From assembly GCF_000406105.1 (NCBI RefSeq), contig NZ_CM001974.1:325453-380948 (forward strand): a stretch of 55,496 bases of DNA, written 5' to 3'. This DNA is from Dickeya chrysanthemi NCPPB 402 (GTDB taxonomy: Bacteria > Pseudomonadota > Gammaproteobacteria > Enterobacterales > Enterobacteriaceae). Below the pieces are notes generated by a model. The model did no database searches and was not told the origin of the DNA. It saw only the letters and a list, made by a program, of their open reading frames with translations. Made by a program: the position numbers and the translations under genes. How positions within the stretch are numbered: the first letter of the stretch is position 1; each line of letters starts with the position of its first letter. Shown here in pieces: positions 1-55,496 of the stretch.

Positions 1-126
1 TGTTGATCCAGCACTAATAAGGCTTGCGGCGTATCTTCCTTTTGACCGTTTTCCTTCCCCGGTAACGCAATATGGGTGCCGGGGAAGTCGGATCGTGACC
101 ATCGTATTGTTATTCAGGCGGGCAAC

Positions 127-149
127 AGAGCAAATAGTGCTCTTTTTTT
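127..149 (+). terminator. Rho-independent terminator of the gene left of the window
   Basis: The stem AGAGCA/TGCTCT with a 5-nt loop is followed directly by a run of T. It is oriented to end a plus-strand transcript entering from outside the window and separates it from ppiA. The rest of 1-260 contains no ORF I would defend. It should hold the ppiA promoter, but I cannot pick a convincing -35/-10 pair. Confidence 0.65.
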
Positions 150-260
150 CGCCAATGGGTGGTCGGGATCGCGTAAAAAAAGGTAAATGGGTAGCGCAGA
201 AAGGGACGGCTATTTAAAATCGGTACGCTTTCTGTCGTTGATCCTCAAAAGGAATTCTTC

Positions 261-836
261 ATGTCAAAACGTATACTGGCAGCGGTAGTCACTGTATTTT
301 CTCTGACCGCTTTTTCACCGGCTTTTGCCGCTACTACCACGTCCACCCATGTGCTGCTGACAACCTCTGCGGGCAACATCGAACTGGCTCTGGATGATCA
401 AAAAGCGCCGGTTTCTGTGAAAAACTTTGTTGATTACGTCAACAGTGGTTTTTACAACGGCACTATCTTCCACCGGGTGATCCCTGGGTTCATGGTTCAG
501 GGTGGCGGTTTCAGCAGTGATATGAAACAGAAACCCACCAATCCGCCTATCAAGAATGAAGCGGACAATGGCCTGCGTAACCTGCGTGGCACCATATCCA
601 TGGCACGCACCAGCGAAAAAGACAGCGCCACCAGCCAGTTCTTTATCAATGTTGCGGACAACGCTTTTCTGGATCATGGCCAGCGTGATTTTGGCTACGC
701 CGTCTTCGGTAAAGTGGTAAAAGGCATGGAAGTGGCTGACAAGATTTCTCAGGTTCAGACAGAAAATGTGGGGCCGTACCAGAATGTGCCTTCTAAACCG
801 ATTGTGATTCAGTCAGTGAAGATTATTAAGAAATAA
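261..836 (+). CDS. ppiA: Periplasmic peptidyl-prolyl cis-trans isomerase A (cyclophilin)
   Basis: A 191-residue cyclophilin that catalyses cis-trans isomerisation of Xaa-Pro bonds and assists folding in the periplasm. Residues 1-23 form a Sec signal peptide ending in AFA. The mature part carries the cyclophilin core: [13 protein letters not shown], then [20 protein letters not shown] and a [14 protein letters not shown] segment. An AAAAGGA ribosome binding site precedes the ATG. Length and motifs fit PpiA (RotA) of enterobacteria. In E. coli ppiA lies near pabA, argD and crp; here the same neighbours follow, but about 16 kb of accessory DNA separates ppiA from pabA. It is monocistronic, with a strong terminator at its 3' end. 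Confidence 0.96.
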
Positions 837-876
837 CCACCTGCTGACCCGACATGTCCTGATGAGAGGTTAACCT

Positions 877-909
877 GTCCCTTTGCCGTTAAACGGCAAG
901 GGGACTTTT
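877..909 (+). terminator. ppiA terminator
   Basis: A 14-bp stem (GTCCCTTTGCCGTT pairing with AACGGCAAGGGGAC, one G-T pair) is followed by TTTT, about 40 nt after the ppiA stop. Confidence 0.85.
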
Positions 910-988
910 CATTTCAATCGACGCTATGCGTCCGCTTGCGCCTTTCTTTGCCCGGTTATTGCGCCTGTATCGGCTAATCAAATAGGTC

Positions 989-1018
989 ATGCCAGCCACT
1001 GGGCATGACTGGCATTTT
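989..1018. terminator. Second hairpin between convergent ppiA and pelZ
   Basis: ATGCCAG (989-995) pairs with CTGGCAT (1009-1015) and is followed by TTT on the plus strand. It lies between the convergent ppiA and pelZ genes and may stop transcripts from either side. The minus-strand side has no clear T tract. Confidence 0.4.
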
Positions 1019-1043
1019 CAATGGCAGATAATACCGGAGTGAT

Positions 1044-2309
1044 TTATTCCAGCTCTTTAGCCATTTGCTGCAACCAGGTATCCACATTCGTGCTCGGGAT
1101 CGTCAGCGCGCGTTTGGTGGCGGTGGCGGTCGGATACCCTCCCACTTCGCTCTGGCTGTTGACGAATGTGCCGCTGCGTTTCTGGAAGTCGTTAACGATG
1201 CGTTTATCCACCGTGTCGCGGTCTTTCGGACGAGCGCCGGCATGTTGTGTTACCTGATTGGCTACCGACGAGGCGCTGATCGCAGTCAACCCGGTGGGCC
1301 ACACCGGCGCCGATTTCAGCAGGTTAATGCCCGTGCCGGAGGTTTGAGCCACGGCTTTGCCTGCTTTGTCGAAGGCCAGGTTATCGCTCATCCAGACATC
1401 GCCGCCGGTGGTATTGCTGCCAACCAGCGACAGGCCGGATTTGGTGTTGGCACCGTGATACATCACGTTACCGGCGATCGCCACTTTGGCGTTAACCGGC
1501 AGAGAACGACCTTCCCATTCGCTCTGAATTGCGCCAATACGAATGCCCCAAATACCTGGGTTGTAGATCAGGTTGTTGACGACAACGCCGGTGGTCGCGC
1601 CCTTGAACCATGGGTTGCGTTCGTTGTTGTGGGCGTACAGGTTGCCGATGATTGCCGCGTTGGTCACGTTATCGTGGACCAGCGTGCCCATCGAGTGAAT
1701 GCCTTTAGAGTGGCTGGAGTCGTACAGACCTTCTGCAATGATGTTGTTGGAGAAGGTGACGTTATGCGCGGTGCCGGACTGGCCGTCGTAACGCGGGCCG
1801 GAAACCGACAGGTTTTCATCGGTGCCCCAGGCAAAGCTGCAATGGTCCACCACCACGTTGTAGGCATTCGGCCCGGTGAGCGACACGTCTTTTTCAAAGC
1901 CGCTCTTTTTGGCGTGGCCGTTATCGCCGATGCGGAAACGGATATGCTGCATCAGGACGTCATGGGTGGAGATCGACATACCGCCCTTAACCAGGGTGAT
2001 ACCTGGCGATGGCGCTGTTTGCCCGGCAATGGTGACGTAGGGTTCGGCGAGCCGGATGTCTTGCTCGTTGAGGTCAATAATACCGCCCACTTCAAACACG
2101 ATAATACGCGGGCCTTTGGTAGCCAGCGCTTCGCGCAGCGAGCCGGCGCCGCTGGATGCCAGTGTGGTGACGCGAATAACTTTGCCGCCGCTGCCGGCCA
2201 CCGTTTCGGTGCCGAATCCTTTCAGGTCAGGGGCGGCAGTACTGGCGGCCTGAGCGGTCAGGACGCTGGTACTGAATAATAATGTGAATAACAGGGTGTG
2301 TTTCATCAT
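1044..2309 (-). CDS. pelZ: Secondary pectate lyase PelZ (PL1 family)
   Basis: A 421-residue secreted pectate lyase. It cleaves polygalacturonate by beta-elimination, with calcium, in the plant cell wall. Residues 1 to about 22 form a signal peptide (hydrophobic LLFTLLFSTSVL, ending AQA). The beta-helix segment VVVDHCSFAWGTDENLSVS is the PL1 counterpart of the calcium/substrate loop. The D. dadantii 3937 pelZ product was described at 420 residues next to pelB and pelC, which matches size and place; the tandem ATG at the start explains the one-residue difference. A terminator-like hairpin separates it from pelB upstream, so it depends on read-through or on its own weak promoter. It is clearly more distant in sequence than PelB and PelC are from each other. 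Confidence 0.9.
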   Translation of the reverse strand: MMKHTLLFTLLFSTSVLTAQAASTAAPDLKGFGTETVAGSGGKVIRVTTLASSGAGSLREALATKGPRIIVFEVGGIIDLNEQDIRLAEPYVTIAGQTAPSPGITLVKGGMSISTHDVLMQHIRFRIGDNGHAKKSGFEKDVSLTGPNAYNVVVDHCSFAWGTDENLSVSGPRYDGQSGTAHNVTFSNNIIAEGLYDSSHSKGIHSMGTLVHDNVTNAAIIGNLYAHNNERNPWFKGATTGVVVNNLIYNPGIWGIRIGAIQSEWEGRSLPVNAKVAIAGNVMYHGANTKSGLSLVGSNTTGGDVWMSDNLAFDKAGKAVAQTSGTGINLLKSAPVWPTGLTAISASSVANQVTQHAGARPKDRDTVDKRIVNDFQKRSGTFVNSQSEVGGYPTATATKRALTIPSTNVDTWLQQMAKELE

Positions 2310-2366
2310 GGCTTGATCCCTATGCCGGGGGGGCTTGTCCTGCCTGATGGCGAGGAGCGGCTAAAT

Positions 2367-2398
2367 AAAAAACGGGCGAGTAAAGCGTGCTCTCCCGT
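2367..2398 (-). terminator. Terminator between pelB and pelZ
   Basis: Read on the minus strand, ACGGGAGAG pairs with CTCGCCCGT (one mismatch) and is followed by TTTTTT. It should stop or reduce pelB transcription before pelZ. A second GC-rich hairpin without a T tract (CGCCCGGCAGAGCCGGGCG, 2421-2439) lies just upstream. Confidence 0.75.
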
Positions 2399-2478
2399 CC
2401 AGAATGAATCTTGCGATAACCGCCCGGCAGAGCCGGGCGGAGGGCGTTCCAGGCATCAGCGATGCCGACGGGAACGGA

Positions 2479-3606
2479 TTATTTACAGGCTGAGCTGGCC
2501 AGCGTGGCCAGGTTTTTGCCTACACCGGCGTAGTTGGCCAGTTTGTCTTTCACGCACTGTGCGCTAACCGGGCTGTAGCTATAAGGCACGGTCGGGTAGG
2601 TGCCAGTGGAGGTCCAGGTGTCAGCGTTGCGGTACTCTTTTGTATCCGGCGTCCAGGTGATGTTGTAGGTGGCGAAATCAGCCGGTTTGGTGATGTTGTT
2701 GCCTTTCAGCACCCAGGTGCCGAAGTTGCTGCCGTCATAGCGGGAGGTGACCGGGCTCACCGCGTTTTCGAACCAGTTGTTTTCGATCAGCGCCTTGCCG
2801 TTCTGACGGACGTTCAGGCCGGAACTGGTGATACCGGTGTACAGGTTGTTGTAGGCATGGACGTTACCACCGCGCTGCAACGGCAGACGAGCATTGACGT
2901 CGCTGTAGATGTTGTGGTGATAGGTGATGTTGCGTTCAGCCGTGTCGGAGGAGCTGAAACCAGACAGGCCGACTTTCTTCACGCCGTGGATGTAGTTGTA
3001 AGAGATGGTGACGTAAGTCGCGCCTTTTTTGATATCGATCGCGGATTCGAAGGTGGTGTCGCCATCTTTAGTACCGTCGCACTCGTGGTTAGCGGCAAAC
3101 AGTTCGTTATGATCCAGCCAGACGTTCGGCGAGTTGTCGATACGGAACATATCGCCGTCCTGAGCCCCGCCCGGCAGGTAGCCGATACGCATGTTGCGTA
3201 CCACGATGTCGGAAGAGTTGACGATCCAGATACCGAAGTTAGCGGAAGAACCGTTGGCACCGATAATGGTGAGCCCTTTGGTGAAATCTTTGATTTCCAC
3301 GCCACGGGCATCTTTGCTCCACTGGCCGCAGATATTGGCGGCGGCGGCATTAATCAGGCTGTCTTCGTTGCCGGTATAGGTGATCACCAGCGGATAAGCC
3401 CCGCCTTTCACTTTTTTGCCGTTAGCGTCGACTTTAGCGGCTTCAATGATATTGACGATGTCCTGCATTGAGCTGGCCGTTTTCTTCACGGCGCCGGAGA
3501 CGTCACCACCGTCCGTTTTGGTATAACCGCCGGTATCCGCGGCCAGGCTGTATTGACTGAATGCCAACAGCAGGCCGGCGGCAATCGGAGTAATGAGTGA
3601 TTTCAT
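2479..3606 (-). CDS. pelB: Major pectate lyase PelB
   Basis: A 375-residue secreted PL1 pectate lyase, a major maceration enzyme of Dickeya. The 22-residue signal peptide ends SLA before ADTGGY, so it is exported by Sec and then by the Out type II system. The DGD pair (about 150-152), the E and D of TTFESAID, the lysines of GVKK and the catalytic arginine of NARLPLQR (about R240) are all present. It is about 80-85% identical to the neighbouring PelC by eye. I call it PelB because its N-terminus and KTDGGDVSGAV segment match what I recall of EC16 PelB. Published naming of B and C could be swapped between strains. A KdgR box and CRP-like site lie upstream and a terminator downstream. Confidence 0.9.
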   Translation of the reverse strand: MKSLITPIAAGLLLAFSQYSLAADTGGYTKTDGGDVSGAVKKTASSMQDIVNIIEAAKVDANGKKVKGGAYPLVITYTGNEDSLINAAAANICGQWSKDARGVEIKDFTKGLTIIGANGSSANFGIWIVNSSDIVVRNMRIGYLPGGAQDGDMFRIDNSPNVWLDHNELFAANHECDGTKDGDTTFESAIDIKKGATYVTISYNYIHGVKKVGLSGFSSSDTAERNITYHHNIYSDVNARLPLQRGGNVHAYNNLYTGITSSGLNVRQNGKALIENNWFENAVSPVTSRYDGSNFGTWVLKGNNITKPADFATYNITWTPDTKEYRNADTWTSTGTYPTVPYSYSPVSAQCVKDKLANYAGVGKNLATLASSACK

Positions 3607-3806
3607 GAGTCGAGTTCCTGTTTTTTAAAAAAATATGAGATGGGCATTTATCGTTCCACATGCCCTTACTTATGGTTGATGCGGTAGGGATATTCCCGCC
3701 ATGTTTTCTGTTAGTCGCATGAATCACGTCGGGTATAGATAAGTAAAACCGAATCACACGCATCAACCTGTGCTCAGTTTTAGCTCAAAAAGGATACATT
3801 TCAATA

Positions 3807-3825
3807 GTTGGAACGCCGGTTCATT
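3807..3825 (-). promoter_or_regulatory. KdgR operator of pelB
   Basis: The site GTTGGAACGCCGGTTCATT matches 15 of 19 positions of the KdgR consensus AATRAAAYRNYRTTTYATT. It overlaps the likely -10 (AATAAT on the minus strand, 3823-3828), about 200 bp before the pelB start, so bound KdgR would block RNA polymerase. The transcript would have a roughly 200-nt leader containing GGA motifs that RsmA could recognise (inference). Confidence 0.72.
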
Positions 3826-3852
3826 ATTAGTATCTATTATGTTTTTTCGAAT

Positions 3853-3868
3853 TATGACAGGCGTCACT
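3853..3868 (-). promoter_or_regulatory. CRP site upstream of pelB
   Basis: TATGA-N6-TCACT has one mismatch in each half to TGTGA-N6-TCACA. It lies 27 bp upstream of the KdgR box, the same arrangement as at pelC. Activation by cAMP-CRP of pel genes is established in Dickeya. Confidence 0.6.
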
Positions 3869-3995
3869 TTTTGTGGACGGAGTTCCGACCTGTCGCTTAT
3901 AACCGTTAATAATTAAAAAGCTATTGATTATTAAATTTGTCTGAAAAGCGACGTCAGGCTTGTGCATCTTGCCGGGTTCTCAGTGGATCGGTAGC

Positions 3996-4023
3996 AAAAA
4001 AAGAGCGGGCATTGAGCCCGCTC
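3996..4023 (-). terminator. pelC terminator
   Basis: Minus-strand stem GAGCGGGC/GCCCGCTC with loop TCAAT, followed by seven T. It ends pelC and makes pelC and pelB separate transcription units. Confidence 0.9.
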
Positions 4024-4075
4024 GAGGGTGGGATAACCCGGTGAGTCAGGCGGATGCGCCTGCCTCTGCGTGAGA

Positions 4076-5203
4076 TTATTTACAGGCTGTGCTGGTCAGC
4101 GTGGCCAGATTTTTACCCACGCCGGCATAGCCAGGCAGTTTGTCCTTCACGCATTGTGCGCTGACCGGGCTGTAGTTGTAGGCCACGGTCGGGAAGGTGC
4201 CGGTGGAGGTCCAGCTGTCGGCATTCACATAAGGCTTGGTGTCGGCCGTCCAGGTGATGCTGTAGGTAGAGAAGTCGGCCGGTTTGGTGATGTTGTTGCC
4301 TTTCAGCACCCAGGTACCGAAGTTTTTGCCGTCATAACGGGACGTTACCGGGTTTATCGCCTTCTCGAACCAGTTGTTTTCGATCAGTGCCTGGCCGTTC
4401 TGGCGCACGTTCAGGCCGGAACCGGTGATGTTGGTGTACAGGTTGTTGTAAGCGTGAACCAGACCACCACGTTGCAACGGCAGACGGGCGTTAACGTCGT
4501 TGTAGTAGTTATGGTGATAGGTAATATTGCGGCCGGTATCACTGCTGCTGGAACCATCCAGACCCACTTTTTTCACACCGTGGATGTAGTTGTAGGAGAC
4601 GGTGACGGTGTTCGACGCGCCCTTGATATCAACGGCGGATTCAAAGGTGGTGTCGTTGTCCGGTGTGCCGTCGCACTCATGGTTGGCGGCGAACAATTCG
4701 TTATGGTCAACCCAGACATTCGGCGAATCGTCGACGCGGATCATGTCGCCATCTTTAGCGCCGCCCGGCAGGTAGCCGATACGCATGTTCTGTACCACCA
4801 CATCGGAGGATTTCTTAATCCAGATGCCGAAGTTGGCGGAAGAACCGTTGGCGCCAATGATGGTGATGCCTTTGGTGAACTCTTTGATTTCTACGCCACG
4901 CGGGTCTTTGCTCCACTGGCCGCAGATATTGGCGGCAGCGGCGTTGATCAACGAGTCTTCGTTACCGGTATAGGTGATTACCAGCGGATAGGCGCCGCCT
5001 TTCACTTTTTTGCCGTTGGCATCCAGACGTGCGGCGTCGATGATATTGACGATATCCTGCATCGAGGTTGCGGTCTTGCTGACGGCACCCGTCACGTTGC
5101 CCCCTGCAGTAGCGGCGTAGCCACCGGTATCGGTAGCGGCCAGCAAAGGTTGGCTGAGCGCCAGTAACAGTCCAGCGGTAATTGGGGTAATGAGTGATTT
5201 CAT
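4076..5203 (-). CDS. pelC: Major pectate lyase PelC
   Basis: A 375-residue secreted pectate lyase that, from memory, is identical or nearly so to the crystallised E. chrysanthemi PelC. The signal peptide is residues 1-22, and mature protein starts ATDTGGY. In precursor numbering the known calcium ligands and catalytic residues are all present: D151, D153, E188, D192, K194, K212 and R240 (mature D129, D131, E166, D170, K172, K190, R218). It works in the plant apoplast, releasing unsaturated oligogalacturonates that feed the KdgR-controlled pathway. It has its own KdgR and CRP sites and its own terminator. It is divergent from the decarboxylase/ELIC operon. Confidence 0.95.
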   Translation of the reverse strand: MKSLITPITAGLLLALSQPLLAATDTGGYAATAGGNVTGAVSKTATSMQDIVNIIDAARLDANGKKVKGGAYPLVITYTGNEDSLINAAAANICGQWSKDPRGVEIKEFTKGITIIGANGSSANFGIWIKKSSDVVVQNMRIGYLPGGAKDGDMIRVDDSPNVWVDHNELFAANHECDGTPDNDTTFESAVDIKGASNTVTVSYNYIHGVKKVGLDGSSSSDTGRNITYHHNYYNDVNARLPLQRGGLVHAYNNLYTNITGSGLNVRQNGQALIENNWFEKAINPVTSRYDGKNFGTWVLKGNNITKPADFSTYSITWTADTKPYVNADSWTSTGTFPTVAYNYSPVSAQCVKDKLPGYAGVGKNLATLTSTACK

Positions 5204-5358
5204 AGCCAGTATTCCTTTTCTCTAAACCATAAATATGTTGTGGGCATGAGTTATTCCCTGCGCCCGTAGTGGGTGTTGACCGGGATGCATTGGTAAGGCT
5301 TGCCAATCTATTCCGGTAACCCACGTCAGTCTTAGTGTAAAAATCAAACAATTCAATA

Positions 5359-5377
5359 ATTGAAATACCATTTCATT
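5359..5377 (-). promoter_or_regulatory. KdgR operator of pelC
   Basis: ATTGAAATACCATTTCATT matches 18 of 19 consensus positions for the pectin-catabolism repressor KdgR. It overlaps a near-consensus -10 (GATAAT on the minus strand, 5375-5380), with no good -35, which fits a CRP-dependent promoter. Confidence 0.85.
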
Positions 5378-5405
5378 ATCTTGATCGAATAGATTTTCTA
5401 ATAGT

Positions 5406-5421
5406 TTTGAGCGAGCTCACG
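5406..5421 (-). promoter_or_regulatory. CRP site upstream of pelC
   Basis: TTTGA-N6-TCACG, centred about 40-45 bp before the predicted pelC start point, resembles a class II CRP position. The 28-bp gap to the KdgR box is almost the same as at pelB (27 bp). Confidence 0.58.
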
Positions 5422-5492
5422 CTAACGGATTCCGCTAATGACACCGGATGAAATTATTTAGTAAATCTTCATTGTTTTGGTTTGGTATGAAT

Positions 5493-5508
5493 TGTGAAGC
5501 CGCTCACT
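5493..5508. promoter_or_regulatory. Strong CRP-like site in the pelC/decarboxylase divergent region
   Basis: TGTGA-AGCCGC-TCACT differs from the CRP consensus at one position. It lies about 160 bp before the decarboxylase start and about 290 bp before pelC, so it may serve either direction. It is the best CRP match in the 5204-5661 gap. Confidence 0.6.
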
Positions 5509-5661
5509 TACATGACGACGAGCCCGTTGATGGGGAATGTGCGGTGCGTGCTTTCCTTTCTCTCCCGCATTTCGCCGTATTTCCACGCTGAATAGCCGCG
5601 CTCGTTAATCGAGTGATTCCCTACCCTGCTGTTATCACTGAAATGAGCAGAGGGTGAAGAT

Positions 5662-7032
5662 ATGCAACCGGTTGATGAGCTGACGATTTTGGCCGAAGGG
5701 CTGCACGATGTGGTACGAAGGCGAATCTTGCGCACTTATATCGCACACATGGAGGAACAACGGCGGCATTTTGCCGGTTTTCAAACCAATCAGCAGGGGG
5801 AGTTCGACGCCGGGCTGCGCCCGCTGCTGGGGATGAACCTGTTAAACCTAGGAGACAGCATGGAACCCGGCGCTTATCAGGTGAACAGCAAGCGTTTTGA
5901 ACGAGCAGTGCTGGATTATTACGCCAGGTTGTGGCGCCTGCCGTCGCCATACTGGGGATACCTGACGGCGATGGGGTCGACCGAAGGCAATCTGTTTGCG
6001 CTGTGGAATGCGCGCGATTTTCTGTGCGGAGCGCCCACCACGCAGTGGCCGGCCGCCGCAGGCGTACGCTACGCGCCGGTGGTACTGTATTCCGAACGCA
6101 GCCACTATTCGCTGGCCAAGGCGTGCCGGGTATTGCAATTGGCAACCCCCGCCGAGGCGGGCCCCTCGCTGGGGCGTTGCCCGATCAACGCCGGGGTATG
6201 GCCGCGGGCGTTGCCTTGCGATGATGCCGGTCGTGTGGATGTGGAGAGCTTGCTGCAACTGGCGACGTTTTTTTATCGCTACCGACGGCCGGTGATTATT
6301 TGCCTCACCAGCGGGACCACGTTTAGCGGCGCCTGTGACGACTGGCGGCAGATTACGGCGCAATTGCAGCGGCGGTTGCCGCCGAATACGCCGCAACAAC
6401 GTAGCTATTGGCTGCATGTCGATGGTGCGTTGTCGTCCAACTATCTGCCGTTTTGGCCGGAACCGGAAGGGTGCCGACTGGCGATTGATGCACAGGCGGC
6501 ATCGCTGCATTCCATTTGCGCCAGTCCGTATAAATGGCTGAGTATGCCGTGGCCGTGCGGCGTGGTGATGCTGTCCGAGCCTTACCGCACGGTGGCGCTC
6601 AGCCGGCCGACTTATATCGGCAGCGGGGATGCCACCTTATCCGGGTCGCGTCCCGGTTTGTCTGCGGTGGTGTTGTGGAACCAACTGTGCCGCTTCGGCG
6701 AGCAGGGGCAGCAGGACATGCTCCGCCGCTGTCACGAGATACAGCGTTACGCTTACCAGCGGCTCCGCTATCTGTTTGAGCGGCTTGACCCCGAACGGGA
6801 GCGATTGTTTCTGCAACCGCTACTCAGCGGTTCGCTGATAGTGCAGTTCAGCGCGCCGCATCAATCGATTATCGATCGTTTCTCATTATCCAGCGACCAA
6901 CTGAGGGTGCAGGGAAAGCCCATGCTTTTCTGCCATCTGGTGGTGTTGCCGCATTGCCATCGGGCGCTGGTGGATAACCTGTTGTGGACGCTTGCGCAGC
7001 CCGGCGCTTTTCCCACAGAGAAGGAGGCGTGA
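5662..7032 (+). CDS. PLP-dependent decarboxylase (histidine/aromatic amino acid decarboxylase type)
   Basis: A 456-residue cytoplasmic group II PLP decarboxylase, expected to turn an amino acid into a primary amine and CO2. Motifs in order: [12 protein letters not shown] and [14 protein letters not shown] (about 62-90), [13 protein letters not shown] (98-110, cofactor phosphate loop), [14 protein letters not shown] (about 215-228), HVDGA with D254 for the pyridine nitrogen, and SPYKWL with K291 as the Schiff-base lysine. It most resembles bacterial histidine decarboxylases, but the substrate cannot be read from sequence. The ribosome binding site is AGAGGGTGA. Its stop lies one base before the ELIC ATG, so it is the first gene of a four-gene operon with an amine-gated channel and a transporter. 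Confidence 0.85.
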
Positions 7033-7033
7033 T

Positions 7034-8065
7034 ATGCGAATACTGTGGATATTGCTCGGGCTTGGCGGGTTGCTGTGTGCGATGCAGACGAGGGCGGCAG
7101 GAGGAGATAATACTGCGGACGTCCGGCCGGTCGATGTGAGCGTGAGTATTTTCATCAATAAAATCTACGGCGTGAACACGCTGGAACAGACCTATAAGGT
7201 CGATGGGTATATCGTCGCGCAATGGACCGGTAAACCGCGTAAAACACCCGGCGATAAGCCCTTAATTATTGAAAATAATCAGATCGAGCGCTGGATCACC
7301 GGCGGTCTATGGGTGCCGGCGCTGGAGTTCATCAACGTGGTCGGCAGCCCGGACACCGGTAATAAACGCCTGATGCTGTTTCCCGATGGGCGGGTGATTT
7401 ATAACGCCCGCTTTTTGGGGGCGTTCAGCAATGACATGGATTTTCGGCTGTTCCCGTTTGATCATCAACAGTTCGTATTGGAACTGGAGCCATTTTCCTA
7501 TAACAACCAGCAGTTGCGGTTCAGCAGCATCCAGGTCTACACCGAGAATATTGATAACGAAGAGATCGATGAATGGTGGATCCGCGGTAAAGCGTCAACC
7601 CACATTAGCGATATTCGTTACGACCATCTGAGCAGTGTACAGCCCAACCAGAATGAGTTTTCTCGCATTACGGTGCAGATAGACGCGGTGCGTAATCCGT
7701 CGTACTACCTGTGGAGCTTCATTCTGCCGCTGGGGCTGATTATCGCCGCTTCCTGGAGTGTGTTCTGGCTGGAGTCGTTCTCCGAGCGGTTGCAAACCTC
7801 TTTTACGTTGATGTTAACGGTGGTGGCCTACGCGTTTTACACCAGCAACATTCTGCCGCGCCTGCCTTACACCACCGTCATAGACCAGATGATTATCGCC
7901 GGTTATGGCAGCATTTTCGCTGCAATTCTACTGATTATCTTTGCACATCATCGCCGGGCGAGCGGGCTGGAAGACGAGCGGTTGATACGTCGTTGCCGGC
8001 TGGCTTTCCCGCTCGGATTTCTGACGATTGGCGGCTGGCTGATTATACGAGGGCTCACGCTATGA
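7034..8065 (+). CDS. Pentameric ligand-gated ion channel ELIC
   Basis: A 343-residue cys-loop-superfamily channel, clearly the ELIC of Erwinia/Dickeya chrysanthemi. Start at 7034 is set by AAGGAGG six bases upstream and by a good signal peptide (residues 1 to about 21). An extracellular beta-sandwich domain of about 200 residues follows, facing the periplasm, with no Cys-loop cysteines ([15 protein letters not shown]). Then come four transmembrane helices, with the pore helix in [16 protein letters not shown]. Residues of the known amine site are recognisable in LELEPF, DIRYDHL and NEFSRI. Purified ELIC is a cation channel opened by primary amines such as cysteamine, propylamine and GABA. Its gene partners here are an amino acid decarboxylase, a sensor-like protein and an MFS transporter; it overlaps the next gene by ATGA. 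Confidence 0.96.
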
Positions 8066-9351
8066 ACGCTTCACCTTCACGCGCGGCGCTGGCACAAGCG
8101 CTGTTCGCCAGCCTGATTTTTATCGGATTGCTGGGATTCTCGACTTACATGGTCTACCACAAATCCATCAATGCGCTGGAACAGGAAATCAAAATCGGGT
8201 TGCTGTCGAACGTGCGATCAGCGGCGACCACGCTGTCCGGCGATGACCACCAGAACATCACGGCGCGTACCGGGCGAGATGACCCGGTTTACCAGCAGCT
8301 CGCGGTGCAACTGGAGCGTATTCGTCAGGCATCGCAGGACGTGCGCTACATCTATACCACGGTGCTGGATCAGGACAAGGTGCGGTTCGTCGTCAATCCC
8401 AGTCCACAGAATGATAACGATGGCGACGGCCTGCCGGACCTGCCTCCGGCATTAATGCAAGTCTATGACAATGCGCCGTCGGAACTGGTTGATGCCTTGC
8501 GGGAGCACAAAACCGGCGTGTCGGTACAGCCCTATCGGGATGAATGGGGGGTTTTTATCAGCGCTTATGCGCCTTTTTACGATCGGCAAGGCGTATTTCG
8601 CGGCATCCTGGCGATGGATCTGGAGTTATCGAGCTTTTATCAGCGGCTGGAAGCGCTCAATCAGGTATTTCGTAAGGCCATTATTACCATTTTGTTTCTC
8701 GGTTTAGTCGTGGGGCTGGCGGTATGGTGGATGCGGCGCAGTAGCCAGCAGGTGCGTGTGCAACTGACCAGCCGCGAACAGGCTTATTACGCGCTGTTGC
8801 AGGCCACATCGCCTTTGCAACTGGAACGCTTGTATGACTGGGCGCTACCGCTGCTGTTTCTACGCGGCGGCACGCATACCCGGCCGCCGACGGGAATGAT
8901 GCTCACCACCGTTGACCCGGTGGCGCCGGAAAAGGATGACGCATTGCAGGCAAACCTGGGTGAATGGTGGCAAAACGCCGCGCCATCGCTGCTGCCTTGC
9001 CCGGATTCCACGTTGACGATCACCTCGCACGAGGTACTGGAGGCCCATTTCTCACCGGAGTATCACCACCGCTTCTGGTTGCAGAGCTTCCAACTGTGGC
9101 GGCAACTGGCACAACAACCGCTGACGATTGAGGTCAGCCTGGAGGAAGAAGGGCTGCTGTACTGGATGCTGGAAGTCCGCCTGACGCGAAGCGGCAACCC
9201 GGACAGTGTGGCGGATGAAGACCCGGACTGGTGGCTGCGCTTTCTGCACTGGCAGGCGGAAGCGGTATCCGCGCAGGTGACGGTCCGCCAGGTGGAGAAA
9301 GGACAGTTGTGGCTGAGCTGGCGGGTGCAGAAATATCCGGAGGCGCAATGA
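8062..9351 (+). CDS. Two-TM membrane protein with periplasmic Cache-like sensor domain
   Basis: A 429-residue protein. I chose the start at 8062 because it overlaps the ELIC stop (ATGA) and opens with a clean membrane helix (about 9-31). Residues 32-195 would be periplasmic and resemble dCache/PAS-type ligand domains ([20 protein letters not shown], then [24 protein letters not shown]). A second helix lies at about 197-217. The last 210 residues should be cytoplasmic; I see no kinase, GGDEF, EAL, methyl-accepting or HTH motif there. It is built like the sensor half of a histidine kinase without a recognisable output. Its place between ELIC and a transporter suggests sensing of the same ligand. 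Function unknown. Confidence 0.7.
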
Positions 9352-10490
9352 TGCGGCGTTTATTACCGATCTTATTGATCATGCAGACCTTTCTGATCCA
9401 GTCAGTCTCCGGTATCAATTACGTCACCATCCCGGTGTTGATGAATTTGCAGGGCCACAACAATTTGTGGATTGGCGTCGCCATGGCCTGCGAAATCATT
9501 GGGGTGTTGCTATTTCACCAGCGACTAAGCCGGATCATTCAATGGATCGGGCTGACGTGGTCGACTCTGCTGCTGGTATTGCTACGCTCGGGTCTCTGTA
9601 TCAGCATGGCGTGGCAGCAATTTTATCCCGGCTGGCTGGTCAGCATTCTGGGGTATGGCCTGTGTACCGGGATGCAGTTGATCCTGTTGCAGACCTGGCT
9701 TAATCAATTGCCGTTACGGCGGCGCGGCGTGGTCATGGGGTTGTTTTCCGCAGCGCTATCGCTGGGGGTGGCGTTGGGGCCGGTGTTGTTGCAACTGACG
9801 CAGGTGTCGATGACGCAACGGTTCTGGCTGACCGCGTTGCTGAGCCTGAGCGCGCTGCTGCTGGTGTGGATTGCCCACATCAACCCGCAGTCGGGAACGG
9901 TATCCGCGGTGCGCTTTCGTTTTGTCTGCCGTCATGCCCGTGCCATTTTGGTGTCTGCGCTGGTTGGCGGCGTCAGTTTTTATGGTTTACCCAACTTTCT
10001 GACGTTGTATGGCATCAGCGACGGATTGACGGACGAGCGGGCATCGCTGCTGATGACCATGTTCATGCTGGGCAGCGTCACGCTTGGGATGGCGGTCAGC
10101 TTGCTATCGGACTGGGTGAACCGGCAGTGGATCGTCGCGTTCTGTATTTTCTGCTCAGTAGTGTGCGCGGTATTTCTGGCGCTGGCGGTGTATGCCGATT
10201 ACGGCGCTACGTTGGTGTTGCTGTATATCTGGGGCGGTAGCATGGGGGGCGTTTACAGCATCGGGTTATCGTTGATTGGCGATCGTTTCCACCCACAGCA
10301 GCAGATGTCCGCCAACATGAGCTACACCATGATGGATTCCCTTGGCGGCATTGCCGGTTTGATTGGCATCGGTTTCATGATGGACCGCATGGGGCCGGAA
10401 GGCATGACCATGGTGCTGGTGGTGGTCGGCTGTGCGTTCCTGTGTTACCTGGTGTGGGAATTGGTTGAGCACCAAACGCCGTTTCAATAA
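9348..10490 (+). CDS. MFS transporter, last gene of the ELIC operon
   Basis: A 380-residue major facilitator superfamily protein with about 12 hydrophobic segments, slightly short for the family. The start at 9348 overlaps the preceding stop (ATGA). MFS features include PLRRRGVVMGLFSAALSLGVALGP after the fourth helix and a repeated second half (GVYSIGLSLIGDRF). The family cannot be narrowed to a substrate; it looks closest to sugar or drug efflux and YcaD-type members. Given the operon, export of the decarboxylation product or import of its precursor is the simplest idea (inference). The 223 bp that follow, up to the GH19 gene, hold a GC-rich inverted repeat (GGGCC/GGCCC at 10521-10536) but no clear terminator. 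Confidence 0.8.
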   Translation: MMRRLLPILLIMQTFLIQSVSGINYVTIPVLMNLQGHNNLWIGVAMACEIIGVLLFHQRLSRIIQWIGLTWSTLLLVLLRSGLCISMAWQQFYPGWLVSILGYGLCTGMQLILLQTWLNQLPLRRRGVVMGLFSAALSLGVALGPVLLQLTQVSMTQRFWLTALLSLSALLLVWIAHINPQSGTVSAVRFRFVCRHARAILVSALVGGVSFYGLPNFLTLYGISDGLTDERASLLMTMFMLGSVTLGMAVSLLSDWVNRQWIVAFCIFCSVVCAVFLALAVYADYGATLVLLYIWGGSMGGVYSIGLSLIGDRFHPQQQMSANMSYTMMDSLGGIAGLIGIGFMMDRMGPEGMTMVLVVVGCAFLCYLVWELVEHQTPFQ

Positions 10491-10713
10491 ACGCGGCTTC
10501 TCAATGCCGCCGCCTGATGGGGGCCGCCTGAGGCCCGCCTCTTGCCTTCTTTTTGCCTTCTGTGATCCTCCGGTTTATTGCCGTGGGATCATCATATCCA
10601 TATTTCTTCCGATTTTGCTGCATGTTTCCCTGTTTTTTGCCGATGTTTGCCCAAGAGAGGGAACGTACTTCCTCTGCAAACTGACTGCGTCAAGCCATTG
10701 AGGAGGAAACCAA

Positions 10714-11340
10714 ATGACTCTTGAAATTAGCCAGGAAAAATTAAAAAAGGTAATGACGGCAGCCAGTGCCGACGATCTCGCGCTGTTCCAGCCGGCACTA
10801 CAGCAGGAGTGTAATACCGCGGGGATTAATACCCCGTTGCGTTTCGCACACTTCATCGCTCAGGTTGCGCACGAGAGTAATGAACTGCGCGCACGGGTAG
10901 AGAATTTGAATTACAGCGCCAAAGGTTTGCGATCGGTGTTCGGGCGTTATTTCACCACCGAGGAGATGGCCGCGCAGTGCGAACGCAAACCGGAGTCGAT
11001 CGCCAATATTGTTTATGCCAACCGGCTGGGCAATGGGGCGACGGAAACCGGCGATGGCTGGAAGTATCGAGGCCGTGGTCTGATTCAACTGACCGGGCGG
11101 GATAACTACCGTACCTGCGGAAGCGCCATCGGTCAGGATTTGGTCACCAACCCGGATCTGATTAGCCAGAACCCGGAGGTTTCCGTGGCGGCGGCGATTT
11201 GGTTCTGGAAAAAGAATGGGCTAAGCGAGTTCGCGGATCAGGACGATATCAATACCATTACCCGCCGAATTAATGGTGGTCTGAATGGTCTGGCGGATCG
11301 TAAAAACTATCTGGCGAAAGCGAAACGTGCTTTTGGCTGA
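10714..11340 (+). CDS. GH19 chitinase-like hydrolase / endolysin
   Basis: A 208-residue glycoside hydrolase family 19 protein of the compact, phage-endolysin type. The catalytic glutamate is in VAHESNELRARVENLNY (E54, second acid about E63), followed by GRGLIQLTGRDNY and RRINGGLNGLADR, which line the GH19 groove. An ideal AGGAGGAAAC site precedes the ATG. There is no signal peptide, holin or spanin gene nearby, so export would need another route. It could attack peptidoglycan or chitin. No other phage gene is visible, so it is either a relic or a domesticated enzyme. A hairpin terminator follows. Confidence 0.82.
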   Translation: MTLEISQEKLKKVMTAASADDLALFQPALQQECNTAGINTPLRFAHFIAQVAHESNELRARVENLNYSAKGLRSVFGRYFTTEEMAAQCERKPESIANIVYANRLGNGATETGDGWKYRGRGLIQLTGRDNYRTCGSAIGQDLVTNPDLISQNPEVSVAAAIWFWKKNGLSEFADQDDINTITRRINGGLNGLADRKNYLAKAKRAFG

Positions 11341-11376
11341 GTCATCGCCGTCGGTTGATCCCGACCAGCGAAAAAT

Positions 11377-11404
11377 ACCGGGGTTGCAGAGGACTCCGGT
11401 TTTA
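11377..11404 (+). terminator. Terminator of the GH19 gene
   Basis: ACCGG...CCGGT with a few inner pairs, followed by TTTAT, about 40 nt after the stop codon. Confidence 0.55.
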
Positions 11405-11519
11405 TCTGGGGGAGATATCCGCCATAACGGGCGAATACTGCTCTGTATAAAAAGCAAACCGTAATTTAATGATTATTAAGTATTGCATTTTGTGGTTCGC
11501 TGCAACTGATTGAGTGATA

Positions 11520-11646
11520 TATACCCGTCATACTTCAAGTTGCAGGTGCGTTGGCTTTCCTCGCTCACCCCAGTCACTTACTTGTGTAAGCTCCTGGGGA
11601 TTCGCTGCGTTGCCGCCTTCCTGCAACTCGAATTATTTTGGGTATA
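11520..11646. repeat. Complete ERIC element (127 bp)
   Basis: Exactly 127 bp bounded by TATACCC and GGGTATA inverted termini. The central segment carries the classic ERIC core (CGCTCACCCCAGTCACTTAC, then TAAGCTCCTGGGGATTCGC), matching the well-known ERIC primer sequences. ERICs are non-autonomous palindromic repeats of enterobacteria that are transcribed with neighbours. This one lies in the 598-bp gap between the GH19 gene and the subtilase. The remaining 11647-11938 is AT-rich and I found no secure promoter there. Confidence 0.95.
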
Positions 11647-11938
11647 GAACTGATAAAACTGATACTAAAGTGATACCAAAATATTTTTTAAGTAAGGTTA
11701 CTATAGATTTATTCGAGCAAGACAAATAAACGGTTCGTTGTCACCTATTTAAGGTAATGACGTTTATTAAGATATGTCGTGTTGGCTGTGTGAATGTTCT
11801 ATGCCAGTTCCAAAGTGAAAGAAAATATAGCCGGAAAAGATTGTTGCTCACTTATGCGATAATCACGGTTGTTATTCTCTTGCGAGCGGAGTGGTCTAAA
11901 AACACCGGGGATTTTAAATTCCACATTCAGGAAAGAGA

Positions 11939-13903
11939 ATGATGATGCACTCGTCGAACACTCATGAATTATTGATTGATGACCCGCTTTCTGGTTTACA
12001 GCAATTGGGGATAAATGGCGAGGGAATAAAAATCGGTATTATTGATGGCGCTATTGAAAATCATCATCCGATATTAAACCATTTAACCATTGAAGGCCTG
12101 TCTGCTCAGAAAGATAAAGGCACCTCTCACGGAACGGCGGTAAGCAGTATTATCGGTGGAAACGGTGTGGGTATTGCACCGGCGGTAACCCTGCTGAGTA
12201 TTCCTGTCTTTCATGAGGATGAACAGGGAAATATTCATGGCTGTTCTGAGCGCACGCTTGCCAAAGCGATCCGTGATGCACGTTTGAAGGGGTGCCGTAT
12301 TATTAATGTCAGCGGTGCATCATTATCCGTTAATGGCAAGGGCACCGATGAATTACGCAAGGCTATCGATGATTGCGAAAAAGAAGGGGTATTGATCGTT
12401 GCGGCTGTCGGTAATGAAGGCCGTAATAGTGAATCATTACCTGCGTCGATGGATTTTGTCCTGGCTGTTGGCGCTTGTGATAAAGCAGGATTGCCGGCCT
12501 CATTTAATAACTACGGATTAAAACTGAGAAAGAAAATGTTGCTGGCATCCGGTGTCTCTATTCCTGTTGCTACGCCGAATTATGATCTGTCTGTTGTTTC
12601 TGGCAGCAGTTTTTCCGCCCCGGTGGTGTCGGCAATATCGGCATTAATCATGAGGGCGATGAATATAGTAAACGATCGTCGTGCGTCAAAAATGATTCGG
12701 GAGCGGCTGTTTAATACCGCGACCCCACTTGTGTTGTCAACGGCAGCTAATCGGGAGTCGGTTATATACCGATTAAATATTCAGAAATTATTCCGGCAAA
12801 TAGCACAGGAATTTTATCACCAACCACCCAAAAGGATCATGACCATGTCAACTGAAGAAAAAAATATTGAGCCTGCCGCCGTGGAGCTGCTGGTTCCCTC
12901 TATTATCGATGCCCAGCAGGATATTCAGGATGTTGAGTCTGACGATGATACCGTACTGGCACCTTCCAGCCTGAATACTGAAGTGAGCATTCCATCGCGC
13001 GATGCCGGTTTGTCATTACCCAAAATCCATGATCCGGCGGCCAATCATTATGTGCATGCCCCGGTTCGCCGGATTATGCCGCAGTCTTCGTCATTGGATG
13101 CGCGCACGATACGTGATCAGGAAAAGATCTTTGTTATCGGTCAGGTCGGTTATGACTTCGGTACTGAAGCCCGGCTGGATTATTTCACCCAGGTGATGGG
13201 GAATAAAAGCGGTTATCCGTTTGATCCGGTGCAAATGGCCGAGCACCTGAATACCGGCGACAATGCGGAGCAATCCAACGCGTTAATCTGGACATTAAAA
13301 ATCGATGGCATTCCGGTTTATGCCATTAAGCCCGATGCGCAATTCGCCGTGCTGGAATATGCCCGTTTGGTGGAATTCCTGTATGAACAGGAAACCAAAG
13401 GTGTGGAGCGTGTTTCTATTGCCGGCATTATCAGTGGTGAAACCCGCTTGTTCAACGGCCAGGTGATTCCAACGATAAGCCCGGTACTGCGAGGCATGTT
13501 CAACTGGGAGTCTCAGGATATTTCGAAGATGCTGATGGGGGAAAGCGCCATGGGCACGTCGAAATCCAAAGAGTTGATCAACTTCATCAACCGTATTTAT
13601 TACGAACTGCGTAATCGTGGTTATGAGTCGAATGAACGCGCGATTAACTATGCGGCGACCAACGCCTATCAGATGAAAGAAATTTTTGATGATGCGTTTG
13701 CCGAAGGATTATTCCTGAACAAGATCAGCGCGGAACGCAGCCCGGTCAGCCGTCCGGAGTCGGATTGCTGGGACGTGGTGCTGGAATTCTTCAACCCGAA
13801 AGAACGTCTCACCGCGGCGCGTAAACTCTATCGCTATACCATTGACGTGAGCGACGTTATGCCGGTCACCATCGGCACGCTGCGCAGCTGGCACGCTTAT
13901 TAA
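11939..13903 (+). CDS. PatA/PatG-type subtilase (RiPP-maturation-like protease)
   Basis: A 654-residue two-part protein. Residues about 25-260 form an S8 subtilisin domain with a complete triad: D36 (IGIIDGAIE), H64 (SHGTAVSS) and S224 (GSSFSAP), plus oxyanion N159 (AAVGNEG). No signal peptide, so it acts in the cytoplasm. A low-complexity linker (about 300-390) leads to a C-terminal region (about 395-654) resembling the extra domain of cyanobactin proteases PatA/PatG, which cut and cyclise ribosomal peptides. Three tandem ATGs start the gene after AGGAAAG. A 49-codon peptide gene lies 107 bp downstream, a candidate substrate. An internal ribosome site with ATG at 12845 could yield the C-terminal part alone. 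Base composition is more AT-rich than the flanks, suggesting transfer. Confidence 0.8.
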   Translation: MMMHSSNTHELLIDDPLSGLQQLGINGEGIKIGIIDGAIENHHPILNHLTIEGLSAQKDKGTSHGTAVSSIIGGNGVGIAPAVTLLSIPVFHEDEQGNIHGCSERTLAKAIRDARLKGCRIINVSGASLSVNGKGTDELRKAIDDCEKEGVLIVAAVGNEGRNSESLPASMDFVLAVGACDKAGLPASFNNYGLKLRKKMLLASGVSIPVATPNYDLSVVSGSSFSAPVVSAISALIMRAMNIVNDRRASKMIRERLFNTATPLVLSTAANRESVIYRLNIQKLFRQIAQEFYHQPPKRIMTMSTEEKNIEPAAVELLVPSIIDAQQDIQDVESDDDTVLAPSSLNTEVSIPSRDAGLSLPKIHDPAANHYVHAPVRRIMPQSSSLDARTIRDQEKIFVIGQVGYDFGTEARLDYFTQVMGNKSGYPFDPVQMAEHLNTGDNAEQSNALIWTLKIDGIPVYAIKPDAQFAVLEYARLVEFLYEQETKGVERVSIAGIISGETRLFNGQVIPTISPVLRGMFNWESQDISKMLMGESAMGTSKSKELINFINRIYYELRNRGYESNERAINYAATNAYQMKEIFDDAFAEGLFLNKISAERSPVSRPESDCWDVVLEFFNPKERLTAARKLYRYTIDVSDVMPVTIGTLRSWHAY

Positions 13904-13962
13904 TATCAGCTGGCCGATAACCGTTTATTTTTAGATTTGCCGCCGATTGGGGGCATTAACCT

Positions 13963-13974
13963 GGGGATATCCCC
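13963..13974 (+). promoter_or_regulatory. Small palindrome between subtilase and peptide genes
   Basis: GGGGATATCCCC followed by AAAATA sits 36 bp before the peptide start. It could be an RNA hairpin that trims or slows transcription between the two genes, allowing different expression levels. No T tract follows, so it is not a standard terminator. Confidence 0.3.
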
Positions 13975-14010
13975 AAAATACAATGCAAATATACTCAAGG
14001 AGAATTAACC

Positions 14011-14160
14011 ATGAAACTTCCAACTCAAGCACAGAATGTCAACCGCGCCAACCGTGTTGCTGAAGCCAAAGCTTCCGGCGTTAACCCGGCTTTCTGGGGT
14101 GAAGCGCTGAAACTGCTGAAAAAAGCAGGCCAGGGCGCACTGAGCGGCGTACTGAGTTAA
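14011..14160 (+). CDS. 49-residue cationic helical peptide, candidate RiPP precursor or bacteriocin
   Basis: A small gene with a strong AAGGAG site eight bases before its ATG and a perfect hairpin after its stop. The peptide starts MKLPTQAQNVNRANR, polar and leader-like, continues through an Ala/Lys stretch, and ends with NPAFWGEALKLLKKAG and a Gly/Ser-rich tail. The second half would fold as an amphipathic, net positive helix like membrane-active peptides. It has no cysteine and few Ser/Thr, so thiazoline or lanthionine chemistry is unlikely. The upstream subtilase suggests proteolytic removal of the N-terminal part. I do not recognise a named family. Real gene: likely; function: inference. 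Confidence 0.75.
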   Translation: MKLPTQAQNVNRANRVAEAKASGVNPAFWGEALKLLKKAGQGALSGVLS

Positions 14161-14165
14161 TCGGC

Positions 14166-14197
14166 AATGGTGCATGACCTTATGGTCATGCACCATT
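14166..14197 (+). terminator. Terminator of the peptide gene
   Basis: A perfect 14-bp stem (AATGGTGCATGACC with its complement) and a 4-nt loop begin six bases after the peptide stop. The following CTT-rich tract is weak, but the stem is among the strongest in the window and may also stabilise the short mRNA. Confidence 0.7.
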
Positions 14198-14414
14198 CTT
14201 CATAATAAAAATACTGAGATGTCTTTTAGCGTTAATTGTGTTGTCAAAATCAGGGGATATTACGTTCGATAAATGTAAATTATAACGCATTAATAGGTTT
14301 TATTGTGGTTTGGCATGATTGAAGTGCATCGGTAGCGGTGTACTGTGAGTACGATAGATAATAATGCCCGCCATGCTTGAGATATGTGGTTCAATACACA
14401 AAGCGTTCTGTCCC

Positions 14415-14438
14415 GCAACTCGAATCATTTAGGGTATA
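14415..14438. repeat. ERIC right-end remnant
   Basis: GCAACTCGAATCATTTAGGG followed by TATA is nearly identical to the right end of the complete ERIC at 11520-11646; the rest of that copy is lost. It is the only structure I can name in 14198-14488. Confidence 0.6.
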
Positions 14439-14488
14439 GAAATAAAACCATGAAAAAGCGTATTGATGTTTATTACAGAGGGTAATGT

Positions 14489-14820
14489 ATGTCTAATAAT
14501 GGATTTCTGGTGAACACCGCAGTAATCAAAGATCTCAGGTTAAAAAAAAATTAAGTCAGGAGGAGTTATCGGAACAGAGTCTTGAATCGAAGTGTTATAT
14601 CTCTATCTCTACAATAAAAAGAGCGGAGTTGGGTAAACCGATTTCCAGACAAACACTGTGTAAATTGGCAAGATTCTTTGACGTCGCTGTGGAAAACCTG
14701 GTATTGCAATCACATGAACGGGGTTCCCGTGACGCGGATTATGACGAATACCAATGTCTCGCTTTTATCTTTGCTGGTTTATATAAGATGTTAATAATCA
14801 ATGAGGCGAGCAAGACCTGA
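14489..14820 (+). pseudogene. XRE-family regulator split by a -1 shift at an A9 tract
   Basis: Reading from the ATG at 14489 (AGAGGG upstream) gives a 21-codon ORF that stops right after nine A (14542-14550). One extra A would join it to the second frame, which continues as a classic helix-turn-helix: KKKLSQEELSEQS, then ISISTIKRAELGKPISRQTL, CKLARFFDVAVENLV, then about 30 further residues to the stop at 14820. The joined product would be about 110 residues, a normal size for a small XRE regulator. Either the gene is dead, or slippage of RNA polymerase or ribosome on the A tract restores it. Its place after the peptide locus suggests it once controlled, or still controls, that locus. Confidence 0.72.
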
Positions 14821-15224
14821 TTGTGGATATAGAAATAATACTTTAATAGCCTGGCTTTTATCTCGAAATATTTCTGATATGGTGTGATATTATGAAATAA
14901 AAAATTGTCTGTGCTGGTAATGTAATAATATTAACATTTTTTAACGGCATATTGATTTTGCAGGGAATGCATTTATTTTTTATCCCAATAAATACGGTGA
15001 TAATAAATAAAAATGAGTAAAGGGATTTACTTTATTTTACCAGGGGTTTATTCAACACGCCTTCCAACAGCATTCTTGGTTTTATTGTCGTAATAGCGGT
15101 TGAAATGAAATGACGATGTTATGCCTGCACCTATTTCCTGTACAGGATCGTTGGCTTGTTCGCCTTAACTGAGAAACTATTCGATGAGTTGTGGCAAACA
15201 GCGTCATTTCTTATGAAGGAGCAC
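14821..15224. other. AT-rich intergenic region before the AraC-like gene
   Basis: About 400 bp, strongly AT-rich, with several short A/T runs and no coding potential on either strand. It is probably the promoter and H-NS-binding region of the downstream regulator, but I found no specific operator. Confidence 0.45.
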
Positions 15225-15272
15225 ATGATGCAATGTGCGCTGGCAGGAGTTAACGAAAGGATTTTCCCGTGA
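15225..15272 (+). CDS. 15-codon leader ORF overlapping the regulator start
   Basis: ATGATG begins four bases after a strong AAGGAG (15216-15221) and encodes a 15-residue peptide, MMQCALAGVNERIFP. Its TGA overlaps the GTG start of the next gene as GTGA. The regulator's own GTG has only a moderate site (GAAAGGA), so translation of the leader may load ribosomes onto it. The peptide itself need not have a function. Confidence 0.5.
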   Translation: MMQCALAGVNERIFP

Positions 15273-16474
15273 AAACAGAGAATATACTACCTGGTAAACT
15301 GAAAAATATTCCTGCCGAAAAAATACCCCTCACGGGTTATTCGGTTGGACGGCATATTCCAGAATTCATCTTTTTACCCTCGGCGCTGCGTGAGCAGATC
15401 GATCGGTTAATGCTATCCGGCAGGCCGATTTTACTTTATGGCGAGCCTGGTGCTGACCTGTCCGATATCACGGGCTATATTCGCGCCAGACTCCAGGCCT
15501 CTCAGGGGCGTTATATCGAGCTGAGCGGCGAGGGTGACCCGATACAACGGCTGGCGGATATGCTTGGCGCTATTCCTGACGATCGTCGGCTGACGCTGTG
15601 TATCCCCGGTTTTGATACGCTGACTGAGCAGCAACAGCAGAAGCTGCTGGCGCAATTACAAAACGAGTATGCCGGGCGCAATGAGCTGCGTTTGGTGTTC
15701 GGGTTTCTCTCCCCCCAAGCTGAACGCGGGACAATGCCGACACAACCCGGTGCGCAATGGGTATCGACGTTTGGATGCCAGTTGCTGCCGGTGCCGGCCC
15801 TGAAAGGCCGAACACCGGATATTGCCGAGTTGGTGCATGCCGCCTGGCAGGCGTATCGCCAGTCGGTCCGGCAGACGTTGCATCCCGACGTGCTGTTCCA
15901 TCTGCACCATTACGACTGGCCCGGCAATGTGCGGCAGTTATGGCACAGTGTCGCCCGGTTGTTGATGCTCAGCGATGACGAGGAAATTAGCCTGGCGCAG
16001 GCCGGCCGTATTCTGCCGCATATCGTGCCCCAGGAGGCAGTGGCGCTGGCGCGTGAACATCGGCGGATTAACCGCTCACTGTGTGATGCGGTATTGGGCC
16101 GTGATCAGGACGCGTTACAACAGTTTCATCCGTCGGTAATCAAGGCGCTGTTGTATCTGGGCGAACATTTTCAGCGTGAAGTCACGCTGATTGAACTGGC
16201 GGAAAATTCTCATATTAGCCCGTCGCATCTCTCGTATTTGCTCAAGCACAGCCTTGGGCTATCGTTTAAACAGGTTCTGAATCAGGCCCGCATTTTCTAT
16301 GCCTGCCAGCGGCTGGAATGCCATCCCATGAGCCGGATTACCAATCTCTATCTGGATTGTGGTTATGGCGATCTCAGCCATTTTGAAAAGATGTTTAAGC
16401 GCTATACCGGTGTTACGCCCATCGAGTTTCGAAAGCAATTCAACCCGGTGGTGCTGCGTAATGAAACCGGGTGA
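15269..16474 (+). CDS. Regulator: degenerate NtrC-type AAA+ domain fused to AraC HTH
   Basis: 401 residues, GTG start. Residues about 25-260 align in layout with sigma-54 activator AAA+ domains: ILLYGEPGADLSD where Walker A should be (the GxGKS lysine is lost), LTLCIPGFDTL at the Walker B position with no acidic pair, and WPGNVRQLWHSV, the conserved PGNVREL element. The GAFTGA loop is missing, so it is unlikely to hydrolyse ATP or contact sigma-54. Residues about 300-395 are a full AraC double HTH (IELAENSHISPSHLSYLLKH through CGYGDLSHFEKMFKRYTGVTPIEFR). Target genes are unknown; the subtilase/peptide locus is the nearest candidate. Translation is probably coupled to a leader ORF. A strong terminator follows. 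Confidence 0.82.
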   Translation: MKTENILPGKLKNIPAEKIPLTGYSVGRHIPEFIFLPSALREQIDRLMLSGRPILLYGEPGADLSDITGYIRARLQASQGRYIELSGEGDPIQRLADMLGAIPDDRRLTLCIPGFDTLTEQQQQKLLAQLQNEYAGRNELRLVFGFLSPQAERGTMPTQPGAQWVSTFGCQLLPVPALKGRTPDIAELVHAAWQAYRQSVRQTLHPDVLFHLHHYDWPGNVRQLWHSVARLLMLSDDEEISLAQAGRILPHIVPQEAVALAREHRRINRSLCDAVLGRDQDALQQFHPSVIKALLYLGEHFQREVTLIELAENSHISPSHLSYLLKHSLGLSFKQVLNQARIFYACQRLECHPMSRITNLYLDCGYGDLSHFEKMFKRYTGVTPIEFRKQFNPVVLRNETG

Positions 16475-16499
16475 TCGCCTGGCGTGTCGTTTTCACTTT

Positions 16500-16525
16500 C
16501 CCGGCCATGGTATGGCCGGGTTTTT
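16500..16525 (+). terminator. Terminator of the AraC-like regulator
   Basis: CCCGGCCA / TGGCCGGG with a 5-nt loop and a TTTTT tail. It isolates the accessory block from pabA. Confidence 0.92.
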
Positions 16526-16696
16526 CTCATTATGCGGCGGGTTTCTTTATTTACGTTCTTTTTCGGTTGTTTCCGCCCCACATCTGGACAAGCGCCTCTC
16601 AACTCTGCAGACTCGGCACATTCATTCGGCATCAGCCGCCATTGGTGTGATGTCAGCGACGCGTATCGCGTCATTCTCCTGCTGATCAATAAAGAT

Positions 16697-17272
16697 ATGC
16701 TGCTACTTATCGATAACTACGACTCCTTTACCTACAACCTGTATCAGTATTTTTGTGAGCTGGGTGTTCAGGTGCAGGTCAGGCGTAACGATACGCTGAC
16801 GCTGGCCGACATAGAGCAACTCTCGCCGCAGCAACTGGTGATTTCTCCGGGCCCCTGCACGCCGGACGACGCCGGAATTTCACTGGCGGCTATTCGCCAT
16901 TTTGCCGGTAAATTGCCGATTCTGGGCGTGTGCCTCGGGCATCAGGCGCTGGGACAAGCCTTTGGTGCACGGGTGGTGCGTGCGCGTCAGGTGATGCACG
17001 GTAAGACGTCGCCGGTACGGCATACCGATCGCGGCGTATTCGCCGGGCTGGCAAACCCGCTCACCGTTACCCGCTATCATTCGCTGATTCTGGAAAAAGA
17101 TACCTTGCCCGACTGTCTTGAGGTGACGGCCTGGACCGAGAACGGCGGCGATATCGATGAGATCATGGGGGTGCGGCATCGTACATTGCCGCTGGAAGGC
17201 GTTCAGTTTCATCCGGAAAGCATCCTTAGTCAGCAAGGGCACGCGTTGCTGAAAAATTTCCTTGATTTATAG
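16697..17272 (+). CDS. pabA: Aminodeoxychorismate synthase, glutamine amidotransferase subunit
   Basis: A 191-residue class I glutamine amidotransferase that supplies ammonia to PabB for 4-amino-4-deoxychorismate, the first step of p-aminobenzoate and folate synthesis. I start at [18 protein letters not shown] (16697), the usual family N-terminus. The ORF stays open further upstream, but that part has no family match. The triad is visible: Cys in [13 protein letters not shown], then His and Glu in VQFHPESI. TrpG-type paralogues are longer and usually lie in trp operons; the argD neighbour supports PabA. It is followed by argD, as in E. coli. Confidence 0.93.
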
Positions 17273-17331
17273 GTGGATAGCTAAGGTAAGTTCGCAGGCA
17301 TCGGATTAATGATTGCCTATTTTTGATTTTT

Positions 17332-17360
17332 TATGCATATTTATTGACTATATTTTCATT
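17332..17360 (+). promoter_or_regulatory. Possible ArgR (ARG box) region of argD
   Basis: TGCATATTTATTGA (17334-17347) and the overlapping TGACTATATTTTCA (17345-17358) each miss two of the ten fixed bases of an ARG box (TGAATWWWWATTCA). They lie 35-60 bp before argD. The spacing is not the usual 21 bp between box centres, so only moderate support. Confidence 0.4.
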
Positions 17361-17365
17361 CGTGA

Positions 17366-18616
<1,251 letters not shown>

Positions 18617-18665
18617 ACGGCGTTTTTCCTCGTACGCCAGCACGTCCTGCGAAGAGTATGAAGCA

Positions 18666-18698
18666 AAAGAGGGTGGCCGACGGTCACCCTCTTTGTTT
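18666..18698. terminator. Bidirectional terminator between argD and ulaR
   Basis: AAAGAGGGTG pairs with CACCCTCTTT around a short inner stem, with T-rich sequence on the plus side (TTTGTTTT) and A-rich sequence on the other. It can end both convergent genes. Confidence 0.85.
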
Positions 18699-18727
18699 TA
18701 TGCTGCCCTGCGCTGGTGGGGAACGGG

Positions 18728-19501
18728 TCACACCAACATGACCTTGACCCCTTTGTCACGCAGTTGGGCGATGACGTGTTGGTCGGCGTCTTTACCGGTG
18801 ATGAGAATATTGATCCGGTCGGACGCGCAAAACAGCATACCGGCGCGTTGCCCTATCTTGCTGCTGTCGGCCAGCACCACCAGTTGGCCGATGTGATTAA
18901 GCATTTTTTGCTCGGCCATGGCCGTCAGCATGTCCATTTTGTACAGGCCGTCTGCGGTGATTCCTTTACCGCTGGTGAACATCCAGTGCCCGGCGTAAAG
19001 GGAAGAGATTTCGTCCTGTGGCGCAAGGGTAATGGACTGGGATTTATTGTACTGGCCGCCGATAATCACCACGCCGTCGTGGTCGTGTTCAATCAGGTAG
19101 TTCGCCAGCGGAAAATAGTTGGTGATGACTTGCACATCCTGCCCGCAAATTTCCTGGCCCAACACGAAGGCGGTCGAGCCGCAATTGATAACCGCGCTTT
19201 CGCCCGGTTTGATCAGGGCGGCAGCCGCCTGAGCGATACGTACTTTTTCACTGTGATTGGAAAACTCACCGCGATTCACACTCTCATGGCTGTTGAGCGG
19301 CGACCAGTGGGCTTTGGTTTGCGTAAGCGCTTCTGCACCGTTGCGCACCTTACGCAGCTTGCCGGAATCGTTGAGTTTATTGACATCACGGCGAGCGGTA
19401 GCCGGCGAAATATCAAAGGCCTGCATGATACCTGTGATCGACAGATGGCGTTTTTGATTGAGCAATTCCAGGATGGCGCTGTGGCGCTGAGCTTCTGTCA
19501 T
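18728..19501 (-). CDS. ulaR: Ascorbate utilisation repressor UlaR (DeoR family)
   Basis: A 257-residue DeoR-family repressor. The start at [14 protein letters not shown] matches E. coli UlaR; the ORF runs open another 41 codons upstream without homology. N-terminal winged HTH ([23 protein letters not shown]), then a sugar-isomerase-like sensor domain with [12 protein letters not shown] and [16 protein letters not shown]. In E. coli UlaR binds L-ascorbate-6-phosphate and releases the ula operators. In E. coli ulaR is upstream of ulaG; here it is the third gene of the ulaG-ulaE-ulaR operon, so the repressor probably controls its own synthesis. Confidence 0.92.
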
Positions 19502-19598
19502 ATCGTGCCTGATAGTGATTGAATCTGATTTTTTTATGATTATATCCTGCATGCGCATGAATGACAGCCGTTCCTGAGATTCTTTTGACGACATCGAA

Positions 19599-20471
19599 TT
19601 ACGCCAACGCCAGACCGGCTTCACGACCTATTTCGGCCAGACGCGAACGTGCCAGTTTCAGGTTATCGGCCCACAGTTCGTCTTTGGCCCACATCTCCAG
19701 TACCAGCGGGCCGTTGTAGCCCATTTCGGCCAGCGTCCGGAAGATGGCGGCAAAATCGACCTCGCCTTCGCCAATCACTAAATCACGGAATTGCCCCTGA
19801 CTGTGCGTGGAGACCTTGCGGGTGTCTTTGAGGTGGATCTGCACGATGTGATCGCAACTCAGTTTCAGTTCGGTACAGATGTCGTAGTTCCAGCCGGTGA
19901 TGTTGCCCACGTCCGGATAAGCCATAAAGTAAGGCGAAGGGATGGCTTTTTTCAGCACCTCAAATTTGCTCAGAGAATTGAGGTACGGCGTATCCATGAT
20001 TTCAACCCCCAGCATGACGCCGGCGCGTTCGGCCATGCGGGTGGCGGTTTTCATTCCGTCGATAAAATGCTGGTGCGTCTCGGCGGATGGCGACTCGTAG
20101 TAGACGTCATAGCCCGCCAGTTGGATGCAGCGAATACCCAGTTTGTAGGCGAGGTTGATCGCTTGTTCCATGATCTCATGGGCTTTTTTACGGATAGCCG
20201 GGTCGTGTGAGCCGAATGGAAAACGGCGGTGTGCGCTCAGGCACATGGACTGGAGCGGGAAATTGTTTTGCTCGCACAGGTGACGGAGCTGGTAAGTTTC
20301 GCTATCACTCCACGCCAGCCGCTGCAATTTTTCGTCTGATTCATCGACTGAAATTTCGATGAAGTCAAAACCCAGTTCTTTGGCGACCAGAATCTTCTTT
20401 TCCCACGTCAGTGCGGCGGGTAACGCCTTTTCGTAGAGCCCGAGGCGAAAGGGCTTGTCAAAGTTATGCAT
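19599..20471 (-). CDS. ulaE: L-xylulose-5-phosphate 3-epimerase UlaE
   Basis: A 290-residue TIM-barrel epimerase (SgaU/UlaE family) that interconverts L-xylulose-5-phosphate and L-ribulose-5-phosphate in anaerobic ascorbate breakdown. Metal-site segments are present: [28 protein letters not shown] and the terminal [12 protein letters not shown]. The start [18 protein letters not shown] is standard. It lies between ulaG and ulaR on the same strand with short gaps. Confidence 0.93.
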
Positions 20472-20553
20472 GATGCTCGCTTCTTGCTGTTATGCCCGAC
20501 TGTACGTGCCGCAAGGCCATGAATGTCCACATGGCCTGCGGCAGGGATGTGCT

Positions 20554-21621
20554 TTACAGGAAAGACTTGTAGGGCAACTCCGGTTCATCGACGAAGATGT
20601 CGTCAAAGCCGCGTGGGTGCTGGTAGTGCAGCTTGTTTTTATCGGTCGGGAAGGTGTATTTGCCGCCAACCTGCCAGAAGAACGGGCGGAAGCCGTAACC
20701 AAGCCGGTCTTTCTTCATATTCCACAACACTTCGATTTCACGCGGGTCGCTCTGGAAGTTGGCCCAAATATCGTGATGGAACGGGATGACCACCTGGGCG
20801 TTGAGCGATTCGCCGGCGCGCAGAATGTCCGATGAGGTCATTTTGTCGGTCACGCCACGCGGGTTCTCGCCGTAGGAAAGCAAGGCGACGTCGATCTGAT
20901 AGTCGTTGCCGTGTTTGGCGTAGTAGTTGGAGTAGTGAGAATCGCCGGAGTGATACAGGTTACCGCCGGAGGTTTTGACCAGATAGTTGACGGCCCGATC
21001 GTCCATGCCATCAAGAATGCTCTTGTCTTTTGACGATACGCCGGCCGGCAGCGTCACCAGCGCGGTGCGGTCAAACGCATCCAGAACCTGAATCACGATG
21101 TCGCCGACCGGAATCTCATCGCCGACTCGCGCCACGATGCAGCGTTCAGCCGGGACGCCCCAGCGTTGCCAGAGTTCTACGCAGGCTTTGGGGCCGATGA
21201 ATTTCACGTGGGAACCGCAGTTTTTCAATACGGCGGCCGCTACATTGACATCGATGTGATCGGCATGGTCGTGAGTCGCCAGTACCGCGTCGAGCTGTTT
21301 GATGCCGAAGGGATCGAGTACGAACGGCGAGGTTCTCAGGTTGGGTTGCAGCTTGCGAACCCCGCCCATGCGCATCATCTGGTGCTGTTTGTTCATATAG
21401 GGATTGGCGTGCGTTTTCTTGCCGGTGCCGCACCAGAAATCGATGGAGATATGGGTATTGCCGGCTGATTTCAGCCAAATGCCGGTGCACCCCAACCACC
21501 ACATGGCAAAGGTATCCTGCTTAACTTCTTCCTGCTCAATCTCTTCGTTTAACCACGAGCCCCATTCAGGGAAGGTGCTCAGTATCCAGGATTCACGGGT
21601 GATCTCATCAATCTTGCTCAT
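20554..21621 (-). CDS. ulaG: L-ascorbate-6-phosphate lactonase UlaG
   Basis: A 355-residue metallo-beta-lactamase-fold hydrolase that opens L-ascorbate-6-phosphate to 3-keto-L-gulonate-6-phosphate. I start at [14 protein letters not shown] (21621), collinear with the 354-residue E. coli enzyme; upstream in-frame codons have no match. The metal motif is [10 protein letters not shown], with later ligands in [12 protein letters not shown] and PFHHDIW. It is the first gene of the minus-strand ula operon, facing ulaA across a 542-bp control region. Confidence 0.95.
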
Positions 21622-22163
21622 CGGACGTACCTTTCTGGTTTGGATGCCGCACTGCGCTGGCGAACCCGACAGCGGGTCATCGGATAATGACATGGCGCAC
21701 ATGACTGCGCGTCTATGATTGGTCGTGATTTTTTGTGACTATATCAACGGCTTTTTTGATTATCAATGATTGTCGTGATTATTTTGTGATATGGACAAAA
21801 CTTTTCCTGTGCGAAACCCGCGGGTTTTTATTTATTATTTTGTTTTATTTGATTTTTTATTTATTGGGTAAGCAGAAAAAAGCGTGCGATATCGCTGGAT
21901 GACAGGAGAAATCATTCGCAAATGTGAGCTTTTTTCAATCTGAATACCGCAATGAAGAGATTTTTATGCGCAAGACATTCATCACAAAAAATCATTTTTT
22001 GATGAAATATGATTGTTTTTGAGTTTATCAGGGCGGGGGCCAATGTTGTCCACCGTCCACGGAATGAAAGCAAGCCATATCTGGACGGGTGGGGACGTAG
22101 TCCACTACTCCAATAGCAATCCAATAGCAGTGTCATTGTCCTCATTTTGGACGGAGCAACGTT
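21622..22163. promoter_or_regulatory. Divergent ulaG / ulaA control region with 25-bp direct repeats
   Basis: Two near-identical 25-mers, 21715-21739 and 21766-21790 (core TCGTGATTNTTTTGTGA), lie 51 bp apart. Their place and AT-rich, TGATT-rich character make them UlaR operator candidates. Several TGTGA half sites nearby could bind CRP. The ulaA start has a GGAG site at 22153. No ORF in this gap is credible. Confidence 0.6.
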
Positions 22164-23912
22164 ATGGAAACCCTCTACAGCATTTTTTACATTTTCTACA
22201 GCCAGGTGATGACTAAAGCCCCGTTATTGCTGGGGCTGGTAACGTGCATCGGTTATCTGCTGCTCCGGCGTGACGGTACGACGGTGATTAAAGGAACGGT
22301 CAAAACCATCGTCGGCTTTATGCTGGTGCAAGTCGGGTCGACCACACTGGTATCCGGTTTCAAGCCGGTGATCGACAAAATCTCCGAGTATCACCACCTG
22401 ACCGGTTCGGTTATCGACCCTTACACCACCATGATGGCGACCATGGAAACCATGGGGAGCCGTTACTCCTGGGTGGGGTATGCGGTGTTGCTGGCGCTCG
22501 GCCTGAATATCCTGCTGGTGGTATTCCGGCGCATCACCGGCATTCGCACCATCATGCTGACCGGCCACATCATGTTTCAGCAGGTGGGGCTGGTGGCGGT
22601 GTTCTACGTGGTGATGGGGGCTTCCATGTGGGAAACCATCCTCTATACCGCGGTGATCATGGCGCTTTATTGGGGGATCTCGTCCAACATCATGTTCAAG
22701 CCGACCCAGGCTGTGACCGGCGGGGCGGGGTTTTCTATCGGTCACCAGCAGCAGGTGGCTTCCTGGGTAGCAACCAAACTGGCACCCAAACTGGGCGACA
22801 AAGAAGACAGCGTTGATCAGCTCAAACTGCCGAAATGGCTACACATTTTCCACGACAGCATTACCGCTACCGCCATTGTGATGACGGTTTTCTTCGGCAT
22901 CATTCTGTTGTCGTTCGGTCTTGATAACCTGCAGAAAATGGCGGGCTCGACCCACTGGACCATTTATATTCTGGAAACCGGCCTTCGGTTTGCGGTGGCG
23001 ATTCAGGTGATTGTGGCCGGGGTGCGTATGTTCGTGGCCGAGCTGTCCGAAGCGTTCAAAGGGATCTCCGAGCGCGTCATCCCCAATGCCGTATTGGCGA
23101 TTGATTGCGCCGCTATTTATGCCTATTCCCCCAACGCGATGGTGTTCGGCTTCATTTGGGGCACGCTGGGACAGTTCCTGGCGGTGATCGGCCTGCTGTT
23201 GTTTAACGCATCCATCATGATCATCCCCGGCTTTATTCCGATGTTCTTCTCTAACGCCACCATCGGGGTATTTGCCAACCACTTCGGCGGCTGGCGGGCG
23301 GTAATGAAGATCTGTTTCGTTATGGGGATCATTGAAGTATTGGGTTCCGCCTGGGCGATTCAGTTGTTTACCCATAACGGCACCAGTTTTAACGGCTGGA
23401 TGGGTATGGCGGACTGGGCGTTGGTGTTCCCGGCCATTATGCAGGGGCTGTCGTTCTCATCCCTGTTCTTCTTTGTGTTGCTGGCCGGCGCCGGCGTTTA
23501 TATGTACTTCGCGTCACGCACCCTGCGTCAGGAAGAAGACCGCGCACAACCTGCCGCCGCCGCCGCTGCTGATGCCGAGCCGGTCGAATCACAACCGGCC
23601 ATGCCGGCCGACGGACGCGCCGTGCGCATTCTGGCCGTGTGCGGCAACGGGCAGGGCTCTTCCATGATGATGAAAATGAAGATCGGCAAGTTTCTCGAAC
23701 AACGGGGAGTACCGCACATCATGGACTCCTGCGCCGTGGCAGATTACAAATCCAAACTCTCGACCACCGACATCATCGTCTCGTCCAAACATCTGGCCGG
23801 AGAAATGCACCCCGGTGAAGGTAAGTTCGTATTGGGAGTACAAAACATGCTTAATCCGCAGTCGTTTGGCGACGAGTTGCTGGGGCTTATCAAGAAAAAT
23901 TTTGCCGGTTAA
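22164..23912 (+). CDS. ulaA: Ascorbate PTS permease, fused IIC-IIB (UlaA-UlaB)
   Basis: A 582-residue inner-membrane permease that imports and phosphorylates L-ascorbate. Residues 1 to about 450 are the IIC domain with about 11 membrane spans, matching UlaA ([36 protein letters not shown]). A loose Ala/Pro/Glu linker (about 453-482) leads to a IIB domain, residues about 483-582, with the phospho-cysteine in [10 protein letters not shown]. In E. coli IIC and IIB are separate genes (ulaA, ulaB); here one ORF carries both. UlaC (IIA) follows 46 bp later, so the phosphate path is UlaC His to the fused IIB Cys to ascorbate. Confidence 0.93.
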
Positions 23913-23958
23913 CCAATCACGCCTTCCCCTCTGCGAGGGGACAGGCAAGGAGACGCAT

Positions 23959-24435
23959 ATGAAATTCAAACAATCGTTAATCGACAATGACTCCGTGCTG
24001 CTTCACGCCAGTGCGGCGGACTGGCGCGAGGCCATCAAGCTTGGCACCGATATGCTGATTGCGTCCGGCGCCGTCGAGCCCCGCTATCACGAAGCGATTA
24101 TCAGCAGTATCGAGAAAATGGGGCCTTATATCGTGATCGCTCCGCAATTCGCCATGCCCCATGCGCGGCCGGAAAACGGCGTCAACCGTACGGCGTTTGC
24201 GCTGGTGACGCTCACCGCACCGGTTAAATTCGAGGGAGAAGACGAGCCGGTGGATGTGCTGATCACGCTGGCGGGCAGTACCTCCGATGAGCATATGGAA
24301 GGGCTGATGGAAGTGACTCAGGTACTTGAAGACGAGCACAGCGACAGCGGAATCAACCTCGACAAGCTGCGGGCTTGCACCAGCCGGGAAGAGGTGTTCA
24401 GCGTCATCGATAAGGCGCTGGCCCAAACGGCATAA
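23959..24435 (+). CDS. ulaC: Ascorbate PTS IIA component UlaC
   Basis: A 158-residue IIA protein of the mannitol/fructose type; the phospho-histidine is in PQFAMPHARPENGV. It takes phosphate from HPr and passes it to the IIB domain fused to UlaA. I start at MKFKQSLIDNDSVLLHA after GCAAGGAG; the open frame upstream overlaps ulaA and is not conserved. It is followed by ulaF after 42 bp in the same operon. Confidence 0.93.
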   Translation: MKFKQSLIDNDSVLLHASAADWREAIKLGTDMLIASGAVEPRYHEAIISSIEKMGPYIVIAPQFAMPHARPENGVNRTAFALVTLTAPVKFEGEDEPVDVLITLAGSTSDEHMEGLMEVTQVLEDEHSDSGINLDKLRACTSREEVFSVIDKALAQTA

Positions 24436-24477
24436 GCGGTAACAAGGCGCTCTGTAAGGGGCGCAGGAGAAACAACG

Positions 24478-25170
24478 ATGTATCAGCAACTGAAAGCTAT
24501 CGTACTGGACGCCAACCTGCTGCTGCCGCGTCACGGTTTAGTGACGCTGACCTGGGGCAATGTGTCGCAGATTGACCGCGAGCTGGGGGTTATCGCCATC
24601 AAACCCTCGGGGGTTTCCTACGAGCAGATGACCATCGACGATATCGTGGTGGTGGATATGAATGGGCGAGTGGTGGAAGGGCACCTTAATCCCTCCAGCG
24701 ATACTGCCACCCATCTGGCACTTTACAGCGCGTTCGGCAATATCGGCGGTATTGTGCACACCCATTCGCGCCACGGCACCATCTGGGCACAGGCCGGTCG
24801 GGATATTCCGGCGCTCGGCACCACCCATGCCGATTATTTCTACGGTGATATTCCCTGTACCCGCCCGTTGAGCGAGGGCGAGATAGCCGATGATTATGAA
24901 AAAAATACCGGCCTGGTGATCGTGGAAGAATTTCAGCGCCGCGGTCTTGACCCGCTGGCGGTGCCCGGCGCGGTGATTACCGGCCATGCGCCGTTCTGTT
25001 GGGGGAAAAATGCGCTGGATGCGGTGCATAATGCACTGGTGCTTGAAGAAGTCGCCGCCATGGCGTTTTCGACCCGGCTGCTTAATGCGGACATTCATAT
25101 TGATCAGGCGCTTTCTGATAAACACTATTTCAGGAAACACGGTGCCAATGCCTATTACGGCCAGCGCTGA
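24478..25170 (+). CDS. ulaF: L-ribulose-5-phosphate 4-epimerase UlaF
   Basis: A 230-residue class II aldolase-type epimerase making D-xylulose-5-phosphate, the exit of the ascorbate pathway into the pentose phosphate pool. Zinc ligands are in [16 protein letters not shown] and the later THADYFYGD segment. AraD is a close paralogue, but the ula neighbourhood decides the name. An AGGAG site precedes the ATG. ulaD follows after 130 bp. Confidence 0.9.
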
Positions 25171-25300
25171 ATAGCCCGCACACGTAACATGATGTCATTG
25201 CAATAACGGCTTGAAATAAACAGTGGCAATCGGCCACGGGCTGCGCTCGCCCTCAAGTCAGAGATCCCGATATTTTCACGATTGGAAAGGAAATCGCATT

Positions 25301-25945
25301 ATGACCAAACCTATGCTGCAAATTGCCCTTGATTCGACGGATTTGAGTACCGCTGTAGAGATTGCCGAACGTGTCGGCGGCTTTGTCGATATTATCGAAG
25401 TCGGGACGATTCTGGCTTTTGCCGAAGGGATGGCGGCGGTGCGTACCCTGCGTGAGCGTCATCCGAACCACATTATCGTTTGCGACATGAAAACCACCGA
25501 CGGCGGCGCAATTTTGGCGCGCATGGCGTTTTCCGCCGGTGCTAACTGGATCACGGTGTCCGCCGCCGCGCACGTGGCCACTATCGCCGCCTGTAAGAAA
25601 GTGGCTGATGAATTCGGCGGGGAGATCCAGATTGAACTGTACGGCAACTGGAATCTGGATGACGCCAGACAGTGGGTTGCGATGGGGATTACCCAGGCCA
25701 TTTACCACCGTTCCCGCGATGCGGAGCTGGCCGGCGTCAATTGGACTTCCGCCGATCTTGGCAGAATGCGTGCGCTGTCTGAGCTGGGGCTTGAGCTGTC
25801 GATTACCGGCGGCATCGTGCCGGAGGATATCCACCTGTTTGACGGCATCAGCGCCAAGGCGTTTATCGCCGGTCGCGCCCTCGCGTCTGAGAGCGGCAAA
25901 GCCACCGCAGAGGCGTTGCGTACCGAGATCAACAAGTACTGGTAA
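25301..25945 (+). CDS. ulaD: 3-keto-L-gulonate-6-phosphate decarboxylase UlaD
   Basis: A 214-residue TIM-barrel decarboxylase of the OMPDC superfamily that makes L-xylulose-5-phosphate and CO2 with magnesium. The signature DMKTTDGG carries the catalytic Asp-Lys-Asp set, and the phosphate-binding end is SITGGIVPEDI and KAFIAGRAL. I start at 25301, after GAAAGGAAA, rather than at the longer in-frame ORF start. It is the last gene here, whereas in E. coli ulaD precedes ulaE and ulaF. Confidence 0.93.
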   Translation: MTKPMLQIALDSTDLSTAVEIAERVGGFVDIIEVGTILAFAEGMAAVRTLRERHPNHIIVCDMKTTDGGAILARMAFSAGANWITVSAAAHVATIAACKKVADEFGGEIQIELYGNWNLDDARQWVAMGITQAIYHRSRDAELAGVNWTSADLGRMRALSELGLELSITGGIVPEDIHLFDGISAKAFIAGRALASESGKATAEALRTEINKYW

Positions 25946-26003
25946 GACGCGAACGTGGATGCCAGACAGGTGCGTTAGGATGGTACAACGGTCTGAAACA
26001 AGG

Positions 26004-26025
26004 AGGGCGGCCAGATGGCCGCCCT
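26004..26025. terminator. Hairpin between convergent ulaD and crp
   Basis: A perfect AGGGCGGCC/GGCCGCCCT stem with a 4-nt loop lies between the two stops. It lacks a good T tract in either direction, so termination strength is uncertain. Confidence 0.55.
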
Positions 26026-26044
26026 GTCGGATGAGGGATGGGGA

Positions 26045-26677
26045 TCAGCGCGTACCGTACACCACGATGGTTTTACCGTGGGCGGAGATCAGGTTTTGAT
26101 CTTCCAGCATCTTCAGGATACGGCCGACGGTTTCGCGGGAACAGCCGACGATCTGGCCGATTTCCTGACGAGTGATCTTGATTTGCATACCGTCCGGGTG
26201 CGTCATGGCATCCGGCTGTTTAGCCAGGTTCAGCAAGGTCTGCGCGATACGACCGGTTACGTCGAGGAACGCCAGATTACCGACTTTCTGCGATGTAACT
26301 TGCAGGCGACGCGCCATCTGCGATGACAACCGCATCAGAATATCCGGGTTGACTTGAATTAGCTGGCGGAATTTCTTATAGGAAATCTCAGCGACTTCAC
26401 AGGCGGTTTTCGCCCGCACCCACGCACTGCGTTCCTGCCCATCTTCAAATAAGCCAAGTTCGCCAATAAAATCGCCCTGATTCAGATAAGACAGAATCAT
26501 TTCCTTGCCTTCTTCATCCTTGATTAGCACGGCAACCGAGCCTTTCACGATGTAGTAAAGCGTCTCTGCTTTTTCACCCTGATGAATAAGGGTGCTCTTC
26601 GATGGGTACTTGTGAATGTGGCAATGAGAAAGGAACCATTCGAGAGTCGGGTCTGTTTGCGGTTTGCCGAGAACCAT
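26045..26677 (-). CDS. crp: cAMP receptor protein CRP
   Basis: 210 residues, near-identical to E. coli CRP from memory: global regulator that binds cAMP and activates catabolic promoters. The cAMP pocket is visible in [22 protein letters not shown], the dimer helix in the middle, and the recognition helix in [20 protein letters not shown]. In Dickeya it activates pectinase and ascorbate genes, both present in this window with candidate sites. It is divergent from yhfA, as in E. coli, across a 376-bp region. Confidence 0.98.
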
Positions 26678-26808
26678 TCGCTGTTATCCTCTGTTTGTAA
26701 TTCACTGCGCAAATCACAGGGCTCAGAGTTCCCTGTACGGCGTGATAACATAGTTATAATTCAATTCCGTTCTGGCGGAATGACGTCAGGGAATATACTG
26801 AGGCTGTC

Positions 26809-26846
26809 TATACACGTCATATTCAGATTGCGGATGCGTTGGTCTG
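26809..26846. repeat. ERIC left-end remnant in the crp/yhfA region
   Basis: TATACACGTCATATTCAGAT and the following bases to TGCGTTGG match the left terminus of the complete ERIC (TATACCCGTCATACTTCAAG). The rest is decayed. It lies in the crp upstream region. Confidence 0.5.
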
Positions 26847-26980
26847 AATCATTCAGCGCATATCGGATGACGCCAGTAAGCCGGTGGCGGGCCTGACGAA
26901 GACTCAACACACGCGGTTACGCTTTTGTTTGTAACACAGGTTGAGTGTAGTGTCTCGTGTTGTCTCGCTTCAGCATGATT

Positions 26981-27004
26981 AAGCTCTGATTATCAGGCTT
27001 TTTT
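26981..27004 (+). terminator. Terminator-like hairpin just before yhfA
   Basis: AAGCTCTGA, loop TTA, TCAGGCTT (one bulged T), followed by TTTT. On the plus strand it would end a transcript starting in the crp/yhfA divergent region. The rest of 26678-27053 carries the crp promoter, which I cannot pinpoint. Confidence 0.6.
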
Positions 27005-27053
27005 GTACATAAGCGGTGCAAAATTTCAAAAATAATTGATTGAGGACAAATTT

Positions 27054-27461
27054 ATGCAGGCTCGGGTGAAATGGGTTGAAGGGTTGACGTTTCTGGGTGA
27101 ATCCGCGTCCGGGCATCAACTGCTGATGGACGGCAACGCCGGCGACAAAGCGCCCAGCCCGATGGAAATGGTGCTGATGGCAGCAGGCGGATGCAGCGCC
27201 ATCGATGTGGTGTCTATTCTGCAAAAAGGCCGTCACGATGTGGTGGATTGCGAGGTTCGCCTGACGTCGGAACGCCGTGAAGAGGCGCCGCGCCTGTTCA
27301 CCGCCATTAACCTGCATTTTATTGTGACCGGCAAAGGGTTGAGCGATAAAGCCGTGGAGCGCGCGGTATCGCTGTCGGCGGAAAAGTACTGCTCGGTGGC
27401 GCTGATGCTGGAAAAAGCGGTTAACGTGACCCACAGCCATGAAGTGATCGCGCTGGACTAA
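27054..27461 (+). CDS. yhfA: OsmC-family protein YhfA
   Basis: A 135-residue OsmC/Ohr-fold protein with the two conserved cysteines in AAGGCSAIDV and KYCSVALML. E. coli YhfA starts MQARVKWVEGLTFLGESASG, so I start at 27054 rather than at the upstream in-frame ATG. The OsmC family includes peroxide-reducing enzymes; the role of YhfA itself is not settled. Convergent with prkB. Confidence 0.93.
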   Translation: MQARVKWVEGLTFLGESASGHQLLMDGNAGDKAPSPMEMVLMAAGGCSAIDVVSILQKGRHDVVDCEVRLTSERREEAPRLFTAINLHFIVTGKGLSDKAVERAVSLSAEKYCSVALMLEKAVNVTHSHEVIALD

Positions 27462-27473
27462 TGCGTCTGACTA

Positions 27474-27498
27474 CGGCGGTTTGCTCCTGTTGCCGCCG
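27474..27498. terminator. Possible hairpin between convergent yhfA and prkB
   Basis: CGGCGG/CCGCCG with a 13-nt loop and no T tract. Weak evidence, but it sits exactly between two convergent stops. Confidence 0.3.
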
Positions 27499-27526
27499 CA
27501 TCCTGCAAAGCCGCTACCGTCGGCTA

Positions 27527-28396
27527 TTAATCAATTTTATTGCCTTCGATCAACCGCTGCACCAGCGGCATCATGATTAACTCCATCGCCAGCCCCATTT
27601 TGCCGCCCGGCACCACCAGCGTATTGATGTGGGAAATGAATGAGCCTTGCAACATCGCCAGCAGGTAAGGGTAATCAATATGGTCCAGACCCTGAAAGTG
27701 GATCACCACGAAACTTTCGTCCATCGAGGGAATGGCTTTGGCGGCGAACGGATTAGAGGTGTCTACCGTCGGCACGCGCTGGAAGTTGATGTGGGTACGG
27801 GAAAACTGCGGCGTGATGTAGGTGATGTAATCTTCCATTGAGCGCACGACGGAATCCATCACCGCCTCGCGGGAGTGACCGCGCTCGTTGATATCGCGCA
27901 CCAGTTTTTGGATCCACTCCAGGTTGACGATCGGCACCACGCCCACCAGCAGGTCGACATGCTGCGCCACATCATGCTGGTCGGTGACCACGCCGCCGTG
28001 CAACCCTTCGTAGAACAGCAGGTCGGTCGGTTCCGGCATCGGTTCCCAGGGCGTGAAGGTGCCCGGCACTTGATTGTAGGGAATGGCTTCGTCGTAGGTG
28101 TGCAGGTATTTGCGGGTCTGGCCGGTGCCGCTGCGGCCGTATTCAATAAACGTGTGTTCCAGTTGGCTGAAATCGTTCGCTTCCGGCCCGAAATAGCTGA
28201 TGTGGCGCCCCAGATCCCGCGCCTTGCGGATCGCCATGTCCATTTCCGGCCGGGTATAGCGGTGATAGCTGTCGCCATCCACCAGTGCGGCGCGCAGATT
28301 CAGTTGCTGGAAAATTTTGCGAAACGCCAGGCTGGTGGTGGTAGTCCCCGCGCCGCTGGAGCCGGTGACCGCGATAATCGGATGCTGGTGCGACAT
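27527..28396 (-). CDS. prkB: Phosphoribulokinase-like protein PrkB
   Basis: A 289-residue P-loop kinase of the phosphoribulokinase family. The start MSHQHPIIAVTGSSGAGTTT (28396) places the Walker A near residue 12, as in E. coli PrkB; the longer ORF start is unsupported. Other conserved parts are GDSYHRYTRPEMD and FYEGLHGGVV. No RuBisCO gene is expected in Dickeya, so the physiological substrate is unclear. It has kept its chromosomal place near crp. Confidence 0.92.
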   Translation of the reverse strand: MSHQHPIIAVTGSSGAGTTTTSLAFRKIFQQLNLRAALVDGDSYHRYTRPEMDMAIRKARDLGRHISYFGPEANDFSQLEHTFIEYGRSGTGQTRKYLHTYDEAIPYNQVPGTFTPWEPMPEPTDLLFYEGLHGGVVTDQHDVAQHVDLLVGVVPIVNLEWIQKLVRDINERGHSREAVMDSVVRSMEDYITYITPQFSRTHINFQRVPTVDTSNPFAAKAIPSMDESFVVIHFQGLDHIDYPYLLAMLQGSFISHINTLVVPGGKMGLAMELIMMPLVQRLIEGNKID

Positions 28397-28537
28397 GGTG
28401 TGTAACCTCCGGTGAATGGGGCAATCTCCGGTAATCCGGTAAATAGGGGCAACCCCGGTCAGAGATATCTGAGCATTGTTAGCATGTTTATACCGCGGTG
28501 ACACGCCAATTTACGTTTTTAACCGATTGATTCAGGG

Positions 28538-28768
28538 CTAATACCGCTCACCGCTGCTGAGCTGGCGGCGGGGCATGATATTGACGGTTTCATGCAGTTC
28601 CGACCATACCAGCACGACCTCGCCGTGTGCCAATTGTTGGCGTACGTCCGCGACTTTTTCGTCGAGCGTGCGCTCCTGCTCGCCGTAGTCGGTGCCTTCG
28701 CGCAGGACGAACGATTCAATCAGATTTTGCAGTGTTTCCGGTGCCAGTTCTTGCCAGGGAATGATCAT
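28538..28768 (-). CDS. yheU: UPF0270 protein YheU
   Basis: A 76-residue conserved protein; [20 protein letters not shown] and [11 protein letters not shown] are diagnostic for the YheU family. Function unknown. In E. coli it follows yheT with overlapping start and stop; here the same ATGA overlap survives with the tail of a decayed yheT. Open frame upstream of 28768 is the remnant of yheT, not part of YheU. Confidence 0.9.
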
Positions 28769-28938
28769 GCGTTCTGCTCCAGATAAGGGGTGAACCAGCT
28801 TGGGGATCCGCTGTTCCAGCCACAACTCAGGCTGGTGCCATGTGCCGCCTGCACCGGCGCTTCACTCCAAGCGAGATCGATAAAATCCCCGTCCGGCAGG
28901 GGCTGAAAACACGTATTACGATAAGAAGAATGATTCAT
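28765..28938 (-). pseudogene. yheT: yheT deletion remnant
   Basis: Reading 28938 to 28765 gives a 57-codon ORF. Its middle, [20 protein letters not shown], matches an N-terminal segment of the hydrolase YheT, and its end, [11 protein letters not shown], matches the YheT C-terminus. Between them a second frame reads [17 protein letters not shown], also a YheT C-terminal segment. So about 250 internal residues are gone and the junction is frameshifted; the alpha/beta-hydrolase core is absent. The stop still overlaps the yheU start. Confidence 0.75.
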
Positions 28939-29057
28939 AAAAAGAGCGCCACGATGAAAAGAGGCCGCGATACCTGTTGCCGCATGGCGAAATACTTGTC
29001 TGCATCCTGTCTCGCTGCTAGGTTGAACGTCCCTTCAGTTATAAGGACCGCCGTTTC

Positions 29058-29663
29058 ATGGAGCACGTCAGCCTGTTTCTTTCAATGCTCGGTTTCTTGT
29101 GGGTCGCCGCCATTACGCCGGGCCCCAATAATATGCTACTAACCGCCTCCGCCGCCAACTTTGGCGTATTACGCTCTATGTCGTTGATGCTGGGCATCAT
29201 GATCGGGATGCAGATCATGCTGCTGCTGGTGGCGTTAGGGCTGGGCAGCCTGATCCTGCTTTATCCCTCGCTGCATCTGGCGTTGAAGGTGTTGGGCAGC
29301 GCCTATCTGCTGTGGTTGTCGTGGAAAATTGCTACGGCGGCTTATGAAAAACTCGACACGGATAGCGCGCCGCCGAAGCCGATTCCGCTGTATCAGGGCG
29401 GTTTGCTGCAATTTCTCAATCCCAAAGCCTGGTTGATGTCGCTGGGCGCCGTCGCGGGGTTCAGCCTGTCTGGCGACGGTTATGTCGGGTCGGTGGTGGC
29501 CATCAGCGTGGCGATGGTGTGCGTTAATCTCGTGGCCGGGATTATCTGGCTGGGGTTCGGCGCGATGATCGGCCGTTTGTTGCAAAGCCCGCGCGCCTGG
29601 AAGATATTCAATCTCGCCATGGGGTTACTGACGGCGACCTGCGTACTGATGATCTGGCATTAA
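29058..29663 (+). CDS. LysE/RhtB-family amino acid exporter
   Basis: A 201-residue inner-membrane exporter with about six hydrophobic segments and the family N-terminal motif ITPGPNNMLLTASAANFG, plus QFLNPKAWLMSLGAVAGF. Members export amino acids such as homoserine, threonine, cysteine or lysine; the substrate here is unknown. The start at 29058 opens directly with the first membrane helix. It is divergent from the yheT remnant and may have arrived in the event that destroyed yheT (inference). Confidence 0.85.
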   Translation: MEHVSLFLSMLGFLWVAAITPGPNNMLLTASAANFGVLRSMSLMLGIMIGMQIMLLLVALGLGSLILLYPSLHLALKVLGSAYLLWLSWKIATAAYEKLDTDSAPPKPIPLYQGGLLQFLNPKAWLMSLGAVAGFSLSGDGYVGSVVAISVAMVCVNLVAGIIWLGFGAMIGRLLQSPRAWKIFNLAMGLLTATCVLMIWH

Positions 29664-29681
29664 TCATCGTGAAGAGCGTCT

Positions 29682-29714
29682 GAACAGCGGGCCACCGTAT
29701 TGCGCCCGCCGTTC
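29682..29714. terminator. Hairpin between convergent lysE-type gene and yheS
   Basis: GAAC-A-GCGGGC pairs with GCCCGC-C-GTTC around an 11-nt loop, symmetric between the two stops. There is no clear T tract. Confidence 0.45.
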
Positions 29715-29728
29715 AATCAGAATGGTGC

Positions 29729-31648
29729 TTACCCTTGGGCTTCGGCGTCGCGCAGCAACTGTTCCAGTTGTTCCTGCGCATCCAGCCAGGCCATTTCGGC
29801 ATTTTCCAGCTCCGTCTTGGTCGCGCTTTGTTTTTGCAAACAGTCGGTCAGTTCATTTTTACGGCTGACGTCATAGAGCGCGCCGTCGGCAAGGCGTTCT
29901 TCTACTGTCGTCAGCGCGGCCTGCAGTTTCTCCATCTGTTGTTCCAGTTGGGTAATCTGTTTGCGCACCGGCTGAGTCAACGCGCGTAGCTCGGCATCGC
30001 GCCGCTTTTGATCTTTTCTTGATTGCGCACTGTTGGCGGCGTTTTCTTTGGGGGCGGAATCCGCGGCATTATCCTGCTTCTGCGCATCCAGCAACCATTG
30101 CTGATAATCCTCCAGATCGCCGTCGAACGGCTCGACCTTGCCGTCGTGCACCAGATAGAGATCGTCGGTGGTGGATCGGATCAGGTGACGATCGTGAGAC
30201 ACCACCACCAGCGCGCCTTCGAAGTCGATCAACGCTTCGGTCAGCGCCTGACGCATGTCGAGATCCAAATGGTTGGTCGGTTCGTCAAGCAGCAACAGGT
30301 TAGGGCGCTGCCAGACGATCAGCGCCAGCACCAGACGCGCTTTCTCGCCGCCGGAAAAGCGCTCGGTGGATTCGGTCACCTTGTCGCCCCGGAAGCCGAA
30401 ACCGCCGAGATAGTCGCGCAACTGTTGTTCGGTCTCCCGTTCCGCCAGCCGGGTTAGGTGCTGCAACGGCGATTCGTCGGGACGCAGAAACTCCAGTTGA
30501 TGCTGGGCGAAGTAACCGAGGCGCACGCCTTTGGCCAGCCCGATGTCGCCGTTGAACGGTTGAAGTTCGCCCGCCAGCAGTTTGATGAGCGTCGATTTGC
30601 CGGCGCCATTGTGACCCAATAACCCGATGCGTGAACCGGGCACCAGATTCAGCTTGATGGAGTCCAGAATCAGGCGGTCGCCGTAGCCGGCGCTGACTTT
30701 TTCCATCCGCAACAGCGGATTCGGCAACGCTTGTGGCTCACGAAAACTAAAGCGGAACGGGTTATCGACATGCGCCGGGGCGATAAGCTCCATGCGCTCC
30801 AGCATCTTGATGCGGCTCTGCGCCTGTTTGGCTTTACTGGCTTTGGCGCGAAAACGGTCGATGTAGTGTTGCAGATGGGTGACCCGCTCCTGCTGATGCT
30901 GATACATGGCCTGTTGCTGGGCCAGACGGGTAGCGCGTTGCTGTTCAAACGAGGTGTAGTTGCCGGTGTACTCGAACAGCGTTTCCTGCTCGATATGCAG
31001 GATCCGGTTGGCGATGGGATCAAGGAAATCCCGATCGTGGGAGATCAGCACCAGCGTACCGGGGTAATTCTTCAGCCATTTCTCCAGCCAGATCACTGCA
31101 TCCAGATCCAGATGGTTGGTGGGTTCGTCGAGCAGCAGCAGGTCGGAACGGCAAATCAGCGCCTGCGCCAGGTTGAGGCGCATACGCCAGCCGCCGGAGA
31201 AATCGCTGACGGAACGTTGCAACTGCTCTTGCTGGAAGCCCAGCCCGTTGAGCAGGCTGGCGGCGCGGGACTGTATCGACCAGGCCTGAATCGCGTCCAG
31301 TTTACCGTGCAGTGTGGCGATGGCGTGGCCGTCGTTGCGGGCATTCGCCGCGTCCAGATCGGCTTCCAACTGGCGGAATTCGCGGTCTCCGTCTATCACG
31401 TAATCAATAGCCGAACGCGCCAGCGCCGGGGTTTCCTGATTGACCCATGCCAGTGCCCAGTTTTGCGGAAAGGTGACGCTGCCGCCGTCGGCGCTGATTT
31501 CCCCTTTTAACAGTGACAACAGGGTTGATTTGCCACAGCCGTTTTTACCCACCAGACCGACTTTTTGACCTGGATTGACGGTAGCGGTGGCGTTGTCCAG
31601 CAGTACCCGTGTACCGCGTCGAATTTGCAAGGAGGAGAAAACAATCAT
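29729..31648 (-). CDS. yheS: ABC-F family ATPase YheS
   Basis: A 639-residue soluble ABC-F protein with two nucleotide-binding domains and no membrane part. Start MIVFSSLQIRRGTRVLL (31648) matches E. coli; six extra codons upstream are dropped. Domain 1 has GLVGKNGCGKSTLL and DFSGGWRMRLNLAQAL. An ABC-F linker of charged helices follows, then domain 2 with GLLGHNGAGKSTLIKLL and ERFSGGEKARLVLAL. A coiled C-terminal extension ends the protein. ABC-F proteins act on ribosomes; YheS helps particular stalled translations in E. coli. Confidence 0.94.
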   Translation of the reverse strand: MIVFSSLQIRRGTRVLLDNATATVNPGQKVGLVGKNGCGKSTLLSLLKGEISADGGSVTFPQNWALAWVNQETPALARSAIDYVIDGDREFRQLEADLDAANARNDGHAIATLHGKLDAIQAWSIQSRAASLLNGLGFQQEQLQRSVSDFSGGWRMRLNLAQALICRSDLLLLDEPTNHLDLDAVIWLEKWLKNYPGTLVLISHDRDFLDPIANRILHIEQETLFEYTGNYTSFEQQRATRLAQQQAMYQHQQERVTHLQHYIDRFRAKASKAKQAQSRIKMLERMELIAPAHVDNPFRFSFREPQALPNPLLRMEKVSAGYGDRLILDSIKLNLVPGSRIGLLGHNGAGKSTLIKLLAGELQPFNGDIGLAKGVRLGYFAQHQLEFLRPDESPLQHLTRLAERETEQQLRDYLGGFGFRGDKVTESTERFSGGEKARLVLALIVWQRPNLLLLDEPTNHLDLDMRQALTEALIDFEGALVVVSHDRHLIRSTTDDLYLVHDGKVEPFDGDLEDYQQWLLDAQKQDNAADSAPKENAANSAQSRKDQKRRDAELRALTQPVRKQITQLEQQMEKLQAALTTVEERLADGALYDVSRKNELTDCLQKQSATKTELENAEMAWLDAQEQLEQLLRDAEAQG

Positions 31649-31768
31649 AACGCGCCAAATGTTCAAATATGTTAAATTAACGATCGGGTATCAGGACTGC
31701 CGTGTCCTGTCTATTGCTGTATCGCATGGTAGCCGAAAATACCTGCAATGACGACGCCCTGGAGGGGA

Positions 31769-32323
31769 ATGATGTCGCAGCCACCAAAGATTTTGCTGCT
31801 GTTTGCCCATCCGGAATCTCAGGATTCTGTCGCGAATAAGCTGTTATTACACTCCGCCCGGCAGCTTGGGCATGTCACTGTGCACGATCTTTACGCTCAC
31901 TACCCTGATTTTTTTATCGATATTCATCATGAGCAGCAGTTGCTGCGCGAGCATCAGTTGATCGTGTTTCAGCATCCGCTTTATACCTACAGTTGCCCGG
32001 CATTACTGAAAGAGTGGCTGGACAGGGTGTTGACGCGTGGCTTTGCCAACGGGGTAGGCGGCAATGCGCTGACCGGAAAGTACTGGCGTTCGGTGGTGAC
32101 GACCGGCGAGCAACAAGACGTGTACCGTGCGTCAGGTGTGAATCGTTACACGATGGATGAAGTATTAAGGCCATTTGAAATGACGGCCGCCATGTGTCAC
32201 ATGCACTGGCTGCCGCCGCTGATTATCTATTGGGCGCGGCGATTGCCGCCTGATGTGTTACGGGAGCATGCTAAAGCCTATAGCAACTGGCTGACGTCGC
32301 CGTTTCCGCATGGGGAACCCTAA
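31769..32323 (+). CDS. kefG: KefB ancillary flavoprotein KefG
   Basis: A 184-residue flavodoxin/quinone-reductase-fold protein ([42 protein letters not shown]) needed for full activity of the KefB potassium efflux channel. Start 31769 follows GGAGGGG. kefB begins two bases after its stop, so they are co-translated. Confidence 0.95.
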
Positions 32324-32325
32324 AC

Positions 32326-34140
32326 ATGGAAACCTCTTCTCTCTTGAACGCCGGGGTGCTGTTCCTGTTTGTCGCCGTGCTGATGGTGCCGATTGCGGCG
32401 CGACTGGGGATTGGCGCGGTGCTGGGGTATTTGCTGGCGGGGATCGCCATCGGCCCGTGGGGGCTGGGATTTATCCGTGACGTGGAAGCCATCCTGCATT
32501 TTTCCGAATTGGGCGTGGTATTCCTGATGTTTATCATCGGTCTGGAGCTGGATCCGGCCAAATTGTGGCGATTACGGCGGTCTATTTTCGGCACCGGTGC
32601 GGCGCAGGTGTTGCTGAGTGCGGCGGCGCTGGGCGGGGTGTTATATCTAAGCCGGTTCTCCTGGCAGGCGGCGCTGATTGGCGGCATTGGGTTGGCGATG
32701 TCTTCCACCGCCATCGCGCTGCAACTGATGCGTGAAAAAGGCATGAACCGCAACGAGTCCGGCCAGCTTGGTTTTTCGGTGCTGCTGTTTCAGGACCTGG
32801 CGGTGATCCCGGCGTTGGCGCTGATTCCGGTGCTGGCAGGGGTTCAGGGTGAACTGGATGACTGGAATCAGGTGGGGCTGAAGGTCGTGGCGTTCGGCGG
32901 GATGCTGATTGGCGGGCGTTATCTGGTGCGTCCGTTGTTCCGTTTTATCGCCGCGTCGGGCGTGCGCGAAGTGTTTACCGCCGCCTCGCTATTGCTGGTG
33001 CTGGGGTCGGCGTTGTTCATGGATGCGCTGGGTCTGTCGATGGCGCTCGGCACGTTTATTGCGGGCGTACTGCTGGCGGAAAGCGAATACCGCCACGAGC
33101 TGGAAATCGCCATTGAACCGTTCAAGGGCTTGCTGCTGGGGCTGTTTTTCATCTCGGTCGGTATGTCGCTCAATCTCGGCGTGCTGTACGCCAATATTCT
33201 GATGGTGTTGGCGGGTGTGGCGATCCTGGTCGTCGTGAAAGGGATAATCCTGTATCTGCTGGCGTGGTTGTATGGGCTGCGCTCCTCTGAGCGTCTGCAA
33301 TTTGCCGGGGTGCTTAGTCAGGGCGGCGAGTTTGCCTTTGTGCTGTTTTCCTCCGCGGCGACATACAAGGTATTGAAAGGCTCGCAATTGCCGTTGTTGC
33401 TGGTGACGGTCACGCTGTCGATGATGGTCACGCCGTTACTGATGACGCTTATCGACAAACTGTTATCGCGTCGCTTCAACCATCAGGAAGAAGAGGATGA
33501 AACGCATTATGTCGAGAATGATCGCCCTCAGGTGATAGTGGTGGGATTCGGCCGGTTTGGGCAGGTTGTCGCCCGTTTGTTGATGGCGAATAAAATGCGT
33601 ATCACGGTGTTGGACCGCGACATCAGCGCGGTGCGTTTGATGCGCACCTATGGCTATAAAGTGTATTACGGTGATGCGACCCAGCTCGAACTCCTGCGCG
33701 CCGCCGGCGCGGATCAGGCGCAGTCCATCGTGATTACCTGTGTGAACCCTGAACACTCGATGACGATTGTGCACTTGTGCCAACAGCATTTTCCTCATCT
33801 GGAGATTCTGGTGCGAGCCCGCGGCCGTGTGGAAGCCCATGAGTTGCTGAAGGCCGGCGTGACGCAATTCACGCGCGAAACATTCTCGAGTGCGCTGGAG
33901 TTGGGACGTAAAACCCTGGTTTCATTAGGGATGCATCCTCATCAGGCTTACCGGGCGCAACAGCATTTTCGGCGGCTCGACATGCGTATGCTGCGTGAGC
34001 TGATGCCTCAGCATAAAGGCGATGTGGCGCAGATTTCCCGCGTCAAGGAGGCTCGCCGCGAGCTTGAGGAGATCTTTGAGCGAGAAATGCAGCGCGAACG
34101 GCGTCGGCCGGATGACTGGGACGAACACGAAGAACACTAG
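32326..34140 (+). CDS. kefB: Glutathione-regulated potassium-efflux protein KefB
   Basis: 604 residues. A CPA2 antiporter-type membrane domain with about 12 spans occupies 1-380 and has the conserved QDLAVIP segment. A cytoplasmic KTN/RCK domain starts near residue 400 with [17 protein letters not shown]. Electrophile-glutathione adducts open the system, letting K+ out and H+ in, which protects against methylglyoxal-type stress. It is the second gene after kefG; yheV follows. Confidence 0.97.
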
Positions 34141-34198
34141 GCGAATGTGCGGCGTACCGTGGTATGCCGCGAATGCAACAGGCTAACAGAGAATAACC

Positions 34199-34393
34199 AT
34201 GCGCAAACGTTTTATTGCCGGAGCCGTGTGCCCGAAGTGCCATACGCAGGATACGCTGGCGGTGGGGCGCGAAGGCGACGATGAAGTGGTGGTGTGTGTG
34301 CACTGCGGCTATCAGCAAAGCCAGTCGGAGGCACCGCCCAAGGCTGCCACGCCACCCGCCGGTGAAATCATCGGCCTGTTTCGCCCAGAATAA
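34199..34393 (+). CDS. yheV: Zinc-ribbon protein YheV (DUF2387)
   Basis: A 64-residue conserved protein starting MRKRFIAGAVCPKCHTQDTL with a second CVHCGY pair, so a four-cysteine zinc ribbon. Function unknown. It keeps its E. coli place between kefB and slyD. Confidence 0.92.
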   Translation: MRKRFIAGAVCPKCHTQDTLAVGREGDDEVVVCVHCGYQQSQSEAPPKAATPPAGEIIGLFRPE

Positions 34394-34542
34394 TCTGGCT
34401 TAAGACGGCTGCGATGGCGGTTGACCGCGAACGGTATGCAGATGGAAAAGGTCTTCCAGACAGTTTTTTATCCCGGGCAATACATGGGGATGTTTTTCCG
34501 CTACAATTTGCGCAAAATTGATTTCCAACGCTAGGAGATATC

Positions 34543-35121
34543 ATGAAAGTAGCAAAAGACCTGGTGGTCAGCCTGGCCTATCAGGTACGTACGGAAGATG
34601 GTGTATTGGTTGATGAGTCTCCGGTGAGTGCGCCGTTGGACTATCTGCATGGTCATGGTTCGCTGATTTCCGGTCTGGAAAAAGCGCTGGAAGGCCGTGA
34701 TGTAGGTGAGCGTTTTGACGTCAGCGTCGGCGCTAACGATGCCTACGGCGAATACGACGACAATTTGGTTCAGCGTGTGCCGAAAGACGTGTTCGTCGGT
34801 GTGGACGAGCTGCAGGTCGGCATGCGTTTCCTGGCTGATACCGATCAGGGTCCGGTGCCGGTAGAAATCACCGAAGTACAGGATGACCACGTAGTGGTTG
34901 ATGGTAACCACATGCTGGCAGGCCAGAACCTGAAATTCAACGTAGAAGTGGTCGCTATCCGTGAAGCCACGGAAGAAGAGTTGGCGCACGGTCATGTACA
35001 CGGTGCGCATGATCATGACCACGATCATGACGGTTGCTGCGGCGGCCACGGCCATGATCACGACCATGAACACGGTAAAGGTGGTTGCGGCGGTAACGGT
35101 GGTTGCGGTTGCCACCACTGA
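34543..35121 (+). CDS. slyD: FKBP-type peptidyl-prolyl isomerase SlyD
   Basis: 192 residues. FKBP catalytic domain with inserted IF chaperone flap in the first 150 residues (VVSLAYQVRTEDGVLVDESP, then VDGNHMLAGQNLKFNVEVV). A C-terminal tail rich in His, Asp, Gly and Cys binds nickel and zinc; the protein helps hydrogenase metal insertion and host-mediated phage lysis in E. coli. A GGAGATATC site precedes the ATG. Confidence 0.96.
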   Translation: MKVAKDLVVSLAYQVRTEDGVLVDESPVSAPLDYLHGHGSLISGLEKALEGRDVGERFDVSVGANDAYGEYDDNLVQRVPKDVFVGVDELQVGMRFLADTDQGPVPVEITEVQDDHVVVDGNHMLAGQNLKFNVEVVAIREATEEELAHGHVHGAHDHDHDHDGCCGGHGHDHDHEHGKGGCGGNGGCGCHH

Positions 35122-35135
35122 TTTGCCCTTCCCTG

Positions 35136-35162
35136 AAAAGGCCGCGATTGCGGCCTTTTTTC
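35136..35162. terminator. slyD terminator
   Basis: AAAAGGCCGC, loop GATT, GCGGCCTTTTTT. Strong on the plus strand; the A run also gives a short T tract on the minus strand for the convergent permease gene. Confidence 0.92.
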
Positions 35163-35170
35163 TTGTCAGC

Positions 35171-35201
35171 CCATTACCACCTCCTTGGGAGGTGGTAATG
35201 G
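35171..35201. repeat. Perfect inverted repeat next to the slyD terminator
   Basis: CCATTACCACCTCC and its exact complement flank a 3-nt loop, 12 bases from the permease stop. It is probably a transcript-end stem for the minus-strand permease, since the slyD terminator lies just beyond. Confidence 0.6.
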
Positions 35202-35212
35202 TTAAACGTCGG

Positions 35213-36595
35213 CTACTCCTTCCGTACCAGCATGGCGTCCTGTGGGGCGTTGTCGCGCTGGGTTCGGGTCATCAGAAAATAGCTGTAACCCGCCAGCATC
35301 AGCACAATAAACAAACCGCCGATCACCGGGTTGAACCACAGCATCGCGATCAGACACACCACCGACAGCACCAGCGCGATAGCCGGAATGAACGGATAAC
35401 CCGGTGCGTGGAAAGTACGATGCAACTCAGGTTCGGTACGACGTAAACGGAACAGGCTCAGCATACTCATCATGTACATCACGTTGGCGCCGAATACCGC
35501 CATGGTGATCATCGCAGCGGTCAGGCTCATCCCCTGCAGGTTGATCCAACTGTCGCTGAAGATGGTGGCGATGCCGATCACGCCGCCGGTCAAAATAGCG
35601 CGGTGCGGTGTCTGGAAACGCGACAATTTCGCCAGACCGGCAGGCAGGTAGCCGGCACGAGCCAGTGCGAAGAACTGACGCGAATAGCCAAGGATGATGC
35701 CGTGGAAACTGGCGATGAGCCCGAACAGACCGATCCACACCAGCATGTGCATCCAGCCGGAGTTTTCGCCTACCACCGCTTTCATCGCCTGCGGCAGCGG
35801 GTCGTTGATGTTGGATAGGGTCCGCCAGTCGCCGACGCCGCCGGCCATGATCATCACCCCGAGCGCCAACACTACCAGCGTGATAATACCGCTGATGTAA
35901 GCTTTGGGGATGGTGCGCTGTGGGTCTTTGGCTTCTTCGGCCGCCATGGCGGCGCCTTCTATTGCCAGAAAGAACCAGATGGCGAAAGGAATGGCCGCGA
36001 AGATACCGGAAATCGCCGGGCCGCCGAAATCATTGCTGCCGGCCCAGCCGTTGGCAACGAAATGGCTGATGCTGAAACCCGGCGCGACGACGCCCATGAA
36101 CACCAGCAATTCGATGACCGCCAACACGGTAACAAACAGCTCAAACATCGCCGCCAGCTTGACGCCCAAAATGTTCAGGGCCATGAAGATGAGGTAAGCG
36201 CCGGTGGCGGCATAGCGCGGATCCAACGACGGGTACTGCACGTTGAGATAAGCGCCGATAGCCATGGCGATCGACGGCGGAGCGAACACGAACTCAATCA
36301 AGGTCGCCATACCGGCAATTAGACCACCGGTTTCGCCAAAGGCGCGACGGCTATACGCGAATGGGCCGCCGGCATGAGGAATGGCGGTGGTCAGCTCGGT
36401 AAAGCTAAAAATGAAGCAGGTATACATGGCGGCGATAATCAGCGTGGTAACGAGAAAGCCCAGCGTTCCCGCCACGCCCCAGCCGTAACTCCAGCCAAAG
36501 TACTCGCCGGAAATCACCAGGCCGACGGCAATTCCCCACAGATGAAGCGTACCCAGGGTGGGTTTTAACTGCGTGGGTTTTAACTGCATTGTCAT
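35213..36595 (-). CDS. Ethanolamine permease-type APC transporter
   Basis: A 460-residue amino acid-polyamine-organocation transporter with about 12 spans. The strongly conserved block LGTLHLWGIAVGLVISGEYFGWSYGWG and PHAGGPFAYSRRAFGETGG are those of bacterial ethanolamine permeases (Eat family). The N-terminus has a tandem LKPTQLKPT caused by a 15-bp duplication (36558-36587). It faces a kinase-like gene across a region with a minisatellite. No eutBC lyase lies in the window, so imported ethanolamine would have to be used elsewhere, or the true substrate is a related amine. Confidence 0.83.
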   Translation of the reverse strand: MTMQLKPTQLKPTLGTLHLWGIAVGLVISGEYFGWSYGWGVAGTLGFLVTTLIIAAMYTCFIFSFTELTTAIPHAGGPFAYSRRAFGETGGLIAGMATLIEFVFAPPSIAMAIGAYLNVQYPSLDPRYAATGAYLIFMALNILGVKLAAMFELFVTVLAVIELLVFMGVVAPGFSISHFVANGWAGSNDFGGPAISGIFAAIPFAIWFFLAIEGAAMAAEEAKDPQRTIPKAYISGIITLVVLALGVMIMAGGVGDWRTLSNINDPLPQAMKAVVGENSGWMHMLVWIGLFGLIASFHGIILGYSRQFFALARAGYLPAGLAKLSRFQTPHRAILTGGVIGIATIFSDSWINLQGMSLTAAMITMAVFGANVMYMMSMLSLFRLRRTEPELHRTFHAPGYPFIPAIALVLSVVCLIAMLWFNPVIGGLFIVLMLAGYSYFLMTRTQRDNAPQDAMLVRKE

Positions 36596-36690
36596 GACGG
36601 TCTCCCCTACAAGATGTGGGATGAAAACGGCTGCTTTTCATCACCTCTATTTATGAAAATCATGTGGTTATAAGAATTGCCGGTACCGAA

Positions 36691-36762
36691 AACAGCATTG
36701 TTATCCGGAGCAGCATTGTTATCCGGAACAGCATTGTTACCCGAAACAGCATGGTCATCCGG
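36691..36762. repeat. 18-bp minisatellite, four units
   Basis: Four head-to-tail copies of AACAGCATTGTTATCCGG, units 2-4 with one, two and two changes. It sits about 95 bp before the permease start in the 415-bp divergent gap (36596-37010). Unit length is a multiple of three, but no gene covers it. A spacer function or copy-number variation is possible. Confidence 0.92.
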
Positions 36763-37010
36763 CGGCCGGCAGGTCTGTAGGGTTCGATAATGCCGCTGAC
36801 GGTTCACCGGCGACTTGACAGCCGCATGGAGATTTTTGCGCTCTGCGGTCAAACCGGGAGGATTCGGCGGGCAGGTGCCGCGTAAGGTCAATTTGCGGCA
36901 TTGCGGCGTCAAGCATCGTAACGGGAGTGATCACATCCTGAAGGCTGAGCGGGTTCTTTTATCCAGATATCCCCCGCTACCGAGATAACCCCCAGGATGA
37001 GATAAGACCT

Positions 37011-38027
37011 ATGGCAGAACAGGTTATGGCTGAACAGTACGATACCCTTGATAACACCACGCTGGACCATTTGGCCGCATTGGCGATGCAACGTTACCCG
37101 TCGGCGCAACAGGGCGAACTTACCCTACTGTGCCGATCGGAAAACGCCACCTATCGGCTGATTGCCGGCGGTAAACGTTATGCGATGCGTATTCACCGTC
37201 CCGGTTACCATCAGCGTGAAGACATCGCCGGTGAGCTGGCCTGGCTGGACGCGCTGCGCGAAGAAGGGATTACCGTACCGCAGGCGCTCCATGGGCTGGA
37301 TGGCGAAGCGGTGCAAACGGTGACGATGGCGGATGGTACTACGCGCAATGTAGTGCTGTTCCACTGGATTGAAGGGGAAATGCCGACCACCGCCGTCGAT
37401 GCCGCCGCTTTTGAACAACTGGGTATGATCACCGCGCGTTTGCACCAGCACAGCCGCCGCTGGGAACGACCGGCCGGTTTTCGTCGGCTGGTCTGGGACC
37501 ATGACACTATGGTCGGCCCGCAAGGACACTGGGGGCGCTGGCAAGATGCCCCCAATCTGAAGGCGCATGACCATGGCATTATCGAAGAAACGCTGGCGCA
37601 GGTGCGTCAGGCGCTGGCGCACTACGGTAAAGATCGCCAGCGTTATGGTTTGATTCATGCGGATTTGCGCCTGACCAACCTGCTGCTGCAAAACGGCGAA
37701 ACCCGGGTGATCGATTTTGATGATTGTGGTTTTAGCTGGTATCTGCACGATCTGGCGGCGGCGATCAGCTTTGTGGAACATCATCCCAGTGCGCCTGCGT
37801 GGGTGGCGGGGTGGCTCAGCGGCTACCAGAAAGTCTGCCCGCTCGGCGAGGCGGACCGTGCGGTAATCCCATCGTTGCTTATTCAGCGTCGTATTCAGTT
37901 AATGGCGTGGGCGGGATCGCACAGCCAGACGGAACAGGCCGTCAGTCTGGGAGTGGACTGGAGCGATCACACCGTGCGGTTGTGTCGTCGCTATCTGGAG
38001 AAAGAGGCTTTGCCGGTGGGAGCCTGA
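37011..38027 (+). CDS. APH/choline-kinase-fold phosphotransferase
   Basis: A 338-residue kinase-like protein. Brenner motif YGLIHADLRLTNLLL supplies the catalytic Asp, and TRVIDFDDCGFSWYLHDLA the metal-binding Asp; the N-lobe lysine is in KRYAMRIHRPGY. Family members phosphorylate choline, ethanolamine, homoserine, hydroxylysine or aminoglycosides. Next to an ethanolamine-type permease, a small amino-alcohol or hydroxy-amino acid is the likely substrate (inference). Two in-frame starts (37011, 37026) are possible; I kept the first, which has AGGATGAG upstream. An AraC regulator follows on the same strand. Confidence 0.78.
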   Translation: MAEQVMAEQYDTLDNTTLDHLAALAMQRYPSAQQGELTLLCRSENATYRLIAGGKRYAMRIHRPGYHQREDIAGELAWLDALREEGITVPQALHGLDGEAVQTVTMADGTTRNVVLFHWIEGEMPTTAVDAAAFEQLGMITARLHQHSRRWERPAGFRRLVWDHDTMVGPQGHWGRWQDAPNLKAHDHGIIEETLAQVRQALAHYGKDRQRYGLIHADLRLTNLLLQNGETRVIDFDDCGFSWYLHDLAAAISFVEHHPSAPAWVAGWLSGYQKVCPLGEADRAVIPSLLIQRRIQLMAWAGSHSQTEQAVSLGVDWSDHTVRLCRRYLEKEALPVGA

Positions 38028-38177
38028 GCGGCACCGTGCGTTTACTGCACCACGACAGCGCACCATGGGATCGCCATGGTGCTGCTTTACCTTACGACAA
38101 CCGTTAAATCAGTTACTTGCGAATGGTATGGAATTTGCAGGTTTACGGCATTGAGTAGGTTGTGTGAGGCAGAAATC

Positions 38178-39221
38178 ATGGAAACCACGTCTTTTCGGTT
38201 GCCGCCGGTCGCCGAGCTATCCATCGGGCACCGGGGGGTGCTGGCTGCCGCCGCATCGGGGCTGACCGACTTCATCGGTGAAAAAGGCGGCGATGCGGAT
38301 CGCATTCTTGGCATCAGCGGTATTGACCCGGAAAGGCTGGCCTGCCCGACGCTCAGCGTCGGACTGGTGAATTATTGCCGGGTGCTGGAAGAGGCGGCCC
38401 GTTATTCAGACTGCGATAATTTCGGGTTGCACTATGGGCGGCAATTCAAACCGCAGGCGTTGGGGTTGATAGGCTATGTTGGGTTATGCAGTGCCACTCT
38501 GGAGCAGGCATTGCATAACGTAGTCAATGCCTTTCCCTTTCACCAGCACGATACGCTGATTCGCCTGGTGGACAAAGGCGACTGCTGGCGTTTTGATTAT
38601 CAGGTGCGCCACGGCGCTATCCTGCATTGCCGTCAGGATGCGGAACTGACGTTGGGGATGATGTTAAACCTGATTCGCCATGCGGCAGGAAAGAACTGGG
38701 CGCCGCGGGAAGTTCATTTTGAACATCCGCGCCCCGAGCAGTGGCATGAGCACTGCAAAGCGTTTGATGCGCCGGTGTATTTTGACCAGCCGTTCAATTC
38801 GTTGCTGATCCCGAAACGGGACCTGATGCGCGCCATGCCGGATCATGACCCGTTGCTATTGCTGGTGGTGCAGGATGCCCTGCGCCGGCTTAACAACGAC
38901 GCCCCCCAGCAAAGCGTGGTGGATCTGGCGCGCGCCCGGTTGCGCCAGGTGTTGCCGCAAGGTGAACCGGCGCTGGAAGAAGTCGCGGAGAATATCGGTT
39001 TGTCGAGCTGGTCGCTGCAACGTCGCCTGAAAGAAGAAGGCATTACTTTCACTCAGTTGGTGGAGAAAGTGCGTTGCGAGATGGCAACCCATTATTTGCG
39101 GCAGCGCCAGTTGTCGATTTCCGAGATGGCATTCCTGCTGGGCTACTCTGAAGTCAGCGCGTTTTCCCGTGCCTTCCGCCGCTGGTTTGGCATCAGCCCG
39201 CGGCAGTGGCGCAAGGCATAA
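38178..39221 (+). CDS. AraC-family regulator with arabinose-binding-like (OruR-type) N-domain
   Basis: 347 residues. The N-terminal two thirds resembles the ligand-binding domain of OruR/ArgR-type AraC regulators (ALGLIGYVGLCSATLEQALHN, then FEHPRPEQWHEHCKAFDAPVYF). The C-terminal double HTH is ALEEVAENIGLSSWSLQRRLKEE to MAFLLGYSEVSAFSRAFRRWFG. Start 38178 was chosen because homology begins there. It probably activates the adjacent permease and kinase genes in response to their substrate. Confidence 0.85.
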   Translation: METTSFRLPPVAELSIGHRGVLAAAASGLTDFIGEKGGDADRILGISGIDPERLACPTLSVGLVNYCRVLEEAARYSDCDNFGLHYGRQFKPQALGLIGYVGLCSATLEQALHNVVNAFPFHQHDTLIRLVDKGDCWRFDYQVRHGAILHCRQDAELTLGMMLNLIRHAAGKNWAPREVHFEHPRPEQWHEHCKAFDAPVYFDQPFNSLLIPKRDLMRAMPDHDPLLLLVVQDALRRLNNDAPQQSVVDLARARLRQVLPQGEPALEEVAENIGLSSWSLQRRLKEEGITFTQLVEKVRCEMATHYLRQRQLSISEMAFLLGYSEVSAFSRAFRRWFGISPRQWRKA

Positions 39222-39239
39222 CGCGGTTCCGGGCCTGCA

Positions 39240-39458
39240 TCAATAATGCGGCGGCGGTGTTTCTTCCGCCTGCGAGGCAATCATCGACGGCGATGTCGCC
39301 CGAAGTTTCTCGGTTAACAACCGTAACTGTTCGCGCAACCGGGTCATTTCCAGCTCGTGTTGCACGACGGTGTGGTTCAATTCCTCAATCGTGATCTCCT
39401 GAAAAGCCAGGCGACTTTCCAGCAACTCAAGCCGTTGTTCCAGTGGTGACTGTGACAT
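39240..39458 (-). CDS. slyX: SlyX protein
   Basis: A 72-residue acidic coiled-coil protein ([20 protein letters not shown], heptads through most of its length) ending in PPPHY, the family tail. Function unknown. Divergent from fkpA, with slyD nearby, as in E. coli except for the inserted permease locus. Confidence 0.94.
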
Positions 39459-39670
39459 CGTTTTTCCTCCCGTGCAGTGAGCGCAAAGTGTGTCAGAAAG
39501 CGGAAAGTTCTGGTAGTAAAACCGCACACCGTCGGGCGTAAACCCTGGTATTCAGAATTTTTCGCTATCTGGTGCGGCACGTCGTTGTATTGTCTTTACG
39601 CGCAACGTTATAGTAGCTGGCGAAATGTTAATGTTGCCGGGGCATGGTGCTCCGAATGTTGGAGAGATGG

Positions 39671-40522
39671 ATGAAATCACTGTTTAAAGTCACACTGCTG
39701 ACGGCGGCCATGGGACTGGCGCTGAGTACGGGTGTTATGGCGGCGGATGCGGCCAAGACCACTGATGCGGCGGCGGCCCCTGCCGCGGCAGACGCAGCGA
39801 AAGCCGCGGCCGGTAAATTTAAGAGCGATGAAGAAGCGGCAGCGTACGCACTGGGCGCATCTCTGGGTCGCTATATGGACAACTCCCTGAAAGAGCAGGA
39901 AAAACTGGGCATCAAGCTGGACAGGCAGCAGTTGATCCTGGGTGTTCAGGACGCGTTTGCCGATAAGAGCAAATTGTCTGACGAAGAAATTGAAAAAACC
40001 CTGCAGTCGTTTGAAGGCCGTGTTAAAGAAGCGGCTCAGGCGAAAATGCAGCAGGATGCCAAAGATAACGCGGATAAAGGCACCCAATTCCGTGATGCTT
40101 TTGCCAAAGAAAAAGGCGTGAAGAAAACCGAATCCGGCCTGCTTTACCAGGTAGAGAAGGAAGGGACCGGCGCGATGCCTAAAGACAGCGATACCGTCGT
40201 TGTGAACTACAAAGGGGCGCTGGTTGACGGTTCCGAGTTCGATAATTCCTACAAACGCGGCGAGCCGCTGTCTTTCCGTCTGGATGGCGTTATCCCAGGC
40301 TGGACCGAAGGCCTCAAGCATGTGAAGAAAGGCGGTAAGATCAAGCTGGTAATCCCGCCGGCACTGGCTTACGGCGAAGCCGGCGTTCCGGGTATCCCGG
40401 CTAATTCTACGCTGGTGTTCGACGTTGAACTGCTGGACATCAAATCCGATGCCGACGCGAAAGGCGCTGCGCCGAAAGCGGAAAAACCGGCTGACGACAA
40501 GGCGAAGAAAGCCGCTCAGTAA
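39671..40522 (+). CDS. fkpA: Periplasmic FKBP-type isomerase/chaperone FkpA
   Basis: 283 residues, with the start at MKSLFKVTLLTAAMGLALS after GGAGAG. Signal peptide to about residue 24 (VMA-A), an Ala-rich linker, an N-terminal dimerisation/chaperone domain (about 45-140) and a C-terminal FKBP domain (VNYKGALVDGSEFDNSYKRG, VIPGWTEGL, PPALAYGEAG). A Lys/Ala-rich tail ends it. It helps fold envelope proteins and is sigma-E-controlled in E. coli. Confidence 0.96.
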   Translation: MKSLFKVTLLTAAMGLALSTGVMAADAAKTTDAAAAPAAADAAKAAAGKFKSDEEAAAYALGASLGRYMDNSLKEQEKLGIKLDRQQLILGVQDAFADKSKLSDEEIEKTLQSFEGRVKEAAQAKMQQDAKDNADKGTQFRDAFAKEKGVKKTESGLLYQVEKEGTGAMPKDSDTVVVNYKGALVDGSEFDNSYKRGEPLSFRLDGVIPGWTEGLKHVKKGGKIKLVIPPALAYGEAGVPGIPANSTLVFDVELLDIKSDADAKGAAPKAEKPADDKAKKAAQ

Positions 40523-40581
40523 TCATTCCGGGCTTGAGAAAAACCGTAGGTTCCCCCTGCGGTTAATCAGATGGTCACCCC

Positions 40582-40615
40582 CACCCTGTGAGCGGCACGC
40601 TGACAGGGTGTTTTT
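40582..40615 (+). terminator. fkpA terminator
   Basis: CACCCTGT...ACAGGGTG with a 13-nt loop and TTTTTCTTTC tail. A weaker hairpin (CCGTAGG/CCTGCGG) lies 20 bp before it. Confidence 0.88.
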
Positions 40616-40656
40616 CTTTCTGATACCGCTTCTACCGTCGGCGCGCAACTGCGGCA

Positions 40657-42015
40657 TCAGAGATCAGCGTGATGCCCGCCGATCTCCATGCCAGCGGCGA
40701 GTACCAGCGCATCGGCAATGCTTTCCACCTGATCCTCGTTCAGCATTGAAGTGCTGACGCGAATAAACTGCGCGTTGCCGCAGCGGCAGCGCTCTCCTGG
40801 CAATACGGCGATGCCGCGCGCAGCCAGGGTAATCATGGCGAACTGCTCGGACTCGACGGGAAGGTAAATGCTCAAGCCGTCGCGATCGGGCAGATGCAGG
40901 CCGCGGCGGGCTAGCGCTTTCAGCAGTCGGCGGCGGCGCTCGGCATAGCAGTCGCGGGCCTGTTGCAATTTGCGTTGAGTCGTCGGGTCGGTCAGCATCC
41001 AGGCCACGGCATCCTGCAGAATGCGGCTGGTCCAACTGGCGCCGAAGTTGCGAAACGATTGCAGGCGTTTGACTAGCGACTCCGGGCCGGACAGAACCGC
41101 CAGCCGCAAATCAGGACCGTAGGCTTTGGAGAACGAACGTACGTACAGCGTTCTTTCCGGGTAGTAACGTCCGAGGCTCCAGACCGGCCAGGCGGATAGT
41201 TCGCCGATGCCGTCGTCTTCCACCACCAGCGTGGCGCTATCCGCAAGCAGGCGCGCCAGTTCGGCGCTGCGGTTTTCGCTGACGGTATGCCCGGCGGCGG
41301 AGTGGGTACGAGGCTGGTAGATGAACATGACTGGCGATTTCTTCAATTGCATTTCCAGCACGTCGGGTCGCGGCCCCTGTTCATCGCAGGCCAGCGGCAG
41401 CAGTTCGGCACCGACGTTATCCAGCATATCCAGCAGTCGGGTCGCGGTGGGATCTTCAATGATGACTTTATCGCCCGGCGATACCAGTGTCTGGATGATC
41501 AGGTTCATGGCATCGAAGCCGCCGTCGGTAGCCATGAATGCCTGCGCCTGAAACGGCCAGCCCGGCGCCAACGTCTGGCGCAGCGTCGGTGTAATCAGGT
41601 CGCGTTGGTAGCTGTTCAGCTTGTCGGAGCGTATCCCTTGCAGCATGGCTTCCTGCAGGTCCGGCAGTAATCGCGGATCCGGACATGCCATGACCAGATC
41701 GGCCTGAATACCGTTGCCGTAATTACCGATTTTTTCAAACCTCACCGGTTTTAGCGTGTCGTGGTCGCCACAAACCCAGACGCCGCTGCGTCCTTTACCA
41801 GCAATCACTTTTTGCCGCTTCAACTGCCCCCAGGCGGCGGAAACCGTTGCCGGGCTGACGCCCAGGCGCTCGGCCAATTCCCGCACGGCGGGGAGCTGGG
41901 TGCCGATAGGTATGCGCCCTTCGCGAATTAACGTAGCAGTCGTCTGGGCGATCCCCTTGATCGAGGTATCGTTGATCTGCTCTACCAGCCAGTTGAAATC
42001 CAGTGTATCCGTCAT
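40657..42015 (-). CDS. MocR-family (GntR-HTH/aminotransferase) regulator
   Basis: 452 residues. N-terminal winged HTH of the GntR type (PAVRELAERLGVSPATVSAAWGQLKRQ, about 38-70) fused to a class I aminotransferase-like domain with the PLP lysine in SFSKAYGPDLRLAV. Such proteins sense amino-acid-like ligands through PLP. It is divergent from a five-gene transporter/nitrilase cluster and two direct repeats lie in between, so it probably controls that cluster. Confidence 0.9.
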   Translation of the reverse strand: MTDTLDFNWLVEQINDTSIKGIAQTTATLIREGRIPIGTQLPAVRELAERLGVSPATVSAAWGQLKRQKVIAGKGRSGVWVCGDHDTLKPVRFEKIGNYGNGIQADLVMACPDPRLLPDLQEAMLQGIRSDKLNSYQRDLITPTLRQTLAPGWPFQAQAFMATDGGFDAMNLIIQTLVSPGDKVIIEDPTATRLLDMLDNVGAELLPLACDEQGPRPDVLEMQLKKSPVMFIYQPRTHSAAGHTVSENRSAELARLLADSATLVVEDDGIGELSAWPVWSLGRYYPERTLYVRSFSKAYGPDLRLAVLSGPESLVKRLQSFRNFGASWTSRILQDAVAWMLTDPTTQRKLQQARDCYAERRRRLLKALARRGLHLPDRDGLSIYLPVESEQFAMITLAARGIAVLPGERCRCGNAQFIRVSTSMLNEDQVESIADALVLAAGMEIGGHHADL

Positions 42016-42026
42016 AAGAAAATACT

Positions 42027-42056
42027 TTGTTCAGTAACAAATAAATTATTGTACAG
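42027..42056. promoter_or_regulatory. Direct repeats, candidate MocR operator
   Basis: TTGTTCAG (42027-42034) and TTGTACAG (42049-42056) are 22 bp apart, two helical turns, on the same side of the helix. They lie just upstream of the MocR start, within the shared promoter region. Direct-repeat operators are typical for MocR proteins. Confidence 0.55.
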
Positions 42057-42161
42057 ATAATATTATCGCCATAGTATCAAATTCAAGCAGCATTTGGTTG
42101 TAAAACGATCTAAGTGCATTCGGATTGTGCGCAACACCGGGAACGTAAGGAAAAAAGCATA

Positions 42162-43124
42162 ATGATCACCATCAGACTGGCAGTTCGGGATTGGGACTAT
42201 TTCACGCCGCTGGCGCTCGGCGATGTCCAGTCAGAAAGATTCAATGTTGAAGTACACCGTGTGAATACCCTGGTAGACGATCTGGCCACCAGCGAGCGTT
42301 ACGATGCGGGCGAAGTTTCTTTCAGCCGTTATGCGCAGGCGCGCGCTAAAGGCGATACCTCATTGTTGGGTGTGCCCCATTTTCTGATGCGGGGGTTTCG
42401 GCAGCGCTGCATCATCACCACGGCGGATAATCGCGTGACATCGTTGGAGCAGTTGAAGGGCGGACGCATCGGCGTGACCGGTTGGCAGGATTCCGGCAAT
42501 ACCTGGACGCGCACCTTGCTGCGGGAAGCCGGCGTGGGCATTGAGGATATTCACTGGTTCGCCGGGCGGCTGACGGCGGATCATCCCATCGTCGATCGTC
42601 TGGGCCGGTTTGGCCGTCCCGGTCATATTGAAGCCGCACCGGGCGAGCGCCCGCTGATTGAATTGTTGCAGGCCGGAGAACTGGATGCCGTCTTTACTCC
42701 GTTTATGCCGCAGGGGTTCTTCCTGCCGGGGTCCGGGCTGCGCCAGGTGCAGGCTGATTTCCGCCAGGCTGAACTGGCGTATTTTCGTCGCGTGGGTTAT
42801 GTGCCAGGCATCCATATGCTGGGCATCAAACCGGCGCTGGTCGAGTCGCTGCCATGGTTGCCTGGGGAACTGAGTCGGCTTATCGACCGCTCCGCCCAGG
42901 TTTGGCAGCAGAAGCGCGAGAAGTATGCGGACACCACGCCCTGGCTGTTGGACGATCTGCGCCGCACCGCGCAGGATTTGCCGGCCAGTTGGAATGACAA
43001 CGGTTTTGACGTCAACCGTAAAATGATTGCCGATTTCGGCCGTGAGCTCTACGAACAAGAGATCACCGCCACATTGCTGACGCCGGAAGCGATATTTCCG
43101 GCCTTTGCCACTCAGGGAGCGTAA
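42162..43124 (+). CDS. Periplasmic-binding-fold protein (NMT1 / dihydroxyphthalate decarboxylase-like)
   Basis: A 320-residue type 2 periplasmic-binding-fold protein without a signal peptide (MITIRLAVRDWDYFTPLALG). It resembles proteins annotated as 4,5-dihydroxyphthalate decarboxylase or ABC substrate-binding, e.g. GGRIGVTGWQDSGNTWTRTLL. Lacking export, it is more likely an enzyme than a transport receptor. Start 42162 fits homology; a longer ORF start exists. First gene of the cluster, three bases before the nitrilase. Confidence 0.72.
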   Translation: MITIRLAVRDWDYFTPLALGDVQSERFNVEVHRVNTLVDDLATSERYDAGEVSFSRYAQARAKGDTSLLGVPHFLMRGFRQRCIITTADNRVTSLEQLKGGRIGVTGWQDSGNTWTRTLLREAGVGIEDIHWFAGRLTADHPIVDRLGRFGRPGHIEAAPGERPLIELLQAGELDAVFTPFMPQGFFLPGSGLRQVQADFRQAELAYFRRVGYVPGIHMLGIKPALVESLPWLPGELSRLIDRSAQVWQQKREKYADTTPWLLDDLRRTAQDLPASWNDNGFDVNRKMIADFGRELYEQEITATLLTPEAIFPAFATQGA

Positions 43125-43127
43125 GAC

Positions 43128-43922
43128 ATGAAAGTAGCCATGGGGCAGTTTGCCGTCAGCCGCGAATGGCAGGAGAACGCCGATATCTGTTTGTCGCTGA
43201 TGGCCCGCGCGAGCGCGGCAGGCGCCGATCTGCTGGTGATGCCGGAAGGCGTGCTGGCGCGCGATATCGCCGATCCGGATTTGGTGCTGAAAGCGGCGCA
43301 ACCGTTGGATGGCCCGTTTGTCAGTCAACTGCTGGCGGCCAGCCGCGGCAACGCGCTGACAACCATGATGAGCGTTCATGTGCCGACGGAAAATCATCGT
43401 GCGCTGAATGTGCTGATTGCCATCCGCGATGGTGAGATTGTCGCGCGCTACGACAAGTTGCACCTTTACGACGCTTTCTCCATGCAGGAGTCGCAGCGGG
43501 TTACCCCGGGCGATGTGGTTCCGCCGTTGGTGGAGGTAGCCGGTATGAAAGTGGGGTTGATGACTTGTTATGACGTGCGTTTCCCCGAGCTGGCCCGTCG
43601 GCTGGTGCTGGATGGCGCCGATGTGCTGGTACTGCCTGCGGCTTGGGTGAAAGGGCCGCTTAAAGAGATGCACTGGGACGTGCTGGTGACCGCCCGCGCG
43701 CTGGAAAACACCTGCTATGTGGTGGCGGTTGGGGAATGCGGTCCGCGCAATATCGGCAATAGTATGGTGGTGGATCCGTTGGGGGTGTCTATCGCCAAGG
43801 CTGCCGAGGGGCCGGCGTTGGTGGTCGCCTGTCTGGACCCGGAACGCATCGCCTCGGTGCGTGATGCGCTACCGGTTTTGAAAAATCGCCGTTTTGCCCG
43901 TCCTGAATTAAAAACCCAATAA
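43128..43922 (+). CDS. Carbon-nitrogen hydrolase (nitrilase superfamily)
   Basis: 264 residues with the complete Glu-Lys-Cys triad: LVMPEGVLARDIA, YDKLHLYDAF and LMTCYDVRFPELARRLVL. It should cleave an amide or nitrile C-N bond in the cytoplasm; closest relatives by eye are omega-amidase and YbeM-like proteins. Its place beside an ABC importer implies action on the imported compound. Confidence 0.85.
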   Translation: MKVAMGQFAVSREWQENADICLSLMARASAAGADLLVMPEGVLARDIADPDLVLKAAQPLDGPFVSQLLAASRGNALTTMMSVHVPTENHRALNVLIAIRDGEIVARYDKLHLYDAFSMQESQRVTPGDVVPPLVEVAGMKVGLMTCYDVRFPELARRLVLDGADVLVLPAAWVKGPLKEMHWDVLVTARALENTCYVVAVGECGPRNIGNSMVVDPLGVSIAKAAEGPALVVACLDPERIASVRDALPVLKNRRFARPELKTQ

Positions 43923-43938
43923 CAGACAGGGGATATTT

Positions 43939-44829
43939 ATGATGAAGAAGACTGCCTACGCACTGGCTTTAGCTCTGGGAATGGTCACCGGCGTCGGCTA
44001 TGCCGCCGAGAGTATTCCGGCCCAAAAGGTGGATCAGGCGCTGCACGACCGTTTGCCGGACGATATCAAGAAAGCCGGGAAAATCGTTGCCGTCAATAAC
44101 GGCTCCTTCCCCCCGTACGAGATTGTTAAAAGCCCGACCGAGATGGATGGCGCCAGTGCCGATCTGGCCGAAGCGCTGGGGCAATTGCTGGGCGTCAAGA
44201 TTGAACATGCCACGGTGAGCGGCCTGTCCGGGGTACTGTCGGGCATCAAGTCCGGCCGGTATCAGATGGCGATTGGCCCGGTGGGGGATTACCCCGATCG
44301 CCAGAAAGATAATGACTTCATCGATTACGCGCAAGAGTTCGTGGTATTTGCTGTACAGAAAGGCAATCCACAAAATATCAATGGGTTGGATGATACCTGC
44401 GGCAAGAATATTGCGGTGATGGCCGGCGGTTCCGCTGAGCAGGTTATCCGCAAGCAGTCTCAGGTCTGCACCGATGCCGGTAAACCTGCGGTCACCGTGC
44501 AATCGTTTACGGATCAGCCTTCGTCTATTTTGGCCGTGCGTTCCAAGCGTTCCGACGCCTTTTTCTCTTCCCAGGCTCCGCTGGTGTATTTCGTGGGGCA
44601 GGCCAACGGTCAGCTTGAGTTGACTGCCGTCGGCAAGAAGAATGGTTTCGGCGATATTTTCCAGGGGTCGGTGGTGCCGAAGGATTCGCAACTGGGCAAA
44701 GTGGTGCTGGACGCCTATAAGGAACTGTTCAAGAACGGGACTTACGCCGCCATCATGAAAAAGTGGAAGCTGGACAATAACACTATCGCTGAACCGGGAG
44801 TGAACCTGGCGAAGGGGGCGGCGAAATGA
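43939..44829 (+). CDS. Polar amino acid ABC transporter, substrate-binding protein
   Basis: 296 residues. Signal peptide 1-22 (YALALALGMVTGVGYA), then a family 3 solute-binding fold: GKIVAVNNGSFPPYEIV, MDGASADLAEALGQLLGVKI, DNDFIDYAQEFVVFAVQKGN. The expected ligand is an amino acid or close analogue; exact identity unknown. It overlaps the permease gene by four bases. Confidence 0.88.
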   Translation: MMKKTAYALALALGMVTGVGYAAESIPAQKVDQALHDRLPDDIKKAGKIVAVNNGSFPPYEIVKSPTEMDGASADLAEALGQLLGVKIEHATVSGLSGVLSGIKSGRYQMAIGPVGDYPDRQKDNDFIDYAQEFVVFAVQKGNPQNINGLDDTCGKNIAVMAGGSAEQVIRKQSQVCTDAGKPAVTVQSFTDQPSSILAVRSKRSDAFFSSQAPLVYFVGQANGQLELTAVGKKNGFGDIFQGSVVPKDSQLGKVVLDAYKELFKNGTYAAIMKKWKLDNNTIAEPGVNLAKGAAK

Positions 44830-45806
44830 ACAACGACGCCACGGATTCTCGAACCAGTGAAAATGCTGATGTAAAGGCGCGTGACGTGGCATTTGCCCGC
44901 AGCACGCCACGTTATGGGCGCCTGGTTTCCTGGATTGTGGTCTTGCTGATCGCTGCCAAGTTTTTCTGGTTGGTGGCGACCAACCCCAATTTTGAGTGGA
45001 AAGTGGTGGTGCTGTGGTTTACCGAAGGCTCGGTCATGAAAGGGCTGGAGGTCACGCTGGGGCTGACGGTTATCGCCATGCTGCTCGGCGTCGCGCTGGG
45101 GCTGCTGTTGGCGATTGCCCGCCTGTCGGACAATCGCTTGCTGAGCGGGCTGTCCGGTTTATACATCTGGTTTTTCCGGGGGACGCCGCTGCTGGTGCAA
45201 CTGATTTTCTGGTACAACCTATCCACGTTGTTTCCGACCATTTCGCTGGCGATTCCGCTTACCGGGCCGACGCTGGCCGAGTGGAAGACCAACGATCTGA
45301 TTACGCCGCTGACCGCCGCTATCGCTGGTCTGGCGTTGAATGAAGCTGCCTATATGGCGGAGATTATCCGCGCCGGGCTACTGTCGGTGGACCAGGGGCA
45401 GATAGAAACCACGCAGGCGTTCGGTATGAGCCGTGGGCGGGCGCTGCGCCGCATTATTATTCCTCAGGCCATGCGCGCCATTATTCCGCCGACCGGCAAC
45501 CAGCTAATCAGTATGATCAAGGCCACGTCGCTGGTGAGCGTGATTGCTATGAGTGATCTGTTGTACTCAGTGCAGGCCATCTATAACCGGACCTTCGAAA
45601 TTATCCCGATGCTGATGGTGGCGGTGATCTGGTATCTGCTGATTACCTCGATACTGAACGTCGGCCAGTCGGCTGTTGAACGTTATTACGCCCGCGGTTC
45701 GCGCCGCACGGTTTCGGTCGGCAAGCGCCGACCGGCGCAGAGCGAGGAACCGGCGCGTACATCTGCCACCGTCGGGCAGCCCTGGATGAAGAAGGAGGAG
45801 GCATGA
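44826..45806 (+). CDS. Polar amino acid ABC transporter, permease
   Basis: 326 residues of the HisM/GltK type. A charged N-terminal extension, about five to six spans, and the EAA loop [26 protein letters not shown] that contacts the ATPase. A single permease gene implies a homodimer. The C-terminal tail is charged and probably cytoplasmic. ATGA overlaps join it to both neighbours. Confidence 0.9.
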
Positions 45807-46573
45807 ACGACATGACGCCGCTGGTACGTGCCCGCAATGTCCAGAAAAGCTATGGCGATAATGAAGTCCTGAAGGGGATCGACCTGAATGTTTATCCAGG
45901 CGAAGTGGTGGTGATTCTGGGGCCTTCCGGTTCGGGAAAATCGACTTTTTTGCGTTGTATCAACCACCTGGAGGATATGGATGCCGGTTCGATCATGGTG
46001 GGGAAGGAGCAGATTGGCTACGAACTGAAGCACGGCCGTTTACATCGTCTGTCGCCCCGCTGCATCGCGCGGCAGCGCCAGGAGATCGGCATGGTGTTTC
46101 AGCAGTTCAATCTGTATCCCCATATGACGGTGTTGCAGAATATTATCGAAGCGCCGATCGGTGTGCACAAACAGCCCAAAGAGGAAGCGATTCGCTATGC
46201 AAAAGAGTTGCTGGCCACGGTCGGGTTGAGCGATAAGGCCGACGCCTGGCCGCGCCATTTATCCGGCGGGCAGCAGCAACGGGTGGCGATCGCCCGTGCG
46301 CTGGCGATCAAACCGCGGTTGATGCTGTTCGACGAGCCCACTTCGGCGCTTGATCCGGAACTGGTGGGGGAGGTATTGGCCACCATGCGTACCTTGGCGG
46401 AACAAGGCCTGACGATGATCGTCGTTACCCACGAAATAGGTTTCGCCCGTGAAGCGGCCGACCGGGTGGTGTTTATGGATGGCGGCGTGGTGGTGGAGCA
46501 GGGCAGCGCCGAGGAGGTGTTAGGTAATCCTCGCCATCCACGGACCCAGGCGTTCCTCAGCCGTTTTATCTGA
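45803..46573 (+). CDS. Polar amino acid ABC transporter, ATPase
   Basis: 256 residues, GlnQ/HisP type: Walker [14 protein letters not shown], signature [16 protein letters not shown], Walker [16 protein letters not shown] and switch [16 protein letters not shown]. It powers uptake through the permease encoded upstream and is the last gene of the cluster. Confidence 0.93.
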
Positions 46574-46633
46574 ACCGGCATAGCGGTTGACTCTGGTTAT
46601 CCGCTTCCGGCCCGTGGATGGTGGTGGTCGCAA

Positions 46634-46659
46634 CGAAACCCGTGGGTCGGGCGTTTTTT
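46634..46659 (+). terminator. Possible terminator of the ABC cluster
   Basis: A short CCCG/CGGG stem followed by CGTTTTTT, about 65 nt after the ATPase stop. A larger GC-rich inverted repeat (GCCGCGCCC/GGGGCGCGGC, about 46671-46700) follows and may belong to the convergent pmrB. Confidence 0.42.
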
Positions 46660-46723
46660 AGCGTAAGCAGGGCCGCGCCCGCCGTGTTGTGGGGCGCGGC
46701 TTGTTGTGGGGCACGGCTTAGTA

Positions 46724-47821
46724 TCAGATATGCCTTCGCAGCACTACGCGGGCCTGAGTACCGGTACGATCGCGCCGGTTTTCCAGAAAGAACTCGCCGT
46801 GGTGCAACTGCACGATGCGGGTTACGATGCTCAGCCCGAGTCCGATGCCGCCATAGCGCGTGTCCAGACGCACAAACGCTTTGGTCAATTCCCCCACCTG
46901 AGATTCGTTGATGCCCACGCCCTCGTCTGCAACGATCAATTCACAACCGCCGTCAGGGAAATCGGTGACTTTGATGCTAATCGTGCTGTGTTCCGGGCTG
47001 TATCGGTAGGCATTCTCTACCAGATTGCGCACCAGCAACTGTAGTAGTGTGGCATTACCGGGGACGTTGCCGTCCTGAAAATCTGACTGCCAGTCGAGCC
47101 GTTGGTGACGAGTGGCCGCCATTTCCTCCAATTCTTCCTGCTTCGGCGTAATCACATCGTCGACCAATGACACCGACTCGTAGTGGCCGGCGGCAAGTTC
47201 GTTGCCGACACGGGCCAGCAACAGCAACTGTTCAATGGTTTTGGTCAGGTGGTCGACGCGCTTGATTAATGGCTGGCAGTCAATATGGTGCGTTTGTTCA
47301 TGTAATTCCAGGCTGAGCCGGATGCCCGCCAGCGGGGTACGCAACTCATGCGCGACATTCGAGGCGAAAAGCCGATCGCGGCGTAGTGATTCGCTAAAAC
47401 GTATGAATAACTGATTCATGCTGGCGATGACCGCCGCCACTTCGGTCACATCGCTGCGTTGCTGGAGCGGGTCAAGATTTTCCGCCGTGCGGTTGTGCAG
47501 TTCTTCCTGCAGTTTAATGAGCGGACGCGTGATACGGTTAACCGCATGCGTGCATATCACCAGCGACGCGATAATCATCACCAGGCTGGGAAGACTTAAT
47601 GAGGCGATGGCTTCATTAATTTCGAAGTCGATATCATGGCTTAGTGACTTGGCAGTCAACGTCTGCTCTACCAGCAGTTCGATCTGCTCTTTGCTCTCAT
47701 GCCAAAGCCAAATTACGCTGATCAACTGGCAGGCTAAAAGGATGCAGCCTAACGTCAGGATAAGCCGGGTACGAATGCTTGCCGTGTGCTCGAATGGGGC
47801 GGAATGAGGGATATGACTCAT
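46724..47821 (-). CDS. pmrB: Sensor histidine kinase PmrB (BasS)
   Basis: 365 residues, two membrane helices (about 17-38 and 78-98) around a short periplasmic loop, a HAMP-like segment, the H-box [15 protein letters not shown]-box [14 protein letters not shown] and G-boxes DEGVGI and [10 protein letters not shown]. Size and operon fit PmrB, the Fe3+/Al3+ and mild-acid sensor that phosphorylates PmrA. The periplasmic loop shows no ExxE iron motif as clear as in Salmonella. It overlaps pmrA by ATGA. Confidence 0.87.
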
Positions 47822-48516
47822 GGCTGCTCCTCCCTGGATTGTTCGTCTTTGGATTGGTCGTCCTTGGTCAGCAGGTAACCGAAACCACGCAGCGTTTTAA
47901 TGCGATTCTTGCCGATCTTTTGCCGCAGGTTGTGGATGTGTACTTCCAGCGAATTCGACGACGGGTCATCGTCCCAGCTGTAAAGATCCTGATGCAATAC
48001 TTCGCGGTGTACCTGCGAACCGGCCTTGAGGATAAGGCGGGACAGAATGGCGAACTCCTTCGGCGTCAGTACGATCGGTTTGTCGTCCAGCATGACCTGC
48101 TGATTGTTGAGATCGAGCGTGATGTTGTCTACCCGGATCCAACTGTCGCTGGAGCCCTGATGGCGGCGGATCAGCGCACGAACCCGCGCCTGAAACTCGC
48201 TCAGCGCAAAGGGTTTGATCATGTAATCGTCTGCGCCGATGTCCAGCCCGGTTACGCGGTCGTCCACCGTATCCCGCGCAGTGAGGATCAACACCGGTTG
48301 CTGGTAATGGTTTCGGCGCCAACGGCCGAGCAAGGTGAGGCCGTCTTCGTCCGGTAAGCCTAAATCCAGTACGACCAGGCTGTAGTGGGCGCTGGCAATC
48401 AGGGCATCTGCTTCTTTGGCCGTGGACGCGCAATCGCAGACATAACCCTCGTTGCGCATCGCCTGCAATAATCCTTCCTGTAACAACGCATCATCTTCAA
48501 CAATCAAGAGTTTCAT
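47818..48516 (-). CDS. pmrA: Response regulator PmrA (BasR)
   Basis: 232 residues, OmpR/PhoB family: receiver domain [15 protein letters not shown] with phospho-Asp in [14 protein letters not shown], Lys in [10 protein letters not shown], then a winged HTH ([33 protein letters not shown]). Start 48516 overlaps the eptA stop. It controls lipid A modification genes; a PmrA box stands before the operon. Confidence 0.9.
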
Positions 48517-50156
48517 CAAGTGCCCCGACACGGTTGAAGAATATCAAGCGGCGCCTGATATTCTTTTGTCGCAATGTTAAACATGCCCAGAACGGTATGG
48601 AAAAGATTGTCCTGAGAAAAACGCTGCTGGTCGGCTTGTTTGCGCATGCAACTGTCATTGATGGCAAACAGTTGCTGGTAGCCGCCGGAAAACCACATCA
48701 GCATCGGGATATGAGTTTGTTGTGTGGGCGCGACGGCATACGGCATGCTGTGCAGGTAAATCCCGTCTTCGCCCAGTGATTCGCCATGGTCGGAGAGGTA
48801 AACCAAAGCGGTGTTAAATTTATCCTGATGCTCTTTCAAGACATTAATCGCCTTATCAACAATATAGTCTACGTAGAGAATCGTATTATCGTAAGTATTG
48901 ATTAATGATTCTTGCGAGCACGTCTGGATCTGATTGGTATCGCAGGTCGGGGTGAATTTTCTAAACGCCTCCGGGTAGCGCTGATAATAGGCTGGACCGT
49001 GGCTGCCCATGGTATGCAGTACGATGATGCCATCATTGTTCAACTGGTTGATATAGTCATCCACACCCTGGAACAGCGCTTCATCATGACACTCGCCGCC
49101 AATACACAGCCCGGGGAGGTTCAGGGTCGTCACGTCCTGAGTCGGCACGCGGTTGCAGACGTCTTTGCAGCCGCCGTCGTTATCTTGCCAGCGAACGCTG
49201 ACGCCGGCGCGCTGCAGAATATCCAGCAATCCTTCCTGATGAGCGGCCAACTGATCGTCATAGCCGGTACGCGGCATACCGGAAAACATACAGGGAACCG
49301 AAACGCCGGTGGCGGTGCCGCAAGACGACGTCTGTTTGAAATAGATAACGTTGTCGTTGGTCAGGCGCGGGTTATTGGGTTTGCTGTAGCCGCCGAGGGC
49401 AAAATTCTCGGCGCGGGAGGTTTCTCCCACCACCAGAATCACCAGATTCTTTTTGCCATCGCTGGCTGACGGTGAATTTTTATGCGCATCCAACCCGATT
49501 TGTACCAACGGCAAATTCGCCTGAGCGTGATGACGATAATACGAGATGCCTGCGAGAATAATATTGCTGGGCGTTAGCGACTTCACCAGTTCTTTGTTAT
49601 TTCGCATCAGCGAGGCGTAATCTTTATAGAAAAACGTGGCGACCAGCAGAATGGCGACAATCGACATCATGATGCTGAAGAAGCGGGAGCCAACCGCTAT
49701 CCAGCTTAGCGGCGTCGGCCGGATCTTAATCCACAACGCGCCAATCGCTGGAACGATGCCCAGCAGCGTCAGCCATAACAGATATTGCGGCGTCACCAGC
49801 GCCATGGATTCCGCCATGTTGGTTTCGAACACGTTTTGCATCATGGTGCGGTCAATAATGATGCCGTAATTAATCATGAAATACTGTACTGCCGCGCCGC
49901 CGATGAGCAGCAGAGCGACCACTCCCTGACGCAACCAGCGGATAACCAGTAGTGTGAACAGGATATTCAGTACGGCGAAAATAACGATAGGCATGGTGGC
50001 GAGAAATAACCCGTCCCGCCAGGATTCGACCGCGACCAGGTGTGAGACCTGACGATAATAGGCGATATTCTGTATCAGAGTGATGAACGCGGCGAATACC
50101 AGATTATAAGTAAAACAGCTCCAGGTCGGGCGGGAGATAAGGGGAATTTTGAACAT
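48516..50156 (-). CDS. eptA: Lipid A phosphoethanolamine transferase EptA (PmrC)
   Basis: A 546-residue inner-membrane enzyme that moves phosphoethanolamine onto lipid A phosphates, giving resistance to cationic peptides. About five N-terminal spans (to residue 190), then a periplasmic alkaline-phosphatase-type domain with the nucleophile in VVGETSRAENFALGGYS, several disulfide cysteines, and metal ligands in HTMGSHGPAYY and YLSDHGESLGEDG. I start at MFKIPLISRPTWSCF, matching E. coli size. First gene of eptA-pmrA-pmrB. Confidence 0.94.
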   Translation of the reverse strand: MFKIPLISRPTWSCFTYNLVFAAFITLIQNIAYYRQVSHLVAVESWRDGLFLATMPIVIFAVLNILFTLLVIRWLRQGVVALLLIGGAAVQYFMINYGIIIDRTMMQNVFETNMAESMALVTPQYLLWLTLLGIVPAIGALWIKIRPTPLSWIAVGSRFFSIMMSIVAILLVATFFYKDYASLMRNNKELVKSLTPSNIILAGISYYRHHAQANLPLVQIGLDAHKNSPSASDGKKNLVILVVGETSRAENFALGGYSKPNNPRLTNDNVIYFKQTSSCGTATGVSVPCMFSGMPRTGYDDQLAAHQEGLLDILQRAGVSVRWQDNDGGCKDVCNRVPTQDVTTLNLPGLCIGGECHDEALFQGVDDYINQLNNDGIIVLHTMGSHGPAYYQRYPEAFRKFTPTCDTNQIQTCSQESLINTYDNTILYVDYIVDKAINVLKEHQDKFNTALVYLSDHGESLGEDGIYLHSMPYAVAPTQQTHIPMLMWFSGGYQQLFAINDSCMRKQADQQRFSQDNLFHTVLGMFNIATKEYQAPLDILQPCRGT

Positions 50157-50212
50157 TGCAGGCAAGCCATCCATGCGGGAAAGTATGATGTGTCGCACTC
50201 TAAACCCCATAA

Positions 50213-50229
50213 ATTAACTCAACCTTAAG
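50213..50229 (-). promoter_or_regulatory. PmrA box upstream of eptA
   Basis: On the minus strand CTTAAG-N5-GTTAAT matches the PmrA box (YTTAAK-N5-YTTAAK) with one mismatch. It lies 57-73 bp before the eptA start, the right place for autoregulated activation of the operon. Confidence 0.8.
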
Positions 50230-50339
50230 AAGGAAAGCATCCAGCCGGTCTCGAAATACAAAGGACGACACAAGGGTTATTTGGTAAACTGACAATCTTG
50301 TCAATACGATGATAAATGACGTTGAGGGTGGTGCCTGCC

Positions 50340-51062
50340 ATGTCTACTTCGCTTGTTAATGGCGAATCCAATGACCTTGATTTGCTGGACCAACGTCCGT
50401 TCATGCAGACGGATTATGAAATCCTGAAATCGTATGAAGCCGTGGTTGATGGCCTGGCGATGCTGATTGGCGATCATTGCGAGATAGTCTTGCACTCGCT
50501 GGACGACCTGAAATGTTCAGCGGTCCGCATCGCCAACGGCGAGCACACCGGACGCAAAATCGGCTCACCCATTACCGATCTGGCATTACGCATGCTACAT
50601 GATATGGCAGGCGAAGACAGCAGTGTTTCCCGAGCGTATTTCACCCGCGCCAAAAGCGGCGTATTGATGAAGTCGGTAACCATTGCCATTCGTAATCGCG
50701 AGCAGCGCGTTATCGGACTCTTGTGTATCAATATGAATCTCGACGTCCCCTTCTCGCAGATCATGCAAACCTTCCTGCCGCCTGAAATCAAGGAAGTGGC
50801 GTCTTCCGTCAACTTTGCCTCGTCGGTGGATGAGCTGGTGGCGCAGACGCTGGAGTTCACTATTGAAGAAGTGAATGCCGATCGCAATGTCTCCAACAAT
50901 GCCAAGAACCGCCAGATAGTGCTTAATCTTTATGAAAAAGGCATCTTTGATATCAAGGATGCCATCAATCAGGTGGCCGATCGGCTGAATATTTCCAAGC
51001 ACACCGTCTATTTATATATCCGCCAGTTTAAAAGCGGCGATTTCAGCGGGCACGATCGTTAA
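50340..51062 (+). CDS. yheO: YheO family PAS-like/HTH regulator
   Basis: 240 residues, collinear with E. coli YheO ([54 protein letters not shown]-terminal [25 protein letters not shown]). The N-domain has a PAS-like sensor character. Its role is not settled; in E. coli it also precedes tusDCB. The stop overlaps the tusD start (TAATG), implying co-translation. Confidence 0.92.
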
Positions 51063-51451
51063 TGCTGAGTTATTGCCTGTTGGTGACCGGCCCCGCCTAC
51101 GGGACACAGCAAGCCAGCAGCGCGTTTCAGTTTGCGCAGGCTTTAGTGGCGCAAGGGCATCGCCTGCAGAGCGTTTTCTTCTACCGTGAAGGGGTGCTGA
51201 ACGCCAATCAGTTCACTGCGCCGGCCAACGACGAGTTTGATCTGGTGCGCGCCTGGCAGCAACTGGCGCAGACGCATCAGGTAGCACTGAACGTGTGTGT
51301 GGCGGCCGCGTTGCGTCGCGGCGTGACGGATGCGCAGCAAGCGGAGCAACTGCATCTGCCGGGGGCGAACCTCCAGCCAGGGTTTACTTTGAGTGGATTA
51401 GGCGAGCTGTCGCAGTCGATACTGCGCTGTGATCGCGTCGTCCAGTTTTAG
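51062..51451 (+). CDS. tusD: Sulfur relay protein TusD
   Basis: 129 residues, DsrE-like fold ([22 protein letters not shown]). The sulfur-carrying cysteine is in [13 protein letters not shown]. As part of the TusBCD complex it receives sulfur from TusA and passes it toward TusE/MnmA for 2-thiouridine at the tRNA wobble base. Confidence 0.95.
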
Positions 51452-51467
51452 TCGCGGGAAAAATAAG

Positions 51468-51827
51468 ATGAAGCGCGTTGCTTTTGTATTTACCCAGGCG
51501 CCTCATGGCTCGGCCTCTGGCCGGGAAGGGCTGGATGCGCTGCTGGCCATGTCGGCACTGACCGAGGATATCGGGGTTTTCTTTATCTCTGACGGCGTAT
51601 TTCAGCTTCTCCCCAACCAACAACCAGACCTGATTCTGATGCGCAATTATATTGCGACGTTCGGGGTGCTGCCGTTGTACGACATCGAGCGCTGTTATGT
51701 CTGCGAAGCGTCGCTGCGCCAGCGTGGATTGCCTGTGGAAACTTGCTGGGTACTGGATGTAGAGCCGCTGGCGGCCGATGCGCTGCGCACAATGCTCAAT
51801 ACTTACGATACTGTGCTGACCTTTTGA
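51468..51827 (+). CDS. tusC: Sulfur relay protein TusC
   Basis: 119 residues, DsrF-like subunit ([30 protein letters not shown]). Structural partner of TusB and TusD. The start follows GCGGGAAAAAT; the longer ORF overlaps tusD and is unsupported. Confidence 0.94.
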
Positions 51828-51838
51828 CCGGTGACCCT

Positions 51839-52126
51839 ATGCTGCATACTCTGGCGCATTCGCCTTATCATACCGACCTGGATGCGTTGCTGCGTAATAT
51901 CGGCGAGGGCGACGTCATTTTATTATTACAGGATGGCGTGATTGCTGCGTTGAGCGGTGCCTCCATCAACGAACGCATACTGACTTCCGGCGTGCCGGTT
52001 TATGCCTTGCAAGAGGATGTTGCGGCGCGGGGGCTGGCTGACCAAATTTCCACCACAATTGTATTGATTGGCTATACTGAATTTGTGCAATTAACTGCCC
52101 TGCATTCCCGGCAACTGGCTTGGTAA
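51839..52126 (+). CDS. tusB: Sulfur relay protein TusB
   Basis: 95 residues, DsrH-like (MLHTLAHSPYHTDLDALLRNI; GDVILLLQDGVIAALSG). It completes the TusBCD hexamer. Start 51839, 11 bases after the tusC stop. The str promoter lies just downstream. Confidence 0.93.
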   Translation: MLHTLAHSPYHTDLDALLRNIGEGDVILLLQDGVIAALSGASINERILTSGVPVYALQEDVAARGLADQISTTIVLIGYTEFVQLTALHSRQLAW

Positions 52127-52147
52127 TTTCGCCTTTTTGTATATTTC

Positions 52148-52176
52148 TTGACTCCTTACCCGGCCAGCCCTAAAAT
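52148..52176 (+). promoter_or_regulatory. Promoter of the str operon (rpsL-rpsG-fusA)
   Basis: TTGACT, a 17-bp spacer and TAAAAT form a near-consensus sigma-70 promoter about 80 bp before rpsL, followed by a C/T-rich start region, as expected for a growth-rate-controlled ribosomal operon. Confidence 0.9.
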
Positions 52177-52258
52177 TCTGCGTCCTCATACTTTGCCTCT
52201 GTGTTGGTATGGGGTGATTTATTACGTGTTTACGAAGCAAAAACCAGGAGCTTTTTGA

Positions 52259-53200
<942 letters not shown>

Positions 53201-53220
53201 TCCCTGCGTAGACGTTAATA

Positions 53221-53258
53221 CCCAGGCGGGCGCCCAACGGCTGACCCGCCCGGGTTTA
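53221..53258 (+). promoter_or_regulatory. Hairpin between rpsG and fusA
   Basis: CCC-A-GGCGGG pairs with CCCGCC-C-GGG around a 14-nt loop and is followed by TTTACTACT. It could act as a partial terminator or mRNA-stability element that sets the fusA level relative to rpsG. Confidence 0.4.
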
Positions 53259-53282
53259 CTACTTTGAACGCCCTAGGAATAG

Positions 53283-55406
<2,124 letters not shown>

Positions 55407-55451
55407 TAAACCTATAGTAAGTCACTTAGGTTTAACAAAACATTGATCCCG

Positions 55452-55475
55452 TGCTCTCTCCATCAGGGGAGAGCA
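55452..55475 (+). promoter_or_regulatory. Hairpin in the fusA-tuf gap
   Basis: TGCTCTCTCC, loop ATCA, GGGGAGAGCA: a 10-bp stem about 45 nt after the fusA stop. It probably tunes read-through into tuf. The window ends 21 bp later. Confidence 0.45.
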
Positions 55476-55496
55476 TTTGAGTAAGGAATATAGCCG

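Follow-up and report, generated by a model that had tools for sequence, protein, structure and literature searches.

A PatA-type protease and a 49-residue peptide encoded behind it in Dickeya chrysanthemi: a probable minimal ribosomal-peptide pathway

The protease gene

The window, that is the whole stretch of 55,496 nucleotides of Dickeya chrysanthemi NCPPB 402 DNA that was analysed, carries on its plus strand a gene for a 654-residue PatA-type protease (11939..13903), assigned from Pfam and NCBIfam domain matches and from sequence and fold comparison. The S8 domain spans residues 27-264 (Peptidase_S8, PF00082, E = 6e-32) and is followed by a linker (residues 296-390) that is disordered in the structure model, by PatG_D (PF18047, residues 396-496, 3e-18) and by PatG_C (PF18065, residues 544-651, 3.5e-34). 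The protein scored 462.8 bits against TIGR03895, the PatA/PatG model, which is above the curated cut-off of 421.05. The catalytic triad, Asp36, His64 and Ser224, and Asn159 were intact, and all four residues were invariant across 29 aligned homologues. The original prediction of an S8 protease with an intact triad and a PatA/PatG-like C-terminal domain was thus borne out. No signal peptide was apparent when the translation was read by eye, and the matches to the protease in the plasmid collection were distant, with less than 60% identity.

By sequence, the nearest relatives of the S8 domain were PatA and PagA (PDB 4h6v, 3zxx, 3zxy and 4h6w) rather than the PatG macrocyclase, and PagA was also among the best neighbors by fold. 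The fold comparison did not separate the PatA entries (33.7-35.8) from PatG (33.9), and all of its rows fell within residues 11-300, the S8 domain; it is therefore silent on the PatG domain, for which PDB 4uvq was found as a sequence match. PatA and PagA differ from the Dickeya protease in sequence (31-35% identity), in the core of the substrate and in having a second protease as partner in the cyanobactin clusters.

The predicted precursor gene

The second gene (14011..14160, plus strand), recognised as an open reading frame with homologues, encodes 49 residues. Its ATG lies 107 bp behind the protease reading frame and 8 nt from a ribosome site, AAGGAG, so that the tiny downstream gene with its own ribosome site was present as predicted. 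The peptide is laid out as MKLPTQAQNVNR-ANRVAEAKAS-GVNPA|FWGEALKLLKKAGQGALSGVLS, comprising a leader tag (14011..14046, plus strand) delimited by alignments and profiles, 10 residues between the tag and GVNPA, an RSII-like cleavage signal at residues 23-27 (14077..14091, plus strand), and a predicted mature amphipathic helix of 22 residues (28-49; 14092..14157, plus strand), proposed from the structure model and the helical moment. The cleavage signal was assigned by its resemblance to the PatA consensus; in the passages available from one report, PatA-like enzymes cut after G(L/V)E(A/P)S (PMC10885120); two of the five residues of GVNPA do not fit this consensus, with Asn in place of Glu and Ala in place of Ser. 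The leader family has the consensus MKLPxQxxPVxR, with Pro4, Gln6 and Arg12 invariant in both alignments, A1 and A3.

The 49-residue gene is real. A database search returned 24 proteins at E ≤ 1, the query's own included, and the named sources were Dickeya, Thalassotalea, Endozoicomonas, Photobacterium, Pantoea and Vibrio. Eight contigs were, to judge by their lengths, common to the match lists of the peptide and the protease, which suggests, without proof, that the pair is linked in other genomes too. The peptide gene was found in eight of nine genomes of the same genus and in none of 49 other relatives sampled. Of 394 genomes sampled from the order, 3 had it; PatG_C was found in 6 of 369 genomes sampled from the class, one of them with a fragment only (the own genome is counted in each case where the gene or domain was found). 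Among the eight Dickeya loci pN/pS was 0.06 for residues 2-27 versus 0.31 for residues 28-49, and among 13 gammaproteobacterial copies the corresponding values were 0.18 and 0.28. The core was nevertheless well conserved between genera, and the alignment contained invariant residues in both leader and core. A spurious reading frame is ruled out by the homologues, the selection and the synteny. The check proposed with the original prediction, a search in other Dickeya and proteobacteria for the protease C-terminal domain together with a small downstream frame, thus found a conserved pair.

Nothing in the plasmid or phage collections matched the peptide, and there was no DNA match to its gene in the E. 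coli genomes searched. No family in Pfam or NCBIfam exceeded the curated cut-off for the 49-residue peptide, and NCBIfam gave no match at all. The same was true above the cut-off for the seven non-cyanobactin-type peptides among the 10 scanned, with weak matches to models of the cyanobactin-precursor type in NCBIfam for two of the seven and in Pfam for three.

Flanking elements and the adjacent regulator

In front of the peptide gene lies a promoter-like pair of hexamers, TTAACC-17-TACAAT (13956..13984, plus strand), picked out by a promoter scan and by comparison of Dickeya loci by eye, and between the hexamers the repeat scan found a perfect 14-bp palindrome, TGGGGATATCCCCA (13962-13975, plus strand), that resembles an operator. 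The promoter scan as such was weak (6 matches versus a mean of 9.1 in shuffled sequence). Read by eye, the hexamers and the palindrome were the same or similar in eight Dickeya loci. A search for a wider regulon sharing the palindrome found this one site only in the whole genome. Behind the peptide gene there is a terminator-like inverted repeat, also from the repeat scan (14166..14197, plus strand), with perfect 14-bp arms and a 4-nt loop. By eye, the arms change on both sides among the Dickeya species yet still pair. The element had been described as a perfect terminator, and the perfection of the repeat was confirmed, but within the window it lacks a proper run of T behind it, and it is missing from the output of the terminator scan.

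Farther downstream, an HTH regulator gene (14489..14820, plus strand) consists of two parts in different frames that flank a run of nine A (14542-14550). The N-terminal part and the HTH core were out of frame across this run in 11 of 11 genomes (eight Dickeya, two Yersinia and one Enterobacter), the run being A9 in ten and A8 in one, which looks like programmed transcriptional slippage or frameshifting. The scanned part of the regulator matched HTH_3 at 0.0015, below the Pfam cut-off. Among reading frames of at least 60 residues near the pair, the HTH gene was the only one seen to be common across Dickeya, Yersinia and Enterobacter. Its place behind the peptide gene in these three genera, the palindrome before the peptide gene and the conservation of the core between genera would suit a peptide pheromone, the released 22-mer signaling to the adjacent regulator or to another receptor. 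This reading is unlikely, as no such regulator was seen behind the pair at the Vibrio locus, the scanned part of the regulator gave weak HTH matches only and no peptide-binding domain, and cytoplasmic pheromones are usually shorter than an amphipathic helix of 22 residues.

Elsewhere in the window, positions 6992-8065 encode the pentameric ligand-gated channel ELIC (2e-205 to PDB 2yn6) and adjoin a decarboxylase-like frame at 5662-7032, recognised by reading only.

Relation to cyanobactin pathways

Cyanobactin pathways of the PatA/PatE type, such as that of patellamide, have an S8 protease with the same C-terminal domain of PatG_D and PatG_C, and their precursors, like the Dickeya peptide, carry a P.Q..PV.R-like N-terminal tag and, ahead of the core, a G-V-x-P/A-S/A that resembles a cut site. 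Unlike these pathways, the Dickeya locus has no PatD-like cyclodehydratase gene in the 55-kb window, as judged with a PatD model built from one sequence, and no second protease of the PatA/PatG type, hence no PatG macrocyclase-like gene. Neither the PatB pattern HGAN[YF]NDP nor a PatE hallmark occurred within about 8 kb of the pair, and the RSIII C-terminal cyclisation signal is absent from the peptide, which ends in GVLS. The core also differs in being a predicted 22-residue helix without cysteine, and the host in being a gammaproteobacterium.

Because neither a cyclodehydratase-like gene nor a second protease was found in the window, a protease-only peptide pathway, carried by a conserved two-gene unit, is the best reading. 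On these points the findings agree with the original prediction, which had also held that the peptide lacks the usual cyanobactin recognition tails and that the pathway falls outside known classes. The former is correct for RSIII but not for the GVNPA site, which is RSII-like, or for the N-terminal tag, which is cyanobactin-like. The latter is not supported, since the leader tag and the PatA-like cut signal are common to a large family of PatA-like proteases and peptides. Cyclisation is unlikely because RSIII is missing and the S8 domain is nearer by sequence to PatA and PagA than to the PatG macrocyclase. The pair is most likely a non-cyclising variant of the cyanobactin type. The PatA-type protease and the antiSMASH label 'cyanobactin' on Dickeya loci would also agree with a true cyanobactin whose cyclising enzyme is encoded elsewhere in the genome, but the lack of RSIII in the peptide and of a second protease or PatD-like gene in the window makes this very improbable.

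For a wider comparison, species genomes were scanned with the protease alignment and the best 80 of 279 related stretches, representing 79 distinct loci, were kept; the phyla among them were Cyanobacteriota, Pseudomonadota (several classes), Acidobacteriota, Planctomycetota, Actinomycetota and others. When these best 80 were labelled by simple, crude PatB/PatE hallmark patterns, which left two loci that are cyanobactin-like by eye (L083 and L085) among the others, relatives of the one-sequence PatD model occurred at 12 of 23 hallmark loci versus 1 of 57 others, the window being counted with the others, and a further frame of the PatA/PatG type at 17 of 23 versus 6 of 57, although among these six L025 and L033 match the PatG-domain part only and L085 the S8 part only. 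A tree was made from 77 of the 80 proteases (L023, L026 and L067 were dropped) by a quick method with midpoint rooting; its branches are long, and only the clustering was used. The hallmark loci clustered in it (5 changes versus 19.9 when shuffled), and the Dickeya protease branch grouped with Yersinia, Enterobacter, Vibrio and three alphaproteobacterial loci.

The accessible text of one study gives an antiSMASH 'cyanobactin' cluster, tied to no known molecule, in all eight of its D. fangzhongdai genomes (PMC6329079), and this cluster is probably the present locus. Passages from other papers give such a cluster in D. zeae strains (PMC8386352, PMC8864124; cf. PMC10319131), and both 'Dickeya' and 'cyanobactin' occur in the text of PMC11231085 and PMC7356628. 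In Photobacterium sp. CCB-ST2H9 the 'cyanobactin' cluster is stated in the accessible text to be L4174_20290-20360 (PMC9456166). The peptide homologue found there by database search, L4174_020325, lies inside this range, so the label covers this kind of pair. A 2015 review, in the part available, had cyanobactin clusters known from cyanobacteria only (PMC4663559). The titles, abstract beginnings and passages of the open-licence literature contained no description of the peptide, its processing or the common tag. As far as these sources go, it is the label 'cyanobactin', not the mechanism, that is already in print, and the present reading adds a concrete substrate, a cut site and a product mass where these Dickeya papers give only a label.

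The tag and the cleavage-like signal in related loci

Small reading frames were scored as tagged if the N-terminus fitted [LMIFRTV]P.Q..{0,2}P?[VIL].R, a rule picked after viewing the sequences, with flanks and shuffles as controls. In the 79 loci (from the best 80 of 279 stretches), 98 tagged frames lay on the protease strand within 3 kb downstream and 1 on the opposite strand, compared with 4 and 9, respectively, within 3 kb upstream and 6 and 4 in 723 kb of far flank; a reversed-sequence control gave 3. Tagged frames within 3 kb downstream were present at 57 of these 79 loci and absent from 22. The pattern G[VIL]x[AP][SA] followed the tag in 43 of the 98 tails (500 shuffles: mean 3.2, maximum 9), in every one of the 43 at a distance of 9-17 residues; the remaining 55 tagged frames do not have the strict pattern. 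Several loci had two to five different tagged frames, and paralogous copies occurred in tandem.

The tag was also found on a protein of the PatB/AcyB/McaB family (TIGR04220). The single member tested (76 residues, L054:13120-13347, E = 5.1e-36) begins with the same tag, MKLPKQSPPVKR; the family is found beside cyanobactin genes and, unlike the Dickeya peptide, has no helix core of this kind. A tag on such a protein, together with the invariant residues in both leader and core, would fit the reading that the small frame encodes a partner or regulator of the protease that is kept whole and is not a substrate. We consider this quite improbable in view of the PatA-like cut signal, whose repeated occurrence after the tag falls within a narrow range of spacings, the paralogous tandem copies and the Dickeya core, which varies more than the leader.

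Profiles of the leaders recovered the Dickeya peptide from its own genome. With profile A3, made from 24 leaders from outside the classical gammaproteobacteria (two rows are Oxalobacteraceae and three are close alphaproteobacterial relatives), the peptide was the sole significant match (1.8e-9; next 0.235), and it still ranked first (8.5e-4; next 0.145) with a profile built from 12 leaders of cyanobacterial loci that lack PatB/PatE hallmarks. A profile of 16 leaders, 12 PatE-type, three PatB-type and one from a Roseobacter cluster, did not find it at E ≤ 10, and the link to the true cyanobactin precursors therefore runs via intermediate peptides.

Three alphaproteobacterial loci (L015, L016 and L017) each have two or more tagged frames. 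They share further frames upstream of or near the protease, among them one for a Gly/Ile-repeat protein and others with weak TPR-like and pseudoprotease-like matches below the cut-off.

The proposed pathway and its product

The gene pair and its homology, the common tag and cleavage-like signal, the selection and the absence of the other cyanobactin enzymes from the window are demonstrated at the level of sequence. With a probability of roughly 0.7, we read the pair as a minimal ribosomal-peptide pathway in which the protease would cut after GVNPA to free a linear helix of 22 residues. The 49-residue precursor would consist of the N-terminal tag, a short helical spacer, the cleavage signal and the core. 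The cytoplasmic protease would cut between Ala27 and Phe28, probably with the help of its PatG_D/PatG_C domain in recruiting the tagged substrate, and would release a linear, amphipathic, weakly cationic helix in which neither cyclisation nor heterocycles are expected; proteolysis is the sole processing step predicted. The calculated monoisotopic masses are 2272.29 Da for the 22-mer and 2834.49 Da for the 27-residue leader. An AF2 model of the peptide, of modest confidence (pLDDT 66), placed the cut site between two helices, residues 12-21 and 26-48. The helical moment of each of 15 Cys-free cores, selected after viewing the sequences and taken from the predicted or matching cut, was reached by less than 3% of its own shuffles. 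The released peptide would thus probably act on membranes, perhaps as a bacteriocin-like, lysis or signal peptide that may be exported. Against the pathway as proposed speak the miss by the PatE/PatB leader profile, the loci that have no tagged frame and the tagged frames that do not have the strict pattern, the two departures of GVNPA from the published consensus, the lack of any transporter or immunity gene seen to be common to the gammaproteobacterial loci, a published NMR result on the isolated PatG domain, a fold comparison that does not tell PatA from PatG, and the modest confidence of the peptide model. Leaderless or linear helical bacteriocins likewise have a short cationic amphipathic helix as product; to our knowledge they have neither a PatA-type protease nor a cyanobactin-like leader.

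A membrane-disrupting helix could instead act inside the producer, as part of a self-acting or phage-triggered system. In gasdermin-type systems an activated cytoplasmic protease frees a membrane-disrupting part inside the cell, and the amphipathic core, the rare and patchy occurrence of the pair and the apparent lack of a signal peptide in the protease would fit such a scheme. Moreover, no transporter was seen that is common to the gammaproteobacterial loci, and candidate anti-phage subtilases are similar to the S8 domain (subtilase model, 3.3e-19; IetS, 6e-8). However, these PADLOC matches span the S8 part only, a fold common to all subtilases, no sensor domain was seen in the protease, and the peptide was unmatched in the phage and plasmid collections. 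The two to five different tagged frames of several loci also fit a product family better, and the self-acting scheme appears rather unlikely.

The PatG domain as a possible recruitment module

In the passages available, the PatG domain solved by Mann et al. had a novel fold, and the isolated domain did not bind PatE' by NMR, the experiment having used the domain of PatG and not that of PatA (PMC4259220). The text available from a second report states that PatE without its first 25 residues was processed by TruD only slightly more slowly (PMC3995012), so that the tag has no assigned role there. In the related loci the tag accompanied PatG-domain proteases even where no other cyanobactin enzyme was found. 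One Oscillatoria cluster, which also has tagged precursors, encodes two proteins that join PatG_D/PatG_C to a SAM methyltransferase domain (L130:9158-10831 and L130:11023-12711, minus strand), and these fusions exceeded the cut-off of TIGR03895, a 'protease' model, though no S8 domain was listed for them. Single database records, some from short contigs, had the PatG domain alone or with redoxin-like, DNA-methylase-like or kinase domains, and in an Acidobacteria locus it was duplicated without an S8 domain. This distribution, together with the tag on a PatB-family protein, suggests that the PatG domain may be a recruitment module, although the NMR result obtained with the domain of PatG speaks against it.

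The domain may also be made as a separate protein. Codon 303 of the Dickeya protease is a possible internal translation start, with a Shine-Dalgarno-like AAGGA 8 nt upstream, that would give a stand-alone PatG_D/PatG_C protein (12845..13903, plus strand); codon 301, which is the first ATG in the linker of the window's protease, does not score. In genes from several phyla, 50 of 168 in-frame ATGs in the linker stood behind a Shine-Dalgarno-like word of at least five bases, versus 15 of 533 elsewhere in the genes. For the first linker ATG, 30 of 59 usable loci (of the 80 that were the best of 279) had such a word versus 10.6 expected from synonymous recoding, and none of 20,000 simulations, in which the kinship of the loci was ignored, reached 30, the largest value being 23. 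The DNA word was kept across groups that encode different residues there (KR, RR, GE, GG).

We tentatively propose, at somewhat less than even odds, that PatG_D/PatG_C is a general recruitment module for LPxQxxPVxR-tagged proteins that would act both in cis, as part of proteases, methyltransferases, redoxin-like and other enzymes, and as a separate protein from the internal start. Cyanobactins would then be a specialised branch of a bacteria-wide family of PatA and tagged peptides, in which protease and peptides alone are a common form, and PatB would be a tag-bearing client. In this way the wider family of the pair yields an idea about the PatG domain that can be put to the test. It would suggest why cyanobactin proteases keep a conserved domain of unexplained role and why the precursors retain an N-terminal segment that the heterocyclase can largely do without. 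If the tag is the ligand, one could look for tagged peptides in many phyla and offer new cores to these enzymes.

At three of the related loci (L090, L091 and L092) the subtilase frame and the PatG_C frame are two separate genes. At L090 the split protease genes are followed by a small Cys-rich frame that begins without the usual tag.
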